From: Salegentibacter sp.
GTDB lineage: Bacteria > Bacteroidota > Bacteroidia > Flavobacteriales > Flavobacteriaceae
Length of the DNA stretch: 64,000 nt
Direction of reading: 5' to 3'
Assembly (NCBI GenBank): GCA_024635795.1
Contig: JAGXIH010000016.1
Coordinates: 1 to 64,000, forward strand
The notes below the pieces were generated by a model, which was not told the origin of the DNA, ran no database searches, and saw only the letters and a list, made by a program, of their open reading frames with translations. A program made the position numbers and the translations under genes. Positions 1 through 64,000 of this stretch are shown piece by piece (the stretch's first letter is position 1; every line of letters starts with the position of its first letter).

Positions 1-517
1 CTGCCGGACCACCCCAGTATCCTGGAAAGAAGGGATCGTAATATCCATAAGAATAATAAGGATCACTCCATGCATAACCTAAGTAGTAACCTCTTCTCCA
101 TGGGCCGTAAGGTCCATAATTGTCGTTATAAATATTAATTGTATATGAATCAGGGTCCTGTCCCCAGGGGGCATTACCTGAGAGATAGTCTATATCTCCC
201 TCTTCTTGATAGTTGCCTTCACCATTTGCAGAAGAGTAACTGTCTACATCGGTAAAAATATCCCCTTCAAGAATTTCTCCATACATTTCAGATTGCTGGG
301 CGAATAAATTCTTGTAATAAGAACTATTATTATTTGGTCTAACCTCATTATTTTGAGGTTGTTGTTCCTGTTCCCAGATTCCGGGTCTGGATTCTCCATA
401 AATACCATCAGCTTCATATCCGGAATACTGATAGGAACCACATGACACCAATACCAAAATAAAGGCAGGAGCCATTAGGAGACCTAGTTTGTTTTGTAAA
501 AAGGAAGAAATTTTCAT
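1..517 (-). CDS. Tyr/Gly-rich lipoprotein, 3' end outside window
   Basis: An open frame starts at the ATG at 517 and runs off the left edge after 172 codons. The N-terminus is a lipoprotein signal peptide: a short basic start, a hydrophobic stretch, then LVSC-G near residue 26, so the mature protein should be lipidated at that Cys. The body is rich in Asn, Gln, Asp and Tyr; the visible C-terminal part is dominated by Tyr, Gly, Pro and Trp (repeated YY, GYY and PYY). No enzymatic motif is seen. Such proteins are common uncharacterised envelope lipoproteins in flavobacteria. It is divergent from proS, with a plausible own promoter. Function unknown; the lipoprotein call is secure, anything further is not. 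Confidence 0.75.
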   Translation of the reverse strand, partial: MKISSFLQNKLGLLMAPAFILVLVSCGSYQYSGYEADGIYGESRPGIWEQEQQPQNNEVRPNNNSSYYKNLFAQQSEMYGEILEGDIFTDVDSYSSANGEGNYQEEGDIDYLSGNAPWGQDPDSYTINIYNDNYGPYGPWRRGYYLGYAWSDPYYSYGYYDPFFPGYWGGPA

Positions 518-590
518 TGGTAATTCTTTTTATTGTTGGGCAGCTTAAAAATAGTTAGTTTTGCCCGAACGGGTTAGCATTATCCGAGTA

Positions 591-621
591 AAAAGATACA
601 AGTTTTATGCCAAATAACAAA
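591..621 (-). promoter_or_regulatory. Bacteroidota-type promoter for the lipoprotein gene
   Basis: On the minus strand TTTG (618-621) is followed after 19 nt by TATCTTTT (591-598), seven of eight against TAnnTTTG. The predicted leader would be about 65-70 nt. The -33 box lies just upstream of the divergent proS start codon at 624. Confidence 0.45.
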
Positions 622-623
622 TA

Positions 624-2102
624 ATGGGTAAGAATCTAACTAAGAGAAGCGAAGACTATTCTAAGTGGTATAATGAATTAGTGGTTAAGGCCAACCTGGC
701 CGAGAATTCGGCAGTTCGGGGTTGTATGGTGATCAAGCCATACGGGTTTGCAATTTGGGAAAAAATGCAGGCAGAACTGGACCGGATGTTTAAGGAAACA
801 GGTCATGAAAATGCCTATTTCCCTCTATTTGTGCCAAAGCATTTATTTGAAGCCGAAGAGAAGAATGCGGAAGGTTTTGCAAAGGAATGTGCCGTGGTAA
901 CCCATTACAGATTAAAGAATGACCCTGATAAACCGGGGAAACTTATGGTGGATCCCGAGGCTAAACTGGAAGAAGAACTGGTAGTTAGACCAACTTCTGA
1001 AGCGATTATCTGGAGCACCTATAAAAATTGGATTCAATCATACAGAGATCTTCCAATAAAAATAAACCAATGGGCTAATGTGGTGCGTTGGGAAATGAGA
1101 ACACGTTTGTTTCTAAGAACTTCAGAATTTCTTTGGCAGGAAGGGCATACAGCTCACGCCACCAAACAGGAAGCTCTGGAGGAAACTGAATTAATGAATG
1201 ATATTTATGCCGAATTTGCCGAGAAATTCATGGCAATACCGGTTATAAAAGGTGCGAAAACTGAAAATGAAAGATTTGCAGGTGCTTTAGAGACTTATTG
1301 TATTGAGGCTTTAATGCAGGACGGAAAAGCATTACAGGCAGGTACTTCCCATTTTCTGGGTCAGAATTTCGCGAAAGCTTTTGATGTGAAATTTGCCACA
1401 AAAGAAGGTGGTCTTGAATATGTATGGGCAACCTCATGGGGCGTTTCTACCAGGCTGATGGGGGCTTTGGTGATGACTCATAGTGATGATAAAGGTCTTG
1501 TGTTACCTCCAAATCTTGCGCCTATCCAGGTGGTAATTGTACCTATATATAAAGGAGAGGAGCAGTTGGAGCAAATTTCGGAAGTAGCGAACGAGCTGGT
1601 TAAGGATCTTAGAGCAGTAGGAGTTTCGGTTAAATATGATGACCGTGATACTCAAAAGCCAGGCTGGAAATTTGCCCAGTATGAACTTCAGGGAGTTCCG
1701 ATAAGATTAGCCATTGGTCCTAAAGATCTAGAAAAAGGAACGGTTGAGCTCGCCAGAAGAGATACCCTTACCAAGGAATTTGTTAACAGGGATGAAGTGG
1801 TGGTAAAAATTAAAGGACTTATGACTGAAATTCAGGAAACCCTTTTTGAAAAAGCCAGGACTTATCGCGACGAACATATTACTGAAGTAGATACTTTTGA
1901 TGAGTTTAAAAAAGTACTAAAAGAAAAGGGTGGATTTATCTCTGCTCATTGGGACGGTACCCCTGAAACTGAAAATAAGATTAAGGACCTTACAAAAGCA
2001 AGCATTAGATGTATTCCATTTAATGGCAAAGAAGAGCCCGGAAAATGTATTTTAACCGGTAAAGATTCGGCGCGCAGAGTATTATTCGCAAAGGCTTACT
2101 AA
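624..2102 (+). CDS. proS: Prolyl-tRNA synthetase (type 3, archaeal/eukaryal-like)
   Basis: Charges tRNA-Pro with proline in the cytoplasm. At 492 aa it has the compact ProRS type 3 layout without the large INS editing insert of E. coli-type ProRS: class II catalytic core (motif 2 region with RWEMRTRLF and [10 protein letters not shown] around residues 155-177; motif 3 region with [18 protein letters not shown] around 272-290), an anticodon-binding domain (about 300-405), and a C-terminal domain ending in a Tyr, which is typical of this type. The start is the ATG giving [18 protein letters not shown], the usual N-terminus. It stands alone, divergent from the lipoprotein gene and upstream of the tRNA-Glu pair. 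Confidence 0.97.
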
Positions 2103-2127
2103 AAAAAATAAAAAATTTTAGTCAACA

Positions 2128-2158
2128 TTTGCGGCATTGAAAAATAGTTGTATTTTTG
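2128..2158 (+). promoter_or_regulatory. Promoter for the tRNA-Glu/tRNA-Glu/rpsT unit
   Basis: TTTG (2128-2131), a 19-nt spacer, then TATTTTTG (2151-2158). This matches the Bacteroidota primary sigma consensus (TTTG, 19-21 nt, TAnnTTTG) at every specified base. It lies about 22 nt upstream of the first tRNA-Glu. No other convincing promoter is visible before rpsT. Confidence 0.75.
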
Positions 2159-2180
2159 CATCCGCATTTGAAAGAAAAAT

Positions 2181-2252
2181 GGTCCGTTCGTCTAGGGGTT
2201 AGGACGCCAGGTTTTCATCCTGGTAACAGGGGTTCGATTCCCCTACGGACTA
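2181..2252 (+). tRNA. tRNA-Glu (anticodon TTC), copy 1
   Basis: A 72-nt cloverleaf. The acceptor stem GGTCCGT pairs with ACGGACT (one G-U at the end) with discriminator A. The anticodon stem CCAGG/CCTGG encloses loop TTTTCAT, placing TTC at 34-36. The T arm is CAGGGGTTCGATTCCCCTA. CCA is not encoded. It is identical over its full length to the second copy 68 nt downstream. Confidence 0.97.
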
Positions 2253-2320
2253 CGAAGAGTAACACTGAAAGAAGTGTGAATTTAGAACAACTGTTTTAGT
2301 TGTATTTTGAAATAGATTAT

Positions 2321-2392
2321 GGTCCGTTCGTCTAGGGGTTAGGACGCCAGGTTTTCATCCTGGTAACAGGGGTTCGATTCCCCTACGGACTA
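2321..2392 (+). tRNA. tRNA-Glu (anticodon TTC), copy 2
   Basis: Base-for-base identical to the upstream tRNA-Glu; the flanking sequence differs beyond a few nucleotides. It lies 28 nt before the rpsT start, so the upstream promoter probably transcribes tRNA-tRNA-rpsT together and RNase processing releases the tRNAs. The 68-nt spacer contains two small hairpins (ACACT/AGTGT and ACAACT/AGTTGT). Confidence 0.97.
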
Positions 2393-2420
2393 CTTTTAAA
2401 AAACTTTTAAATAAAATATA

Positions 2421-2669
2421 ATGGCAAATCATAAGTCAGCGTTGAAGAGGATTCGTAGCAATGAGGCAAAACGTCTTAGAAATCGCTACCAGCATAAAAC
2501 TACCAGAAACGCAATCAAAAAATTGCGTGAGGCTGATAAGAAAGAAGCTGAAACTTTGCTTCCTTCTGTAGTTTCTATGGTAGATAAATTAGCAAAGAAA
2601 AACATTATACACAATAATAAAGCTGCTAACCTTAAGTCTAAACTTGCTAAGCACGTAGCAGCGCTTTAA
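2421..2669 (+). CDS. rpsT: 30S ribosomal protein S20
   Basis: An 82-aa, strongly basic, all-helical protein beginning [20 protein letters not shown], the recognisable S20 N-terminus. It binds 16S rRNA in the body of the small subunit and helps assembly. Length is normal for S20. It is the distal member of a presumed tRNA-Glu/tRNA-Glu/rpsT transcript and is followed closely by an intrinsic terminator. The start is the only ATG compatible with the family and sits close behind the second tRNA. Confidence 0.97.
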
Positions 2670-2694
2670 TATTATCACAGTGTTCAATTATTGA

Positions 2695-2727
2695 ATGCTT
2701 TCTGTGAAAACGGAAAGCATTTTTTTG
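2695..2727 (+). terminator. Intrinsic terminator after rpsT
   Basis: ATGCTTTC (2695-2702) pairs with GAAAGCAT (2713-2720) around a 10-nt loop, followed by a run of T. It ends the tRNA/rpsT unit before the convergent glsA gene. Confidence 0.8.
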
Positions 2728-2771
2728 TGCCCAAAAATTTCCATTGGAACTTCGGGTTCCGGTAAATGACT

Positions 2772-3686
2772 TTAGAAAACTGAAAGACCCGAAAGGGTGG
2801 TTAGCCTTTCCAGAGCCTTCATTCCCAGCTCCGAATTCCCTTTATGATTAAGGATAGGACTCCAAACCGCAACAGAATACTGGTCTGGGTGAATCGCAAC
2901 TATTCCGCCGCCTACGCCACTTTTCCCCGGTAGACCTACCTCAAAACTAAATTCCCCCGCTTCATCATAAAAACCACAGGTTTGCATTAACGCGTTTATA
3001 CGTTTTACCGAGGTTGGTGTTAAAATTTCTTCTCCCGAGTCAAGGATTTTTCCTTTGTTGGCGTAGACCATAAAAGCTTGTGCCAATTCCTGGCAGGACA
3101 TAGAAAGACTGCAGAGATTGAAATAAAAATCTACAATGGGTTCAACCTCACATTTAATATTTCCCAGTGCTTTCATATAATTTACGAGCGCAATATTGCG
3201 ATAGCCGGTAGATTTTTCGGAAGCAGCGATTTTCTTATCAAAATTTATTTCTGGATTACCGGTGATCTTTCTTACAAAATCCAGCAGTTCCTGTTTGGGG
3301 TCTTCTAACTGGTCAACCAAAATGTCTGCGATTACCAAAGCCCCGGCATTTATAAAAGGGTTACGGGGTACACCATGCTCATATTCCAGCTGCGTGAGAG
3401 AGTTAAAAGGATCGCCAGAAGGTTCTACGTCCACGCGTTGCCAAAGATCTTCACCCATAAGAATCATCGCAAGAGAAAGTGAAAAAACTTTTGCTATACT
3501 CTGTATGGAAAAATCTTCGTTGCTATCGCCAAAAGAAAAATGTTGCTTATCTCCGCAATAAACGTGCATCCCGAATTTTCTCGGGTCTACTTTTGCGAGT
3601 TCCGGAATGTAAGAGGCGACTTTTCCTTCTACATCACGGTAGTTCATCTCGCTCTCAATAGTATTTAGTATTTTCTGGTAATCCAT
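2772..3686 (-). CDS. glsA: Glutaminase (beta-lactamase-fold type)
   Basis: Hydrolyses L-glutamine to glutamate and ammonia. The 304-aa length matches the bacterial Gls family. The catalytic S-x-x-K dyad is visible as QSIAK (Ser63, Lys66), followed by the conserved blocks PSGDPFNSL, RNPFINAGA, PGKSGVGGGI and HPDQYSVAVWSP. There is no signal peptide, so it is cytoplasmic. The start codon overlaps the last base of the upstream pepE stop (TAATG), implying translational coupling. It probably shares the promoter upstream of pepE. The pairing with a dipeptidase suggests a role in using peptide or amino-acid nitrogen; that is inference. Confidence 0.95.
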   Translation of the reverse strand: MDYQKILNTIESEMNYRDVEGKVASYIPELAKVDPRKFGMHVYCGDKQHFSFGDSNEDFSIQSIAKVFSLSLAMILMGEDLWQRVDVEPSGDPFNSLTQLEYEHGVPRNPFINAGALVIADILVDQLEDPKQELLDFVRKITGNPEINFDKKIAASEKSTGYRNIALVNYMKALGNIKCEVEPIVDFYFNLCSLSMSCQELAQAFMVYANKGKILDSGEEILTPTSVKRINALMQTCGFYDEAGEFSFEVGLPGKSGVGGGIVAIHPDQYSVAVWSPILNHKGNSELGMKALERLTTLSGLSVF

Positions 3687-4393
3687 TAATGTAAATTCTT
3701 TAAGGAAGTTGCTGTTTCTACCTCGAAAGGTACTTGTTCTGGCTTGAAAATTCGGGCCTCTGGTTTTCCTTTTAACGTAATTTTATCACCGGAAACTTCC
3801 AGCCAGCTTCCTTCTCGTAATCCAATCACAGGCTGGGTATTCAGAGTATGAAATTCTTTGATCCTGGTTTCCCGGGTTTCTCCTTTATGAGTTGAATTCT
3901 TGTCGGGATCTAAATAATGAGGATTTATATTAAAAGGAACGACACCCAGTGTTTTAAATGATGGCGGATAAATTATTGGCATATCATTGGTAGTTTGCAT
4001 TGTGAGTCCGGCAATATTCGTTCCTGCGCTGGTGCCCATATATGGTGTACTTGAAAGGATAGCCTCTTGTAAAACCTTCATGACTTTTTTTCTGTATAAC
4101 TGAGTAACCAGTAAAAAGGTATTACCACCACCGGTAAAGATTGCTTCAGCATTTTTTACCGCTTCTGCGGGATCTTGATATTCCTGTATTCCTTTCAATT
4201 TTAATCCGGCTTTGGAAAATGCAATGGCGGCCATTTTGGTATATTTATCAAGAGAAATCCCCCCGGGCCGGGCATAAGGAATGAATAAAACTTCTGATAC
4301 TCCATCGAAAAATATCTTTATTTCCGGGATTAAATATTCGAGGTATCCCTGTCCATGCAGGGTAGAGGTGCTGGCTAGAAGCGCTTTTTTCAT
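3686..4393 (-). CDS. pepE: Dipeptidase E (alpha-aspartyl dipeptidase, S51)
   Basis: Cleaves dipeptides with N-terminal aspartate. The 235-aa protein contains the nucleophile elbow GTSAGTN with Ser122, an Asp near 137 and His159 (NPHYLDP), each two residues later than the E. coli PepE triad (Ser120/Asp135/His157). The upstream block GGGNTFLL is also typical of family S51. No signal peptide is present, so it is cytosolic. First gene of a two-gene operon with glsA; a promoter fits 14 nt upstream of the start. Confidence 0.92.
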   Translation of the reverse strand: MKKALLASTSTLHGQGYLEYLIPEIKIFFDGVSEVLFIPYARPGGISLDKYTKMAAIAFSKAGLKLKGIQEYQDPAEAVKNAEAIFTGGGNTFLLVTQLYRKKVMKVLQEAILSSTPYMGTSAGTNIAGLTMQTTNDMPIIYPPSFKTLGVVPFNINPHYLDPDKNSTHKGETRETRIKEFHTLNTQPVIGLREGSWLEVSGDKITLKGKPEARIFKPEQVPFEVETATSLKNLH

Positions 4394-4406
4394 CTTTGTT
4401 TTTTTG

Positions 4407-4437
4407 TAAATTTAGAGGAAAAGGCAGGTTTAACAAA
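4407..4437 (-). promoter_or_regulatory. Promoter of pepE-glsA
   Basis: Minus strand TTTG (4434-4437), 19-nt spacer, TAAATTTA (4407-4414; seven of eight against TAnnTTTG). The predicted transcript start is close to 4400, leaving a very short leader before pepE at 4393. Confidence 0.55.
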
Positions 4438-4504
4438 AATTTACCTGCGACTTATCTTTCTCATAAGAAGATAAATTGTTCCTTTAAGTTATAGAAATTG
4501 TATT

Positions 4505-5299
4505 ATGATACGCTTTGTAATTACTTTGATTTTCTTGATAGCTGCTTTTCCACTTCTTTCCCAGGAGGTGCAAAGAGTGGTGGTAGATGGAAAAATTATT
4601 GTTCCTGAAGGGGAAAACCCCGAGGGGATGACTGTTTATAATGAAACTTCTCAAAGAGGAACCATTTCCAATACTGATGGTGAATTCCGGATATCTGTAG
4701 CCATTAATGATAGCATAAGCTTTTCAGCTTTACAATTTCAGAAATTTACCGTAGTGGTAGATCAAGGAGTTATTGATTCCGGGGAATTGAATGTTTTTAT
4801 CAGCGAGACTGTAACCGAACTTCCTGAGGTAGTAGTATTGCCTCATGACCTCTCCGGAAACGTTAACGTGGATGTGGCTCGCATACAGGTTGTAGATCCT
4901 GACGTGCCGCGATACAGCGCTGCCGATTTGAAAAACATGAATGTTGTTACTGAACCCGATGCCTTAACCGGGCCCGGTAAAAATGAAGCGATGGCTGCAA
5001 GTAAAACCCGACTTATTCACGGACTTAATCTTGTGAATATTTTCAAGGTTCTTGTAGGTGATAGTAATGGAAGCCATCAAATTAAGCAACGGGAAAAAGA
5101 TGAATATATCCGTCAATTATATGACAATGAATTTTTTCAGGAAAACCTGGATATCAAAAAAGAAAATATCAACGATTTTATTTTTTATGCTTCAGATAAC
5201 GGCCTTACTGCCAAGATGATGCAGGAAGGTAATGAGCTAGATCTCATAGAGTTTCTTATCGCTAAAAGTAAAGAATACAAGACTCAAGTTGAAAATTAA
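4505..5299 (+). CDS. Secreted carboxypeptidase-regulatory-like domain protein (paralogue 1)
   Basis: A 264-aa exported protein. Residues 1-19 form a signal peptide ending LLSQ. Residues about 25-115 form a CarboxypepD_reg-like beta sandwich (pattern V.G.I..., T.G.F.I.V...D.I.FSALQF), the domain usually found at the N-terminus of TonB-dependent receptors, here free-standing. A helical C-terminal part follows (about 190-264). The junction motif LPHDLSGNVNVDV recurs as LHELSGNLQRDI in the next gene, so the two are tandem paralogues. It is the first of four co-directional genes ending with an M1 peptidase. No catalytic residues are seen; function unknown. Confidence 0.85.
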   Translation: MIRFVITLIFLIAAFPLLSQEVQRVVVDGKIIVPEGENPEGMTVYNETSQRGTISNTDGEFRISVAINDSISFSALQFQKFTVVVDQGVIDSGELNVFISETVTELPEVVVLPHDLSGNVNVDVARIQVVDPDVPRYSAADLKNMNVVTEPDALTGPGKNEAMAASKTRLIHGLNLVNIFKVLVGDSNGSHQIKQREKDEYIRQLYDNEFFQENLDIKKENINDFIFYASDNGLTAKMMQEGNELDLIEFLIAKSKEYKTQVEN

Positions 5300-5350
5300 T
5301 AGAAGCTCTCAACGTACTCTGTTCAACATTAAAACCTCACAAAATTCTTG

Positions 5351-6097
5351 ATGAGGTTAATTTTTTTAATATTCACAGCCGTCATTTTCAGTTTCTCTCT
5401 TCAGGCTCAGGAAAGAGAATTACTAAAAGGGAAAATCACTAATGATTCTCTTCTTTCTCAGGTTCATGTTATTAATATTACTTCTGAAAAGGGCACCCTT
5501 AGTGGAGAATCAGGGGAGTTTGCTTTAAGTGTAAAACCTGGGGATTCTATTCTTTTTTCTTCTGTTCAGTATAAGAATATTACTATTGCTGTGAGACAGA
5601 AGATGCTGGCCGAAACTTTTGAAATAGAACTGGAAAATGAGCTCACCGAGCTTGACGAGGTGCAACTTCATGAGCTTTCCGGAAACCTGCAGCGCGATAT
5701 TGGAAATATTGAAACCATAAACCTCGCAGAATTTGGTATCCCTTTTTCCGATAGAGAGCCTCCTTCTGTAATCTCGCGCAAATTAAGGGCTGTTAGCAGC
5801 TCAATGGATCCTGTAAGTTTAATTTACGGAGCCATAAGCGGAGAAAGAAAAAAACTCAAGCAAGCCTTAGAAAATGAACGTCTAAAAAACCGAATTTTAA
5901 AAGCCCGTTATCTGCTTTCAGAAGATTTTTATATAGATGAACTTAAACTGGAAGAAGCCAGGATCATGGATTTTCTGTATTATTGCGCAGAAAATTCCTC
6001 ATATTTCGGCCTCGTTAATTCAGATGATCTTTTGAAACTCATTGAGTTTTATAAAGAGACAATTCCTAAATATCAGGATTATATCAGTTTGGATTGA
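5351..6097 (+). CDS. Secreted carboxypeptidase-regulatory-like domain protein (paralogue 2)
   Basis: A 248-aa paralogue of the preceding protein with the same plan: signal peptide (to about residue 20, SLQAQ), a CarboxypepD_reg-like domain (about 25-110), a linker containing LHELSGNL, and an acidic/basic helical C-terminus. I chose the ATG at 5351 rather than the in-frame TTG three bases upstream because it starts the signal peptide directly. The two copies are strongly diverged outside the sandwich domain, so the duplication is old. It sits 51 nt after the first copy and 29 nt before the DUF6702 gene. Function unknown; possibly an envelope partner of the downstream peptidase. Confidence 0.82.
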   Translation: MRLIFLIFTAVIFSFSLQAQERELLKGKITNDSLLSQVHVINITSEKGTLSGESGEFALSVKPGDSILFSSVQYKNITIAVRQKMLAETFEIELENELTELDEVQLHELSGNLQRDIGNIETINLAEFGIPFSDREPPSVISRKLRAVSSSMDPVSLIYGAISGERKKLKQALENERLKNRILKARYLLSEDFYIDELKLEEARIMDFLYYCAENSSYFGLVNSDDLLKLIEFYKETIPKYQDYISLD

Positions 6098-6126
6098 ATC
6101 TTGATAACTAAAACTAAAAGCCTTTA

Positions 6127-6633
6127 ATGAAAAATATTTTTATTCTCTTTGGTCTTTTCTTCGTTTTAACCTCTTCTAAAGTTATCGCTCACGAATATCA
6201 CCTTAGCGTTACCGAAATTAATTACAAAGCCGAAAGTCAATCCCTTCAGATAATGACCCGGGTTTTTATAGATGATTTTGAGAATGTTTTGCGCAAGCGT
6301 TTTAATGATGATATTCGTCTTGTGAAAGATGCTGAAGAAGGTCCGGTTAAAAAAGTGATAGAGCGATATCTTGGGCAGAAGCTTCATCTTAAATCAAACG
6401 GGAAGGAGCATCAGTTAAAATACCTGGGAAAAGAATACGATAATGACCAGGTGATCCTCTATATCGAAGTTGAAAAGGTTGCACCTTTCACTGAGATTAG
6501 CATTACAAATTCAATATTGACCGATCTTTTTGATGATCAGAAAAACGTAGTTCACGTAAAAGTAAACGGAGTTACAAAAAGCTTGTTGCTTCAAAAAAAC
6601 GAGGGTAAAAAAAGTTTGAAATTTAGAAATTAA
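6127..6633 (+). CDS. DUF6702 family exported protein
   Basis: A 168-aa protein with a signal peptide (residues 1-21, ending VIAHE) and the DUF6702 hallmark AHEYHLSVTEI, followed by a region rich in beta strands including TRVFIDDFENVLR. Proteins of this family are short exported polypeptides of Bacteroidota that I know as frequent neighbours of M1-family peptidases; their biochemical role has not been defined as far as I know. Here the gene lies 58 nt upstream of the M1 peptidase on the same strand. The start is the first ATG of the frame, which gives a clean signal sequence. Confidence 0.85.
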   Translation: MKNIFILFGLFFVLTSSKVIAHEYHLSVTEINYKAESQSLQIMTRVFIDDFENVLRKRFNDDIRLVKDAEEGPVKKVIERYLGQKLHLKSNGKEHQLKYLGKEYDNDQVILYIEVEKVAPFTEISITNSILTDLFDDQKNVVHVKVNGVTKSLLLQKNEGKKSLKFRN

Positions 6634-6691
6634 ACCATTTACCTAATATAAAGTCTAATTTTTAGAAAAATTAAATAACAATTCAGTTTTC

Positions 6692-8995
6692 ATGAGAAAA
6701 ATTAAATTCTACACTTCCGCATTTTTAATGCTCTTTTTTGTTGGTCTTTCTGCACAGGAAGAACAACAGCAATCAGAACCCCAGGAAGGTCACACAAACC
6801 AAAACAAGTTCCGACAGCTTTACGATGAGTTTTCAACTCCTAATCAATACCGTACAGGATCCGGGGCACCCGGAGAAGCTTATTACCAGAATCAGGCCGA
6901 TTATAAAATGGATATCGTGCTTGACGACAAGAACACGAAATTAACGGGAAAGGAAACCATTACTTACCATAATAATTCACCAAATAAACTTGAATATCTT
7001 TGGGTTCAACTGGACCAGAATATCCGTTCAAAAAATTCACCTGCTCAGGAGAAGAATCCAAGTAGAATGAACCCCGTTTCTACTCCTGAAAGATTTACAA
7101 GTCAATTTTTGAAAGAATCTTTCGATGGTGGTTTCAATATAGAAAAGATTCACCAGAACGGGAAACCGCTAAATTATACCATTAACCAGACAATGATGAG
7201 AATAGACCTACCTGAACCTTTGGCTGCAGGAGAAAGCTATACCTTTTCTATAGATTGGTGGTATAAGATCAATAATCACGTTACCGATAGAGCCCGCTCA
7301 GGTTATGAGCATTTTCCTGAAGATGGGAATAATGTTTACGTTATTGCACAGTTCTTCCCGAGAATGGCCGTTTATAATGATGTAGAAGGCTGGCAGAATA
7401 TGCAATTCTGGGGTAATGGAGAATTCGCGCTTCCTTTTGGAGATTATGAAGTGAACATTACCGTTCCTGCAGATCACATAATGGAAGCAACCGGAGAACT
7501 TCAGAATCGTAAACAAGTATATACCAAAGATATGCTGAAGCGCTACGAAGATGCTAAAAAATCTTTCGATAAACCTGTTATTATCGTAACCCAGGAAGAA
7601 GCTGAAAAAGCCGAAAAAGGTTTTTCAAACAAAACCAAAACCTGGAAATATAAAGCCAATATGGTAAGGGATTTCGCCTTTTCTACTTCGAGAAAATTTG
7701 TTGTGGATATGATGAATACCGATATTCAGGGGAAAGAGGTGATGGCTATTTCACTTTACCCGAAAGAGGGGAACCCGCTATGGGAAGAATTTTCAACTCT
7801 AGCCGTAGCTACTACTCTTGAAAACTATTCTGATCAAACTTTTCAGTATCCTTATCATAAAGCAGTGTCGGTACACGCCAAAAATCAGGGGATGGAATAT
7901 CCAATGATTTGCTGGAACTATGGCCGTCCTGATGAGAACGGAGAATATAGCGACAGAGTGAAATACGGGATGATAAGTGTAATAATTCACGAAGTTGGAC
8001 ATAACTTTTTCCCGATGATCGTAAATAGCGACGAACGCCAGTGGGGTTGGATGGATGAAGGTTTGAATACTTTCTCTCAATACCTTGCAGAGCAGGAATT
8101 TGGAAAAAAATATCCGGCAGCTATCGCGCCTCTTGATCAATATCCTTCCAGACGGGGAATTCCTTCCAAAATAGTTCCTTATATGAAAGGGGACCAGCAA
8201 TTTATCGCTCCTATCATGTCTAACCCCGAACAGGTTATTCAGTTAGGAAATAATGCCTACGGAAAACCCGCAACCGCTCTTAATATTCTAAGAGAAACTG
8301 TTATGGGGAAAGATCTTTTTGATCATGCTTATAAGACTTATGCAAACCGCTGGATGTTCAAACATCCAACACCTGAAGATTTCTTTAGAACTATGGAAGA
8401 TGCTTCAGGTGTAGATCTGGATTGGTTCTGGAGAGGTTGGTTCTACACCACTGATAATGTGGATATGGGTGTAAAATCTATCAAGAAATATTATATCACC
8501 GATAAGGCTACAAAAGAGGGTGCTGAGTTCCTTGAGCGCTACGGTGCAAAACCTGAAGATATAGATGGGATCTATGTTGTGGAAGAAGGAAGCGAAGATT
8601 ATGAGGAAGCAATGAAGGGTAAAGATCCGCTGGAGAATGCATCTACTCTTAATGAATATGTGATGGATAATTTTTCAGAACAGGAACGTGCAGGAATGAA
8701 AAATCCAAAGTATTTCTATGAAATCACTTTTGAAAAGCCGGGCGGGATCCCTATGCCACTAATCGTGGAGTACACCTATGCCGACGGGACTTCAGAAAAA
8801 GTAACTTATCCGGTACAGCTTTGGAGGAAAAACGATGCTGAGGTAACCAAGGCAATAGCTTCAGAAAAAGAAATCACTTCTGTAGTGGTAGATCCTGATC
8901 TGGAGACAGCCGATGTTGATGTTACTAACAATAGCTGGCCGCAGGATAAAACTACCGATAAATTTGAAGAATTTAAAGAAAGCCTGGATAACTAA
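6692..8995 (+). CDS. Secreted M1 family metallopeptidase
   Basis: A 767-aa exported zinc aminopeptidase-type enzyme. Signal peptide at residues 1-21 (ends LSAQE), then an N-terminal beta domain (about 50-250) and a thermolysin-like catalytic domain. The zinc site is explicit: H433-E-V-G-H437 and downstream Glu456 (WMDEGLN), i.e. HExxH-x18-E. The classical GAMEN exopeptidase motif is not obvious; QGMEYPMICW around residue 400 occupies the equivalent place, so substrate specificity is uncertain. The C-terminal region is acidic. A terminator follows at once, making this the last gene of the carboxypeptidase-like/DUF6702/M1 cluster. Confidence 0.93.
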   Translation: MRKIKFYTSAFLMLFFVGLSAQEEQQQSEPQEGHTNQNKFRQLYDEFSTPNQYRTGSGAPGEAYYQNQADYKMDIVLDDKNTKLTGKETITYHNNSPNKLEYLWVQLDQNIRSKNSPAQEKNPSRMNPVSTPERFTSQFLKESFDGGFNIEKIHQNGKPLNYTINQTMMRIDLPEPLAAGESYTFSIDWWYKINNHVTDRARSGYEHFPEDGNNVYVIAQFFPRMAVYNDVEGWQNMQFWGNGEFALPFGDYEVNITVPADHIMEATGELQNRKQVYTKDMLKRYEDAKKSFDKPVIIVTQEEAEKAEKGFSNKTKTWKYKANMVRDFAFSTSRKFVVDMMNTDIQGKEVMAISLYPKEGNPLWEEFSTLAVATTLENYSDQTFQYPYHKAVSVHAKNQGMEYPMICWNYGRPDENGEYSDRVKYGMISVIIHEVGHNFFPMIVNSDERQWGWMDEGLNTFSQYLAEQEFGKKYPAAIAPLDQYPSRRGIPSKIVPYMKGDQQFIAPIMSNPEQVIQLGNNAYGKPATALNILRETVMGKDLFDHAYKTYANRWMFKHPTPEDFFRTMEDASGVDLDWFWRGWFYTTDNVDMGVKSIKKYYITDKATKEGAEFLERYGAKPEDIDGIYVVEEGSEDYEEAMKGKDPLENASTLNEYVMDNFSEQERAGMKNPKYFYEITFEKPGGIPMPLIVEYTYADGTSEKVTYPVQLWRKNDAEVTKAIASEKEITSVVVDPDLETADVDVTNNSWPQDKTTDKFEEFKESLDN

Positions 8996-9021
8996 GCAAC
9001 GCTTATTGAAATAAAATAATT

Positions 9022-9050
9022 AAGCCGACTTTAACGAGTCGGCTTTTTTT
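9022..9050 (+). terminator. Intrinsic terminator after the M1 peptidase gene
   Basis: AAGCCGACT (9022-9030), loop TTAACG, AGTCGGCTT (9037-9045), then T to 9050. A perfect 9-bp stem with a U-tract. Confidence 0.88.
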
Positions 9051-9081
9051 ATGGCTAAATTTGTGATTATATTTGCGCGTT

Positions 9082-9363
9082 ATGGTAGTATATCCATTAT
9101 TTATAAGTGGCGCTGAGATCGCCTTTATTATGTTTATTCTCGTGATGGTTTTTGGGGCCGATAAGATCCCGGAGATTGCGCGGGGACTTGGGAAAGGTAT
9201 GCGTACACTTAGAAATGCTTCCAATGATATTAAAAGTGAGATTCAGAAAAGTGCCGAAAAACAAGGCATAGACACTGATATTTCTAAAGATATAAAAGGA
9301 GAGATCGATAAGGTGAAAGAAGATATAGACGATATTACCGGTTCGGTTAAACGTAGATTCTAA
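9082..9363 (+). CDS. tatA: Sec-independent translocase subunit TatA/TatB-like
   Basis: A 93-aa single-pass membrane protein: an N-terminal hydrophobic helix (about 5-24), the hinge FGADKIPEIARGLGKGMR that defines the TatA/B family, then a charged amphipathic helix and a Lys/Asp-rich tail. It forms the pore-like component of the twin-arginine export system; tatC is not in this window. The ATG at 9082 is preferred over a TTG at 9073; a TATATTTG sequence at 9068-9075 would place transcription start almost at this ATG. Likely co-transcribed with the PAP2 gene 12 nt downstream. Confidence 0.9.
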   Translation: MVVYPLFISGAEIAFIMFILVMVFGADKIPEIARGLGKGMRTLRNASNDIKSEIQKSAEKQGIDTDISKDIKGEIDKVKEDIDDITGSVKRRF

Positions 9364-9375
9364 AAACCTGTTGAA

Positions 9376-9933
9376 ATGTGGCAACAGCTTAAACAATGGG
9401 ACCGGGAATTATTTGTTTACCTTAATAGTTTAGGAATAGAATCCTACGATTACTTTTGGATTTTTGTAACCCAAATAGAGAACTGGATTCCCTTTTATAT
9501 TTTTTTATTCCTTTTATACTTTACCGCTTTTCACTGGAAAAAAGCGGGATTTTCTTCCTTATTTTTATTAAGTGCTTTTCTTACTACCTGGGGTTTTACC
9601 AATGCAGTTAAGGTTCTCCTTGTGCGGTTAAGGCCAAATAACAACCCTGAGCTTGTAGATTTGATAAGGATTCTGCAGGAACCTACCAATTATAGTTTTT
9701 TCTCGGGTCACGCTTCCTCCTCTATGGTGGCCTCGACCTTTATAGTACTAACCTTAAAGGAAAAATTCCGCTGGATTTATTTGGTATATATTTGGCCGCT
9801 TCTCTTTATAATGAGCCGTGTGTATGTTGGGGTTCATTATCCCAGCGATTTACTGGTTGGCGCATTGGTAGGCCTTATTTTTGCCTTTATCTTTTTCTGG
9901 CTTTATAATAAATCTGGCAGAAGGTTTATTTAA
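9376..9933 (+). CDS. PAP2 superfamily membrane phosphatase
   Basis: A 185-aa integral membrane phosphatase with all three acid-phosphatase signatures: K-x6-RP (KVLLVRLRP), SGH (FFSGHAS) and SR-x5-H-x3-D (SRVYVGVHYPSD). Several hydrophobic segments place the active site at the periplasmic face. Substrates in this family are lipid phosphates such as undecaprenyl pyrophosphate or phosphatidic acid; which applies here cannot be read from sequence. It follows tatA closely and overlaps the 3' end of the convergent O-methyltransferase gene by 8 nt. Confidence 0.9.
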   Translation: MWQQLKQWDRELFVYLNSLGIESYDYFWIFVTQIENWIPFYIFLFLLYFTAFHWKKAGFSSLFLLSAFLTTWGFTNAVKVLLVRLRPNNNPELVDLIRILQEPTNYSFFSGHASSSMVASTFIVLTLKEKFRWIYLVYIWPLLFIMSRVYVGVHYPSDLLVGALVGLIFAFIFFWLYNKSGRRFI

Positions 9934-10567
9934 CCCGACTTAAGGTTAAACCATCCCTTATCGGCAAAATCACAGTTTCCAGGCGCTCGTCTTTGGCTAA
10001 AAGATCGTTATAATTCAGTAACGCTTTTGTGGATTCGTCCTCATCACTTGGAGCTTCTATTACCTTCCCGCTCCATAGAACATTGTCTGAAAGTATAACT
10101 CCTCCTTTATTCATTTTCCCAATGATTATATCAAAATATGCGGGATAATTCGGTTTGTCGGCATCTATAAAAACCAGGTCGAATTTAGCATCTATCGTTG
10201 GAATTATCTCAAGGGCATCCCCTAAATATTGTTTTATTTGTTCCTTATAGGCTGAAGCTTCAAAATATTTCTTCTGAAAATCATACAGCTCCTCATTGAT
10301 ATCTATTGTATGCAACGTACCATCTTCAGTCAGTCCTTCCGCCAGGCAAAGGGCAGAATATCCTGTGTAAGTTCCAATTTCCAGAATTGAATTTGGGCTT
10401 TTCATTTTTGATAACATACTTAAAATTCTGCCCTGATAATGCCCGCTTAGCATTCTTGGCTGTAAGACCTTCTGATTGGTTTCTCTGTTGAGTTTTGCCA
10501 GTAACTCTGGCTCTTTTGCTGAATGTTCAATTATGTAATCATCTATGGCTTCAGGAAGAAAATGCAT
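9926..10567 (-). CDS. SAM-dependent O-methyltransferase (catechol-OMT-like)
   Basis: A 213-aa class I methyltransferase of the O-methyltransferase family 3/YrrM type. Motif I is LEIGTYTGYSALCLAEGL, the acidic ribose-binding position follows (HTIDINEE), the metal/catalytic block is FIDADKPNYPAYFD, and SDNVLWSGKV completes the pattern, so binding of a divalent metal and a catechol-like diol is expected from the family. No signal peptide. Substrate unknown; nearby kynurenine genes are suggestive but the gene lies on the opposite strand from kynU. A perfect -7 box is found upstream of the start. Confidence 0.88.
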   Translation of the reverse strand: MHFLPEAIDDYIIEHSAKEPELLAKLNRETNQKVLQPRMLSGHYQGRILSMLSKMKSPNSILEIGTYTGYSALCLAEGLTEDGTLHTIDINEELYDFQKKYFEASAYKEQIKQYLGDALEIIPTIDAKFDLVFIDADKPNYPAYFDIIIGKMNKGGVILSDNVLWSGKVIEAPSDEDESTKALLNYNDLLAKDERLETVILPIRDGLTLSRVK

Positions 10568-10593
10568 GATTTTAGGATAAAGATTTATGCTTG

Positions 10594-10601
10594 CAAAGAT
10601 A
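10594..10601 (-). promoter_or_regulatory. Candidate -7 box of the O-methyltransferase gene
   Basis: TATCTTTG on the minus strand is a perfect TAnnTTTG, 27 nt upstream of the start. No TTTG is found at the usual upstream distance. Instead an inverted repeat CTGAC-N8-GTCAG (10610-10627) covers part of the spacer and the -33 region, which may indicate an operator. Confidence 0.4.
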
Positions 10602-10697
10602 AACGGATTCTGACGAAAATATGTCAGGGGTAAAAGGCTAATATTATGAAACTTCAGCTTAAATTGTATTTTTACTGAAATTAATCAAACCGCCAAT

Positions 10698-11993
10698 ATG
10701 CAATTTAAAAATACCCTGGAGTTCGCCCGGGAACTAGACAAACAGGACGAATTAGCTAATTATAGAGCTCAATTTAATTTCCCGAAGCATAAGGGAAAGG
10801 ATGTTGTTTATTTTACCGGAAATTCCCTGGGACTTCAGCCACGCTCTGCAGCGAAGTACGTAGAGGAAATTATGACCGATTGGGCAAATCTTGCCGTAGA
10901 AGGACATTTTTATGCGGAAAAACCCTGGTGGGAGTATCATGAACGCTTTTCAGAAAAACTAGCGAAAGTAGTTGGTGCAAAACCTGCCGAAGTTTCGGTG
11001 ATGAACACCTTAACGGTAAACCTTCACCTGCTTATGGTTTCATTTTACAGGCCTTCAGGAAAAAGATATAAAATTATTTGTGAGGAGAAAGCCTTTCCCA
11101 GCGACCAGTATATGATTTCCAGCCAGGTGCGATTCCACGGATATGATCCGGATAATGCTATAGTTGAGCTAAAGAGGCGGGAAGGAGAACATAATTTTCG
11201 AACAGAGGATATCCTGGCTAAGATCGCTGAAGTAGGCGAGGAGTGTGCCCTTGTTCTGATTGGTGGCGTAAATTATTATACCGGGCAGGTACTTGATATG
11301 GAGAAAATCACAAAAGCCGGTCACCAGATAGGGGCGAATGTTGGGTGGGACCTGGCACACGCTGCGGGAAATATAGAATTGAAATTAAGCGACTGGAAGG
11401 TGGATTTTGCCGCCTGGTGTAGTTATAAGTATATGAATAGTGGTCCGGGAAATGTTTCAGGATATTTTGTGAATGAAAAATACCACGGAAAGAAAGATAT
11501 TCCACGTTTTGAAGGTTGGTGGGGTCACAACAAGGAACGCCGCTTTTTAATGGAGCCCGAATTTCAGCCTGAAACTGGAGCTAATGCATGGCAAATTAGT
11601 AATGCCCCGGTTTTGGCACTTGCGCCATACCTTGCTTCGCTTGAAATGTTTGATGAAGTTGGAATGCCGGCTCTAATAAAAAAGCGGAATAAGATTGTAG
11701 CTTACCTGGAATTTGTTTTACACGAAATTGATAAAGAGGTTGATAGCAGTTTTGAAATTATTACTCCCGCAGATCAGGAGGAGCGTGGCACACAACTTTC
11801 AGTTTTCCTGCACGGGGAAGGAAGGGAGTTATTTAATTACCTTATGGAAAATGGGGTAATTACCGATTGGCGGGAACCAAATGTGATAAGGCTCGCCCCT
11901 GCACCCTTTTATTGTTCATACGAAGATATGTATAGATTTGGGCAGGTGCTTAAACAAGGAATTCAAAACAAGAAATCAATCTCAAAATTCTAG
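10698..11993 (+). CDS. kynU: Kynureninase
   Basis: PLP enzyme cleaving kynurenine or 3-hydroxykynurenine to anthranilate or 3-hydroxyanthranilate plus alanine. 431 aa, the usual length. Visible family features are YFTGNSLGLQPR near the N-terminus, WDLAHAAGN (PLP-contact Asp) near residue 217, and the Schiff-base lysine in WCSYKYMNSGPG (about Lys244). Fold type I, cytosolic. kmo, the preceding step, lies about 2.6 kb downstream on the same strand, separated by three unrelated genes and one small ORF. The start is the first ATG after a leader of over 100 nt shared with the divergent methyltransferase gene. Confidence 0.96.
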   Translation: MQFKNTLEFARELDKQDELANYRAQFNFPKHKGKDVVYFTGNSLGLQPRSAAKYVEEIMTDWANLAVEGHFYAEKPWWEYHERFSEKLAKVVGAKPAEVSVMNTLTVNLHLLMVSFYRPSGKRYKIICEEKAFPSDQYMISSQVRFHGYDPDNAIVELKRREGEHNFRTEDILAKIAEVGEECALVLIGGVNYYTGQVLDMEKITKAGHQIGANVGWDLAHAAGNIELKLSDWKVDFAAWCSYKYMNSGPGNVSGYFVNEKYHGKKDIPRFEGWWGHNKERRFLMEPEFQPETGANAWQISNAPVLALAPYLASLEMFDEVGMPALIKKRNKIVAYLEFVLHEIDKEVDSSFEIITPADQEERGTQLSVFLHGEGRELFNYLMENGVITDWREPNVIRLAPAPFYCSYEDMYRFGQVLKQGIQNKKSISKF

Positions 11994-12003
11994 ATTTAAA
12001 GAA

Positions 12004-12927
12004 ATGAAGCGTATTAGCTTTTTTGTCCTGCTGCTTGGCGGATTCTTATCTGCCCAGGAAAATAATATTGACATTAGCCTGCAAGAGAAACTTGAAACGT
12101 ACACAAAAGATTTCAAAGGCACTGCCGGGGTGTATGTATTTAATCTTAAAACAGGAAAACAGGCCGGCATAAATGCCGATACTATATTTCCTACGGCAAG
12201 TATTGTAAAAATCCCAATTCTTATAGGATTATTCGATAAGATCGAAAAAGGAGAATTAACGCTTAATGATACACTTTTGTACCGGGATACCCGTGCTTAT
12301 GGAGGCTCAGGGGTAATGCAGTTCTATAAGGATTCAACGGTGACTGACCTGCGCACTCTCGCCGCGTTGATGATTACTTACAGCGATAATGTGACTTCCA
12401 TCTGGAGCCAGGAGCTTGCCGGTGGGGGAGAATCGATTAATCCACTTATGGAAAAAATAGGGATGGAACATACCAGAGTTAATTCAAGAACTGAGGGTCG
12501 GGAAAAAAAATGGGAAAAATACGGCTGGGGACAAACGACACCTCGTGAAATGGCCACACTACTTGTTAAGATTAGAAGCAGGGAGTTGGTTAGCGATGCT
12601 GCAAGCGATGAAATGTACCGGATGCTCAGCAATTCTTTTTATACTGACTACGCGCTTTCCCAGATTCCACCATATATTCAGACTGCTGCCAAGCAGGGAA
12701 TGGTTAATAAATCCCGTTCTGAAGCTGTGCTCGTTAATGCGCCTTCGGCCGATTACGTGTTTTATATCGCTACTAAAGATAACCAGGATACTTCCTGGGA
12801 TTATGGGAATGAAGCCTGGGAACTGCAGCGAAATATTTCAGCAATGTTATGGAACTATTTTGAGCCGGAAAGCAACTGGGAACCTGCAGAAAATTATGGA
12901 GAGCTGGTTCGGGGTCTGAGGTATTAA
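12004..12927 (+). CDS. Class A beta-lactamase-like serine hydrolase
   Basis: A 307-aa exported serine hydrolase of the penicillin-recognising fold. Signal peptide to about residue 18 (LSAQ). S66-I-V-K69 is the SxxK motif and S127-D-N129 the SDN motif; KWEKYG in the omega-loop region could supply Glu166. The KTG box appears as KQG (AAKQGMV), and the omega-loop Asn170 equivalent is not evident, so beta-lactamase activity is uncertain. I chose the ATG at 12004 over upstream in-frame starts because those would place 22 non-hydrophobic residues before the signal peptide. It starts 10 nt after kynU, so it may be co-transcribed. Its end overlaps the convergent DUF6503 gene by 4 nt. Confidence 0.85.
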   Translation: MKRISFFVLLLGGFLSAQENNIDISLQEKLETYTKDFKGTAGVYVFNLKTGKQAGINADTIFPTASIVKIPILIGLFDKIEKGELTLNDTLLYRDTRAYGGSGVMQFYKDSTVTDLRTLAALMITYSDNVTSIWSQELAGGGESINPLMEKIGMEHTRVNSRTEGREKKWEKYGWGQTTPREMATLLVKIRSRELVSDAASDEMYRMLSNSFYTDYALSQIPPYIQTAAKQGMVNKSRSEAVLVNAPSADYVFYIATKDNQDTSWDYGNEAWELQRNISAMLWNYFEPESNWEPAENYGELVRGLRY

Positions 12928-13592
12928 TTTACCTCAATCCCGCTGAAAAACAACTCAAAGCTGCCATCGGGTGATTTGTGTGATCTGGCGATCTTCAGTC
13001 CATTGAAATCCTTATAATCTTCCCAGGTAGTAGGAGATTCTCTGCTTCCGTTGGCCGATTTATAGATCCACTCCTTTAGTATCAGGTCGTCTTCATAAAA
13101 TAATTCGTAACTGTCTCCAGGGGTATAACCACCTTCTGAAGGATAGGAAACCGTGATATTTCTCATTTCCTTTTTGCTAATAGGAGCTTCAGCTTTCTTT
13201 TCTTTTGAAATTTCAGCATCACTCCATACCAGTTGAAAAGGGAATAACAACCAGTATGAATCATTGATGAATTTCTGGTCTAGTTCTTTTTCATCATCGG
13301 CTATGCTTTTGTCTTTAATATATGTGCGGCTAATATCGCCTTCGGTGAGCCTTATTTCATCAGTATTCGTCTTCCAGTGCCAACTACGGCTTGTTCTAAC
13401 AGAATCTCCTACCTTTACATTGAAAGTGAATTTAATTTCCTCAATATCTTTAAAATTTTCAAAACCATGTGCCCTGGCAATTTGCTGAGCTATGCTTTCT
13501 TCCTTATTCTCTTCCGAAGAAATTTCGCTTTTTTTCTCGTTTTTGCAGCTAATAATAAAAAGAATAGATAGTAACAGTAAAGCTTTTTTCAT
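12924..13592 (-). CDS. DUF6503 family lipoprotein
   Basis: A 222-aa protein with a lipoprotein signal peptide (MKKALLLLSILFIISC, Cys16) and a Glu/Ser/Lys-rich linker. The C-terminal domain has the DUF6503 pattern: an ARAHGFENF-like opening, alternating beta strands, SRSWHWKTNTDEIRL and YSFP/YPSEGGYTPGD-like turns. The family consists of exported Bacteroidota proteins of unknown function that resemble LolA/LolB-like beta shells; that fold comparison is inference. It is convergent with the beta-lactamase-like gene and lies downstream of the small membrane protein gene, separated by a strong hairpin. Confidence 0.82.
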   Translation of the reverse strand: MKKALLLLSILFIISCKNEKKSEISSEENKEESIAQQIARAHGFENFKDIEEIKFTFNVKVGDSVRTSRSWHWKTNTDEIRLTEGDISRTYIKDKSIADDEKELDQKFINDSYWLLFPFQLVWSDAEISKEKKAEAPISKKEMRNITVSYPSEGGYTPGDSYELFYEDDLILKEWIYKSANGSRESPTTWEDYKDFNGLKIARSHKSPDGSFELFFSGIEVN

Positions 13593-13630
13593 GAGATTAG
13601 TCTTTGAAGATAAATATAACAGAAAATAAA

Positions 13631-13660
13631 ATACCCTTTGGAATTTTTTCCAAAGGGTAT
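13631..13660 (-). terminator. Intrinsic terminator after the small membrane protein gene
   Basis: ATACCCTTTGGAA and TTCCAAAGGGTAT form a stem of 12-13 bp around a short T/A loop. On the minus strand it is followed by TTTATTTT, so it best serves the 51-aa membrane protein gene immediately upstream on that strand. Confidence 0.75.
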
Positions 13661-13684
13661 TTTAAATTTGTTTTAATCTTCCGA

Positions 13685-13840
13685 TTATAGTCGGCGGCCG
13701 GTTAGCAGCTTATATAAAATTAAGATAACGGCAATAACGATAAGGATGTGAATAATGCTTCCTAAATCAGGAAAGGCAAAATACCCTATCAGCCATCCGA
13801 TTACTAATAGAACTACGATTAGCCAAATTAAATCTTTCAT
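13685..13840 (-). CDS. lmo0937-family (DUF5670) small membrane protein
   Basis: A 51-aa protein, MKDLIWLIVVLLVIGWLIGY at its start, with two hydrophobic helices (about 3-22 and 29-46) separated by FAFPDLGS and ending KLLTGRRL. This matches the lmo0937/YqaE-like tiny membrane proteins annotated as DUF5670, widespread in Bacteroidota and often stress-linked; function unknown. The frame is fully hydrophobic and bounded by a terminator downstream, which supports a real gene. The inverted repeat GCAACT-T-AGTTGC (13856-13868) lies 16 nt upstream of the start and could be an operator or leader hairpin. Confidence 0.8.
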   Translation of the reverse strand: MKDLIWLIVVLLVIGWLIGYFAFPDLGSIIHILIVIAVILILYKLLTGRRL

Positions 13841-14129
13841 AATAGTGGTTTTTAGGCAACTTAGTTGCGTTGGTTAATTGATTGTATTAAATATAATGAT
13901 TTTAAATTTATTTTCACGAATCCATTTGAGGTTGAAGCTGTTATGGCCCTTTTTCCAGTTGCGAGCCGGTATAAATGGGATAAAAAATATTACAACAATA
14001 AGTCAAATAAGATATCTCATTTTGTTTCTGATTAAGATTTATTCAAACGAAATTACGATATCGAACCTGTCAGGCTATTTTATTTAACGAGTGTTTAACT
14101 TTGTTGTTAAATTATTCCTGAAAATTCAA
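13841..14129. other. AT-rich intergenic region
   Basis: About 290 nt without a convincing gene. A short plus-strand frame (13878-14087) encodes a low-complexity Ile/Leu/Asn-rich peptide without a recognisable start context, and I do not accept it. Apart from the inverted repeat beside the small membrane protein gene I see no structured element. Confidence 0.6.
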
Positions 14130-14375
14130 TCAGTCTTGTGTTTCTATTTTGTTGATTCTCATTTCATAATCATCCATGGCTTCCCGAATAGCATCTACAT
14201 TATCTGATGCCTTCTGATGAGCCTCTTCCATTACTTTTTCCAAATCCTTGTCGGGATGCTGAAAAAGATCGGTTATAACATGATTAATCTTATCAATTAT
14301 ACTCTCCTGAGTATTTTTGATGTCTTCAAGTTTGTTAAGGACAGATCGCATCTGTTCCAGTTTTTGTTCATCCAT
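14130..14375 (-). CDS. Small coiled-coil protein of unknown function
   Basis: An 81-aa, highly charged, wholly helical protein (MDEQKLEQMRSVLNKLEDIK at its start) with heptad-like spacing of Leu/Ile/Met throughout, suggesting a coiled-coil homodimer. The frame extends upstream to 14588, but I chose the ATG at 14375: the extension has a different composition and would overlap the kmo start. No Cys, no signal peptide, no membrane segment, so it should be cytosolic. Divergent from kmo. Not a family I can name; function unknown. Confidence 0.65.
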   Translation of the reverse strand: MDEQKLEQMRSVLNKLEDIKNTQESIIDKINHVITDLFQHPDKDLEKVMEEAHQKASDNVDAIREAMDDYEMRINKIETQD

Positions 14376-14574
14376 AGCTGTTTTTAGTTTGGTTATTAAA
14401 TTAAATTTAGAGATTTCACACTGGACCTTTGTTGCTCTTAACCCTGCTTTAGGTTTTTTTATAAAAATATTAGCACATTTGAGGGTAATTGGATTAAAAC
14501 CGGCTTCAGGTTTCAGGAAATGAGTATTTTCGTAGACGAACCCGGTGATTTTAAATCGCTTTTCATCAGTATTT

Positions 14575-15930
14575 ATGCAGTCTTCCAAAAATATAGCCGT
14601 AGTAGGCTCCGGTCTTGTTGGTTCCTTATTGGCACTTTACCTTCAAAAGGCAGGTCATAATGTAGTAGTATTTGATCGACGTCCCGATGTGAGAAAAGTA
14701 GAATTTTCGGGGAGGTCAATTAATCTGGCTATGTCTAATCGTGGCTGGAAAGCACTACGAGAGATAGGAATAGAGGCCGAGATTAAAAAGATTGCCCTTC
14801 CCTTAGATAAAAGGGCTTTACACGTCTCTTCACAACCGCTTTATTTTCAGGCTTACGGAAAAAAAGGAGAAGCTATATATTCCATTTCCCGGGGAGTTCT
14901 TAACCGTAAAATGATAGATCTGGCTGAAACTGAAGGAGTAAAATTCAGATTTGAAGAAAAAGTTTGGGATATTGATCTGGCCAATGCACGTTTATATACC
15001 GGTGAGTCTGAAAAAAGCGAATGGAAGGAATACCAATATGATCTGATCTTTGGTGCTGATGGGGCTTTCTCCCGGGTAAGGCATAAAATGCAACGTAGCA
15101 GCCGCTTTAATTATTCTCAACATTTTGTAGATGTGGGTTATAAAGAACTCACTATTGCCGCAAACCCAGATGGCAGCCACAAACTAGACAATGCTTCTTT
15201 TCATATCTGGCCCCGGGGTGAATTTATGCTCATCGCTATGCCTAACCTCGATGGGAGTTTTACCTGTACTCTGTTTTTACCTTTTGAAGGGGAGGTATCT
15301 TTTGAAACCCTTACCACGGAAGTTCAGGCTGAGGCTTTCTTTGAAACCCATTTTCCCGATATCAAAGAAGAGATTTCCAATCTTAAAAGAGATTTTTTTA
15401 AAAATCCCACCAGCTCCATGGTGACTATTAAATGTTTCCCTTGGACTTACTGGGATAAGGTTGCCTTGGTAGGAGATTCGGCGCACGCCATTGTTCCGTT
15501 TTACGGGCAGGGAATGAATGCCGGTTTTGAAGATATTTCGGTGCTTTTTGAAAAAATGCAGCAACACGGTGACAACTGGGAACAAATCTTTTTGGAATAT
15601 CAGCAAGAGCGGAAACCCAATGCCGATGCTATTGCAGAACTCAGTTATCGTAATTTTCTTGAGATGAGCAGTAAAACGGCAGACCCCGAATTTATTCTTC
15701 GGAAAAAGATCGAAAAGCGTTTTGGTGAGAAGTATCCGGAACTTTGGCTTCCTATGTACTCCCGCGTGACCTTTTCTGATAATCCTTATACTGAAGCTTT
15801 GGCGATAGGGGACTGGCAGCGTGCGGTTATGGATGAAGTGATGGAAATACCGGGGATCGAGGAAAAATGGAATTCTCAGGAGGTTGAAGATAAGATGTTG
15901 GAGATCATTAAAAATAATGAAAGCACCTAA
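14575..15930 (+). CDS. kmo: Kynurenine 3-monooxygenase
   Basis: FAD-dependent hydroxylase converting kynurenine to 3-hydroxykynurenine with NADPH and O2. 452 aa. The Rossmann motif GSGLVGSLLALYLQKAG is at residues 11-27; the KMO-specific substrate region SGRSINLAMSNRGW follows near 46-60; the second FAD motif GDSAHAIVPFYGQGMNAGFED lies near 302-322. The C-terminal helix that anchors mammalian KMO to membranes is absent, as in other bacterial KMOs. I chose the ATG at 14575 over a GTG 30 nt upstream because the flavin motif then starts near residue 8. With kynU it yields 3-hydroxyanthranilate, a precursor for NAD via quinolinate; haaO is not in the window. Confidence 0.95.
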   Translation: MQSSKNIAVVGSGLVGSLLALYLQKAGHNVVVFDRRPDVRKVEFSGRSINLAMSNRGWKALREIGIEAEIKKIALPLDKRALHVSSQPLYFQAYGKKGEAIYSISRGVLNRKMIDLAETEGVKFRFEEKVWDIDLANARLYTGESEKSEWKEYQYDLIFGADGAFSRVRHKMQRSSRFNYSQHFVDVGYKELTIAANPDGSHKLDNASFHIWPRGEFMLIAMPNLDGSFTCTLFLPFEGEVSFETLTTEVQAEAFFETHFPDIKEEISNLKRDFFKNPTSSMVTIKCFPWTYWDKVALVGDSAHAIVPFYGQGMNAGFEDISVLFEKMQQHGDNWEQIFLEYQQERKPNADAIAELSYRNFLEMSSKTADPEFILRKKIEKRFGEKYPELWLPMYSRVTFSDNPYTEALAIGDWQRAVMDEVMEIPGIEEKWNSQEVEDKMLEIIKNNEST

Positions 15931-17417
15931 GCTTCTTCCTCTTCCTTTAATTTGGGAGGTAATTTCAGACTTTCATAGACTCCATGAAGAGTTTCTTTGT
16001 CTTCTGTCAATACAATTAAAATATCATTAGATTCAATAACGGTATTCCCATTGGGAGTAATAAATTTATCTCCTCTGGAGATCATAGCGATTATAGCCTT
16101 CCGCGGAAATTTTAAATCCACTATTCTTTTTCCAATAGAATGATTGTTCTCCGGGATGTTAATCTCATTAAGCAATGATTTTGCGCCATCTGCCATGAAT
16201 GCATCTACAGGAGACTTTGGTTTCACCTTCATCGGCAGCGCAACGTGCAACCATTTTGCAATAAGTGATAAAGTAGTTCCCTGTAATAAAACCGAGGTGA
16301 GAGATACGAAAAATACAATATTAAAGATCATATTAGCCTTTTCAATTCCTGCGATAAGAGGATAAGTGGCAAAAACAATAGGTACGGCACCCCTAAGTCC
16401 TACCCAGGAAATATACAATCGCCTCCGCATCTTCATTTTAAAGAATGAAAGACTAAGCATGACCCCGAGCGGGCGCGCAATAAATATTAAAAAGCCCGAA
16501 ATCAGGATGCCTATTCCAACTATAGGTAATACCTGGGATGGATATACTAAAAGTCCTAAGGTGAGGAATAACACAATTTGCATTAACCATGCGAGTCCGT
16601 CAAACATCCTCATAATGGTCTTTTTATGAATTATACTGTGGTTCCCCAGGTAAACCCCACTAAGGTAAACGGCAAGGAAGCCGTTACCTCCCAGAAAATC
16701 TGTAGCTGAAAACACGATAAACATCAAAGCGATAGCCAGAACCGGATAAAGGCCTTCAAAATCAAGTCTTATCCTATTAATTATGATCTTGCTGAGTTTC
16801 CCCATTAGAAATCCCATTGCAGTACCTATAAGAATCTGCTGAAGAAAAAATGGGATAATACTCCATAAACTCTTATCGGGACTTAGCACAAGGCTTAAAA
16901 AGGCAATTGTAAGGAAATAGGCCATGGGGTCGTTACTACCGCTTTCGAGCTCGAGTGTTGGTCGAAGTTTAGATTTTAGTGCCAGATTTTTAGACCTTAA
17001 AATAGAAAACACGGCAGCAGCATCTGTAGAGGAAACAATTGCTCCCAGGAGCAGGGCTTCATAAATGGTAAAATCTGTAATAGCCCATACAAAAGTTCCC
17101 AGCCCCAGGGCTGTGAAAAGCACTCCGAGTGTAGACAGAGAAATTCCCTGCCAGAGTACGGGCTGTATACTTTTCCAGCTGGTATCAAGCCCCCCGGAAA
17201 AGAGGATGAAATTCAGGGAGACAATTCCAATGAATTGAGCCAGACTGGGATCATTGAAATGAATATTACCAATTCCTTCTGAACCTGCCAGCATCCCCAC
17301 TGCCAGGAAAAGCACCAAAGTTGGCACCCCAAAGCGATACGAGGTTTTTCCTGCCAGAATACTAATAAAGAGCAACAGAGAACCAATTAAAAGTACGTTT
17401 TCAATGGTAATATTCAT
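15927..17417 (-). CDS. K+/H+ antiporter, CPA1 (NhaP2/CvrA-like)
   Basis: A 496-aa inner-membrane cation/proton antiporter. About 12-13 hydrophobic segments span residues 5-400, including LVLFLAVGMLAGSEGIG and the signature SSTDAAAVFSIL and ELESGSNDPMAYFLT with the ion-binding Asp pair typical of CPA1. The C-terminal 90 residues look like an RCK_C/TrkA_C regulatory domain (KRIVDLKFPRKAIIAMISRG and NDILIVLTE), characteristic of the NhaP2 type. Whether K+ or Na+ is preferred cannot be read here. Its stop overlaps the stop of convergent kmo by 4 nt. Confidence 0.9.
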   Translation of the reverse strand: MNITIENVLLIGSLLLFISILAGKTSYRFGVPTLVLFLAVGMLAGSEGIGNIHFNDPSLAQFIGIVSLNFILFSGGLDTSWKSIQPVLWQGISLSTLGVLFTALGLGTFVWAITDFTIYEALLLGAIVSSTDAAAVFSILRSKNLALKSKLRPTLELESGSNDPMAYFLTIAFLSLVLSPDKSLWSIIPFFLQQILIGTAMGFLMGKLSKIIINRIRLDFEGLYPVLAIALMFIVFSATDFLGGNGFLAVYLSGVYLGNHSIIHKKTIMRMFDGLAWLMQIVLFLTLGLLVYPSQVLPIVGIGILISGFLIFIARPLGVMLSLSFFKMKMRRRLYISWVGLRGAVPIVFATYPLIAGIEKANMIFNIVFFVSLTSVLLQGTTLSLIAKWLHVALPMKVKPKSPVDAFMADGAKSLLNEINIPENNHSIGKRIVDLKFPRKAIIAMISRGDKFITPNGNTVIESNDILIVLTEDKETLHGVYESLKLPPKLKEEEEA

Positions 17418-17478
17418 CTACACTTAAATTTGAGGATAAAAATACATTTTTTGGCGGGTAGGAATAAATCTAATTCAT

Positions 17479-17502
17479 AAAAAAGGCAGCTAACTGGCTG
17501 CC
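17479..17502 (-). terminator. Intrinsic terminator after msrA
   Basis: On the minus strand GGCAGC-CAGTTA-GCTGCC is followed by six T. The 6-bp GC-rich stem lies 25 nt beyond the msrA stop. Confidence 0.75.
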
Positions 17503-17526
17503 ATTCTTTTTGATTTAGATTAATGA

Positions 17527-18189
17527 TCAATGTTCTTTTTTCTTGAGAATATCCGGAAATTTTTCTTTAAATCGGTTTAATCTGGGAATCGATACTTTTT
17601 GAATATAGGGGTTATTGGGATTATTCTTTTCGTAATTCTGGTGATAATCCTCTGCAATCCAGAATTTTTGAAATGGAAGAATTTCAGCTGCGATAGGTTT
17701 GCTGTAGTTTTCAGCGACTTCTGCTTTTACTTCTTCAATAATCTGTTTTTGTTTTTCATTCTGAAAAAATATGATCGAGCGGTACTGGGAGCCTTGATCT
17801 GGTCCTTGTCCGTTAACCTGGGTTGGATCCTGGGAACCAAAATAAACTTCTACAAGGGTTCTGAAGTTCACTACTTCCGGGTCATAGATTACTTCCACGG
17901 CTTCGGCGTGGCCGGTTCTTCCGGTATTGCTTGACTCGTAGGTTGGATTTTTAGTATGTCCACCCGAATAGCCCGAAACAGCCTCCTTTACACCTTCTAT
18001 ACTCTCGTAGATGGCTTCAACACACCAGAAACATCCACTTGCGAAATAAGCCTTCTCCAGGCCGTTTTCTGGTTCGACTTCAACGGGGTCTGCATTGGCT
18101 ATTTCTGGTTTAGTCACTGATTTTTCTTGCGCATTGTTTCCGCAGGAAAAGAGAACTATGGCTAAAAAGCTAAAAATATATCGTTTCAT
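17527..18189 (-). CDS. msrA: Peptide-methionine (S)-S-oxide reductase, lipoprotein form
   Basis: Reduces methionine-S-sulfoxide in damaged proteins. The catalytic motif SGCFWCVEAIYE puts the nucleophile at Cys53; the MsrA blocks GYSGGHTKNPTYE, GHAEAVEVIYDP and DPTQVNGQGPDQGSQYRS follow. Unlike cytosolic MsrA it begins with a lipoprotein signal (IVLFSC, Cys16), so the 220-aa enzyme should be membrane-anchored facing the periplasm, as in exported Msr systems. No msrB is adjacent. It lies 3 nt downstream of another lipoprotein gene, suggesting co-transcription, and is followed by a terminator. Confidence 0.93.
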   Translation of the reverse strand: MKRYIFSFLAIVLFSCGNNAQEKSVTKPEIANADPVEVEPENGLEKAYFASGCFWCVEAIYESIEGVKEAVSGYSGGHTKNPTYESSNTGRTGHAEAVEVIYDPEVVNFRTLVEVYFGSQDPTQVNGQGPDQGSQYRSIIFFQNEKQKQIIEEVKAEVAENYSKPIAAEILPFQKFWIAEDYHQNYEKNNPNNPYIQKVSIPRLNRFKEKFPDILKKKEH

Positions 18190-18192
18190 TAT

Positions 18193-18807
18193 CTATTGTT
18201 TTCTATAGGATCCTTCCAGGGCTTTTTTTCCGTAAATGGCATAATCTACCGCCAACTCCCCGTTAATAGAAAATCCTTTCCAGTCCAGTTTCATTCCTTC
18301 AGCTGTTGGAGTAATTTCAGCGATTGGAGTATTGGTGTCAAAATCTTCCCACGGAAGCTCATCGTTGGTGTTTTTTGCAGAAGGCCCGGAAAAATAGACC
18401 AGGGTAGTGTTTCCGCTTTGAGAAAATCTTGCATTGATATAGATCTCATCTTGTTTCAGGCAAAGTTCAGTCTGGCCTGTAGTTACAATATCAACGCAGT
18501 AGCAGCTACATCCCCCATCGTTTTCATCAACTTTCACATATTTAGTGTTACTTATTCTACCCTGAGTTTCCTCCTTAGTATCTCTACCCTTTACGCTATC
18601 TGGAGTTTCAATATTGTTGGTACGCTGGGGAGTCTTGTTATTTTCAGATGTTCCTGATCGTGATTCAGGTTTGCTCGAATCCGGATAGGCATTTCTGTCA
18701 TTTTCCAGTTCTATATTCTGGATATCATCAGCCTCCTGATTTTCCTCCTGGTTTTTACAGGAAACCATGAGAAAAACCAAACTGAATATTAATAGAAAAT
18801 TTTTCAT
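18193..18807 (-). CDS. Lipoprotein of unknown function
   Basis: A 204-aa protein starting MKNFLLIFSLVFLMVSC (lipobox Cys17), then about 75 residues of polar low-complexity linker rich in Asn, Glu, Ser, Thr and Pro, then a compact C-terminal domain containing GGCSCYCVDI and TELCLKQDEIYI. The four closely spaced Cys in the mature domain could form disulfides in the periplasm. I chose the ATG at 18807 over an in-frame upstream ATG because only the inner start gives a signal peptide. Directly followed by msrA, so an oxidative-stress link is possible but unproven. I do not recognise the family. Confidence 0.75.
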   Translation of the reverse strand: MKNFLLIFSLVFLMVSCKNQEENQEADDIQNIELENDRNAYPDSSKPESRSGTSENNKTPQRTNNIETPDSVKGRDTKEETQGRISNTKYVKVDENDGGCSCYCVDIVTTGQTELCLKQDEIYINARFSQSGNTTLVYFSGPSAKNTNDELPWEDFDTNTPIAEITPTAEGMKLDWKGFSINGELAVDYAIYGKKALEGSYRKQ

Positions 18808-18897
18808 TAAAGTAGGTTTAGAACATCTAAAGTTAGAATATATATTACGTATAAGTGTGAAATACTTGTTAATCAATGCTTAAACAGCAGCCAATAG

Positions 18898-18928
18898 AAA
18901 AGCCCCGAACCAGTAGGCTTGGGGCTTT
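18898..18928 (-). terminator. Intrinsic terminator after the coiled-coil/zinc-ribbon-family gene
   Basis: AAAGCCCC and GGGGCTTT form an 8-bp stem around a 14-nt loop; on the minus strand it is followed by TT-CTATT. It lies about 20 nt past the stop of the upstream minus-strand gene. Confidence 0.65.
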
Positions 18929-18950
18929 CGCAATTATTTAGAATGAATCC

Positions 18951-19733
18951 TTAACCTACTTTAGTAAATAATTTGTTCATTTTTTCCTGTTCTTCTTTGG
19001 CAAGTTCTTCATCTACCAGAATACGGCCACTGTGCTCATCTGTAATGATTTTTTTGCGACCGGCGATCTCCATAATAACCTGTGGTGGAATAGTGAAGTA
19101 AGAACCTCCTGATGCACCACGCTCCACGGGAACGATGGCTAATCCATTCTTTACGTTGCTTCTAATTCTTTTATAAGCTTTTACTAAACGCTCTTCGATG
19201 TTTTTCTCGAACTCTGCAGATTTTTTGATAAGGGCTTGCTCCTCTTTTTCAGTTTCTGAAAGAATTTCGTCCAATTCACTTTTCTTGTGCTCAAGATGTT
19301 TTACTCTTTCGTCCAAACGTTCTTTTGTTTGCCCGATCACTTCTTTCTTTTGCTCTATCTGAACTTTATATTCTGTGATGTTTTTTTCTGCCAGTTCTAT
19401 TTCCAACTCTTGAAATTCAACTTCCTTGGAAAGCGCATTGAATTCACGGTTGTTACGCACATTCTTTTGTTGCTCAGAATATTTTTTAATGGTGGCTTTA
19501 GACTCGTCAATCTGGTTTTTCTTGCTTTTTATATCATTCTCAATAACCTCAATATCGGCATCCAGTTTTTCTAAACGAGTGTTTAATCCAGCTACTTCAT
19601 CTTCCAAATCTTCAACTTCTAAGGGAAGCTCGCCGCGTACGTTCCTGATTTCATCAATTCTTGAGTCCACCAGTTGAAGATCGTACAATGCTCTTAACTT
19701 CTCTTCTACAGTAACTTCGTTTTTTTTTGCCAT
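18951..19733 (-). CDS. CT398/FlgZ-like coiled-coil hairpin protein with degenerate zinc ribbon
   Basis: A 260-aa protein. Residues about 10-185 form one long antiparallel coiled coil rich in Glu/Lys. The C-terminus (about 195-260) aligns with the C4 zinc-ribbon consensus C-GGC..LPPQV..EI.....C..CGRIL, but here reads GASGGSYFTIPPQVIMEIAG and DEHSGRILV, so none of the four zinc-binding cysteines is present. My recollection is that other flavobacterial members look the same. The family is thought to act as a protein or nucleic-acid adaptor; no function is assigned here. It is 2 nt downstream of the Nif3 gene on the same strand. Confidence 0.88.
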   Translation of the reverse strand: MAKKNEVTVEEKLRALYDLQLVDSRIDEIRNVRGELPLEVEDLEDEVAGLNTRLEKLDADIEVIENDIKSKKNQIDESKATIKKYSEQQKNVRNNREFNALSKEVEFQELEIELAEKNITEYKVQIEQKKEVIGQTKERLDERVKHLEHKKSELDEILSETEKEEQALIKKSAEFEKNIEERLVKAYKRIRSNVKNGLAIVPVERGASGGSYFTIPPQVIMEIAGRKKIITDEHSGRILVDEELAKEEQEKMNKLFTKVG

Positions 19734-19735
19734 AG

Positions 19736-20830
19736 TTAAATATACTTGATAGGATTGGTATTTGTCTCTGCTAAAATAAGTGCAAAATTACTAATTTTTT
19801 TTGTCAAATAAGAATGTAGCAGATTTTTTGTGTATTGCTCGCTTTCATAGTGGCCAATATCTGCCAGTACCAGCTTTTTCTCGGCTTTATAGAAATCGTG
19901 ATACTTGAGATCGGCAGTGATATAAACATCGGCACCGGCTCTTTTTGCATTTTCGATGGCAAAACTGCCACTACCTCCCAAGACGGCGACTTTTTTCACC
20001 GGTTTTTGTCGTAGTTTGGAGTGCCGGATACAACCTGAATTAAATATTCCTTTTACCTCCTGTAAAAATGTTGCCTCATCCTGTTCTACCTCAAGTTCAC
20101 CTATCATTCCCATTCCTAAATGCTGATTGAAATTATCTAATGTGGTTATCTCATAGGCTACTTCCTCATAAGGATGGCTGGAGAAAAGAGCATTCAAAAT
20201 TTTTCCCTCAAGATGGGCAGGGAAGGTTAACCCTAGTTGAGTCTCTTCTTCAAAATGTACCTCTCCTTTTTGTCCAACAACAGGATTCGCATCTTCATTT
20301 GGCTTAAAACTACCAGAACCTTTCAGGTTAAAGCTGCAATTGTCATAGTTTCCAATGCTACCGGCGCCCGCATCAAACAGGGCTCTGCGGACTTCATCGG
20401 CATTATTATTCGGAACAAAAGTGGTGAGTTTCTTTATACTTTGCTTCCGCGGGATAAGGATTTTTCTGTTTCTTAATCCCAACTTTTCACAGATCATATC
20501 GTTCACGCCCTTATGTTGATTATCCAAAGCGGTATGAATCGCATAGATAGCGATATCATTTTTTATGGCCTTTATTATAGTACGCTCCACGTAATTATTT
20601 CCGTTGAGTTTTTTTAAACCTGAAAAGATAATAGGATGAAAACTAATAATAAGGTTGCAATTCTTTTCTATAGCTTCATCTACCACTTCTTCGAGGGTGT
20701 CCAGCGTGATGAGGGCTCCTTTTACCTGGGTGGTGGGATCTCCTGCAAGAAGGCCTACATTATCAAAATCTTCAGCGTAGGAGGTAGGTGCAAAATCTTC
20801 CAGAATATTTATAACTTCCTGAATCTGCAT
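19736..20830 (-). CDS. Nif3-like dinuclear metal centre protein
   Basis: A 364-aa NIF3/DUF34 family protein, the longer bacterial form with an inserted PII/CutA-like domain (about 130-235) between two halves of the Nif3 fold. Metal-ligand motifs are visible: ISFHPIIFSGLK, IYAIHTALDN near the N-terminal half and LADIGHYESEQ near the end. The family forms hexameric toroids with two metals per subunit; it was once annotated as GTP cyclohydrolase type 2, but the true reaction is not established. Immediately upstream of, and nearly touching, the coiled-coil gene, a pairing I recognise from other Bacteroidota. Confidence 0.92.
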   Translation of the reverse strand: MQIQEVINILEDFAPTSYAEDFDNVGLLAGDPTTQVKGALITLDTLEEVVDEAIEKNCNLIISFHPIIFSGLKKLNGNNYVERTIIKAIKNDIAIYAIHTALDNQHKGVNDMICEKLGLRNRKILIPRKQSIKKLTTFVPNNNADEVRRALFDAGAGSIGNYDNCSFNLKGSGSFKPNEDANPVVGQKGEVHFEEETQLGLTFPAHLEGKILNALFSSHPYEEVAYEITTLDNFNQHLGMGMIGELEVEQDEATFLQEVKGIFNSGCIRHSKLRQKPVKKVAVLGGSGSFAIENAKRAGADVYITADLKYHDFYKAEKKLVLADIGHYESEQYTKNLLHSYLTKKISNFALILAETNTNPIKYI

Positions 20831-20920
20831 TTAATTTTATTATATTGAAAGCAGAAGCCTGCTTTTGTTAATTTTGTTTGAACTAGCCTAACTTCAAATA
20901 TAAATATTATAGTTCGCCCT

Positions 20921-21943
20921 ATGGAACTTTTCCGAAAAATCCTCCTTCCTTTTTCACTTTTATATGGTTTTGTAATGCTCATCAGGAATTTTCTTTATGA
21001 CAGCGGAATTCTAAAATCCAAATCTTATAATGTTCCGGTTATTTGTGTAGGCAATCTCAATACCGGTGGAACTGGAAAATCGCCGATGATTGAATTTCTT
21101 CTGAAAGTTTTGGGTAAGCAATATCGTGTAGCCAGCCTAAGCCGTGGATATAAACGCGAGACCCGTGGATATCGGCTTTTAAAAGGGACAGAGGCCGCTG
21201 CTGAAGTGGGGGATGAGCCGCTTCAATTCAAAAATAAATTCCCTGAGACTCTTGTGGCTGTTGATGCCGACCGCCGGAATGGAATTGCAAATTTACTTAA
21301 AGAAAACCCTGAGGTTATTTTGCTGGATGATGCCTTTCAGCACAGGAAGGTTAAAGCGGGCTTCAATATTTTGCTCACCGCCTTTGGAGATCTTTATAGG
21401 GATGATTTTATGTTACCAACAGGAAATTTACGAGAACCTGAATTTGGGGCTGAACGGGCAGATATTATCCTGGTCACAAAATGTCCACCAAATCTTAATA
21501 GGACCGAACAGGAGCACATTAGAACAAAACTTGAACTTCGTAATTATCAGGAATTGTTCTTCACCTCCATCAGATATTCAGAAGAAATCATTTCCGCAGA
21601 AAAAAGAATTAAATTCAGGGATTTAAAAGAGACTCCATTTACTTTGGTTACTGGTATTGCCAAACCCAAGCCTTTACTGAAATTTTTGGAAGGGGAAAAG
21701 CTAAAATTTAAGCATAAAGCTTTTGGAGACCATCATAATTTTAATCCATCTGAAATCGCTGAACTACAAAAAGAAAATCTGATTCTTACGACCGAGAAAG
21801 ATTATATGCGCCTTCAGAATAGAATATCTAAGGAAAAACTGTTTTATCTTCCTATTGAGGTCGTCTTTATAAATGGGAAAATGAAATTCTTTGAAGAAAT
21901 TCTGGCCTTTGTGAACCGGTTTGAATTTAGTGAGAGTAGGTAG
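20921..21943 (+). CDS. lpxK: Tetraacyldisaccharide 4'-kinase
   Basis: Phosphorylates the 4' position of the lipid A disaccharide at the inner membrane. 340 aa. An N-terminal membrane-association helix (about 8-28) precedes the P-loop NTGGTGKSPM (residues 47-56); SLSRGYKR, VGDEPLQFK, DADRRNG and LLDDAFQHRKV are LpxK family blocks. The gene shows that this organism makes a 4'-phosphorylated lipid A precursor. It is divergent from nif3, and its 3' end overlaps the next, convergent gene by 17 nt. Confidence 0.95.
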   Translation: MELFRKILLPFSLLYGFVMLIRNFLYDSGILKSKSYNVPVICVGNLNTGGTGKSPMIEFLLKVLGKQYRVASLSRGYKRETRGYRLLKGTEAAAEVGDEPLQFKNKFPETLVAVDADRRNGIANLLKENPEVILLDDAFQHRKVKAGFNILLTAFGDLYRDDFMLPTGNLREPEFGAERADIILVTKCPPNLNRTEQEHIRTKLELRNYQELFFTSIRYSEEIISAEKRIKFRDLKETPFTLVTGIAKPKPLLKFLEGEKLKFKHKAFGDHHNFNPSEIAELQKENLILTTEKDYMRLQNRISKEKLFYLPIEVVFINGKMKFFEEILAFVNRFEFSESR

Positions 21944-22748
21944 TCTTTTCCAGGGGTTCTTTTTCGTTACTGAGTAATTTAAACAGGTTTTTATCTTTAA
22001 GGATATCCCGGTAATTAAATTCTCTTCCATCTATAAGAACACGGTTGGAAATCAACCTCGCACCGTGACTGTAATCTACATAGGTGTTGTTATGGCCATT
22101 ATAGAGGGATTGAATAGGCTTTCCGTTTAATTTATGCCATCCGTAAATACTCACGTGCCGGGTTCTGGTGGAATCGCTGAGCTTATATGAAATAACAATA
22201 TCTTTTTTGGTGCCTGCAACGAAGGTGCCTGGGTGAAAACCTGCTGCTTTTATCTGAGCCTGGATGACCCGGGAGTGGTCGTAAAAAATATCTACAGTTT
22301 CATTTCGATTCTTCCGGGGAATATAATTGAATGGTTCTAATTTTAATTCGGCGTGGCGATAGATTATATCTGTTACTTTGGGGGTGGGTAGGGAAGCATT
22401 GTATCTATTTGTCACTTTTTGAGCTGTCATTGGGCTTACCGGAATAGTAAAATAATCTTCCTCATTTCCTACTGAAAGGTAATCCGGAGAGATAAATAAG
22501 CTAAGATTTCGGGCTTTACCCGAAGCATCCTTTTGAATTGTAGTGATTTCTTTCCAGTTCAAAAGGAATTCAGGAAAATTGCCGCTTACCAACTCTTTAG
22601 AAATCAATGATTCTCTTTCCTCGAAATCAAGCAACCGGATTTGCTCATAAAATACAGACCCTGATTTTTTTTTCTGGGCTGTCACAGACCCCGTGGTCAT
22701 TATTAAGCATAGTAGAAATATTAAACTCAAATTAATTTTTGGATCCAT
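21927..22748 (-). CDS. Exported protein of unknown function
   Basis: A 273-aa protein with a signal peptide (hydrophobic residues 7-22, cleavage near VTAQ). The mature part is soluble, with evenly mixed strand and helix and segments such as YNASLPTPKVTDIIYRHAEL and VSIYGWHKLNGKPIQSLYNG. No catalytic motif, Cys pair or repeat is recognisable. It starts 18 nt downstream of the terminator-like hairpin that follows the histidine kinase gene, so it may have its own promoter or depend on read-through. I recognise it only as a recurrent flavobacterial hypothetical protein. Confidence 0.75.
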   Translation of the reverse strand: MDPKINLSLIFLLCLIMTTGSVTAQKKKSGSVFYEQIRLLDFEERESLISKELVSGNFPEFLLNWKEITTIQKDASGKARNLSLFISPDYLSVGNEEDYFTIPVSPMTAQKVTNRYNASLPTPKVTDIIYRHAELKLEPFNYIPRKNRNETVDIFYDHSRVIQAQIKAAGFHPGTFVAGTKKDIVISYKLSDSTRTRHVSIYGWHKLNGKPIQSLYNGHNNTYVDYSHGARLISNRVLIDGREFNYRDILKDKNLFKLLSNEKEPLEKTTYSH

Positions 22749-22766
22749 TGGTAGTCCTTATTGGAT

Positions 22767-22796
22767 TAAAAATGAGGTGCGCAGGCACCTCATTTC
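22767..22796 (-). terminator. Intrinsic terminator after the hybrid kinase gene
   Basis: AAATGAGGTGC and GCACCTCATTT form a perfect 11-bp stem around a 4-nt loop. On the minus strand TTAATC follows, so the U-tract is short. The hairpin separates the kinase gene from the downstream exported-protein gene. Confidence 0.65.
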
Positions 22797-22883
22797 TTTT
22801 TAGGCTAATTCAAACTATATATGTTGTGATCTGCGATATATAATCTTACTAGCCTTGTATTTTGCAAAGCATATGCCAAAGCG

Positions 22884-25103
22884 CTAAACCGTTGATTCTC
22901 TTAATGCTAAATGATTGTTAATCTTCCTGTAGAACTCTTCCGTCTTGTATGGTTTTGGGATAATATCACTAAATCCATTAGTGTAAAACTCGTCCAGATT
23001 ATCATCAAGAGTGACCGCCGTTAACGCGATAATCGGGATGCTACCATTGAACTTTCTGATTGCTGCGGTAGCTTCAATACCACTAATTCCCGGCATATGA
23101 ATATCCATAAGCACAAGATCGAAATCTTCAGATTTTATTTTTTCTATCGCATCGGTACCGTTATCGGCGACATCGCAAATAGTGCCGTTCTTTTCAAGAA
23201 TCTTCCTGGTGATCATTTGGTTGATCTTGTTATCTTCAACCACCAGGATCTTTTTGCCTTTCATCAACTCCATATTTTCTATTGAAGAGGGAAGTTCAGG
23301 AGTTTCATTTTTTGTGAATTCTTCGGCTTCAAACTTCAGTTCAAAAGTAAAACAGGATCCTTTTCCCAATTCGCTTTCCAGATTAATCTCACTTCCCAGT
23401 AATTGAAGCAGGTTTTTAACAATGGATAGGCCGAGTCCCGTACCCCCGAATTTTCGGTTTATCTGGGTAGAGCCCTGGGTGAAATTTTCAAAAATAGCCT
23501 TTTGTTTTTCCTTGGTAATGCCCTCGCCATTATCCTTTATTTCAAAATGTAACCAGATAAATGGGCCGTCCTGTTTGGTCTTCTTAACGCTTATCCAAAT
23601 ATCTCCGTCTTCGGTAAACTTGATGGAATTCCCTATTAAATTAATAAGTACCTGCGAGATCTTGAGCGGATCTCCCTTTAGTTTATGGGGAATCTCCTTA
23701 TCAAAATTAAAGTGGATTTTGGTATGCTTCTCATCGGCTGAATTTTTAAGAGCGATAAGCACATCAGAAATTCTTTTCTCCAGGTTAAAACTGGCCTCCA
23801 TTATTTCAACCTTGTTGGCCTCGAGTTTATTGAGGTCTAAGATATTATTGATTAGCGATAAGAGGTATTCTCCGGAGAACTTCAGGGAATTTAGGTGTTC
23901 TTTTTGGTTTTCGGTAGGACTCTCTTCCAGCAATAAATGGGTAAGTCCGGTTACGGCATATAATGGAGTACGGAGCTCGTGCGTGATTGTAGAAAGGAAC
24001 TGTGCTTTGGCCATAGATGCTTTTTCGGCATTTTCTTTGGCTTTTGTGAGTTCGGTGTTTTTCTTCTGAAGCAACTCATTGGCTCTTGCCCTCAGATTAT
24101 TGTTTTTGTAAAGTGATAAGGTTAATAATGAGAGAATAGTGATTAAGGCTACACTTAAAATGGTGGTGAGCTTATTTACCTTTAATGATCGTTCCTGTTC
24201 GGCGTTTTGTAGGGCTAGTTCATTCAGGCTGCTTTTCATGGCATCAACTCCATAACGGGTAGTGGCATCTACTGCTATGGCCTCCTTGCTTATGTTATAA
24301 ATAGAATCTCTAATCATGTTACTGATCTTTAGAAATTCAAGAGCCTGTTCCGGGTTGCCTATTTCTTCATGTACCTCACTAAGTAACTTATTGAAACTCA
24401 TCAATACCCCGTTAAAATTTTGTTCCACCCCAATATCTCTTGCTATTTGGAGATCGGTGAGGGCTAAATTGTAATTCTTTAATTTGAAATGAGTTTTACC
24501 ACGAAAATAATGGAGTCGGGATATCTCGTAAAGATCAGGAGTCTGATCGTCTTTTAAGTACCCTTCGGCTTTATTAAAATTGGAGAGTGCTAAAGAGGGT
24601 TTTTGATCCACGTTTAAATTTACGATCCCGCGGTTTAGGTAGATAATTCCGAAATATTCAATATTGTCATTTTTAACAGATAGGCTTTCAGCTAGATTTA
24701 AATATTTGTGAGCCCGGTTGCTATCTTTTTCTGCAATGAGGATTTTGGCGTAATTTATATAGCTATAGGCCAACCCCATATCATCTTCGATTTCCCGTTG
24801 GATGGAAATAGCACGATTCAATTCGGTAGTAGCTCTGCTATATTCATGCCGGATGTAGTACAGCTTAGCCAGAATGCTACTTGAAAGTGCGATATACTGT
24901 TTGTTTTCTATGGCTTTTGAAAATTCCAGGGAAGTATTTAGCTGCTGCAGGGCCTGATCGAAATCCAGAATATTTATTGATTTTTCAGCTTCACCCAGTA
25001 GTTTCCGGATTTTTGTATTGGTTTCTTCCACCTCATCAACATCCTGGGATGGGAAGGTAAACAAGAACAACATAAAAAATACCCATATATGCGTAATGTT
25101 CAT
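22884..25103 (-). CDS. TPR-containing hybrid sensor histidine kinase/response regulator
   Basis: A 739-aa membrane two-component hybrid. Order: signal sequence (1-20); TPR array (about 35-265) outside the membrane; a short coiled linker; TM helix (about 311-332); coiled-coil linker; HisKA with ITHELRTP (phospho-His about 375); HATPase with N box INLIGNSIKF, G1 DNGEGI and G2 GGTGLGLSI; and a C-terminal receiver with ILVVEDN, phospho-acceptor Asp about 667 (LMDIHMP), Thr and Lys (PKPY). No DNA-binding output domain, so signalling probably passes to another protein. The GTG just before the ATG was not used. Signal unknown. Downstream of gap, 40 nt apart, same strand. Confidence 0.92.
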   Translation of the reverse strand: MNITHIWVFFMLFLFTFPSQDVDEVEETNTKIRKLLGEAEKSINILDFDQALQQLNTSLEFSKAIENKQYIALSSSILAKLYYIRHEYSRATTELNRAISIQREIEDDMGLAYSYINYAKILIAEKDSNRAHKYLNLAESLSVKNDNIEYFGIIYLNRGIVNLNVDQKPSLALSNFNKAEGYLKDDQTPDLYEISRLHYFRGKTHFKLKNYNLALTDLQIARDIGVEQNFNGVLMSFNKLLSEVHEEIGNPEQALEFLKISNMIRDSIYNISKEAIAVDATTRYGVDAMKSSLNELALQNAEQERSLKVNKLTTILSVALITILSLLTLSLYKNNNLRARANELLQKKNTELTKAKENAEKASMAKAQFLSTITHELRTPLYAVTGLTHLLLEESPTENQKEHLNSLKFSGEYLLSLINNILDLNKLEANKVEIMEASFNLEKRISDVLIALKNSADEKHTKIHFNFDKEIPHKLKGDPLKISQVLINLIGNSIKFTEDGDIWISVKKTKQDGPFIWLHFEIKDNGEGITKEKQKAIFENFTQGSTQINRKFGGTGLGLSIVKNLLQLLGSEINLESELGKGSCFTFELKFEAEEFTKNETPELPSSIENMELMKGKKILVVEDNKINQMITRKILEKNGTICDVADNGTDAIEKIKSEDFDLVLMDIHMPGISGIEATAAIRKFNGSIPIIALTAVTLDDNLDEFYTNGFSDIIPKPYKTEEFYRKINNHLALRESTV

Positions 25104-25143
25104 CACTTGGGGTGGTTGGCGACTAATTAGTTGTTAAATATAG

Positions 25144-26151
25144 TTAATTATCATTAACCGCTGAAATTAAATCGATAAGCCTACTGGAATAGCCTATTTC
25201 ATTGTCGTACCAGCCGATAAGTTTAACAAGTTTTCCGCCAATCACAGAGGTCATTTGGGCGTCAAAAATGCAGGAATGAGTGTTTCCCTGTATATCTATT
25301 GAAACTATGGGGTCTTCGGTATAACTTAAGATTCCTTTGAAGCTTGTTTCTGAAGCTTCCTTAAACAGTTTGTTTACTTCCTCGATTGAGGTTTGTTTCT
25401 TGATATTAAGGGTCATATCGGTTAAGGAACCGTTGGGGACGGGAACCCGAATTCCGCAGCCGCCAATAACATCCTGTAAATCGGGGAAAATGTGCGTTAA
25501 GGCCTTGGCAGCGCCCGTTGTGGTTGGAATAATAGATTGTGCTGCAGCCCTGCTTCGTCTAAGGTCACGGTGTGGTTTATCATGCAGGCTTTGATCTGAT
25601 GTATAAGAATGAACCGTGGTGATATAAGCCTGTTCTACTTCAAAATTATCGTGAATAATTTTAAGCATGGGTGCGGCATTATTGGTAGTACAGGAAGCAT
25701 TGGAGATAATTTTCTCTGTACCGTCAAGAATATGCTCATTTACTCCTAATACCACCATTTTGATCTTGTCGTCCTGTGGTGGTACAGAAAGGATCACTTT
25801 CTTCACGCCTTCCTTTAAATGATGCCGAAGATCTTCGGTTGTTTTAAATTTTCCGGAAGCTTCAACTACATAATCAACTTTATAATTCTGCCAGTTTAGT
25901 TCTTGAGGATAAGATTTGTTTAGGAGTTTTACCGAATTTCCGTCAATAATAAAACCATCTTCAGAAGCACGAACTTCATTTTTCAGAACTCCGTGAATAC
26001 TGTCATATTTCAGTAAATGAATAAGGGTGGGGGCGTCAGCAACATCATTTACGGCTACAACCCTGATATGGGGGTGCCCAATTAACAACCTGAAAAGGTT
26101 ACGCCCTATGCGACCAAAACCATTTATGGCTATATTGATTTTTGCCGGCAT
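25144..26151 (-). CDS. gap: Glyceraldehyde-3-phosphate dehydrogenase, type I
   Basis: Oxidises glyceraldehyde 3-phosphate to 1,3-bisphosphoglycerate in glycolysis/gluconeogenesis. 335 aa. NAD-binding INGFGRIGRNLFRL (9-22), catalytic Cys154 in SNASCTTNNAAP, and His181 in VHSYTSDQ are in place. An Asn-Asp at 35-36 favours NAD over NADP. Unlike many flavobacterial gap genes it sits beside lipA and a hybrid kinase rather than with glycolytic genes, and the organism may have a second gap gene elsewhere; that is inference. It lies 13 nt downstream of lipA, so likely co-transcribed. Confidence 0.95.
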   Translation of the reverse strand: MPAKINIAINGFGRIGRNLFRLLIGHPHIRVVAVNDVADAPTLIHLLKYDSIHGVLKNEVRASEDGFIIDGNSVKLLNKSYPQELNWQNYKVDYVVEASGKFKTTEDLRHHLKEGVKKVILSVPPQDDKIKMVVLGVNEHILDGTEKIISNASCTTNNAAPMLKIIHDNFEVEQAYITTVHSYTSDQSLHDKPHRDLRRSRAAAQSIIPTTTGAAKALTHIFPDLQDVIGGCGIRVPVPNGSLTDMTLNIKKQTSIEEVNKLFKEASETSFKGILSYTEDPIVSIDIQGNTHSCIFDAQMTSVIGGKLVKLIGWYDNEIGYSSRLIDLISAVNDN

Positions 26152-26164
26152 TGAAAGCTCTTGC

Positions 26165-27043
26165 TTAGTTTATGTGTTTTTGTGCTTTATAAGAGGAGCG
26201 TACCAAGGCGCTGCTTTCTACGTGTCGGAATCCAAGATCCAGTCCAATAGCCTCATATTTTTTGAATTGATCGGGAGTTACGAATTGTTTCACCGGTAGA
26301 TGTTTTTTGCTGGGTTGAAGATATTGCCCAATGGTTACCACATCTACTCCTGCATCTCTTAGATCGTGAAGGGTTTTGATAACTTCTTCTTCCTGTTCTC
26401 CAAGACCAAGCATTATACCCGATTTTGTGCGGTTGATGCCTTGATCTTTCAGGTAGCGTAAAACTTCCAGGCTTCGCTCGTATTTTGCCTGAATTCTAAC
26501 TTCCCGGGTTAAGCGTTTTACGGTTTCCATATTGTGTGAAACCACTTCCGGAGCAACTTCAATAATACGATCTAAATTTCTTTCATTTCCCTGGAAATCG
26601 GGAATAAGGGTTTCCAGTGTGGTTTCAGGATTCATTCTTCGAATGGCCTTTACCGTTTCAGCCCAGATGATAGACCCCATATCTTTAAGATCATCACGGT
26701 CTACACTGGTGACTACCGCGTGTTTGATCTTCATGAGTTTAATAGAACGGGCAACTTTTTCAGGTTCATCCCAATCTACTGTTTCCGGTCTTCCTGTTTT
26801 AACTCCGCAAAATCCGCAGGAGCGGGTACAGACATTTCCCAGGATCATAAAAGTGGCAGTACCTTCACTCCAGCATTCACCCATATTAGGGCAGCTTCCG
26901 GAGGTACAAATAGTATGAAGGTCATATTTGTCTACCAGGTTACGTAACTCGGTGTATTTTTTTCCGGTGGGTAATTTAACCCTTAACCATTTAGGTTTGG
27001 ATTTTGTCCTGGTTTCTTTAGGGGAAATTGTCTCTGTACTCAT
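26165..27043 (-). CDS. lipA: Lipoyl synthase
   Basis: Radical-SAM enzyme inserting two sulfurs into octanoyl groups on lipoyl carrier proteins. 292 aa. Both clusters are recognisable: the auxiliary 4Fe-4S motif [12 protein letters not shown] and the radical-SAM motif CTRSCGFC. Further family blocks are [14 protein letters not shown] and [12 protein letters not shown] chose the ATG at 27043 over an upstream TTG at 27055, because a perfect -7 box at 27061-27068 would put the transcript start at or after that TTG. Heads a likely lipA-gap unit. Confidence 0.96.
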
Positions 27044-27060
27044 AGCAAAATTCAATTGGT

Positions 27061-27068
27061 CAAAGATA
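27061..27068 (-). promoter_or_regulatory. Candidate -7 box of lipA
   Basis: TATCTTTG on the minus strand, a perfect TAnnTTTG, about 18 nt upstream of the lipA ATG. The tetranucleotide 19 nt further upstream is TTAT, only a partial match to TTTG. Confidence 0.45.
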
Positions 27069-27116
27069 CAATAATCTGTTTAACTGCATAAATTAGACAG
27101 CCTTTGTTCTTATTGC

Positions 27117-27689
27117 TTACAGCCTGTTTCTGTTTTCAATAATCTCTGCCAGAAGTTTTTTGGCCCTAAGGAGTTTAACCTTAACATTGTTCATAGGTTC
27201 ATCAAGGGCTTCGGCGATTTCTTTATAGGATTTCTCCTGAAAATATCTAAGGTTGATCACTTCCTGGTAATGGGGTTTCAACTGCTTGATATCGGTTAGT
27301 AATTGAGCAAGATGCTGGTCCTTGATGAGTTTGTCTTCAATGGTAGGGGTTTCATCGGCGATTCTGTGAACCTGGGTAACGTTTTCTGAAGTGGTTTTAG
27401 ATCTTATTGAAGCGTTTCTTTTTCTGATAAGATCTACATGAAGATTTTTTGAGATTGCTATTAACCAGGTGCTGAAGGAGTAATTCTCGTCGAAAGTATG
27501 AATCTTGTTAAAGGCCTTGGAAAAAGTCTGAATACTGATGTCTTCAGCCTCATACTCATCCCTGGTCTTTTTAAGCTGAAAACCATACACGTCATTCCAG
27601 AATTTATCCAGGAGATAATTGAAAGCAGCCTGGTTCCCATCTTTGGCGGCTTTTATTTTGGTAAGCAGCTCCTCCCGGTTTATTTCCAA
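27117..27689 (-). CDS. Sigma-70 family (ECF-type) RNA polymerase sigma factor
   Basis: A 190-aa protein with sigma region 2 (about residues 25-90: EAEDISIQTFSKAFNKI and STWLIAISKNLHVDLIRKR) and region 4 (about 130-180: QEVINLRYFQEKSYKEIAEAL with the HTH and VKVKLLRAKKLL). No region 1 or 3, as in ECF sigma factors. The frame opens with TTG (27689) inside the end of the GT2 gene, overlapping it by 10 nt; no ATG is available before region 2. No anti-sigma gene is adjacent. Regulon unknown. Confidence 0.9.
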   Translation of the reverse strand: MEINREELLTKIKAAKDGNQAAFNYLLDKFWNDVYGFQLKKTRDEYEAEDISIQTFSKAFNKIHTFDENYSFSTWLIAISKNLHVDLIRKRNASIRSKTTSENVTQVHRIADETPTIEDKLIKDQHLAQLLTDIKQLKPHYQEVINLRYFQEKSYKEIAEALDEPMNNVKVKLLRAKKLLAEIIENRNRL

Positions 27690-28783
27690 TGGCTTGGTTT
27701 TGAGAAAATATTAGCTATAAATATGCTTAATTGCGATAGGATTAAAAATACTTCTAAAAACGGAAATAACCAAACCACATCTGTTTCCCCAAGTTTCCGT
27801 GCCGATTTGTAATAGATCAGAAACTCCAGCAACAAAAGAAGACCTAAAACCGATAGTACAATTGCCGGATAAACCTGTGCTATTAAAAGGATGGGCAGTA
27901 AAAACCAGAATAATAATTTCGAGCTGAAAAATAAGCCCAGTAGTAATTTATGCTTTGACCGATAGTGTTTAGCAACAGAAGCGTGTCTTCTTTTCTGTTG
28001 AAACCATTCTTTAAAAGTTTTCTTGGGAACACTTCGGGTAATTGCTTCTTTATCAAAGCAGATAGCTGTGTTGCGTGCGGTGGCGGCTTCATTCACAAAA
28101 AGATCATCATCCCCCGAGCGCAGATGCAAATGACTGGCAAACCCCTTATGCGCATAAAATTCTTCTGAAGTATAAGCCAGATTTCGGCCTACTCCCATAT
28201 AAGGACTTCCTAGCCTGGCATATGAAAAATACTGAATGGCAGTAAGCAGGGTTTCAAACCTTATCAATTTATTCAAAAAAGAGTTTTTATGCTTAAAATA
28301 ACCACCGTAACCCAGAATAATACTTTTCTCGGCACTAAAATTCTGGACCATTCCCGCGATCCATTTGTTAGTTTGAGGGGCACAGTCGGCATCGGTGAAT
28401 AAGAGGTGGGAGTTCCTGGCCTTTTTTATACCAAGAGTAAGAGCATATTTTTTATTCGCCCAGAAAGCTTCGTTATTCTGAACATTCACAATCTTTATAC
28501 GGTCGTCTATTTTCTGAAATTCCTCGATAACCTCGAGAGTACTATCTGTAGAAGCATCATTGATTACTATAACCTCAAAATCGGGATAATCCTGTGCCAG
28601 AATAGAGGGAAGAAAATTCCTTAGATTTTCAGCTTCATTTTTTGCACAAATAATTACAGAAACCGGAAAACCAGCTTTTTGAGACTTTCGGTTTCTGGCA
28701 TTGGAAAACGAAAGAAAAGCCAGGAAAAAAATGAAGTTGATTAAACTGAATAATAAATAGAAACCGAGTAAAGTGAGGGCCAT
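27680..28783 (-). CDS. Membrane-associated family 2 glycosyltransferase
   Basis: A 367-aa GT2 enzyme: an N-terminal hydrophobic segment (about 2-24), GT-A catalytic domain with VSVIICAKNEAENL, VINDASTDSTLEV and the DxD-type LLFTDADCAP, a processive-type RRHASVAKHY (Q/RxxRW-like) block near 265-275, and two or three C-terminal TM helices (about 285-365). Likely transfers sugars to a lipid or envelope acceptor at the inner membrane; donor and acceptor unknown. It is 4 nt downstream of a small membrane protein gene and overlaps the sigma factor start. Confidence 0.9.
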   Translation of the reverse strand: MALTLLGFYLLFSLINFIFFLAFLSFSNARNRKSQKAGFPVSVIICAKNEAENLRNFLPSILAQDYPDFEVIVINDASTDSTLEVIEEFQKIDDRIKIVNVQNNEAFWANKKYALTLGIKKARNSHLLFTDADCAPQTNKWIAGMVQNFSAEKSIILGYGGYFKHKNSFLNKLIRFETLLTAIQYFSYARLGSPYMGVGRNLAYTSEEFYAHKGFASHLHLRSGDDDLFVNEAATARNTAICFDKEAITRSVPKKTFKEWFQQKRRHASVAKHYRSKHKLLLGLFFSSKLLFWFLLPILLIAQVYPAIVLSVLGLLLLLEFLIYYKSARKLGETDVVWLFPFLEVFLILSQLSIFIANIFSKPSHWK

Positions 28784-28787
28784 TCAG

Positions 28788-29003
28788 TTATGAAATCTGT
28801 TTCCCTTCCTTATCGGTGCTGCAATTACCCATTTCTTCAGGCATCTTTCCACAAAAACTGCAGGATTCGCCGTCTTTATTTAAATACGGACTTTGGCTGG
28901 CGCAGGTTCCGGCAAATTTTCCGTCTTTCTTGCTCCAGATCTTTATAGCAAGCCCTGCAAATGCAAGAGCAAGCAATACTATACTTATAATTATTAATTT
29001 CAT
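28788..29003 (-). CDS. Small Cys-containing membrane protein
   Basis: A 71-aa protein: one N-terminal membrane helix (about 3-22) followed by a short polar domain with Cys motifs CASQSPYLNKDGESCSFCGK and a later Cys. The CxxC and spacing suggest a small metal or disulfide site outside the hydrophobic segment. It resembles the Bacteroidota proteins annotated simply as membrane or secreted protein. I chose the ATG at 29003, because a good promoter ends at 29022 and excludes the longer frame. Operon with GT2 and the sigma factor is likely from spacing. Confidence 0.75.
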   Translation of the reverse strand: MKLIIISIVLLALAFAGLAIKIWSKKDGKFAGTCASQSPYLNKDGESCSFCGKMPEEMGNCSTDKEGKQIS

Positions 29004-29021
29004 GGTGATAGATTTCTTCTG

Positions 29022-29052
29022 CAAAAATAACAATAAAAACAGGATTGGTAAA
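29022..29052 (-). promoter_or_regulatory. Promoter for the small membrane protein/GT2/sigma unit
   Basis: Minus strand TTTA (29049-29052), 19-nt spacer, TATTTTTG (29022-29029; perfect TAnnTTTG). The -33 box matches three of four. Confidence 0.55.
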
Positions 29053-29169
29053 ATTAGACGGTACATTAGGAAAAGCTTTACATTATTTAACTAAACATTA
29101 TGCGTAAAACTCTAATAATGTTTATGTTGCGCGATAAATTTGCAGGTTAATAAACTAAATAATTCAATT

Positions 29170-29790
29170 ATGAAAATCAGTAAGATTTTAGTTATACTAT
29201 TTCTAGGCTTTTTTGTGTTTACTTCGTGTGAAGATGGAAAGAAAAAAGCTGAAGAAGAAAAAGAAAGTTTAGAAAGGCAAGAAGCAGAACGAGCCGCTGA
29301 ATTGCAGGCCGAAGAAGAACGCATGGAATGGGAAGCAAACAGTATTGCCGCAAAAACTATGGAAGATGATTCACTGAGCTCTTTCTCTGGAGCTTTACAG
29401 AATGCCGAACTTGCGCAAACCTTTACTGAAGAGGAGGGACCATATACTATTTTTGCTCCTACCAATGAGGCATTCGAGAAGGTAGACCAGGCCATTTTGG
29501 ATACTTTAATGAAAAGTGAAAACCGTGAAATGTTAAGCGATGTGCTTAAATATCACGTAGTGGAGGATGAGATCACTGCAAAAGAACTTTCTGAAAGAAT
29601 TGACGAGGGGAATGGTGAATATTCCTTAACTACCTTAACCGGTACTTCGCTTACTGCTCTTAAGAGTGGAGATGATATCCTCCTAAAAGGTGAGAATGGT
29701 AACACCGCTAAAATCACTAAAACTGATTTAGAGGCCTCAAACGGTGTCATTCATCAAATAGATGGGGTAGTGATGCGGAAGAAATCTTAG
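29170..29790 (+). CDS. Fasciclin-domain lipoprotein
   Basis: A 206-aa lipoprotein: signal peptide with FVFTSC (Cys20), a 40-residue Glu/Lys/Ala-rich coiled-coil stalk (about 22-62), then one FAS1 domain (about 65-205) with the H1 motif YTIFAPTNEAFEKV and the H2-like YHVVEDEI, ending GVIHQIDGVVMRK. FAS1 domains mediate adhesion or ligand binding at the surface; the stalk probably holds the domain off the membrane. The ATG at 29170 gives the signal peptide directly. Monocistronic, with a clear terminator downstream. TAAATTTG at 29135-29142 may be its -7 box. Confidence 0.92.
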   Translation: MKISKILVILFLGFFVFTSCEDGKKKAEEEKESLERQEAERAAELQAEEERMEWEANSIAAKTMEDDSLSSFSGALQNAELAQTFTEEEGPYTIFAPTNEAFEKVDQAILDTLMKSENREMLSDVLKYHVVEDEITAKELSERIDEGNGEYSLTTLTGTSLTALKSGDDILLKGENGNTAKITKTDLEASNGVIHQIDGVVMRKKS

Positions 29791-29823
29791 AACTTTGTAA
29801 AATTTACAAAGCTTAAAAATTAA

Positions 29824-29850
29824 AACTACCGGCAATCCGGTAGTTTTTTT
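29824..29850 (+). terminator. Intrinsic terminator after the fasciclin gene
   Basis: AACTACCGG (29824-29832), loop CAAT, CCGGTAGTT (29837-29845), then T to 29850. A perfect 9-bp stem. Confidence 0.88.
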
Positions 29851-29875
29851 ATGTCGTAGGGTGTAAAATTGGGGT

Positions 29876-29913
29876 AAAAAAAAGCTTCATTTCCTGTAAA
29901 GGAAATGAAGCTT
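29876..29913 (-). terminator. Strong intrinsic terminator 3' of the TPP riboswitch
   Basis: On the minus strand AAGCTTCATTTCC (29913-29901), loop TTTACA, GGAAATGAAGCTT (29894-29882) and then seven or eight T. The 13-bp perfect stem makes it one of the strongest terminators in the window. It starts about 30 nt after the riboswitch P1 helix. No coding sequence follows on this strand: the next DNA is the oppositely oriented fasciclin gene. Confidence 0.9.
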
Positions 29914-29943
29914 CTCTAATAAGGCATTCAGCCTCGCTAGATT

Positions 29944-30016
29944 CAATAATTCCTACACTGGGATTATCCAGATCAGGTTATGCGGGTATAATCTCAGCCT
30001 AAGCACCCCGATATTG
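29944..30016 (-). promoter_or_regulatory. TPP (THI-box) riboswitch aptamer, without a downstream gene
   Basis: The minus strand carries the conserved THI-box elements in order: GGGGTGC, GCTGAGATTATACCC, AACCTGATCTGGATAAT and CCAGTGTAGGA, closely matching the E. coli thiM aptamer. P1 is intact: CAATA (30016-30012) pairs with TATTG (29948-29944). The optional P3a arm is absent and P3 is short. TPP binding is therefore expected from sequence. No thiamine gene is present: only a terminator follows, and then a convergent gene. It lies about 100 nt beyond the murB stop on the same strand. Confidence 0.93.
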
Positions 30017-30022
30017 ATATAT

Positions 30023-30030
30023 TAAAGATA
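30023..30030 (-). promoter_or_regulatory. Candidate -7 box directly upstream of the TPP aptamer
   Basis: TATCTTTA on the minus strand matches TAnnTTTG at seven of eight positions. Initiation about 6-7 nt downstream would fall at the first base of P1 (30016). No TTTG is present at the usual upstream spacing, so support is partial. Confidence 0.35.
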
Positions 30031-30062
30031 GAAAATAAAAAGAGGGAGTTTGATAAGAAACT

Positions 30063-30083
30063 CTTAAAAAAAAGCTTTTTAAG
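30063..30083 (-). terminator. Weak A+T hairpin after murB
   Basis: CTTAAAAA and TTTTTAAG can pair around a 5-nt loop, with a run of eight T on the minus strand inside the hairpin. It lies 35-55 nt past the murB stop and could end the aminotransferase-murB transcript before the riboswitch. The stem is all A-T except one G-C pair, so efficiency is doubtful. Confidence 0.35.
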
Positions 30084-30117
30084 TCGTAGGAGCTGTTAAA
30101 TATTTTCTTACAAAGAT

Positions 30118-31131
30118 TTAAAATATATTCACTTCGGCTTCCAGCTTTATTCCGAACTCTGAATATATCTTATTCCTGATTTCATGAGAAAGGTCCAGTA
30201 ACTCTTCGCCTGTAGCCTCGCCGTAGTTTACCAGCACCAGCGCCTGGTTTTGATGCACCCCGGCATCGCCTCTGCGGTAGCCTTTTAAACCTGCCCTGTC
30301 AATAAGCCAGCCGGCGGGTACTTTTACTTTGTCTTCATCCACGGGATAAGAAGGGATTTCCGGGAATTTTTCCTGAAGCTTTAAATATTTCTCTCTTCTG
30401 ATAATTGGATTCTTAAAAAAACTTCCACTGTTGCCAAGCACCCGAGGGTCTGGTAATTTAGACTGCCGGATTGCGATTACTGCATTGGAAATATCCTGTA
30501 TGCCCGGTTGGGCTATTTTTTCTTTAACCAACCAATCGTTTATGGCCCCATATCCGGTGTGCAATTTGTGTTGGTTTTTACTCAACCTAAACCTTACCGA
30601 GGTAATGATGTATTCGCCCTTTAATCTTTGTTTGAAAACTGAATTTCTATAACCGAATTCACAATCTTCAGGCTTGAAGTTTACCTCTTCCAGAGTTTGT
30701 ATATGTATTGCGGTGCAGGATTCAAAAACATCTTTCAACTCTACGCCATAGGCACCAATATTCTGAATAGGGGCTGTTCCTACGTTTCCTGGAATTAGTG
30801 AGAGATTTTCAAGTCCGCCGAAGTCATGCTCCAGCGTCCATAGTACAAATTGATGCCAGTTTTCACCGGCATTGGCTTCAACCACAACTTCATTTTTAGT
30901 TTCAGAAATGATCTGTCTTCCGGTTAAGCCAATATGAAGCACTGTTTTGTTAATATCCCGGGTGAGGAGCATATTACTGCCGCCACCCAGGATAAATATT
31001 TCTGATGCATAGGTTTGCTGAAGTGCTTTCCTTAATTCTTCCGAAGAAGAAACCGAAATAAACTTTCTGGCATTTACGTCAATACCAAATGTGTTGTAAT
31101 TCTTTAAAGAGATATTTTCAGAAACCTGCAT
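30118..31131 (-). CDS. murB: UDP-N-acetylmuramate dehydrogenase
   Basis: FAD enzyme reducing UDP-GlcNAc-enolpyruvate to UDP-MurNAc for peptidoglycan. 337 aa, the length of type I MurB (E. coli-like). FAD-binding EIFILGGGSNMLLTRDI is near residue 45; the central IPGNVGTAPIQNIGAYGVEL, catalytic Ser in GNSGSFFKNP (about 230), and AGVHQNQALVLVN (about 295) are all present. Cytosolic. Its start lies 6 nt after the aminotransferase stop. Downstream on the same strand lies the orphan TPP riboswitch. Confidence 0.96.
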   Translation of the reverse strand: MQVSENISLKNYNTFGIDVNARKFISVSSSEELRKALQQTYASEIFILGGGSNMLLTRDINKTVLHIGLTGRQIISETKNEVVVEANAGENWHQFVLWTLEHDFGGLENLSLIPGNVGTAPIQNIGAYGVELKDVFESCTAIHIQTLEEVNFKPEDCEFGYRNSVFKQRLKGEYIITSVRFRLSKNQHKLHTGYGAINDWLVKEKIAQPGIQDISNAVIAIRQSKLPDPRVLGNSGSFFKNPIIRREKYLKLQEKFPEIPSYPVDEDKVKVPAGWLIDRAGLKGYRRGDAGVHQNQALVLVNYGEATGEELLDLSHEIRNKIYSEFGIKLEAEVNIF

Positions 31132-31137
31132 ATCAAC

Positions 31138-32328
31138 TTATTTGTCGTATTGCTTTAAGGCTACTTCCAATATTTCAATAGCTCGTATCAGGTTTTCTTT
31201 TTTCAGCACATAGGCAATACGAACCTGATTAAGGCCGGTATTGGGTGTGGAATAGAATCCTGCAGCAGGGGCTACCATAATGGTTTCGTTGTCCATTTGG
31301 AATTCTTCCAGCAACCATTGCGCAAAATCATCGGCATTCTCAACCGGGAGTTCGGCGATGCAGTAAAATGCTCCCTTTGGTTTGGCCACCTTCACGCCTT
31401 CAATTTTTTCCAGGCCTTCTATGAGAATATTTCTTCTGCTGGTGTATTCTTCAATTACTTCATCAAAATATTCCTGCGGGGTATCCAAAGCAGCTTCACT
31501 GGCAATCTGGGCAAAAGTTGGAGGACTAAGCCTGGCCTGTGCAAATTTCATGGCGGTTTTCATCACCTCCTGGTTTTTTGATACCAGGCAACCAATCCTG
31601 GCGCCGCACATACTGTAACGCTTGGAAACAGAATCAACCATAATGGCATTCTGCGCAAGTTTAGGAATACTCATAATAGAGTGATGTTTTACTCCATCGT
31701 AAGCGAATTCGCGGTAAACTTCGTCTGCTACGATAAAAAGATCGTGTTTAAGGGCAACCTCTGCAAGCTGCTCGATTTCTTCTTTGGTGTACAAATAACC
31801 GGTTGGATTTCCTGGATTACATAGAATAATTGCTTTGGTTTTGTCGCTTATCAAAGCTTCAAAATCTGAAATAGGAGGTAAAGCAAAATTATTCTCTATG
31901 GAACTTTTTATCGGTACAATGTTTACTCCTGAAGCGGTAGCAAAGCCATTGTAATTGGCGTAAAATGGTTCGGGAATTATTACTTCGTCCCCGGGATCGG
32001 TAATGCTACCCATGGCGAACATCAAAGCTTCGGAACCTCCGGTAGTCACAATAATTTCATCTGCGTTTACCGGGATATCGTTTTTCTTATAATATGCGGC
32101 CAGCTTAGTGCGGTAAGATTCAAAACCTGCTGAATGGCTGTAAGACAGCACCTCAATATCATTGTTTTTTACTGCATTAAGCGCGGCCTGAGGAGTTTTT
32201 ATGTCGGGCTGTCCAATGTTTAACTGGTAGATCTTACGACCCTTTCTGGTAGCTGCTTCAGCATAAGGTACCAGCTTTCGTATCGGTGACTCGGGCATGT
32301 TTCTACCCTTATTAGAAATATTAGGCAT
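31138..32328 (-). CDS. PLP-dependent aminotransferase, class I/II (aspartate-type)
   Basis: A 396-aa fold-type I aminotransferase. Visible features are YQLNIGQPDIKTP (N-terminal arm), VTTGGSEALMFAMG (phosphate contact), NPGNPTGYLY with the PLP-contacting Asn, VADEVYREF (Asp to the pyridine nitrogen), the Schiff-base Lys in DSVSKRYSMCGARIG, and a C-terminal NQVRIAYV Arg. It belongs to the AspC/AlaT-like group; the exact amino acid specificity is not assigned. Two ATGs are possible (residues 1 and 11); the first matches the flavobacterial consensus start. Operonic with murB by spacing. Confidence 0.92.
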   Translation of the reverse strand: MPNISNKGRNMPESPIRKLVPYAEAATRKGRKIYQLNIGQPDIKTPQAALNAVKNNDIEVLSYSHSAGFESYRTKLAAYYKKNDIPVNADEIIVTTGGSEALMFAMGSITDPGDEVIIPEPFYANYNGFATASGVNIVPIKSSIENNFALPPISDFEALISDKTKAIILCNPGNPTGYLYTKEEIEQLAEVALKHDLFIVADEVYREFAYDGVKHHSIMSIPKLAQNAIMVDSVSKRYSMCGARIGCLVSKNQEVMKTAMKFAQARLSPPTFAQIASEAALDTPQEYFDEVIEEYTSRRNILIEGLEKIEGVKVAKPKGAFYCIAELPVENADDFAQWLLEEFQMDNETIMVAPAAGFYSTPNTGLNQVRIAYVLKKENLIRAIEILEVALKQYDK

Positions 32329-32540
32329 GATTTACATTTTTAATGGTATGCAAAAATGCAAAATAATTGTCACAAAGAAGGACCACTTTTGATCATTATT
32401 TAAGTGAAATATTAATAATAAATTGAGGAATTAAACTTGTGGTTCTTTTATGATGTTTATAAATAAAATTAAACTATAACTTTTCAAGAAAAATTGGATG
32501 AGACCTGGGGAAATTCTTAATTTTTGCAGAAAAGAAAATA

Positions 32541-32571
32541 AAAAAACTCCTGCCAATGAGCAGGAGTTTTT
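32541..32571 (-). terminator. Intrinsic terminator after the DUF1573 gene
   Basis: ACTCCTGC (32546-32553) pairs with GCAGGAGT (32560-32567), extended by A/T pairs; on the minus strand TTTTTTTA follows. The rest of the 260-nt space between the aminotransferase and this gene shows only A+T-rich leader sequence. Confidence 0.8.
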
Positions 32572-32589
32572 AGTAAAATTACTGGGTGG

Positions 32590-32976
32590 TTACAAGGTAT
32601 CGTTGTCTATCACTTTCCCTTTAATCTTAAGGGCTTTGGTAGGAACATCAGAATTTGAATATACGGTAACCGTTTTTCTGATTGGACCAACCCTTTTAGT
32701 ATCGTATTTCACCTCGATCTCTCCGGTTTCCCCGGGCATAATAGCCTCTTCGGGTTTCTTCGGAATTGTACATCCACAACTGGAAGTCACATTTTCGATA
32801 ATTAAAGGTGCATTTCCGGTGTTGGTGAATTCAAAGACACGTACCCCGTCACTACCTTTTTTTATTTCGCCGTAATCAATAGTTTCTGTTTTAAATTCCA
32901 TTTTTGCGGTATTCTGGGCGGTGGCTACACCAACTCCGGCTAAAACAAAAACAGCGATTGCAATTAACTTTTTCAT
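32590..32976 (-). CDS. DUF1573 domain exported protein
   Basis: A 128-aa exported protein: signal peptide (1-20, ends ATAQN), then a single DUF1573 immunoglobulin-like domain related to ASH/MSP domains, with IDYGEIKKGSDGVRVFEFTN, the conserved VTSSCGCTIP and the closing IEVKYDTKRVGPIRKTV. Such single-domain proteins are abundant in Bacteroidota and periplasmic or surface-located; function not defined. Monocistronic with its own terminator, divergent from valS across a 209-nt region. Confidence 0.9.
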   Translation of the reverse strand: MKKLIAIAVFVLAGVGVATAQNTAKMEFKTETIDYGEIKKGSDGVRVFEFTNTGNAPLIIENVTSSCGCTIPKKPEEAIMPGETGEIEVKYDTKRVGPIRKTVTVYSNSDVPTKALKIKGKVIDNDTL

Positions 32977-33127
32977 ATCTCATTATTTAGAAGTCTTTAA
33001 AAGCCTGGGCTTTCAGAGAACTTTGGTTGAACATAGCCTTAAAGAAGGCATTATAATTTAGTTTTTTCGGAATAGTAAATATAAGCTGAATTAGAGTTAT
33101 TCACAAAATTATATTCAATTCAACTCC

Positions 33128-33158
33128 TTTTAAATTCCTTAACTAATGGTTACTTTTG
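33128..33158 (+). promoter_or_regulatory. Candidate promoter of valS
   Basis: TTTT (33128-33131, three of four against TTTG), 19-nt spacer, TACTTTTG (33151-33158; perfect TAnnTTTG), 28 nt upstream of the ATG at 33186. Confidence 0.5.
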
Positions 33159-33185
33159 CCATTATTTTCAAAAATCAGACCAATT

Positions 33186-35816
33186 ATGGCGATAGCTTCC
33201 AAATATAACGCGAAAGAAGTAGAGGAAAAATGGTACAAATACTGGATGGAAAACCGGTATTTCCATTCTGAAGTAGACGAGCGTGAACCTTATACCATTG
33301 TAATTCCCCCTCCAAACGTGACCGGGGTTTTGCACATGGGCCATATGCTGAATAATACCATCCAGGATGTTCTGGTAAGACGAGCCAGACTTAAAGGATT
33401 TAACGCCTGTTGGGTTCCGGGAACTGATCACGCTTCCATCGCTACGGAAGCTAAAGTGGTGGCCAAACTAAAAGCTGAAGGGATTGATAAGAATAGCCTC
33501 ACCCGTGAGGAATTTCTACAGCATGCCTGGGACTGGACCCATAAACACGGTGGCATCATTCTGGAGCAGCTGAAAAAATTGGGAGCCTCCTGTGATTGGG
33601 ATCGAACCAAGTTCACGATGGATGAAAAGATGTCGGCCTCGGTTATAAGAGTTTTTGTAGACCTTTATGAAAAAGGCCTCATTTACCGTGGTTATCGAAT
33701 GGTGAACTGGGATCCGGAAGCTAAAACAACCTTGTCTGATGAGGAAGTAGTCTACCAGGAAAAACAGGGCAATCTTTATTACCTTAACTATAAGATTGTA
33801 GACAGTGACGAAATGGTGACTATTGCCACTACACGTCCCGAAACTATTCTTGGGGATACCGCTATTTGTATAAATCCGAATGACGAACGATTTAAACATC
33901 TGAAGGGTAAAAAAGCCATAGTTCCGGTTTGTGATCGCGAAATTCCCATAATAGAAGATGAATATGTAGATATGGAATTCGGTACCGGCTGTTTAAAAGT
34001 TACCCCGGCCCACGACGAAAATGATAAAATGCTTGGCGATAAACATAATCTGGAGGTTATAGATATCTTTAATGATGATGCTAGCCTTAATGATTACGGT
34101 TTGCATTATAAAGGGAAGGATCGCTTTGTTGCCAGAAAAGAAATAATCCAGGAGCTTGAGGAACTGGGAGTTCTTGTTAAAACCGAAGAACATATCAATA
34201 AAGTGGGAACAAGTGAACGCACTGGGGCTGTGATAGAGCCAAAACTAAGCGATCAATGGTTCCTCAAAATGAAAGATATGGCACAACCTGCTTTAGAAGC
34301 AGTGATTAATAAGGATATTAATCTTGTGCCTGATAAATTTCTGAATACGTATAAACACTGGATGGAAAATGTTCGGGACTGGAATATTTCAAGACAGCTG
34401 TGGTGGGGACACCAAATCCCGGCCTGGTATTATGGAAATGGCAAAGAGGATTTTGTCGTAGCAGAAACTGAAGTAGCAGCCCTCGAAAAAGCTAAAAAAC
34501 AATCTGGTGATGCCAATCTCCAAGCATCTGATCTTTCCCGGGATAAAGACGCCCTGGATACCTGGTTTTCTTCCTGGTTATGGCCAATGAGTGTTTTCAA
34601 TGGAATTCTGGAGCCGGAAAACCCCGAAATAGAGTATTACTACCCAACCAACGATCTTGTAACCGCCCCTGAAATTCTGTTTTTCTGGGTAGCACGTATG
34701 ATTATGGCTGGATACGAATATCGTGGAGAAAAGCCATTTAAGAATGTCTATCTCACAGGGATTGTGCGTGATAAGCAGCGCCGGAAAATGTCTAAATCCC
34801 TGGGGAATTCACCGGATCCGCTTGGATTGATAGAGCAATATGGAGCCGATGGGGTAAGAGTAGGGATGCTTCTGAGCTCGCCCGCCGGAAACGATCTGAT
34901 GTTTGAGGAAGAACTTTGTAAGCAGGGTAGTGCCTTCAGTAATAAAATATGGAATTCATTCCGTTTGGTGAAGGGCTGGGAAGTTTCAGAGGAAAAAGAA
35001 CAGGCCGAAACTTCAAAGATCGCGATCAACTGGTATACGGCTAAATTTAGAAAAAGTCTTGCCGAAATCGAAGATCATTTTTCAAAATATCGTATCAGTG
35101 ATGCTTTAATGAGTACTTATAAACTGGTTTGGGACGATTACTGTTCCTGGTTTCTGGAAATGGTGAAACCCGCCTACGGTGAGCCGATAGATGCCCCGAC
35201 ATATAAAGCGGTGATCTCTATTCTGGAAGACAACCTTAAGATTCTGCATCCGTTTATGCCATTTGTTTCTGAAGAAATTTGGCAGGAAATTACCACCAGA
35301 ACTCCTCAAGAGGCCTTGATCGTTGCTAAGTGGCCGGAACTTAAAGATTTTGACCGGAATATCATTGAGGAATTTGCAATTGCTTCTGAAGTGATCGCTG
35401 GAATAAGAAAGATCAGAAAAGAGAAAAATATATCTTTTAAAAATACCATAGATTTTATGGTGTTGAATAACGAAAATACTTCCGAAATATTCGATCCGGT
35501 TATTAGGAAAATGGGTAATATCGCCGAATTTCAAACTGTGGATAAACAGGTGGAAGGAGCGCTAAGCTTCCGGGTAAGGTCCAACGAATATTATATTCCC
35601 ATCACGGGTGCCGTTGATGTTGAGGCCGAGATTAATAAGATGGAGGAGGAGCTGGAATACACCCGCGGATTCCTGAAAACTGTAAACAAAAAGCTTTCCA
35701 ACGAGCGATTTGTAAATAATGCTCCCGATAAGGTAGTGGCTGTAGAGAAAGCCAAAAAAGCCGATGCCGAGGCCAGGATCGAAGCTCTGGAGGCTAGTTT
35801 AAAGAATTTGAAATAA
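33186..35816 (+). CDS. valS: Valyl-tRNA synthetase
   Basis: Class I synthetase charging tRNA-Val. 876 aa, normal length. The HIGH motif appears as [14 protein letters not shown] (about 40-53) and the KMSKS loop as [13 protein letters not shown] near 535; the CP1 editing domain lies between (about 190-390, with [12 protein letters not shown]). An anticodon-binding helical domain and a C-terminal coiled coil (about 810-875) complete it. I chose the ATG at 33186 over an earlier in-frame start because the -7 box overlaps the upstream extension. Monocistronic. Confidence 0.97.
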
Positions 35817-35848
35817 TTATTAGAGGAGTGAAATATTGGTGATCTAAC

Positions 35849-36124
35849 CTATTCGGTTATTTCGCCAATATGTTCTTCTACAAGGGAGATATATTTTTCC
35901 TGTGCGTCTTTTTTGCTGAGGTCTTTTACCTGCACCAAAGCATTTATCTTGAAAGCACTTCTTAGGTCACCCCGTTCAGAAGGGGGTAAATAAAAGCCGT
36001 TCTTTTCGGTGGCTCTTTTATAATAAGCATAGAAACTTAGCATAACATCCGGAGGGAAACTAAGGTCGGTGGTACTGGCTAATTCGTAGGCCCTGTTGAA
36101 TTTTGATTGTGTTGAATCTGACAT
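35849..36124 (-). CDS. Acyl-CoA-binding protein (ACBP)
   Basis: A 91-aa four-helix ACBP: FNRAYELAST, FPPDVMLSFYAYYKRATEKNG (the YxxYKxAT signature that grips the CoA moiety), an abbreviated LRSAFKINALVQVKDLSKKDAQEKYI and a final helix. Binds long-chain acyl-CoA in the cytosol. The ATG at 36124 is used, giving MSDSTQ with GAGGAT upstream as a ribosome-binding site that overlaps the psd stop region. It is the last gene after cdsA and psd, consistent with a role in supplying acyl-CoA to phospholipid synthesis (inference). Confidence 0.88.
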   Translation of the reverse strand: MSDSTQSKFNRAYELASTTDLSFPPDVMLSFYAYYKRATEKNGFYLPPSERGDLRSAFKINALVQVKDLSKKDAQEKYISLVEEHIGEITE

Positions 36125-36125
36125 A

Positions 36126-36785
36126 TTAATCCTCCTCAATTTTCGCGATCACGCTTAAACCGCCTTTCACTTTTTGATTTAATTTAACCGTTAATAGAGT
36201 ATCAATGGGTAAAAGCACATCTACTCTGGATCCAAATTTTATAAAACCGCTATCGCTTCCCTGGATTACCTCTGAGCCTTCTTCAGCATAATTAACTATG
36301 CGCTTGGCCAAAGCCCCTGCAATTTGCCTGTAAAGCACTTCTCCGGCAAGCATGTTTTTAACTACAACTGTTGTCCGTTCGTTCTCTACACTGGATTTTG
36401 GATGCCAGGCCACTAAGAATTTCCCGGGATGGTACTTGCTGTATATCACTGTTCCGCTTACAGGGTGCCTGGTAACATGAACGTTTAGAGGAGACATGAA
36501 AATAGAGACTTGTAGTCTTTTATCCTTAAAATATTCATTTTCATAGACCTCTTCAATCGCAACTACTTTACCATCTACGGGAGCAACGACGTGCGCATCG
36601 TTATGCTGGGTCCTTCTTTTTGGATTTCTGAAAAACTGTACGATCAGTAAGAATAAAAAAATAGAAACCAATAATACCGAAAATTGAATCCAGTACCTGT
36701 TTATTAAACTATAAGAAAGCACATTTATTGCAATAAGGATTATTGCAGTAAAGGCCATGATTTTATATCCTTCTTTATGAAACAT
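36126..36785 (-). CDS. psd: Phosphatidylserine decarboxylase
   Basis: Makes phosphatidylethanolamine from phosphatidylserine. 219 aa, the short (type II, PSD-A) form. Two N-terminal TM helices (about 10-30, 33-52), then APVDGKVVAIEEV, the His block NVHVTRHPVSG, and the self-cleavage site KFGSRVD, where Ser186 becomes the pyruvoyl group after cleavage from Gly185. The start overlaps the end of cdsA by 11 nt, implying coupling. Inner membrane, active site at the cytosolic face. Confidence 0.94.
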   Translation of the reverse strand: MFHKEGYKIMAFTAIILIAINVLSYSLINRYWIQFSVLLVSIFLFLLIVQFFRNPKRRTQHNDAHVVAPVDGKVVAIEEVYENEYFKDKRLQVSIFMSPLNVHVTRHPVSGTVIYSKYHPGKFLVAWHPKSSVENERTTVVVKNMLAGEVLYRQIAGALAKRIVNYAEEGSEVIQGSDSGFIKFGSRVDVLLPIDTLLTVKLNQKVKGGLSVIAKIEED

Positions 36786-37578
36786 AATTTAATAGGTATA
36801 AATATGCGTATACAAATGGGCTGGCAAAGATAATACTATCCAGCCTATCAAACAATCCGCCGTGGCCAGGCATCAATTTTCCGCTGTCTTTTACGCCGGC
36901 CTGTCTTTTAAATTTTGACTGAATTAAATCTCCTAAGGTCCCGAAAACACTAAGTATGATAGCCATCCCTAGCCAAAGAGGGAAACTCAGGAATTGGGTG
37001 TAATAAAAAATAAAAAAACTAGCCACCGCACTAAATACGAGGCCACCCACGAAACCTTCAATGGTTTTTTTAGGGGAAATACGTTCAAACAGCTTCTTTC
37101 TGCCAAAATTCTTTCCTATAATATATGCAAAGGTGTCGTTAGTCCAAATCAGAATAAAGATTCCAACTATTAAATCGGGTCTGAAAAATCCATGAATAGT
37201 GGGAAGTAAGGTTAGAAAGATTACCGAAGAAATCAAATAGAAAATAATAATAATATATTTCTTCTTTTCAAACACCGGTATCTTTTGAACTACCATAAGG
37301 TCTTTTACCAGAAATAAATTCACGAAAATTGTGATGAAGAGCAATAGAATGGTGGCATCCTGATTGAACTTTAAATAGCTGAAAAGGAAAAATAAAAGAG
37401 CCTGTACGGCATAAAGAGCATAGCTCTTGAGGTGAAGAAGCTTTTGCATTTCAATAAGGCAAACCAGGCCTAAAAGATAGAAAAGACTAATGAATACAAG
37501 TTCATCATGAAGTATTGAAGCAACCAATATAGATATATACAATAATCCTGAAATTGTCCTGATAATTGCTTCCCTCAT
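36775..37578 (-). CDS. cdsA: Phosphatidate cytidylyltransferase
   Basis: Makes CDP-diacylglycerol from CTP and phosphatidate in the inner membrane. 267 aa with about 7-8 TM helices. The CDP-DAG synthase signature is near the C-terminus: SKFKRQAGVKDSGKLMPGHG followed by GLFDRLDS, with the conserved K-D, P-G-H-G-G and D-R-x-D residues. It starts 3 nt after the LUD gene stop and overlaps psd, placing it centrally in the rsfS-ftsH-LUD-cdsA-psd-ACBP run. Confidence 0.95.
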   Translation of the reverse strand: MREAIIRTISGLLYISILVASILHDELVFISLFYLLGLVCLIEMQKLLHLKSYALYAVQALLFFLFSYLKFNQDATILLLFITIFVNLFLVKDLMVVQKIPVFEKKKYIIIIFYLISSVIFLTLLPTIHGFFRPDLIVGIFILIWTNDTFAYIIGKNFGRKKLFERISPKKTIEGFVGGLVFSAVASFFIFYYTQFLSFPLWLGMAIILSVFGTLGDLIQSKFKRQAGVKDSGKLMPGHGGLFDRLDSIIFASPFVYAYLYLLNYVS

Positions 37579-37581
37579 GTG

Positions 37582-38193
37582 TTATAGATCTTCCAGCAGG
37601 AGCAAATATAGGTTTTTCGTGCTACTTCCGTAACTCATGAAATCACCTTCTTTTTGTGTTTCGAAGTTTTTAATTGTGGTGATGTTAGAGGGGATGCTCT
37701 GCTTATTTCGGGACTTAATGCCTCTAAGCCCCTCACCAATAGTGTCTACCAATTGGCTGGTAGAAGAAATAATCACGAAATTGGCTGGTAATTCATGAAG
37801 TTTACACTCTTTTATCTGGTTTGAAGAAATTAAAATAGAACCATCATTAGCGATCAGAAATTCACTGGTAGAAAGGTAAAAGGCTGCTGAGCCTGATTTG
37901 GTAAACTCCAGGTTGAAACCCTTAAACCTGTCCTTAAGATTCGGATCAAAACAACAACACTCCGATTCATACCAATCGTTCTCTAGCAAAATATTATCAA
38001 AAGCTTCCCTAATCTCAGATTCATCTTCGCAATAAAGAAATTTCCCACCGTTATTCTTGAAGTTAAGCATAAAGCGCTCATCGGTAGGAAGCTTTACTTC
38101 CGGCATGTATTTGCCCCGATCAGCATTTTCAGGGGATTCCTGTTTTTTGTCTGATTTAGATTTAGGGTTAAGGAATCTTCTAAATAGACTCAT
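37582..38193 (-). CDS. LUD domain protein (LutC/YkgG-like)
   Basis: A 203-aa protein. A basic, polar N-terminus (1-35) precedes a LUD-type domain (about 60-203) with FDPNLKDRFKG, the central SGSAAFYLST/GSILISSNQ strands, PANFVIISSTSQLV and the glycine-rich YGSSTKNLYLLLLEDL end. LutC-type proteins belong to lactate-oxidation complexes, but no lutA or lutB is nearby; its position between ftsH and cdsA is one I know from other flavobacteria and suggests a different role. Probably cytosolic. Function unassigned. Confidence 0.82.
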   Translation of the reverse strand: MSLFRRFLNPKSKSDKKQESPENADRGKYMPEVKLPTDERFMLNFKNNGGKFLYCEDESEIREAFDNILLENDWYESECCCFDPNLKDRFKGFNLEFTKSGSAAFYLSTSEFLIANDGSILISSNQIKECKLHELPANFVIISSTSQLVDTIGEGLRGIKSRNKQSIPSNITTIKNFETQKEGDFMSYGSSTKNLYLLLLEDL

Positions 38194-38234
38194 AGAGTTT
38201 GGGTGTGGTTCTAAATCTCATTTTAACCAAAGGT

Positions 38235-38274
38235 AAAAAATCTTACTTTAACTTGCATTAAAATAAGATTTTTT
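38235..38274 (-). terminator. Possible terminator/attenuator between ftsH and the LUD gene
   Basis: AAAAAATCTTA and TAAGATTTTTT form an 11-bp, mostly A-T stem around an 18-nt loop, 17 nt beyond the ftsH stop, with T residues at the 3' side on the minus strand. It may reduce read-through into the LUD-cdsA-psd genes. Confidence 0.5.
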
Positions 38275-38290
38275 AAACCTTGGATATAAA

Positions 38291-40363
38291 CTATTTATTA
38301 ACGGAGTCGTTTTCTGAAATTTCAGATTCTGTCTCGTTTGATTCCTCCTCAGAAGATTTTTCGGAATCTTTAGAAGATTCCTCAGCTTTGGCTCTCTTTT
38401 TAGCTTCTATCTTGTCCTGTTCAGCTCTGGCCATATCCTTATCTTTTGCAAAAGGACGGGCTCCGAATATTTTCTCAAGGTCGTCCTTGAAAATAACTTC
38501 TTTGTCCAGTAGAATATCAGCAAGTTGAGTAAGCTTGTCTTTGTTTTCTGTGAGAAGCGCTATAGCTCGTTTATATTGGGCTTCAATAAGATTTGAGATC
38601 TCCTTATCTATTAATTCTGAAGTCCTTTCGCTGTAAGGCTTGGTGAAGTTATATTCACTCTGCCCCGAAGAATCATAATAAGTAAGGTTACCAACTGCTT
38701 CGTTTAAACCGTATATCGTTACCATGGCTTTAGCTTGCTTGGTTACTTTTTCAAGATCGCTTAATGCCCCGGTAGAAATTTTATCGAAGATTACCTTCTC
38801 GGCGGCACGGCCTCCAAGAGCGGCACACATCTCATCAAGCATCTGCTCAGGTCTTACAATAAGCCTTTCTTCCGGTAGGTACCAGGCAGCACCAAGAGAT
38901 TGTCCACGAGGTACAATGGTTACTTTTACCAATGGAGCAGCGTGCTCCAGCATCCAGCTAACTGTCGCATGTCCGGCTTCGTGAAAGGCGATGGCCTTTT
39001 TCTCGTCTGGGGTAATGATCTTATTTTTCTTCTCAAGCCCGCCAACAATACGGTCTACGGCATCCAGGAAGTCCTGTTTTCCAACAGCCTTGTTTCCTTT
39101 ACGAGCCGCTATAAGAGCAGCCTCGTTACACACGTTGGCGATATCTGCTCCACTAAATCCGGGTGTTTGTTTGGCAAGGAATTCTGTATCCAGTTCGTCT
39201 GCCACTTTTTTCAAAGGCTTAAGATGAACTTCAAATATTTCTTTTCTTTCGTTAAGATCTGGTAGGTCTACATAAATCTGACGGTCAAAACGTCCCGCCC
39301 TCATCAAGGCTTTGTCTAATACATCGGCGCGGTTTGTGGCAGCAACTACAATAACATTGGTGTTAGTGCCAAAACCATCCATCTCGGTGAGTAACTGGTT
39401 TAGGGTGTTTTCACGCTCGTCATTAGAGCCGGAAAAATTACTTTTCCCCCTGGCACGGCCAATAGCATCAATTTCGTCAATAAAAATAATAGACGGTGAT
39501 TTCTCTTTAGCCTGTTTAAAAAGGTCTCTTACTCTTGAGGCTCCAACTCCCACAAACATTTCCACGAAATCTGAACCGGAAAGTGAGAAGAAAGGCACCT
39601 TGGCTTCGCCTGCAACGGCTTTTGCCAAAAGGGTTTTACCTGTACCCGGAGGGCCTACAAGTAGGGCGCCCTTAGGGATTTTACCTCCCAGGGAAGTATA
39701 TTTTTCGGGGTGTTTTAGAAAATCTACGATTTCTTGCACTTCTTCCTTGGCACCTTCGAGACCTGCAACATCCTTAAAGGAGGTTTTTACATCGGTATTC
39801 TGATCGAAAAGCTTAGCTTTGGATTTTCCTATATTGAAGATCTGGCCTCCTGCACCGCCACCGCCACCGCTGCTCATTCTTTTCATAATAAAGATCCAGA
39901 TCCCTATTATAAGTACAAATGGCAGTAAGGTTATGAAGATTTCACCCCAAACGTTGCTTTGTGTGTCGTAAGTGACCACAGTGTCCAGATTCTCTTCTTT
40001 TTTGATCTCTGCAATACTGTTTTCAAAATTCTGAAGATCCCCAAATTGGAAGGTATAAGCCGGAGTTTCGCCGGTAGCAAATATTTCAGGATCTTGTGAT
40101 TTTTTATGGACTTCCTTTTGTTTAGCCTCTTCGGTAAGGAATACCTGGGCCTGATTTTTATTGATGATGACCACTTTTTCAACATCACCATTTCTAAGAA
40201 AAGTTTGAAATTCAGCAGGGTTTGTTTTGGCCGGTTCATTGAAACCGCCTCCACTGAAGAAATTAATTCCTAAAAATACTAAGATTATCGCCGCATAGAT
40301 CCAGTATGCGCTAAATTTTGGTTTCTTCGGATCGATATTTTTCTTGGGTTGTTCTTTCGCCAT
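38291..40363 (-). CDS. ftsH: ATP-dependent zinc metalloprotease FtsH
   Basis: Membrane AAA+ protease degrading misfolded membrane proteins and regulators. 690 aa. Two TM helices (about 20-37 and 140-160) flank a periplasmic domain; a Gly-rich linker ([11 protein letters not shown]) leads to the AAA module with Walker A GPPGTGKT (237-244), Walker [10 protein letters not shown] and the SRH region. The zinc site is H461-E-A-G-H465. The C-terminus is a long acidic Ser/Glu-rich tail (about 650-690). It follows rsfS by 21 nt. In E. coli FtsH controls LpxC levels; its linkage here to phospholipid genes is notable. Confidence 0.97.
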
Positions 40364-40384
40364 ACCTGGTAGGTCTTAAATGAT

Positions 40385-40756
40385 TTAGTAATTAGTCTCG
40401 ATAGAGGTGATCTTTGCATCACCCCAGAGGCTTTCAATGTCGTAAAATTCCCTGATGTGCTTTTGGAAAACATGAACTACTACATTCACATAATCCATTA
40501 AAACCCACTCGGCATTTTCACTGCCTTCAATATGCCAGGGTTTGTCTTTAAGGGCTTTACTAACCGTTTTTTGGATAGAGTTGACTATGGCGTTTACCTG
40601 CGTGTTTGAAGTACCATTGCAGATGATAAAATAATCACAAACTGTATTTTCAATTTCTCTAAGGTCTAGAATTTCAATGTCATTTCCCTTTACCTCTTCT
40701 ATCCCTTTTATTATATGTGCAATAAGTTGATCGCTGTTCGTTTCCTTTTTTACCAT
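40385..40756 (-). CDS. rsfS: Ribosomal silencing factor RsfS
   Basis: A 123-aa RsfS/Iojap protein. It binds L14 and blocks 50S-30S joining in stationary phase. The family core is visible as IEVLDLR-like IEILDLREIENTVCDYFIIC, NTQVNAIVNSIQKTV, the GSENAEWVLMDYVNVVVHVF block and the closing REFYDIESLWGDA. First gene of the presumed rsfS-ftsH-LUD-cdsA-psd-ACBP series; a perfect -7 box lies 19 nt upstream. Divergent from birA. Confidence 0.94.
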   Translation of the reverse strand: MVKKETNSDQLIAHIIKGIEEVKGNDIEILDLREIENTVCDYFIICNGTSNTQVNAIVNSIQKTVSKALKDKPWHIEGSENAEWVLMDYVNVVVHVFQKHIREFYDIESLWGDAKITSIETNY

Positions 40757-40774
40757 TAAATTTTTTTATTTTCG

Positions 40775-40782
40775 CAAAGTTA
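40775..40782 (-). promoter_or_regulatory. Candidate -7 box of rsfS-ftsH
   Basis: TAACTTTG on the minus strand, a perfect TAnnTTTG, about 20 nt before the rsfS start. No TTTG is seen at 19-21 nt further upstream. Confidence 0.4.
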
Positions 40783-40851
40783 TTACTTTTTAAGCTTTTT
40801 TTAGAGCCTGTTAACACAAGATTTAACTCCTTTGCGACTTCTTAATCACCT

Positions 40852-41583
40852 ATGCGTATAATCAAAGTTAATGCCACCAATTCTACTAACGATTTTGCCC
40901 GGGAGCTCTATCGCGGGAAATCAGATTTTGAACCATGCTGTGTGCTGGCTCACGAACAAACCGGTGGGCGTGGCCAGCGCGGTTCAGGGTGGATGGCAAA
41001 CCCGGGGCAGAATCTTACTTTTAGCATTCTTTATCCAAAGATAAAGGTAGAGGTTGACCGACAATTTCTACTAAGTGCAGTGGTTTCAGTGGCGGTAGTG
41101 AAGGCACTGGAGATTTTTAATATTCCTAACCTTAAGGTGAAATGGCCAAACGACATAATGTCAGGGAATTTTAAAATCGGTGGAATCCTTATCGAAAATA
41201 TTGTAAAAAACAACCAAATGTCAGCCTCGGTTATTGGCGTTGGTCTTAACGTTAACCAGGTGGATTTTCCAGGTTTACCCCAGGCTGCTTCATTAAAACT
41301 GCTCACCGGGATTACCTATGAACTGGAGGAGGTACTTGATGGAATCTTGACCTCCATCGAAAATGATCTTCGATTGATTTCTTTGACGAATCAAAGTCAG
41401 GTGCTCGAGGAATACGCCGAAAGAATGTTCAGAAAAGATGTGGTTTCTACATTTCAATATCCTGATAACTCTTATCTAACCGGAATCATTCGGGGAGTAA
41501 CAACTGCAGGAAGACTCAATGTTGAAATTGAAAATTCGGTTTTTAAAACTTTCGATCTCAAGGAACTTAAGCTAATGTATTAA
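40852..41583 (+). CDS. birA: Biotin--[acetyl-CoA-carboxylase] ligase
   Basis: Attaches biotin to carrier proteins via biotinyl-AMP. 243 aa, with no N-terminal helix-turn-helix: the protein starts directly with the catalytic domain (INVNATNSTNDFAREL-like). The nucleotide/biotin loop GGRGQRGSGWMANPGQNL is at about residues 37-55; KWPNDIMSGNFKIGGILIEN and GVGLNVN follow. A small SH3-like C-terminal domain ends the protein. Lacking the HTH it cannot act as the E. coli-type biotin repressor. Terminated by a palindromic hairpin shared with the convergent gene. Confidence 0.94.
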   Translation: MRIIKVNATNSTNDFARELYRGKSDFEPCCVLAHEQTGGRGQRGSGWMANPGQNLTFSILYPKIKVEVDRQFLLSAVVSVAVVKALEIFNIPNLKVKWPNDIMSGNFKIGGILIENIVKNNQMSASVIGVGLNVNQVDFPGLPQAASLKLLTGITYELEEVLDGILTSIENDLRLISLTNQSQVLEEYAERMFRKDVVSTFQYPDNSYLTGIIRGVTTAGRLNVEIENSVFKTFDLKELKLMY

Positions 41584-41591
41584 AAAACAAA

Positions 41592-41613
41592 AACCCTGGA
41601 AATTTCCAGGGTT
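41592..41613. terminator. Palindromic terminator between birA and the SRPBCC gene
   Basis: AACCCTGGAAA directly abuts TTTCCAGGGTT, a perfect 22-nt palindrome. On the minus strand it is followed by TTTGTTTTTT, so it is strongest for pyrE-SRPBCC; on the plus strand GAATATTTT follows, so it may also stop birA. Confidence 0.8.
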
Positions 41614-41638
41614 GAATATTTTCTGAAATAGCTTAAGC

Positions 41639-42031
41639 TTAAAGTTTGCCCGCGTTTTCTGAAAGGGTGTTTATAAATTTTTGAAGTGGGCCCTTCACCA
41701 TCATCGCCATCATCGCGTTGAACTTACCGTCAAACTCCATAAAAACCTCACTTTGCTGCTCACCTGCGGCTTCAATATGAATATTCAGTACGAAATTAAG
41801 CTTATCTGAACTTGATCCTAAAACCACTAATTCGGGTTCTATGGTTTCTTTGATCTCCAGCTGAATTTCGGGCATCCCTTTTAAACCAAATAAAAACTTG
41901 TCTTCAGCCTTTACCTCAAATTTTTCTGTGCTTTCCGGCATTAATTGCTCGTAATTTTTAACATTGGTTAAAAAATCAAACATTTCCTGCTGATTCTTTC
42001 CGGTGGTAACTTTTTTACTTTCTAAATGCAT
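41639..42031 (-). CDS. SRPBCC (START-like) domain protein
   Basis: A 130-aa protein of the SRPBCC/polyketide-cyclase-like fold: MHLESKKVTTGKNQQEMFDF, followed by NVKNYEQLMPES, alternating strands (FEVKAEDKFLF, IQLEIKETIEPELVV) and a long C-terminal helix (MAMMVKGPLQKFINTLSENA). Such single-domain proteins bind hydrophobic ligands; no ligand can be named. I chose the ATG at 42031 since the extended frame would run into pyrE. It starts 2 nt after pyrE and is very likely co-transcribed with it. Confidence 0.85.
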   Translation of the reverse strand: MHLESKKVTTGKNQQEMFDFLTNVKNYEQLMPESTEKFEVKAEDKFLFGLKGMPEIQLEIKETIEPELVVLGSSSDKLNFVLNIHIEAAGEQQSEVFMEFDGKFNAMMAMMVKGPLQKFINTLSENAGKL

Positions 42032-42033
42032 AT

Positions 42034-42675
42034 TTATTTTTTCCAGTTGCTTGGGTCCTGCCGCCAATCCTTAAGAGTTTCGGCTTCCGAAGCGTTTATA
42101 TAATTTGTGCGTTGTGCGGTTTCCAATAAGTAATCGTAATTGCTTAAGGTGTGCAATTGCACTTCTGCCTGCTTAAAATTATCTTCTGCAGTGGTAAATC
42201 CGTAAGTGAAAATTGCGAGCATTCCCTTTACATTAGCGCCAGCTTCCCTTAGGGCCTTTACCGCATTTAAGCTGCTCTTTCCTGTACTTATAAGATCTTC
42301 TATCACCACTACATTCTGCCCTTCTTCCAATACGCCTTCGATTTGGTTTTTACGACCGTGACTTTTAGGTTCTGGTCTAACATAAATAAAAGGAAGGCTC
42401 AAATACTCGGCAACCAGCATCCCGATGCCTATGGCCCCGGTAGCAACAGCGGCTATAACATCGGGTTTGCCATAAAGTTCCTCGGTTTGACGGGCAAAAT
42501 GTTCCCTGATGTAGTTTCTAATTGGCGGATAGGATAATACAATCCTATTATCACAATAAATTGGCGATTTCCACCCACTAGCCCACGTGAAAGGGGCTTG
42601 TGGTTCTAATTTTATTGCTTTAATTTGCAGGAGTAGTTCAGCAGTTTTGATTGCTGTTTCTTTATTCAAAATCAT
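42034..42675 (-). CDS. pyrE: Orotate phosphoribosyltransferase
   Basis: Forms OMP from orotate and PRPP in pyrimidine synthesis. 213 aa. N-terminal LLQIKAIKLEPQAPFTWASG and KSPIYCDNRIVLSYP, then AVATGAIGIGMLVAE, YVRPEPKSHGRKNQIEG (flexible catalytic loop) and the PRPP-binding motif VVVIEDLISTGKS. The ATG at 42675 is the family start; the longer frame extends into the divergent Nudix gene. A perfect -7 box (42680-42687) sits only 4 nt before this ATG, so the mRNA may be leaderless or nearly so. Confidence 0.95.
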   Translation of the reverse strand: MILNKETAIKTAELLLQIKAIKLEPQAPFTWASGWKSPIYCDNRIVLSYPPIRNYIREHFARQTEELYGKPDVIAAVATGAIGIGMLVAEYLSLPFIYVRPEPKSHGRKNQIEGVLEEGQNVVVIEDLISTGKSSLNAVKALREAGANVKGMLAIFTYGFTTAEDNFKQAEVQLHTLSNYDYLLETAQRTNYINASEAETLKDWRQDPSNWKK

Positions 42676-42679
42676 AATA

Positions 42680-42687
42680 CAAATGTA
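42680..42687 (-). promoter_or_regulatory. pyrE -7 box overlapping the Nudix start codon
   Basis: TACATTTG on the minus strand is a perfect TAnnTTTG and spans the divergent Nudix start codon at 42683. Only TATT separates it from the pyrE ATG. A TTG occurs about 23 nt upstream, a long but tolerated spacing in flavobacterial promoters. Confidence 0.5.
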
Positions 42688-43306
42688 TAAAGTTTTTGTC
42701 AATGATGTTCCAATAATCCTTTCCACTAAAAAAGATTTAGGTGAAAAATACACCTCTTTTCCTATTAAAAAGGTAAAACTCAAGCGCATCATTAAACAAG
42801 TTATTAAAGGTGAGTTACTTTATGTTAACCTTTATCATGAAAAGGAAGAGAAACTTTTGAAGCATTTGTTCAAAAAGCTTCCCGTAGTAACCGCGGGCGG
42901 TGGGATGGTTTTCAACGATAAAAATGAGATCTTATTTATTTACCGGAATAAGCGCTGGGATCTGCCAAAAGGGAAAACTGAAAAAGGTGAGGATATTGCA
43001 GCTTCGGCAGTAAGAGAAACCGAAGAGGAGACCGGAGTAAAAGATTTAAAGATCATCGGTTTTCTTGCTAAGACCTATCATGTTTTTAAGAGAAAAGGTA
43101 AATTCAGATTAAAAGTCACCCACTGGTACGAAATGCATTCAGATTATACCGGCGAGCTTATTCCGGAGGGAAAAGAGGGAATCGAGAAAGCAAAGTGGAA
43201 AAACTTTGAAAAGTCTCGCAAAGCACTCAAAAAATCCTATGCTAACATAAGGGAACTCTTTCCGAAGAAATACCTACCGGGGAACTCTAAAAACAGGGTA
43301 GCGTAA
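42683..43306 (+). CDS. Nudix hydrolase
   Basis: A 207-aa protein: about 65 N-terminal residues beginning MYKVFVNDVPIILSTKKDLG, then a Nudix domain (about 70-190). The Nudix box G-x5-E-x7-REUxEExGU is complete: GKTEKGEDIAASAVRETEEE then TGV. It should hydrolyse a nucleoside diphosphate linked to another moiety with Mg2+; substrate unknown. The start lies 7 nt from the divergent pyrE start, so its promoter must be within pyrE. The last 33 nt overlap the convergent M14 peptidase gene. Confidence 0.9.
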   Translation: MYKVFVNDVPIILSTKKDLGEKYTSFPIKKVKLKRIIKQVIKGELLYVNLYHEKEEKLLKHLFKKLPVVTAGGGMVFNDKNEILFIYRNKRWDLPKGKTEKGEDIAASAVRETEEETGVKDLKIIGFLAKTYHVFKRKGKFRLKVTHWYEMHSDYTGELIPEGKEGIEKAKWKNFEKSRKALKKSYANIRELFPKKYLPGNSKNRVA

Positions 43307-45025
43307 ATGTACCTCTTCATAATGCTTAGATTTTTGGTGCAACCAGCTTAATTGGGAGTAAGAATTATTCGCGAATTCTGGTTCCCTGCGTTTTTTCTCC
43401 TCAAATTCTTCTTTTAGCTCTGGGTTTTGTTCCAGCATCGCTTTAGCTGTATCTTCAAACACATAACCCGAGAATCCTTCTTTTTTCTGAAGAATTGGAT
43501 CGAAGAAATTCCAGTTGAAAAAGGAATCAGGAGCTGTTGGTTCCAGGGTTTCTAATAAATACCTGACGCCGTCCTGAAATGTTTTCACATAAAGATCTCC
43601 TTTTCTGAATTGAACTGAATCTATCCTGCTGCTCACCTGGGTGTTTTTATGCATATAATGCCCTTCGTAAGCCTTGTTTGAAGTTTCAAAATCCTTGATC
43701 CTGTAACTTTCTACAAGTATCACCGTATCCTGCGGTAAAGGTTCCAGGACGATATTGTTGAGTTCGAGGAGCTCTGTGACATTCCACCAGCCTTGCGGAA
43801 TGATGTAGGCCCTTGGGATTTCTATCCGGTCTTCAGCAATGAAATTATCATAATAATCAATCTCTTTCGTAAAGGGTTTATCACGGTCATATTTTAATCG
43901 TTGCCCTCCGGTGATTTCACTTTGAATCGTTTCCGTTTCAAAACCTTTAAAACTCCTTTTGCTCGGATTTTCCATATCGGGCTTGAAATTGGTCGGGTAC
44001 CAGCGATCGGTAAGGTATTTTCTCCTTGCCCTGTCCCGAAGGTCTTTGATTGTCTCCTTTTCAGTATCAGTGAAATTAATGACAGAATTCAAGAACTCAT
44101 AGGTGCCGTGAACTCTGTCCTTATAAGGTTTCAGCATATGAGTTTCCATCATCAATCCCAGGGTATTGAATAAAGTAGTATAACCAGTGGAGTATCTCGG
44201 TGTGTCAAGAAATTGGGGGAAGCCTTCCTCGGGAACCTGGTTGAAAACATTTACATATGGGGTGATTTCCCAGTTTTTCTTCCGTAGAGAGTCCTCTATT
44301 GCAGGCATCATTTTTTTATTTAAATATTCGCCCAACTCCCCGCCAAGTCTGTTGTGTTGAGTGAATAGATGAGTTAGAGTGTATTGATAATCGGCCCCAT
44401 TGCTCACGTGATTGTCTATAAAAACATCGGGTTGTACCTTATGGAAGATTTCATAGAAACTTCGAGTGTTACGGGTATCGGCCTTAATAAAATCCCTGTT
44501 CAGGTCATAATTTCGGGCGTTACCTCTAAACCCATATTCTTCAGGTCCATTTTGGTTGGTTCGGGTGGTAGAATTCCGGTTAAGAGCCCCGCCAACATTG
44601 TAGATGGGAATGGTGGCAATAACCGTGTTTTTGGGAGTTGGAATGGAATCCCCGGCTAAATCACGAAACAACATCATAGTGGCGTCTATCCCATCGCTCT
44701 CCCCGGGATGGATCCCGTTGTTGATAAGAATTATCCCGTTTTCCTTTCTTAAATTATCAAGATTGAAATTGCCGTTTTGACTGTAGATAGCAAGATGGAG
44801 TGGTTCCCCGCTATCGGTAATGCCAATTTCTTCCAGACTTATATTCGTTTGGGCATCGGCTAGCTCCTGGTAGAATTCTATTACTTCTTCATAGGTGCCT
44901 GTTTCTTTGCCTTCAGATTTTTCGAATTTTGTTAAAAAATCGAAATCGTTTACCAAACGATATTTTTCCAGATCGCAGGAAATCAATAAAAAAGCCCCGA
45001 GGAATACTATAATGATTTTTTTCAT
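43274..45025 (-). CDS. M14 family zinc carboxypeptidase-like lipoprotein
   Basis: A 583-aa exported metallopeptidase. Lipoprotein signal with LISC (Cys17). The catalytic domain carries the zinc pair in NNGIHPGESDG (H-x-x-E, about residues 98-101) and the third ligand in FIDNHVSNGAD (about 200). The C-terminal 250 residues form a separate beta-rich region. Presumed carboxypeptidase acting on peptides at the envelope; no substrate evidence. Its promoter matches the Bacteroidota consensus well. The 3' end overlaps the Nudix gene by 33 nt. Confidence 0.9.
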   Translation of the reverse strand: MKKIIIVFLGAFLLISCDLEKYRLVNDFDFLTKFEKSEGKETGTYEEVIEFYQELADAQTNISLEEIGITDSGEPLHLAIYSQNGNFNLDNLRKENGIILINNGIHPGESDGIDATMMLFRDLAGDSIPTPKNTVIATIPIYNVGGALNRNSTTRTNQNGPEEYGFRGNARNYDLNRDFIKADTRNTRSFYEIFHKVQPDVFIDNHVSNGADYQYTLTHLFTQHNRLGGELGEYLNKKMMPAIEDSLRKKNWEITPYVNVFNQVPEEGFPQFLDTPRYSTGYTTLFNTLGLMMETHMLKPYKDRVHGTYEFLNSVINFTDTEKETIKDLRDRARRKYLTDRWYPTNFKPDMENPSKRSFKGFETETIQSEITGGQRLKYDRDKPFTKEIDYYDNFIAEDRIEIPRAYIIPQGWWNVTELLELNNIVLEPLPQDTVILVESYRIKDFETSNKAYEGHYMHKNTQVSSRIDSVQFRKGDLYVKTFQDGVRYLLETLEPTAPDSFFNWNFFDPILQKKEGFSGYVFEDTAKAMLEQNPELKEEFEEKKRREPEFANNSYSQLSWLHQKSKHYEEVHLRYPVFRVPR

Positions 45026-45049
45026 AAAAAAACCTAAATATTTTAGGCA

Positions 45050-45080
45050 TAAACTTACTTAAAAGGCCCTTAGCAGCAAA
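45050..45080 (-). promoter_or_regulatory. Promoter of the M14 peptidase gene
   Basis: Minus strand TTTG (45077-45080), 19-nt spacer, TAAGTTTA (45050-45057; seven of eight). A small hairpin CCTAAA-ATA-TTTAGG followed by seven T lies between it and the start codon and could act as a weak attenuator. Confidence 0.55.
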
Positions 45081-45182
45081 ACCCTTTGAGTATTATTAAT
45101 CTATTTCGGCTTGTGTGCCTGCAGGCTATGGGGTATTTTTACATTGAAAAATTATTATTCTAAAGTTTTAAATATAAAAATA

Positions 45183-47474
45183 TTGAAAAATTTATTGTTG
45201 TTCCTTCTGGCTTTAATTAGTACAGGGCAGGTTGTAGGTCAGAATTTTGAGGGAAAAGTTATAAATGCCGCAACTGCTGAACCTGTTTTAAATGCGAGTA
45301 TTGAAAACCCTGCCACAGGAACTGTCGTCTTTTCTGATGATGGGGGGAATTTCGAAATTACAATTGAGGATTATCCTGCCATGCTCACTATATCAGGGTT
45401 TGGTTTTGAAAATCTTAAAGTTGAGATTTTTAACGCTGATCATTCCGGGAATTTCTATCTAAATCCATCCCTGGAAAATTTGTCAGAGGTGATTATTACC
45501 AGCACGGCAATTCCAAGTAGGTTACAGGATTTACCCGCAGCTGTGAGCCTGGTTTCTGCCAGTGATCTCAAGCGAGGTGACAATACCAACCTGGTAGAAA
45601 AATTTAATAACGTGCCGGGAATGTATGTGAATCAGGGCGCACTGAACACTAATAAGATCAACATTCGCGGTATTGGCGCCCGCTCGCAATATAGTACTAA
45701 CCGTATTCAGTCTTATTTCGACGGGATTCCACTTACAACGGCCGAAGGCGAACTCACTTTGGACGATATTGATCCTGAAAGCCTGGACCGCATAGAAGTG
45801 ATAAAAGGCCCCAGTTCCAGTGTGTATGGAGCCGGCCTGGGTGGTTCAATAAATTTATATTCTGCTTTACCGAAAACACCAAAAACTGAAGCTGCAATAA
45901 AATCCCAGTTTGGAAGCTTTAATACCAGAAAAAATGTTGTTCGCACACTGCATGCTGGTGAGAACACCGCTGTTAATGCAAATTATACCAGCCTAACAAG
46001 CGATGGGTATCGGGACAACGGGGATTATAACCGGCACACTGCCCTTGTGAATGCCAGGCTTCAAACTTTAGACGATTCTAATCTTTCCCTGTTAGCCAGT
46101 TTCACTAAGTTAAAGGCGTATATCCCCAGTTCGCTTAATAAAGATGATTTCATGAATAATCCTCAAAGCGCCAATGCAAATTGGGAGGCAGCCCGTGGAT
46201 TTGAATCTTATGATCGGGGTTTGTTGGGAGCTTCCTATGAGCATAATTTTTCAGAAAATTTCAGCAATACTACCAGCATCTACTTGAATTTTAGGAACGG
46301 GTATGAACCGCGTTTTTTTGATATCTTAAAAGAAGAACAGGTTTCAGCTGGAGCCCGAACCCGATTTCAACTTAGTGCCGTTATCTTTAATATATCATCA
46401 CAAATAAGTTTCGGCGGCGAATATTATAACGAATGGTACAATACTGCCACTTTTGAAAATTTGTTTCGGGAATATGAAAACCAGGGAAGTGTGATGGGCG
46501 AGCGCCTTAGCGGAAACGAGCAGGACCGTAATTACACGAATTTCTTTGCTCAATTGAATCTTGAGTTAACTGAAAAATGGAAGCTGGAAGGCGGGTTTAA
46601 TATTAATTCCACCCGCTATAGTCTTAATGATTTATTCGCCGGGGATGATGTAAACCAATCCGGAGATTATCGGTTTGATGTTATATTTTCCCCCCGCATT
46701 GGTAGTACTTACGAGGTGAGCCCTGGAAAAAACTTTTATGCCAATATAAGTCATGGTTTTTCTACCCCAACTGTTGCTGAAACTTTGACTCCCGACGGGC
46801 AAATAAATACAGACCTTAAGCCCGAAACCGGGATCAACTATGAACTCGGCTTTAAAGGAAACTGGCTGGAAAACCGACTCTACACTGAATTCTCAGCTTA
46901 TTCCATTAGAATAGAAGATCTTTTGGTCGCCCAACGGGTGGCCGAAGATCGTTATGTTGGGCTAAATGCCGGAAAAACCATTCATAACGGACTCGAATTT
47001 CTAGTGAACTATAATTTGAACCTGACGTCTGGGATTTCTGCAAAACCATATTTAAACGCTGCATTCAACTTTTTTGAATTTGAGGAATTCGTAAATAACG
47101 ATCAGGATTTCTCAGGAAACGAATTGCCCGGGGTACCTAAATCTACAATTAACCTGGGCTTGAATCTTGAAAGTGACCTGGGAATTGATCTTTTTGCAGG
47201 TTACAGGGCGGTTGGCGAAATTCCGCTGGATGATGCCAATTCCGGTTATTCAGAAAATTATCAGTTATTAAACCTGAAAGCTTCCTGGACCTTTGATATT
47301 TTGAGGGATCTTGAAGTGAATTTTTATGCCGGAATAAATAATGTTTTTGATGAACATTATGCAGCCAGCATTTTGACCAATGCAGTTGGTTTTGGAGGTG
47401 CTGCTCCAAGATATTATTATCCCGGGAACCCACGAAACTACTACGGAGGAGTGCAGCTGAATTATATCTTTTAA
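45183..47474 (+). CDS. TonB-dependent outer-membrane receptor
   Basis: A protein of about 763 aa: signal peptide (MKNLLLFLLALISTGQVVGQ if read from TTG), a CarboxypepD_reg-like domain (about 21-100), a plug domain with AVSLVSASDLKRGDN, INIRGIGARSQYSTNR and IEVIKGPSSSVYGAGLGGSI, then a 22-strand-type barrel ending in NYYGGVQLNYIF with the terminal aromatic needed for BAM insertion. No ATG is available before the signal peptide; I chose the TTG at 45183. No susD-like gene is adjacent, so it resembles siderophore/cofactor receptors more than polysaccharide-utilisation SusC. Ligand unknown. Confidence 0.9.
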   Translation: MKNLLLFLLALISTGQVVGQNFEGKVINAATAEPVLNASIENPATGTVVFSDDGGNFEITIEDYPAMLTISGFGFENLKVEIFNADHSGNFYLNPSLENLSEVIITSTAIPSRLQDLPAAVSLVSASDLKRGDNTNLVEKFNNVPGMYVNQGALNTNKINIRGIGARSQYSTNRIQSYFDGIPLTTAEGELTLDDIDPESLDRIEVIKGPSSSVYGAGLGGSINLYSALPKTPKTEAAIKSQFGSFNTRKNVVRTLHAGENTAVNANYTSLTSDGYRDNGDYNRHTALVNARLQTLDDSNLSLLASFTKLKAYIPSSLNKDDFMNNPQSANANWEAARGFESYDRGLLGASYEHNFSENFSNTTSIYLNFRNGYEPRFFDILKEEQVSAGARTRFQLSAVIFNISSQISFGGEYYNEWYNTATFENLFREYENQGSVMGERLSGNEQDRNYTNFFAQLNLELTEKWKLEGGFNINSTRYSLNDLFAGDDVNQSGDYRFDVIFSPRIGSTYEVSPGKNFYANISHGFSTPTVAETLTPDGQINTDLKPETGINYELGFKGNWLENRLYTEFSAYSIRIEDLLVAQRVAEDRYVGLNAGKTIHNGLEFLVNYNLNLTSGISAKPYLNAAFNFFEFEEFVNNDQDFSGNELPGVPKSTINLGLNLESDLGIDLFAGYRAVGEIPLDDANSGYSENYQLLNLKASWTFDILRDLEVNFYAGINNVFDEHYAASILTNAVGFGGAAPRYYYPGNPRNYYGGVQLNYIF

Positions 47475-47476
47475 GC

Positions 47477-47929
47477 TTATTTTCTAACTACATCGGGTAC
47501 CATAAATTCATAGTTCCCTCCGTGTCTGATGACATCGCGTACCACGGTAGAAGAGATATGACTATGCCCGGATGAAGAGATGAGAAATACAGTATCAATA
47601 CCTGCCATCTTGTAGTTGGTTTGCCCAATGGCTTTTTCAAACTCCAGGTCCTGCACGCTTCTAAGCCCGCGCAATAGAAAATCTGCGCCCTGTTCTTTAC
47701 AGAAATCTACGGTTAGGCCTTTATAGGTCATCACTTTAACCTTGGGGATATCTTTATAGGTTTCTTCTAAAAAATGAAGCCTTTCTTCCAGAGAAAACAT
47801 ATAATTCTTATCGGAATTTGTGCCTATAGCCAGAATTATTTCTTCAAATAAAGGCAAAGCTCTGTCGATAACATCAGTGTGGCCCAGGGTTAAGGGATCA
47901 AATGATCCCGGGAATACAGCTTTTCTCAT
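47477..47929 (-). CDS. coaD: Pantetheine-phosphate adenylyltransferase
   Basis: Penultimate step of CoA synthesis: ATP plus 4'-phosphopantetheine gives dephospho-CoA. 150 aa. The nucleotidyltransferase TxGH motif is PGSFDPLTLGHTDVI (residues 6-20), and the second signature is SGHSHISSTVVRDV with ISSTxxR. LRGLRSVQDLEFE is also typical. Convergent with the TonB receptor, only 2 nt apart, and downstream of ddl across a repeat-bearing gap. Confidence 0.97.
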   Translation of the reverse strand: MRKAVFPGSFDPLTLGHTDVIDRALPLFEEIILAIGTNSDKNYMFSLEERLHFLEETYKDIPKVKVMTYKGLTVDFCKEQGADFLLRGLRSVQDLEFEKAIGQTNYKMAGIDTVFLISSSGHSHISSTVVRDVIRHGGNYEFMVPDVVRK

Positions 47930-47944
47930 AAATATTGATTTGTC

Positions 47945-48026
47945 TTTCCCGCGCAGGCGGGAAACTAATTTTGATTCCGCGTAGCCGGAAATCCCATTTT
48001 CAAATTCCTCCAGCGCAGACAGGAAA
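47945..48026. repeat. Three degenerate REP-like inverted repeats
   Basis: The coaD-ddl gap holds three imperfect palindromes sharing a core. Unit A (47945-47964) is TTTCCCGC-GCAG-GCGGGAAA with a perfect 8-bp stem. Unit B (47973-47993) is TTCCG-CGTAGC-CGGAA. Unit C (48005-48026) is TTCCT-N11-AGGAA with the core AGCGCAGAC. They look like successive decayed copies of one REP-type element (TTCC, GCGYAG, GGAA). Confidence 0.6.
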
Positions 48027-48060
48027 CCACGTAAATATAATTAAAAATCTACAGGAGGTT

Positions 48061-49035
48061 TTACTTCAATGCAGCTTCAATGGCACTTCCGTAAAGCTCC
48101 GTAAGGTTTATGTTGGCAGCTCTTGCCTGTTGCGGTAAAATACTTGCCTGGCTTAGGCCGGGCGTCGTGTTCATTTCAATAAAATGAGGCTCTCCATTGT
48201 GAAAAATAAATTCTGAACGGGTAAAGCCTTTCATCTTTAGTTTTTTATAGATCAGTTTGGCAATCTCCTGTACTTTTTTGGTTTTCTCTTCTGAAATGTT
48301 TGCCGGGGTGATTTCCTGTGATTTACCCAGGTATTTGGCTTCATAATCAAAGAATTCGTTTTCAGAAATAATTTCGGTAACCGGCAGTGCACGTACTTTG
48401 CCTTTCCAGGTGATCACTCCCACTGAAATTTCGGTGCCGTCCAGGAAGGATTCGATAATTACTTCATTGTCTTCCTTGAATGCGGTTTTGGTAGCCGGGA
48501 TTAAATCTTCCTCTTTCTTCACCTTGGTGATTCCGAAGCTGCTTCCGGCACGGTTGGCCTTCACGAAACAAGGCAGACCTACGCGGTCTATTATCGCATT
48601 TACATCAATTTTATCTTCCTTGTCCAGAAAATAATTTGTTGCAGCTTTAATTCCGTAGGCTTTTAATACACTTATCAGGTCTCTTTTATTAAAAGTGAGG
48701 GCCGCCTGGTAATATCCGCAAGTCGTTTGAGGGATTCCCACCAGTTCGAGATATGCCTGTAACAAACCATTTTCTCCAGGAGTACCGTGAATGGTATTAA
48801 AAACGCAGTCAAAGCTTATGGTTTTTTCGCCTATCTTTACCGTAAAGTCATTCTTGTTTATCGGGTATGGGTTGTCGTTTTCATCTATCACAGACCAGCC
48901 GTTTTGTAAAATATGTACCCTGTAGGGGTCATAAATTTCCCGGTTTAAATGTTTATAAACCATATTGCCGCTGTTAATAGAAATGTGATATTCGCTCGAA
49001 TACCCGCCCATTGCGATGGCGATTTTTTTCTTCAT
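48061..49035 (-). CDS. ddl: D-alanine--D-alanine ligase
   Basis: ATP-grasp ligase joining two D-Ala for peptidoglycan precursors. 324 aa. MKKKIAIAMGGYSSEYHISI at the start, FNTIHGTPGENGLLQAYLEL (first substrate site), CFVKANRAGSSFGITKV (ATP lid), and the Mg-binding end RSEFIFHNGEPHFIEMNTTP. I chose the ATG at 49035; upstream in-frame codons give an atypical extension that runs into the promoter. Together with murB it covers cytosolic peptidoglycan precursor steps. A good promoter is found 30 nt upstream. Confidence 0.96.
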   Translation of the reverse strand: MKKKIAIAMGGYSSEYHISINSGNMVYKHLNREIYDPYRVHILQNGWSVIDENDNPYPINKNDFTVKIGEKTISFDCVFNTIHGTPGENGLLQAYLELVGIPQTTCGYYQAALTFNKRDLISVLKAYGIKAATNYFLDKEDKIDVNAIIDRVGLPCFVKANRAGSSFGITKVKKEEDLIPATKTAFKEDNEVIIESFLDGTEISVGVITWKGKVRALPVTEIISENEFFDYEAKYLGKSQEITPANISEEKTKKVQEIAKLIYKKLKMKGFTRSEFIFHNGEPHFIEMNTTPGLSQASILPQQARAANINLTELYGSAIEAALK

Positions 49036-49065
49036 CCTCAATTTTTGGAGTTTATTTCCGTTAAA

Positions 49066-49097
49066 CAAAAATATCATTAATAAGGCCTGCAACCAAA
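49066..49097 (-). promoter_or_regulatory. Promoter of ddl
   Basis: Minus strand TTTG (49094-49097), 20-nt spacer, TATTTTTG (49066-49073; perfect). Good match to the Bacteroidota consensus, directed at ddl. Confidence 0.65.
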
Positions 49098-49110
49098 ACC
49101 CGGGGTTTTA

Positions 49111-49118
49111 TATCTTTG
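49111..49118 (+). promoter_or_regulatory. Candidate -7 box of the PASTA-rluD unit
   Basis: TATCTTTG, a perfect TAnnTTTG, 18 nt upstream of the ATG at 49137. A TTTG at the proper distance upstream is missing, so the call is partial. Confidence 0.4.
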
Positions 49119-49136
49119 TCGCTCACAAACAAATGT

Positions 49137-49742
49137 ATGGGATTATTTAAATTTATCTTTAGCAAAACTTTTTTAATTCAGCTGGTACTGGCTGTGATCG
49201 CCTTGATCGTGATCGCTTTTCTGGCATTAAAATGGCTCGATTATTCAACCAATCAGGATCAGCGCATCGAGGTGCCCGATCTTTCCAAAATGTCTCTGGA
49301 TAGGGTAGACGACCGTCTAACAACGCTGCAATTGCAGTATGAGATCCTGGATTCTGCTAATTTTAATCCCGATTTCCCACGCTTTTCGGTGATCGAACAG
49401 GTTCCCGAACCCGGGCAGTTTGTAAAAGAAAACCGAAAAATATATCTAACCCTTAATCCTTCCGGCTACAGAAAGGTGATTATTCCGGACCTTTTCAGAG
49501 ATACCCGCCGTCAGGTCGAACCAACCCTGCGTTCGCTTGGTTTTGAAATTGGAGACATCACCTATAAACCGGATATTGCCAAGGATGCGGTACTGGAACT
49601 TAGGCATGAAGGCCAGAAAATAGAAGCTGGAGACGAATTGATGAAAACCTCAAAAATAGATCTTGTACTTGGGGATGGCTCTGGTCGTTATACCGGAAGT
49701 GAAGAGGAAGAGGATAATAACGAGGAAGAACTGGAATTTTAA
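49137..49742 (+). CDS. PASTA domain membrane protein
   Basis: A 201-aa bitopic protein: short cytosolic N-terminus, one TM helix (about 12-38, FLIQLVLAVIALIVIAFLAL), then two PASTA domains (about 48-110 and 115-180; IEVPDLSKMSLDRVDDRL and VIIPDLFRDTRRQVEPTL) and an acidic Glu/Asp tail. PASTA domains bind uncrosslinked peptidoglycan. There is no kinase domain, unlike PknB/PrkC. Located between ddl and rluD, an order I recognise from other Bacteroidota. Its stop overlaps the rluD start (TAATG). Confidence 0.88.
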   Translation: MGLFKFIFSKTFLIQLVLAVIALIVIAFLALKWLDYSTNQDQRIEVPDLSKMSLDRVDDRLTTLQLQYEILDSANFNPDFPRFSVIEQVPEPGQFVKENRKIYLTLNPSGYRKVIIPDLFRDTRRQVEPTLRSLGFEIGDITYKPDIAKDAVLELRHEGQKIEAGDELMKTSKIDLVLGDGSGRYTGSEEEEDNNEEELEF

Positions 49743-50794
49743 TGAAAAAAGAAGACGATAACAACGAAGTTGAAGACCAGGACGAAACCCTCTATGAACA
49801 TCACAAATTCGTAGCAAAAATCGGTCAGAATCCCTTGCGGGTGGATAAATTTCTGATGAATTTTATAGAAAATGCCACCCGGAATAAAATTCAGAAAGCG
49901 GCAAAAACCGGGAATATTTATGTTAACGACGAGCCGGTAAAGCAAAACTACAAAGTAAAAGCGGGCGATATAGTACAGGTGATGTTTGAACACCCGCCTT
50001 ATGAATTTCTGCTTACTCCAGAGAATATTCCTCTCGATATTGTTTATGAAGATGATAGCTTGTTGGTTATTAATAAACCTGCGGGAATGGTTGTGCACCC
50101 TGGTCACGGCAATTACAGCGGCACCTTAATTAACGCGTTGATTTACCATATCGATAACCTGCCAAATAACAGCAGTGAGCGCCCTGGCCTGGTTCATCGT
50201 ATAGATAAAGATACCAGTGGGCTCTTGGTTGTAGCCAAGACCGAACATGCGATGACTCACCTCTCCAAACAATTTTTTGACAAAACCAGCGACCGGGAAT
50301 ATGTGGCCCTTGTATGGGGAAATGTTGAAGAAGATGAAGGCAGGATTGAAGGGAATATTGGCCGTCATCCCAAAAACAGATTACAGAATACGGTATATGT
50401 AGGTGACGATGAAATTAAGGGAAAACCAGCTGTTACCCACTACAAAGTTCTGGAGCGTTTTGGTTATGTTAGCCTGGTTTCCTGTAAACTCGAGACAGGC
50501 CGTACTCACCAGATTCGCGTTCATATGAAGCATATTGGGCATACGCTTTTCAACGACGAACGCTACGGGGGAGATAAGATCCTTAAGGGAACTACTTTCT
50601 CAAAATACAAGCAGTTTGTCGATAACTGTTTTAAAGTGCTTCCGCGCCAGGCTTTACACGCCAAAACCCTTGGCTTTACTCATCCCGAAACTGGAGAGGA
50701 ACTGAGTTTCGATACCGAGATCCCTCAGGATATGCAGGATTGTATCGAGAAATGGCGCAATTATTCCAAAAACCTGAAAGATAACCTGAATTAG
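49742..50794 (+). CDS. rluD: Ribosomal large subunit pseudouridine synthase, RluD type
   Basis: Isomerises uridines in 23S rRNA helix 69. 350 aa: an N-terminal S4 RNA-binding domain (about 30-95, LRVDKFLMNFIENATRNKIQ) and an RluA-family catalytic domain. The active-site motif is HRIDKDTSGLLVVAKT with the catalytic Asp near residue 155; ETGRTHQIRVHMKHIGHTL is the second signature. RluD type is assigned from the S4 domain plus sequence; RluC is a less likely alternative. Translationally coupled to the PASTA gene. Confidence 0.92.
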   Translation: MKKEDDNNEVEDQDETLYEHHKFVAKIGQNPLRVDKFLMNFIENATRNKIQKAAKTGNIYVNDEPVKQNYKVKAGDIVQVMFEHPPYEFLLTPENIPLDIVYEDDSLLVINKPAGMVVHPGHGNYSGTLINALIYHIDNLPNNSSERPGLVHRIDKDTSGLLVVAKTEHAMTHLSKQFFDKTSDREYVALVWGNVEEDEGRIEGNIGRHPKNRLQNTVYVGDDEIKGKPAVTHYKVLERFGYVSLVSCKLETGRTHQIRVHMKHIGHTLFNDERYGGDKILKGTTFSKYKQFVDNCFKVLPRQALHAKTLGFTHPETGEELSFDTEIPQDMQDCIEKWRNYSKNLKDNLN

Positions 50795-50880
50795 GTTTCT
50801 CAAATTTCCTTGTGCTTCAAATAGCTGAAACCTTATGGTTTCCTTAATTTTATAGATTCTAGATTTAAAAAGCTGAAGCT

Positions 50881-51654
50881 ATGAGCAATAAAATAAGGCC
50901 TTACGTATTGGCCGAAACCAATTGGAAACAGGTTAAAGAAGAGAATTATACCGTTGCCATCCTACCCTGGGGAGCTACTGAAGCTCATAATTATCACCTC
51001 CCTTATGCCACCGACAATATTTTAGGGGAATCCAATGCTATTGAATCTGCCGCCAAGGCCTGGGAGCAGAATGCAAAGCCCATTGTCTTGCCTACCATTC
51101 CTTTTGGTGTTAATACTGGCCAAATGGGTGTGAAGCTTTGTATGAATATGAATCCTTCAACTCAGTATGCCGTTTTAAAAGATGTGGTGCAGGTGCTCGA
51201 TACCCATAAAATTCATAAACTGGTTATTCTGAATGCTCATGGCGGAAATAATTTTAAACAGATGATTCGGGAACTTAGTCTGGAATATCCCGATGTTTTT
51301 ATTTGTGCTATTAACTGGTGGCAACTCTCAGATTCGAAGAAGTATTTTGAGGAACCCGGAGATCATGCGGGAGAACTGGAAACCGCCACAGTGATGCACC
51401 TAACTCCTGATCTGGTGCTTCCCCTGGAAGAAGCCGGAGACGGAACTGCAAAAACCTTTAAAATTCGCGGACTCAAAGAAGGTTGGGCGACTTCACAAAG
51501 AGCCTGGACTAAAGTTACAGAAGATACCGGGGTAGGGAATCCCAAAGAAGCTACCGCAGAAAAAGGCAGGCAATTCTTTGAAAAAACCACCGATATGATC
51601 GCCGGATTTATCAAAGATCTACATCATGCCGATCTTCAGGATATGTACGAATAA
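50881..51654 (+). CDS. Creatininase family amidohydrolase
   Basis: A 257-aa cytosolic metallohydrolase of the creatininase fold. Metal-binding blocks: WGATEAHNYHLPYATDN (Glu-x-His...Asp), LNAHGGNNF, and DHAGELETATVM. The family includes creatininase, FAPy-type and mycofactocin-pathway peptidases, so the name does not prove creatinine as substrate. It starts 12 nt upstream of lrgA, strongly suggesting an operon with the LrgAB membrane pair, which hints that its substrate or product is carried by them (inference). Confidence 0.88.
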   Translation: MSNKIRPYVLAETNWKQVKEENYTVAILPWGATEAHNYHLPYATDNILGESNAIESAAKAWEQNAKPIVLPTIPFGVNTGQMGVKLCMNMNPSTQYAVLKDVVQVLDTHKIHKLVILNAHGGNNFKQMIRELSLEYPDVFICAINWWQLSDSKKYFEEPGDHAGELETATVMHLTPDLVLPLEEAGDGTAKTFKIRGLKEGWATSQRAWTKVTEDTGVGNPKEATAEKGRQFFEKTTDMIAGFIKDLHHADLQDMYE

Positions 51655-51666
51655 GCACTATGTTTT

Positions 51667-51999
51667 ATGCTGAAAAGTCTGCTTTATATTTTCGGATTTC
51701 TGATTGCGGGAGAATTGGTCTCCTGGCTCTTCCAACTTCCTGTAGCGGGGAATATTCTGGGGATGCTATTCATCTTTATCGCCTTAAAATTAAAACTAAT
51801 TAGTTTGGAAGATGTGAAACCTGCATCAGATAAACTAATTAAATATCTTGTGATTTTCTTTATTCCCTATGGCGTTGGCTTGATGGTTCATTTTAATTTG
51901 ATAGCCGAATTCTGGCTTCCCATAAGCGTAGCTGTAATTTTTAGCAGCATTCTTACGCTCTATGTAACGGCTATAATCCTCGAAAAATCCGGGAAATGA
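51667..51999 (+). CDS. lrgA: CidA/LrgA family membrane protein
   Basis: A 110-aa protein with four hydrophobic helices (about 5-24, 28-46, 62-80, 84-106) and the family segment PVAGNILGMLFIFIALKL. Members form holin-like or transporter complexes with LrgB partners. Its stop overlaps the lrgB start (ATGA). In other bacteria the pair carries pyruvate (B. subtilis PftAB) or, in plastids, glycolate/glycerate (PLGG1). The creatininase upstream favours a metabolite-transport role here. Confidence 0.88.
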   Translation: MLKSLLYIFGFLIAGELVSWLFQLPVAGNILGMLFIFIALKLKLISLEDVKPASDKLIKYLVIFFIPYGVGLMVHFNLIAEFWLPISVAVIFSSILTLYVTAIILEKSGK

Positions 52000-52691
52000 T
52001 GCAGCAATTTTTTCAGCTTCCGGTATTTGGGGTTTTTATAACCTTGATCGCCTATTTCCTTGCGGTTAAACTCAGAAAAAGTTGGAATTATGTGCTGTTA
52101 AATCCGGTGCTGATCGCTATCGCAGGTATAATTTGTTTCCTGCTAATCTTCCGCATTAATTTTGAAACTTATAATGTGGGTGGGAAATACATTAGCTTTT
52201 TCCTGGGGCCTTCTGTGGTAGCTTTAGGCGTGTTTTTTTACGAAAAATATGAAGAGGTAAAGCAGAATTTAAAGATTTTTATACTGGCAGTGCTTGCCGG
52301 AGGAATTACCGGTGTACTAAGTGTTATCGGTCTTCTTTTATTGCTGAAGGCTCCTGAAGTAATTACCAGGTCCCTTGCAGCCAAATCGGTGACCACACCT
52401 ATCGCGATTGAAATAACCCGGCTTCTGAACGGAATCCCTGAAATTACTGCGGGAATAGTCATAGCAGTAGGAATATTTGGAAATGCCTTTGGGCCATTTA
52501 TTCTGAAGAAAACAGGAATAAAAAGCAAAATCGCCATCGGCACGGCCCTTGGAACTGCAGCCCACGGAATTGGAACCGCAAGAGCTTTTGAGGAGGGAAA
52601 ACTTCAAGGCGTATACAGCGGTTTGGCGATGTGCCTTAATGGTATCATTACTGCTTTGATTACACCTTATCTTATAGAATTAATTTTCTGA
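51996..52691 (+). CDS. lrgB: LrgB family membrane protein
   Basis: A 231-aa integral membrane protein with about 7-8 helices and the LrgB signatures FLGPSVVALGVFFY, SVTTPIAIEI and GTALGTAAHGIGTARAFEEG. Partner of the adjoining LrgA. Two ATGs in tandem (51996, 51999) are possible starts; the first overlaps the lrgA stop. Downstream to 52860 I see no further convincing gene, only a 38-codon frame (52719-52835) without family resemblance. Confidence 0.9.
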   Translation: MMQQFFQLPVFGVFITLIAYFLAVKLRKSWNYVLLNPVLIAIAGIICFLLIFRINFETYNVGGKYISFFLGPSVVALGVFFYEKYEEVKQNLKIFILAVLAGGITGVLSVIGLLLLLKAPEVITRSLAAKSVTTPIAIEITRLLNGIPEITAGIVIAVGIFGNAFGPFILKKTGIKSKIAIGTALGTAAHGIGTARAFEEGKLQGVYSGLAMCLNGIITALITPYLIELIF

Positions 52692-52860
52692 TTAGTCAGC
52701 AATTGCTTTAAAGCGAATATGTTTTCAGACTTTCACAAAAGACTAACCCTTAGAGGGATGAAGTGGGATAGGAAATGCCTTTTAGAGATTGCTTTACTGA
52801 TATTCATCATTTTTCCCTCAATACTATTCCGGTAAATTTATAGTCTATAATCCCTGAAAA

Positions 52861-53967
52861 ATGAAAATTCTCGTTGGTGTAATTGTTCTGATTCATGCCC
52901 TCATCCATCTGCTAGGTTTTCTCAAGGCATTCGACCTGGCTGAAATACGACAGCTTCAACTGGAAATCTCCAAACCTCTGGGATATTTATGGTTGTTTTG
53001 TGCGCTCCTCTTTTTGTTTGTACTATACTTATTTTTTCAGGGTAAATCCTGGTGGCCGTTTTTTGCACTTGCAGCTATAATAATTTCTCAAAGCCTAATT
53101 ATTCTTGCCTGGCAAGACGCAAAATTTGGGAGTGTTCTTAACCTGGTTATTTTACTCATAAGTCTTCCAGCCCTGGGGAGTTTTTATTTTCAGAAAAAAA
53201 CAGAAAAAGAGGTGACCCGCTTATTTCAACTTGCTGAAACTTCAACAGAGGTATCTGCAGAATTGGAAGAGAATACTCAACTTCCCGAAATAGTCAGGAA
53301 ATGGTTGCGAAATTCAGGAGTGAAAGATAACCCGGAAGTTGCTTTCGTTCGGCTTCGGCAGCAGGGTAGAATGAAGCTAAAACCTGATGCAGATTGGATG
53401 CCTTTTCAGGCTAACCAATATTTTAATGTTAAAGCGCATTCTTTCATCTGGACTGCCCGTGTTAACTCTGGATCTCTCGTTTATTTTGATGGCAGGGATA
53501 AGTTGATAAACGGGGAAGGAGAAATGCTCATTAAATTGCTTTCCCTGTTTCCCGTGGTAAATGAATATAATAATGATAAAATAGATTCCGGAGCTATGCA
53601 GCGATTTCTCGCCGAGATCTGTTGGTTTCCCACAGCAGCCTTAAGCGATCAAATCAGTTGGGAAGCCCTGAATGGGAACGCCGCCCGGGCAGACCTGAAA
53701 ATATATGGAAAAAAGGTTTCGGGGATTTTTGATTTTTCGGAAGATGGGGAGTTACTTTCTTTCCAGGCCCAACGCTTTTATGGTGGGGAACAAGATGCAA
53801 AGAAAGAAACCTGGCATATCGAAATGCTTGATTTTAAAGAGTTTTCAGGGTATAGGATTCCCAATAAATGCAGAATTACCTGGAAATTGGCAGAGGGAGA
53901 TTTTACCTGGCTGGAACTGGAAATTATGGAAGTAGATTATAATAGTGCTGAGTTCTACTCAAATTAA
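52861..53967 (+). CDS. DUF6544 family protein with N-terminal membrane region
   Basis: A 368-aa protein: four hydrophobic helices in residues 1-115 (MKILVGVIVLIHALIHLLGF; YLWLFCALLFLFVLYLFF; WPFFALAAIIISQSLIIL; VLNLVILLISLPALGSFYF), then a soluble domain (about 140-365) with LPEIVRKWLRNSGV, the FIWTARV segment and FLAEICWFPTAAL, which match DUF6544. Biochemical function unknown. A TTTT-N19-TAAATTTA sequence upstream may be its promoter. Together with the next small membrane gene it precedes ppsA. Confidence 0.85.
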   Translation: MKILVGVIVLIHALIHLLGFLKAFDLAEIRQLQLEISKPLGYLWLFCALLFLFVLYLFFQGKSWWPFFALAAIIISQSLIILAWQDAKFGSVLNLVILLISLPALGSFYFQKKTEKEVTRLFQLAETSTEVSAELEENTQLPEIVRKWLRNSGVKDNPEVAFVRLRQQGRMKLKPDADWMPFQANQYFNVKAHSFIWTARVNSGSLVYFDGRDKLINGEGEMLIKLLSLFPVVNEYNNDKIDSGAMQRFLAEICWFPTAALSDQISWEALNGNAARADLKIYGKKVSGIFDFSEDGELLSFQAQRFYGGEQDAKKETWHIEMLDFKEFSGYRIPNKCRITWKLAEGDFTWLELEIMEVDYNSAEFYSN

Positions 53968-54046
53968 GCCATCCTGCACTGATATTTGTCATATTAATTC
54001 TGGCTTATAACTGGTAAATTTGGGTTAAACCAATGCGCTTAAGCTT

Positions 54047-54433
54047 ATGGAAACGTCTGTCTTTCTTGCCAAATTCTGGGGCTGGTATCTGCTTATTTTT
54101 TTCTTTATCCTTAGTTTCAACCCACAAAGGATAAGGCAGATCTTCGAAGATCTCAAAGATCAAAAGTTTCTGATTCTGGCCGCCTTTGCAGCGATTATTT
54201 TAGGGCTTTTAAACATTCTTTTTCACAATATATGGGAACCCGATTGGCGCTTTATTATTACAGGTCTGGGTTGGATATCTCTTTTTATAGGCCTGGGACT
54301 TTTTGTGTTTCCTGATTCTACAACCCGCCGGCTAACCACCATTAACATCAAGTTTGTGCAGGTGATCTATATCATTCTTTTCCTTATGGGAATATTTCTG
54401 TTGAATATGGGCTATCAACTGGTATTATATTAA
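54047..54433 (+). CDS. Small four-helix membrane protein of unknown function
   Basis: A 128-aa protein with four predicted TM helices (about 12-28, 44-62, 70-88, 102-124), the loops being short and charged (FNPQRIRQIFEDLKDQKF between helices 1 and 2). No motif recognised. TAAATTTG, a perfect -7 box, lies 25 nt upstream of the start. It precedes ppsA by only 11 nt, so the two are probably co-transcribed, but a functional link is not evident from sequence. Confidence 0.75.
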   Translation: METSVFLAKFWGWYLLIFFFILSFNPQRIRQIFEDLKDQKFLILAAFAAIILGLLNILFHNIWEPDWRFIITGLGWISLFIGLGLFVFPDSTTRRLTTINIKFVQVIYIILFLMGIFLLNMGYQLVLY

Positions 54434-54444
54434 AATTCTGAATT

Positions 54445-56811
54445 ATGATGGAGTTTATAAAGAAATTCAGCGACTTGTCTCTTAACGATCTTCCGCAGGT
54501 AGGAGGTAAAAATGCCTCTTTGGGCGAAATGTTTAATGAGCTTTCTTCGGAAGGAGTATTAGTTCCCGATGGTTTTGCTACAACCTCAGAGGCTTTCTGG
54601 TCTTTTCTGAAGGAAAATAACCTGGAACAAAAACTCAAAGACCTCATTAAAACTCTCGATAAAGAACATTTTGAAAACCTCCCTGAAATTGGGGCTGAAG
54701 CAAGAAAAATCATAAAATCTTCTGAGTTTTCCGAGGCATTTGCCAATGAAATCAGGCAAGCCTATAATGAATTGGGGGAATCGGGCAATATTCCCGTGGC
54801 AGTAAGAAGCAGCGCTACAGCCGAAGACCTTCCCGAAGCCAGTTTTGCCGGCCAGCATGACACTTATTTAAATATTACCGGCGAAGAAGCTCTTTTAAAG
54901 GCAGTTAGAAATTGTTTTGCCTCCCTGTATACAGACCGCGCTATAAAATACCGCATAGATCACGGCTTTGCACATCACGATATAGCGCTATCGGTAGGGG
55001 TTCAAAAGATGGTGCGATCAGATACCGGATGTTCCGGGATTGGTTTCAGCCTGGAACCAGAATCGGGATTTCGAAACCTTATTCATATATCTGGTGTATG
55101 GGGGTTGGGAGAGACCATAGTTCAGGGGTTGGTGAACCCCGATGAATTTGATGTTTTTAAACCCACCCTGAAAAAAGATAAAAACCCCATAGTTCAGAAA
55201 AAAATGGGTAGAAAAGAGCTCACCATGGTTTATTCTGAATCCAACGGGCATTCCTCTACTGTAACTATGGATACCCCAATTGAAAAACAGGATTCCTACG
55301 TTTTAAGTGATGAGGAGGTGATCCAGCTTTCGAAATGGATCCTTGTAATAGAAGATCATTATTCAAAACCTATGGATGTAGAGTGGGCTAAAGATGGTGA
55401 AACAAAGCAGCTTTTTATTACCCAGGCCCGTCCCGAAACAGTACATAGGGAAAAAGAAGGCAGATATCATTTGGAGTACCACCTTACCGAACATTCTGAA
55501 ATGCTGGTAAGCGGGAATGCCATAGGCTCCAGTATCGCAACGGGTATTGCCCGCTACCTGAAATCTCCTGCTGAAGCACATAAATTAAAACCAGGCGATA
55601 TTCTGGTGACTTCAACCACCAGCCCAGACTGGGACCCGCTACTTAAAAGATCGGCTGCAGTTATTACAGACCGTGGTGGCCGCACCAGCCACGCAGCTAT
55701 AGTAGCCCGGGAACTCGGCGTACCGGCAGTAGTAGGAACCAATGATGCCACTAAAATTATTAAAGATGGAGAGGAAATAACGGTTTCCTGTGAGGGTAAG
55801 ACTGGTTTCGTCTATAAGGGCAAACTGAAATTCGAAAAGAAGGAAATAGATTTTGGTAAAATAAACCTGCCTGAAACCGAGGTTAAATTAATCCTTTCCG
55901 ATCCGGACAGGGCTTTCCAGCTTTCTTTTTATCCCAATAACGGGATCGGGCTGCTGCGAATGGAATTCATAATTACCCACCTTATAAAAGTGCACCCAAT
56001 GGCCCTGGTGAAGTTTGACCAGATAAGTGATTCCAAAATAAAAAAAACCATTGAAGAGTTCACCTGGCAATACAAGGATAAAAAGGACTACTTTGTAGAG
56101 GAACTATCTCGCGGGCTGGCGGTTATGGCGGCTGCTTTTTATCCCAAAGAAGTGATCGTTAGAATGAGCGATTTCAAAAGTAACGAATATGCAAATCTCA
56201 TAGGCGGAAAAGAGTTTGAACCAGAAGAAGAAAACCCGATGCTCGGATTCCGGGGAGCCGCACGTTATTATCATCCTTTTTATAAAGACGGATTTGAATT
56301 GGAATGTAAGGCTATTGTAAAGCTAAGGGACGAAATGGGGCTTACCAATGTAAAAGTGATGATTCCGTTTTGCCGAACCCTGGAGGAGGGTAGGAATGTT
56401 GTTGAATTGATGAAAAATTTCGGACTCGTACAGGGAGAAAATGGTCTTGAGATCTATATGATGGTAGAAATTCCTTCCAATGTCGTCCTGGCCGAAGAAT
56501 TTGCTGAAATTTTCGACGGGTTCTCTATCGGGTCTAACGACCTTACCCAGCTTACCCTTGGGGTAGACAGGGATTCAGAAGTAATGGCCGGAGTATTTGA
56601 CGAAAATGATGCGGCAGCAAAGGAAATGATCGCAACAGCGATAAAAAAAGCCAATAAGGCCGGGATCAAAATCGGACTTTGTGGACAGGCGCCCAGCGAT
56701 TTCCCTGAATATGCGGCATTCCTGGTGAAAGAGGGAATCGACAGTATCTCCTTCAATCCCGATGCGCTGCTGAAAGGAATCGAAAACATCAATAAAGCCG
56801 AAGGAAACTGA
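54445..56811 (+). CDS. ppsA: Phosphoenolpyruvate synthase
   Basis: Makes PEP from pyruvate, ATP and water, allowing gluconeogenesis. 788 aa, normal length. ATP-grasp N-terminal domain (GGKNASLGEM near 19-28; AVRSSATAEDLPEASFAGQH near 118-137), the swivelling phosphohistidine domain with GGRTSHAAIVARELGVPAVV (His about 416), and the C-terminal PEP-binding barrel with IGSNDLTQLTLGVDRDS and LCGQAP (catalytic Cys). It opens a set of genes (ATPase, SDR, phosphoribosyltransferase, glycosyltransferase) that looks like an energy/stress cluster. Confidence 0.95.
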   Translation: MMEFIKKFSDLSLNDLPQVGGKNASLGEMFNELSSEGVLVPDGFATTSEAFWSFLKENNLEQKLKDLIKTLDKEHFENLPEIGAEARKIIKSSEFSEAFANEIRQAYNELGESGNIPVAVRSSATAEDLPEASFAGQHDTYLNITGEEALLKAVRNCFASLYTDRAIKYRIDHGFAHHDIALSVGVQKMVRSDTGCSGIGFSLEPESGFRNLIHISGVWGLGETIVQGLVNPDEFDVFKPTLKKDKNPIVQKKMGRKELTMVYSESNGHSSTVTMDTPIEKQDSYVLSDEEVIQLSKWILVIEDHYSKPMDVEWAKDGETKQLFITQARPETVHREKEGRYHLEYHLTEHSEMLVSGNAIGSSIATGIARYLKSPAEAHKLKPGDILVTSTTSPDWDPLLKRSAAVITDRGGRTSHAAIVARELGVPAVVGTNDATKIIKDGEEITVSCEGKTGFVYKGKLKFEKKEIDFGKINLPETEVKLILSDPDRAFQLSFYPNNGIGLLRMEFIITHLIKVHPMALVKFDQISDSKIKKTIEEFTWQYKDKKDYFVEELSRGLAVMAAAFYPKEVIVRMSDFKSNEYANLIGGKEFEPEEENPMLGFRGAARYYHPFYKDGFELECKAIVKLRDEMGLTNVKVMIPFCRTLEEGRNVVELMKNFGLVQGENGLEIYMMVEIPSNVVLAEEFAEIFDGFSIGSNDLTQLTLGVDRDSEVMAGVFDENDAAAKEMIATAIKKANKAGIKIGLCGQAPSDFPEYAAFLVKEGIDSISFNPDALLKGIENINKAEGN

Positions 56812-56842
56812 GTTTTTAGGACTTTAATCAAACCCCGGTATA

Positions 56843-59476
56843 ATGCCCAAAGAAGCATATGCGAGACCAAAGGAGGAGATTCTTTCTGAATTTTCTGTAG
56901 ATCCCGAAAAAGGCCTTTCTGCCGCTGAGGCAAAGAAACGCCTGAAACAGTATGGCCAAAACAAGTTACGCGATGCAAAGACTAAGAACATCTGGCTAAT
57001 TCTCTTTGAACAGTTTCTCGATCCTATAATTTATATTCTTGCTGCGGCTATGATGCTTGCCTTTGCATTTAGCGAGTGGTTAGAAGGATTTGCCGTGCTA
57101 ATAGTAATCCTCATTACGGCACTCATCGGCTTTTTTATGGAATGGCAGGCGATAAGATCGGTGGAGGCCCTGCAAAAAATGGTTCAAACCATAGCCAATG
57201 TTTTAAGAGATTCAAAAACTGAAAAGATAAGGGCGATGTTGCTGGTACCCGGTGATATTGTTGAATTGGAGGCAGGAGACGTGATTCCTGGTGACGCCCG
57301 GGTTTTGGAATCCCGGAGTTTTGCTGTAAAAGAAGCCGTACTTACCGGAGAAAGCAACCAGGTCGAAAAAATTGAGGATGAACTTCCTGAAGATACGCCG
57401 CTTGCAGACCGGAGGAATATGCTTTACAAAGGAACAATTGCTGCCAGAGGAAAAGCCAAAGCAGTAATTATTGCAACAGGCACTAAAACCGAGATCGGAA
57501 GAATTAGTGAGCTCACCCACGAAGCAAAGAAAGACACAACCCCACTGGAAAAAAAGCTGAAAAAACTCAGTTACTGGTTGATTTGGCTAACCCTTGGCCT
57601 CGCTTTATTAATTGTAATAACCGGGTTTTTCCAGGGCAAAGATCTCCCCCTGATGATAAAAACCGGGATCGCCCTGGCAGTAGCTGCTATTCCCGAAGGT
57701 CTTCCTATTGTGGCAACTATAGCCCTGGCCAGGGGGATGTTGAGGCTCTCCCGGCGTAATGTGGTAATCAAAAAACTGGAAGCAGTTCAAACCCTGGGAG
57801 AAACAGGAATTATTTGCACCGATAAGACCGGGACACTTACCGAAAATAAGATGAGTATTCATTATATGGTGCTTTCTTCAGGCGAGTATGCTGTAGATGA
57901 TATTAATGCCAAAAATCTTAAAGAGGATAAAGCCTTTCAAAAGATCATCGAAGTAGCTGCGCTTTGTAATGATAGCAGCCTGCGTGATGGGAAACAAAAA
58001 GGTGACGCGGTAGAGATCGGACTTGTTGAATTTCTTGCGGATCAGGGCTTCAGTTATGAAGAAATGCGGAAAAAATATTCCAGAGTAGCGGAAATTCCCT
58101 TCGATGCAGAAATAAAGAAAATGTCCACCCTTCAAAACTATGAAGACCATTATCTCATTACTGTAAAAGGCGCCCTGGAAGCATTGCTTCCGGATTGTGA
58201 TCTTATATTAACTCCGGAAGGAGAAAAGGAATTCACCGATAAGGAATTTTGGAAAAAAAAAGCAGGTGAAATCGCTGCTGAAGGGATTAGGGTGTTAGCT
58301 TTTGCTTACAGGGAATCTCAGGAAAAACCAGATAAGGAAGAGTTGTTGAAAAACCTGGTTTTTGTGGGAATTCTTGGTTTTCTGGATCCGCCACGAAAAG
58401 ATATAAAACAGGCAATAGAAACATATAAAAATGCGGGTATCAGGGTGGTGATGATCACAGGGGATCACCCGGATACAGCGAGGAAGATAGGCGAGGAAAT
58501 AGGTTTAATTCAAGAAGATGCCCCTGGAACCAAAGTGATTCTGGGGCGGGAACTGGAAGAATTTGAGGCCTTTTCTCCCGAAAAGAAAAAAACCGTCATG
58601 GAAGCCGGGATTTTTGCCAGAATGGTACCGAAGCAAAAACTTGATCTGGTGGAATTCTACCAGAAAAATAAAGCAATAGTTGGAATGCTTGGAGATGGAG
58701 TGAATGATGCTCCGGCCCTTAAAAAAGCAGATATAGGGATTGCAATGGGAATTCGGGGAACAGAGGCTGCCAAGGAAGTAGCCGATGTGATCCTAATGGA
58801 TGATAAATTTACGTCGACCGAACTGGCCATTCGGCAGGGACGCACCATCTTTGAAAATATCAGGCAGTTTGTGGTTTTTTTGTTGTCATGTAATCTTGCA
58901 GAGATAATTTCGGTAGCATTGGCCTCTTTCAGCAACCTACCCTTGCCGTTGTTACCACTGCAAATTCTGTTTCTAAATCTGGTAACCGACGTATTTCCGG
59001 CCTTGGCCCTGGGAGTGGGTAAAGGTGATCCCCAGGTGATGAAGCAGCCGCCCCGGGATCCGCAGGAACCTATTCTCACCCGAAAATTGTGGACTTCTAC
59101 TGTCCTGTATGGACTTAGTATTACTTCAGCAGTAATAGGAATTGTGGTCTATGCTCATTTGGGCAAAGCTTATCCTGCGCTTGAAGTTAATAATATGGCC
59201 TTTTATACTCTGGTCTTAGCACAATTACTGAATGTTTTTAACCTGCCTCGTCGGAAAGCATCCTTTCTGATAAATGAAGTGACCAAAAATCCATGGGTGT
59301 GGGTTGCCCTAATATTTTCAATTGCTATAATGGTGGTGGTCTATTTTATTCCCATTATGCAGGAGGCCCTTTCCCTGGTAGCTTTAAATGAAGAACAATT
59401 CCTGATAATCGCAGTCTTCGCCCTTACATCCTTGTTTTTATCACAGATTTTAAAAAAATTAGGTTTAACAAATTAG
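56843..59476 (+). CDS. Cation-translocating P-type ATPase (P2A/PMCA-like, probably Ca2+)
   Basis: An 877-aa P-type ATPase: N-terminal cation ATPase domain, actuator with LTGES, transmembrane PEGLP motif (AAIPEGLPIVATIALARG), phosphorylation site DKTGTLT with Asp about 327, nucleotide-binding KGALEAL, and the hinge MLGDGVNDAPALKKADIGIA. About ten TM helices. The pattern fits Ca2+ or Na+/K+-type P2 pumps rather than heavy-metal P1B pumps: no CPC motif and no N-terminal CxxC. It starts 31 nt after ppsA. Its 3' end is 8 nt from the convergent SDR gene. Confidence 0.92.
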   Translation: MPKEAYARPKEEILSEFSVDPEKGLSAAEAKKRLKQYGQNKLRDAKTKNIWLILFEQFLDPIIYILAAAMMLAFAFSEWLEGFAVLIVILITALIGFFMEWQAIRSVEALQKMVQTIANVLRDSKTEKIRAMLLVPGDIVELEAGDVIPGDARVLESRSFAVKEAVLTGESNQVEKIEDELPEDTPLADRRNMLYKGTIAARGKAKAVIIATGTKTEIGRISELTHEAKKDTTPLEKKLKKLSYWLIWLTLGLALLIVITGFFQGKDLPLMIKTGIALAVAAIPEGLPIVATIALARGMLRLSRRNVVIKKLEAVQTLGETGIICTDKTGTLTENKMSIHYMVLSSGEYAVDDINAKNLKEDKAFQKIIEVAALCNDSSLRDGKQKGDAVEIGLVEFLADQGFSYEEMRKKYSRVAEIPFDAEIKKMSTLQNYEDHYLITVKGALEALLPDCDLILTPEGEKEFTDKEFWKKKAGEIAAEGIRVLAFAYRESQEKPDKEELLKNLVFVGILGFLDPPRKDIKQAIETYKNAGIRVVMITGDHPDTARKIGEEIGLIQEDAPGTKVILGRELEEFEAFSPEKKKTVMEAGIFARMVPKQKLDLVEFYQKNKAIVGMLGDGVNDAPALKKADIGIAMGIRGTEAAKEVADVILMDDKFTSTELAIRQGRTIFENIRQFVVFLLSCNLAEIISVALASFSNLPLPLLPLQILFLNLVTDVFPALALGVGKGDPQVMKQPPRDPQEPILTRKLWTSTVLYGLSITSAVIGIVVYAHLGKAYPALEVNNMAFYTLVLAQLLNVFNLPRRKASFLINEVTKNPWVWVALIFSIAIMVVVYFIPIMQEALSLVALNEEQFLIIAVFALTSLFLSQILKKLGLTN

Positions 59477-59484
59477 ACCTTGTT

Positions 59485-60246
59485 TTATTTGATAAACATT
59501 CCGCCATCAATAACTTGTTGTGTGCCGGTCATGTATTTGCTATCATCACTGGCAAGGAAAAGAGCCAGTTGGCCTATTTCTTTTGATTCGGCATAGCGAC
59601 CAAAAGGAATTTCTTTTTCGAAACCACCCTTGACTTCTTCTGGATTATCGGGACCGAGTTGATCTTCTATTGAACGCATCATACGGTTGTCTACGGGACC
59701 GGGATGTATGGAATTTACCCTGATTTTTCGTTCAGCAAACTCCAGGGCGGCTGTTCGCATAATCCCAATAATACCATGTTTAGAAGCTACATACGCGCCA
59801 AGATTAGGGAAACCTTTTAATCCTGCTACCGAGCTGGTAATGATAACACTGCCTCCATCTTCCATTCTGGGAATAACCTGTTGGCAGCCCAACCATACTC
59901 CCTTTAAATTAACAGCTATAACCCTGTCAAAAACTTCTTCGGGATAATCAGCTATGGGACTTGTTTTGCCTTCAATTCCGGCATTGCTGAAGAAAATATC
60001 GATCTTGCTGAAATGGTAAAGACATTTTTCCAGGTATTTCTTAGTGTCCTCAGCTTTGGATACATCGGCAGCAAACCAGGCTACCTTGTCGCTTTTCAGG
60101 CTTTCAGCAGCTTTTTTAAGATTTTCCTCGTCCAGGTCGGTCAAAAATACTTTGGCGCCTTCAGCAAGGAACATTCTGGCCGTTTCCAATCCAATTCCAC
60201 CGGCTCCCCCGGTGATTAATGCGACTTTGTTTTCTAATCTTTTCAT
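59485..60246 (-). CDS. SDR family NAD(P)-dependent oxidoreductase
   Basis: A 253-aa classical short-chain dehydrogenase. Cofactor motif TGGAGGIGLETAR (TGxxxGxG), Asp at 37-38 (LTDLDEENL) favouring NAD+, NAG in FSNAGIEG, catalytic Ser in ITSSVAG, and YVASKHG (YxxxK). Substrate cannot be inferred; closest in style to 3-oxoacyl reductase/glucose-dehydrogenase-like SDRs. Lies 30 nt downstream of the phosphoribosyltransferase gene on the same strand, likely co-transcribed. Confidence 0.92.
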   Translation of the reverse strand: MKRLENKVALITGGAGGIGLETARMFLAEGAKVFLTDLDEENLKKAAESLKSDKVAWFAADVSKAEDTKKYLEKCLYHFSKIDIFFSNAGIEGKTSPIADYPEEVFDRVIAVNLKGVWLGCQQVIPRMEDGGSVIITSSVAGLKGFPNLGAYVASKHGIIGIMRTAALEFAERKIRVNSIHPGPVDNRMMRSIEDQLGPDNPEEVKGGFEKEIPFGRYAESKEIGQLALFLASDDSKYMTGTQQVIDGGMFIK

Positions 60247-60276
60247 AATTATTTGTATTGAATTAATCCCAAAAAT

Positions 60277-60924
60277 TTAAATTTTTAGCCTATCCCCGAA
60301 TTCCCGGTTGGTTTCGTTAAGTATCCGTATAGCTTCTTCATCGCTGACCGCCCTGAAATCTTCATAAAACTGTCCCACTGCGCTGAAGTTGTATGGAGTT
60401 TCAAGGCAGATCACTTGGCTGATCTCGGGTGTGTTCCTTAACTTTTGTACCGCGGAAGGAGGCGCTACCGGGATAGCCACTATAATTTCCCGGGGCTGTT
60501 GTTTGTGCACCAACATGACCGTACTTAAAAGTGTATTTCCGGTAGCGATCCCGTCATCAGTAATAATTATAATCTTGTCCTTTAGATTAGCCGGACTGGA
60601 ATTTTTATGATATTCCCTATCTCTTTTGCGAAGTAAATCCCTAATTTTTTCTGTTTCGGTAGTGATATATTCTTCTGAAAAATGCTCGGTGGGACTTAGC
60701 GTGACATCCGCTAAACTTACCGCGCCTATAGCATATTCCTTATTATGGGGATGGCCTATTTTCTTAGATAAAACGACATCCAGAGGCGCTTCCAGGCTTT
60801 TGGCAAGTATAGCCCCTATTGGAAGTCCGCCTCTGGGAATAGCCAACACCACTACGGGCTTGCCCTTGTAGTATGCCAATTCCCGGCTTAATTGCTCTCC
60901 TGCATCAATCCTGTTGGTAAACAT
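60277..60924 (-). CDS. Type I phosphoribosyltransferase-domain protein
   Basis: A 215-aa PRTase-fold protein: FTNRIDAGEQLSRELAYYKG, VVLAIPRGGLPIGAILAK, the PRPP loop IIIITDDGIATGNT and VVAIPVAPPSAVQKL. It belongs to the group of predicted PRTases linked to stress loci (often beside erythromycin esterase-like or universal stress genes) rather than to a known salvage enzyme; substrate unknown. Cytosolic. Precedes the SDR gene. The region upstream to 61062 shows no clear promoter. Confidence 0.88.
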   Translation of the reverse strand: MFTNRIDAGEQLSRELAYYKGKPVVVLAIPRGGLPIGAILAKSLEAPLDVVLSKKIGHPHNKEYAIGAVSLADVTLSPTEHFSEEYITTETEKIRDLLRKRDREYHKNSSPANLKDKIIIITDDGIATGNTLLSTVMLVHKQQPREIIVAIPVAPPSAVQKLRNTPEISQVICLETPYNFSAVGQFYEDFRAVSDEEAIRILNETNREFGDRLKI

Positions 60925-61062
60925 CGCTGAGGTTTTGATCTGAAGATATTATAAAAATATCTCCCCCGAAATGATAAAAGTCAATCTTGCATCTGTATGA
61001 TTAAAATCATTATTTATTACTGTTGAATTAGTTAATTTCAGTAGTAATTAAATTTCAGTATT

Positions 61063-61503
61063 ATGGAAAATTTTAGAAAAAGACCAAAAGGGGAATTTAT
61101 GATCCAGGCCGATTGGGATCAGCTCTATTTGCTCACCAAACACTGGGAATCTGATCTGAAATTTTTTAGGGACGATCTACAATTTCTCAATAAACTTATC
61201 GATAAATATTTTATCTGGATAGAAAATGATGAGAGTATAAATGAGGTTTCCAGGCTTAGATCTGAACTTCAGGAAATTCGTTCCCGATGCGAAGATTTGC
61301 TCCATAAAACCCAAAAACACAGGGAGCAGCTTGGAGTCATGATTGAAAAGGATAGCGATGACTCCAGGATATTTCGACTGGAACATGAACATCTTGAAAA
61401 TGAGATCACCGATTTCGTAAAATCCTTCAGGAAAAACAGGATAGATATTTTTAAAATCACCGAATACCTCAAAGACACAGAGGGCTTTTCAGGAATTAAA
61501 TAA
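61063..61503 (+). CDS. Helical protein of unknown function
   Basis: A 146-aa, highly charged protein predicted to be nearly all helix, with coiled-coil-like stretches (ESINEVSRLRSELQEIRSRC and EHEHLENEITDFVKSFRKN). A single Cys, no signal peptide and no membrane segment. The leader carries a near-direct repeat of AATTTCAGTA 18 nt apart (61034 and 61052). It sits alone between the PRT and the glycosyltransferase genes on the opposite strand. I do not recognise a family; the codon use and the good start suggest a real gene. Confidence 0.7.
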   Translation: MENFRKRPKGEFMIQADWDQLYLLTKHWESDLKFFRDDLQFLNKLIDKYFIWIENDESINEVSRLRSELQEIRSRCEDLLHKTQKHREQLGVMIEKDSDDSRIFRLEHEHLENEITDFVKSFRKNRIDIFKITEYLKDTEGFSGIK

Positions 61504-61548
61504 ATTTAACCTGAATAAAAACATCTCTTTGTTAGTGGGATGTTTTGT

Positions 61549-63837
61549 TTAACGGAATTCAGGTCTCGAAGCTTCTCTCACTCTTCTTCTTTTTGTTCTT
61601 ATTGAATTATCCTGCAAAGACTCGGATGCAGAGGCCTCAGGATATGATTCCATTATTAGCCTGGCCATAAGATAACATACGGTAGACTCAGCCCCCTGAT
61701 TCAGGTTTACATTCTCTTTTTCGAGCCCGTCTCCGCAGCCGCCGGTAACGGGATTGTAGATTATACGATTAAGATGGTTGTCTCCCAGGAACCAGTTGAA
61801 AGCTTTTTCCATTTTTATTTTATACTCCGGGTTTTTAAAATGCTGATAAAAAAGATCCAGAGCTTGTATGGTGTAGGCAACATCTATGGGCTGCTCACCG
61901 TATTTTTCCGGCTCTATATGCTTTTGGTGCCAACCTTTATTGGAGACCACCTTAAAATTACCGTTTTTAAACATCCTGGACAGAAGGAATTCAAATGATT
62001 CTAAAGCAGTTTTTTTATAAACCTTTTTACCAGTAGTTAAAAAGGCAAGCAGCATAGCTTCGGGGAGGATACTATTGGCATAGGTAAGGTATTCTTCAAA
62101 CCATTCCCAGTCTTTTTCCCTGTTGAGGTCATACCTGCTTATAAGGTTTTGTGCTAAGTCTTCTATAGCCTTTTTAAACTCTTCGTCTTCAAAATTTTCG
62201 AGATAAAGGTATAAACCCTTTATGGTAAAGGCGATTGACCGGGGCGATAACACACCAGGTATCCAGGTTCGTGCTTTATCCATACAACTTTTTGCTCTCT
62301 TAATATATTCCGGAGGAAGATTATGGGCTTCGCTAACCACCTGACCAAGTGCCCAAATAGCTCTGGAATTAGAATCTTCCAGGTTTACATAATCGTTTTT
62401 AATATGAACATTATTATGTTCATCTATATAATTCACAAAATTGCCAGCTTTAGTCTGGCAACTTTCTATAAATGATAAATAGAGATCTATATAATTAAGA
62501 TCTTCGCTGGTCCTGAAAATTTTATGATGCATCAGCATAACAATAAGTGCCCTGGCATTGTCATCAAGGGTATATCCCGAATCCCGATCGGGGGTACTTA
62601 TCCTTGAAAATTGTATCATTCCCTTTTCCGTAGTAAGTCTTTTAAGATGATCCAGCTTGATTTTCGGTCTGGAGAATTTAAGCGATTCATTTTTGCCTAA
62701 AATACCCTGGTATACTCTGGCATGCTGAATTGCAATATTGTCCCATATACTGGAACTGGTTTTGGTATAAGCCTGCATAGCCATAAATTCCCGTAGTTTT
62801 TTATCTGAAAGTAATTTTATAGCGGCTTCTGATAACTGCTTGTGATCTCCAATTTCAATCAGGATTCCGAGTTCGTGGTTAAGGATTTCTTTGGTGTGCG
62901 GATTTGTTGTTGCAATAATGGGACAGGCACAACTCATTGCATAAGAAAAAGTGCCGCTCACCGCCTGGTTCGGGTCCTTGGAGGTAAACAGGTAGACATC
63001 TGTTGCCTGCAATAATTCCAGGAGTTGGTTTATTTCCAAATAGGAATCGTAAAACTTTACATGGTTTGAAAGTTGAAGCTGATCAACCAGGCTTTTTAAA
63101 AATATCCTGTAATCATCCCTGTTGTTTTTGATATTTCCCGGATGTGTTTTTCCAATTATGAGATATAATACGTCTGGGTGTTGTTTTACAATCTCTGGTA
63201 AAGCGTATAAAGCCGTTTCAATGCTTTTGCCTGCGCCCAGTAAACCAAAGGTAGATAAGATCAGCCTCCCCTCGAAATCGTATTTTTCCTTGACCTGTTC
63301 CGGGGATTTCCACGCTACCATATGGGTTCCGTGCTGAATAAGTGCCAGTTTTTCTTCCGGAATATCATAATCCTCCATCAAAATCTTTATCGATTGCTGG
63401 GTCATAACGAAAATTTGTTGGGAGTATTCGGCCAGTTTCTGAACTACTGATTTCAATTCGGGATCGGGCCTAGGGAGTACCGTATGGAAAGTCATCACTA
63501 CCGGTTTATCTGTCTTTTTTAAAAATTCAAATAAATAGCTGCCATAAGCTCCGCCAAAAAGGCCAAACTCATGTTGGATATGAATCAGTCTAATCTCAGG
63601 ATTTCTGTTAATATCCTCTGCTATACGTATATATTCTTGTTTTTCCTGGGGATTAAAATGATATGAGAAACCCGGTTTCTGGGCCTTTACAATTTCCAGT
63701 TCTTCGCATTCAAAACTTTTCCCGAATTTACGCTGAATAGACTGCATAGTATCGGTGGTATAAGTAGCTATTCCGCAGGTGGTAGGCGGAAAAGTAGACA
63801 TAAAGAGAATTTTGGATGTGTTATCTAAGTTTTTCAT
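61549..63837 (-). CDS. GT4-family-like glycosyltransferase fused to an alpha/alpha-barrel-like domain
   Basis: A 762-aa two-part protein. Residues about 8-380 form a GT-B glycosyltransferase (STFPPTTCGIATYT, IQHEFGLFGG, LSTFGLLGAGKSIETALYAL, LYLIIGKTHPG). The usual GT4 E-x7-E motif is absent: the equivalent stretch reads NQAVSGTFSYAMSCACP. Residues about 395-740 are helical and resemble an (alpha/alpha)6 glycoside-processing domain (DRDSGYTLDDNARA, SNSRAIWALGQ, GCGDGLEKENVNLNQGAEST). A basic tail ends it. The gene start overlaps the GH130 stop (ATGA), so both act together, presumably on a mannosyl or related glycan (inference). Confidence 0.88.
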   Translation of the reverse strand: MKNLDNTSKILFMSTFPPTTCGIATYTTDTMQSIQRKFGKSFECEELEIVKAQKPGFSYHFNPQEKQEYIRIAEDINRNPEIRLIHIQHEFGLFGGAYGSYLFEFLKKTDKPVVMTFHTVLPRPDPELKSVVQKLAEYSQQIFVMTQQSIKILMEDYDIPEEKLALIQHGTHMVAWKSPEQVKEKYDFEGRLILSTFGLLGAGKSIETALYALPEIVKQHPDVLYLIIGKTHPGNIKNNRDDYRIFLKSLVDQLQLSNHVKFYDSYLEINQLLELLQATDVYLFTSKDPNQAVSGTFSYAMSCACPIIATTNPHTKEILNHELGILIEIGDHKQLSEAAIKLLSDKKLREFMAMQAYTKTSSSIWDNIAIQHARVYQGILGKNESLKFSRPKIKLDHLKRLTTEKGMIQFSRISTPDRDSGYTLDDNARALIVMLMHHKIFRTSEDLNYIDLYLSFIESCQTKAGNFVNYIDEHNNVHIKNDYVNLEDSNSRAIWALGQVVSEAHNLPPEYIKRAKSCMDKARTWIPGVLSPRSIAFTIKGLYLYLENFEDEEFKKAIEDLAQNLISRYDLNREKDWEWFEEYLTYANSILPEAMLLAFLTTGKKVYKKTALESFEFLLSRMFKNGNFKVVSNKGWHQKHIEPEKYGEQPIDVAYTIQALDLFYQHFKNPEYKIKMEKAFNWFLGDNHLNRIIYNPVTGGCGDGLEKENVNLNQGAESTVCYLMARLIMESYPEASASESLQDNSIRTKRRRVREASRPEFR

Positions 63838-64000
63838 TCTGATTCCTGTTTTAGTTCATTTAGCAAATCCTTTAATTTAACCGAAGCTACGGCAATACAA
63901 TCGTCTCCGGCCCCATAATAGATGTACAAATCTTCTCCGAAAATGGCCGTTCCGGTAGGGAATACTACATTGTCTACTACTCCTTTTTTTTCATACTCTT
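63834..64000 (-). CDS. GH130 family glycoside phosphorylase/hydrolase, 5' end outside window
   Basis: The last 54 complete codons of a frame that enters from the right edge: VVFPTGTAIFGEDLYIYYGA then GDDCIAVASVKLKDLL and a charged tail. The block (F)PTG..I.GD.L.IYYGAAD..I.VA matches the end of GH130 (beta-1,4-mannosyl-oligosaccharide phosphorylase) proteins. The stop overlaps the downstream glycosyltransferase start. Catalytic residues lie outside the window, so activity cannot be judged. Confidence 0.82.
   Translation of the reverse strand, partial: EYEKKGVVDNVVFPTGTAIFGEDLYIYYGAGDDCIAVASVKLKDLLNELKQESE

Follow-up and report, generated by a model that had tools for sequence, protein, structure and literature searches.

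A conserved TPP aptamer with its own terminator and no gene to control in Salegentibacter, and a second gene-less set in 20 other genera of Flavobacteriaceae

Riboswitches that sense TPP belong to the most widespread kinds and are generally regarded as acting in cis. Riboswitch-derived RNAs can also act in trans, as do Listeria SreA/SreB and Rli55. The available text on RZ of S. meliloti describes a further trans-acting RNA, derived from a SAM-II riboswitch as the terminated leader of metZ (PMC9373788), and the accessible part of a report on a predicted class of antisense-acting riboswitches gives 292 cases, with TPP aptamers numbering 83 in antisense against 9,766 in sense orientation (PMC9943018). 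A 2007 survey, in the text available, recorded high-scoring gene-less aptamers and suggested that they might be either trans regulators or fresh orphans (PMC2258182). The F. psychrophilum transcriptome names small RNAs Rfp1-89, none of which is tied to TPP in the accessible part of that paper (PMC9723704); among the open-access matches listed in our literature search (subscription papers and supplements lay outside its scope), none described a TPP aptamer RNA standing alone in Flavobacteriaceae.

The locus described here lies in a stretch of 64,000 nucleotides from a Salegentibacter genome (G000; assembly 61.6% complete), the whole of which is called the window below. The features of the element and its neighbours are as follows.

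30023..30030, minus strand: -7-like box TATCTTTA, kept across copies; putative promoter
29943..30018, minus strand: TPP aptamer, from P1 to P1 (RF00059 match 29933-30020)
30017-30011 (5' strand) and 29949-29943 (3' strand), minus strand: P1, part of the TPP aptamer
29915..29941, minus strand: linker hairpin, from sequence and from folding across copies
29876..29913, minus strand: terminator-like hairpin with 13-bp stem, 6-nt loop and eight-U tract, from sequence and fold
29822..29847, plus strand: terminator of the fasciclin gene, from the generic terminator scan; internal comparison for conservation
29170..29790, plus strand: fasciclin-domain gene (Pfam PF02469), convergent with the element; possible antisense target in an alternative reading
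30118..31131, minus strand: murB (Pfam MurB_C; synteny in 10 genomes), upstream of the element on the same strand

An earlier sequence-only reading had claimed a complete minus-strand TPP aptamer followed by a terminator, with no gene to regulate. Rfam cmscan of the window bears out the first part, with a match to RF00059 (TPP) at 30020-29933 of 62.2 bits (gathering score 54.3, E 8.1e-10) that spans model positions 1-105 of 105. The 13-bp hairpin, ∼30 nt beyond P1, is likewise present as claimed, with arms at 29882-29894 and 29901-29913 and the eight U's at 29883-29876, although the generic terminator scan of the window does not list it, presumably because the stem continues into the U-tract. 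Directly 5' of P1, TATCTTTA agrees with the promoter box TAnnTTTG (PMC7366714, accessible text) at 7/8 positions when n is counted, the figure given previously, and at 5/6 specified bases. No -33 box was found by eye at the element, and the generic promoter scan of the window gave no sigma-70-type promoter there. The predicted RNA from P1 to the U-tract is ∼140 nt. The 161-nt minus strand has a folding energy of -56.4 kcal/mol, whereas shuffled sequences give -33.8 (sd 4.1; z -5.5; 0/200 as low); its computed minimum fold contains the terminator and linker hairpins and lacks the canonical aptamer fold.

On its 3' side the element meets only the convergent fasciclin gene and that gene's own terminator, and so does not occupy the thiamine-gene leader position of TPP riboswitches; the claim that no gene is controlled in cis therefore stands. 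Minus-strand ORFs of 65 and 127 aa do follow the element, and these are antisense to fasciclin; similar frames occur in some relatives, and three have none of at least 45 aa. We rejected a small ORF under cis control because the minus-strand ORFs past the terminator are antisense to fasciclin and vary among genomes, and a short frame starting MKLF in the 3' arm of the terminator because its length and sequence diverge among genomes past the first residues. Elsewhere in the window, two tRNA genes (2181-2252 and 2321-2392, plus strand), 68 nt apart, have equal Rfam scores and the same 72 aligned letters.

As with SreA/SreB, Rli55 and RZ, the product would be a terminated riboswitch RNA that may be a regulator; unlike RZ, which is the leader of metZ, the Salegentibacter element has no cis gene. 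It resembles the gene-less aptamers of the 2007 survey (PMC2258182, available text) in scoring highly without a fitting downstream gene, and differs from them in its conservation across the genus and in being kept once away from its usual neighbours, described below. We put the chances at slightly better than even that the element is a promoter-aptamer-terminator RNA gene of ∼140 nt, probably encoding a TPP-gated trans-acting small RNA. Such a dedicated small-RNA gene would begin with the -7 box, have a TPP-binding aptamer forming the 5' domain of its RNA, and close with its own terminator behind a spacer hairpin. Its probable source would be a transcription-terminating thiM-type TPP leader whose gene was lost, the element having been retained because the RNA itself is useful. 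TPP binding would fold or stabilize the 5' domain of the terminated RNA, and the RNA so altered would then, most likely, pair differently with, or titrate, a target mRNA or protein in trans.

A DNA search of 15 Salegentibacter genomes gave matches in 13, of which 11 are the element; those in G004 and G006 are only short pieces of other TPP leaders, and one match (G001:C29) was left out of the reading of contexts. In 10/15 genomes the element has the same neighbours, lying ∼90 nt behind murB on the same strand and convergent with fasciclin (10/10). In the eleventh carrier, G013, it lies elsewhere, flanked by an APP1-type gene on one side and an M15 peptidase gene on the other, not behind murB and with no fasciclin gene within the 8 kb read; 0/14 other genomes have an APP1-type gene within 1.5 kb before that M15 peptidase. 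The murB-fasciclin interval of the element-free genomes (G002, G004, G006 and G012) and of the outgroup G021 measures 95-154 nt and contains no gene; a thiamine gene at this spot in relatives, which would have spoken against the earlier reading, is thus absent from these five genomes. An exact aptamer pattern was absent from viral contigs.

In a tree of murB plus aminotransferase rooted with G021, both deep clades carry the element. G004 and G006 form a pair (support 99) that branches from within the carriers, a position with support values of 82 and 89; the placement of G012 is weak (support 37). We infer that the element is old in the genus, has been lost at least once and has moved once. 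Because it is lost or absent in 4/15 genomes, it must be dispensable, and because its location is the same in 10/11 carriers, its neighbours could still matter. Of 43 TPP matches examined in the genus, one is the G013 element; the context was fully readable for 39 of the remaining 42, and in 39/39 a same-strand ORF starts within ∼120 nt downstream. thiC was found in 5/11 carriers (one carrier, G000, being an incomplete genome), against 3/4 non-carriers.

Conservation was compared as mean identity between clade A (G000, G003 and G011) and clade B (seven genomes). It was 0.92 for the aptamer, 0.85 for the terminator, 0.71 for the promoter segment and 0.49 for the linker, compared with 0.45 for the upstream flank, 0.37 for the downstream flank and 0.33 for four-fold sites of murB. 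The -7-like box retains TAtnTTT, and the terminator arm GCTTCATTT is identical, in 11/11 copies; the fasciclin terminator in the same interval has nine distinct arms in 10 genomes. The linker hairpin folds in 11/11 copies, with z values between -2.7 and -5.6 relative to base-shuffled sequences. This pattern points to purifying selection. A decaying relic is contradicted by the retention of aptamer and terminator over a divergence at which neutral sites have nearly saturated. Among the points against the small-RNA reading, the regions conserved beyond the aptamer fall within a strong stem and offer no unpaired seed, and the generic scans list neither the terminator nor a sigma-70 promoter.

To place the element among other TPP aptamers we used a covariance model built from it (R1) to search 299 genomes of the family at E 1e-6, and matched 15. 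The best matches outside the genus, in G130 and G209 (81.0 and 74.1 bits), are leaders whose gene is thiM-like by eye, and have terminator arms similar to those of the element. Like such terminating leaders (RF00059), the element has an aptamer above the gathering score, P1 close behind a -7 box and a terminator after it; unlike them, it has no downstream gene, and it shows no clear sign of the antiterminator pairing between the 3' strand of P1 and a terminator arm that G130 and G209 display. Against shuffled sequences this pairing gave p 0.007 in G209 and a borderline p 0.05 in G130, whereas in four orphan copies it was no better than shuffles in 4/4 (p 0.10-0.27), and 3/3 copies of the second set described below were also not significant. 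No convincing P1-terminator antiterminator thus emerged in the four copies, but the test is weak, 6/8 known gene-bearing leaders failing it too, and this weakness limits our confidence in the RNA-gene reading.

The element may accordingly be a thiM-type leader that has lost both its gene and an evident switching helix. The earlier suggestion of a relic thus fits the probable origin, given that thiM-type leaders head the matches from other genera, and fails for decay. TPP aptamers with terminators were also seen to lead a methyltransferase-like gene (L015, L023, L065, L066, L067, L012, L090, L093, L096 and L099); at several of these loci the next gene is ThiL/AIR synthase-like by eye, suggesting a thiamine-linked operon.

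The contacts of the TPP ligand are J3-2 U39-A43, G60, C77 and G78, according to the accessible text of PMC3764141 and PMC7824784. The Salegentibacter element retains J3-2 UGAGA, G60 and G78. C77, a pyrophosphate contact, is replaced by U in three copies (that of the window in G000, and those of G003 and G011), a point against the TPP-gated reading, whereas the remaining eight have C. The TonB-receptor TPP leaders of Salegentibacter (L062, L072-L074, L076, L078-L080 and similar) score 42-51 bits, below the Rfam cut-off, and by eye the canonical C77/G78 junction is missing from them.

The R1 search also matched gene-less TPP aptamers in other genera. A second model, R2, made from four of these loci, matched 41 places in 40/397 family genomes, and we analysed 29 of them, from 20 genera, including the four that had built the model. 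Left out were two places that are the Salegentibacter element and 10 others (a second copy in G222, scoring 80.7 bits, and nine places with scores of 54-66 bits). The two copies in G222 (G222:C1:1999278 and 2062919) are ∼64 kb apart. The loci share a TPP-type aptamer, preceded by a TA..TT box in 28/29, and a near-invariant stem, approximately CAAAGGGAAC/GUUCCCUUUG, with a U-rich tail lies close 3' of it. All 23 loci scanned, out of the 29, match RF00059, seven above the gathering score and 16 below it, so that routine annotation would miss these 16.

Base pairs with changes on both sides number 28/37 overall, 7/7 in P1 and 12/16 in the terminator. The covariation score is 0.298; shuffles give 0.142, and slid structures do not exceed 0.101. 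The alignment was fitted to a model, which biases it in the model's favour. A convergent gene comes next in 22/29 loci and a same-strand gene in 7/29, whether frames of at least 60 or at least 100 aa are counted, the seven not being identical loci in the two counts; the upstream gene is divergent in 10/29. The 29 next genes of at least 100 aa fall into 15 kinds by Pfam (22 match, seven match nothing), including release factor, RecG, chloride channel, glutamate racemase type, HisI/HisE type and fatty acid hydroxylase, and 0/29 belong to a thiamine family. Eight genera have more than one locus; in four of them (g28, g101, g148 and g154) two species have different genes downstream, and in the other four (g14, g54, g74 and g97) the downstream neighbour is shared. 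thiC occurs in 3/29 genomes, against 82/397 in the family sample; neither these nor the Salegentibacter counts give a clear signal of a link with thiamine auxotrophy.

Nine of the 29 loci (L088, L141, L143, L144, L145, L150, L155, L158 and L160) end no more than 3 nt from the stop codon of the convergent gene, and eight begin 44-47 nt past the stop of the upstream gene.

J3-2, the pyrimidine-binding motif, is UGAGA in 27/29 second-set loci, but no more than 4/29 have G where the alignment places the pyrophosphate contact G78. The second set may therefore recognize its ligand differently, although by eye the TonB-type TPP leaders of Salegentibacter deviate at this aligned position too, which calls for caution. 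The second-set model scores the window element at 60.7 bits, no better than the 62.2 bits of the Rfam TPP model, and so gives no support to common descent of the element and the second set as free-standing RNAs. The idea that the window element derives from that set likewise finds no support past the aptamer.

A free-standing small RNA fits best, because the unit is conserved, because the G013 copy has another location and because a gene-less set exists in 20 genera. The sequence-only reading had offered a free-standing TPP-responsive small RNA as one of three possibilities, and these same observations favour it, expression and ligand response being predictions. To the 2007 view of gene-less aptamers our analysis adds that one of them is old and conserved in a genus and that a second form exists in 20 other genera; carriage by named Salegentibacter strains makes the small-RNA question testable.

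Two alternatives fit the geometry of the window and do not fit G013. In the first, which we regard as unlikely, the element would be an antisense-acting riboswitch in which TPP sets termination, low TPP allowing read-through antisense to fasciclin and lowering its expression. We know of no link between fasciclin and thiamine, which counts against this. Such riboswitches are known or predicted (accessible text of PMC9943018); like the ubiG SAM riboswitch of C. acetobutylicum, the pocR cobalamin riboswitch of Listeria and the predictions of that paper, the element lies on the 3' side of a convergent gene and has a terminator, in all 10 syntenic genomes, and 22/29 second-set copies also face a convergent gene. 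Unlike them, it is kept in G013 with no fasciclin within 8 kb, and neither a metabolic link nor an antiterminator is evident, 4/4 copies lacking a clear one in the pairing test that 6/8 gene-bearing leaders also fail; moreover, the convergent genes of the second set come from unrelated families.

Quite unlikely, in our estimate, is that aptamer and terminator form the 3' end of the aminotransferase-murB mRNA, with TPP tuning its stability or giving rise to a processed RNA. The position close behind murB in 10 genomes would suit such a 3'-UTR element, already proposed from the sequence, and the hairpin would be the first strong terminator past murB, so that its geometry in the window is compatible. 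The proposal does less well elsewhere: the G013 copy is not behind murB, the upstream gene is divergent in 10/29 second-set loci, and the -7 box is better conserved than the sequence before it. If the second set is analogous, it speaks against both the antisense and the 3'-UTR readings.

We think it improbable that the terminated RNA is a ligand-controlled decoy that titrates a protein, TPP altering what it displays; a compact, nearly fully structured RNA whose most conserved non-aptamer part is a stem would be suited to this, but it has no known protein partner. That the element is a functionless mobile piece, or what is left, under no selection, of a thiM-type leader, is very improbable given aptamer and terminator conservation where murB four-fold sites are 0.33 identical, notwithstanding the thiM-type best matches outside the genus and the element's absence from 4/15 genomes.

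Returning to the small-RNA gene, we suggest tentatively, as something that may well prove wrong, that Flavobacteriaceae possess a class of free-standing, ligand-gated TPP-aptamer small-RNA genes, in which the second set may respond to a different thiamine compound (thiamine itself, thiamine monophosphate or a precursor) and act in trans on the thiamine economy of the cell. Beyond the family the set appears not to extend. Model R3 matched 50 of 395 class-wide genomes, with only G167, a family member, scoring strongly (109.5 bits) and the rest at 54-69 bits. From 28 out-of-family loci taken, L169, L173, L179 and L181 were left out as being near contig ends, and 22 of the 24 classified have a same-strand next gene. 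The exceptions are L183, with a convergent gene, and L194, with none, although a frame seems to start inside its matched stretch. L182 and L183, from other families of the class, are TPP-like aptamers with GGGGAGAUU replacing GGGGUGC, plus a terminator; one of the two precedes an OsmC-like gene, by eye, and the other faces a convergent gene.
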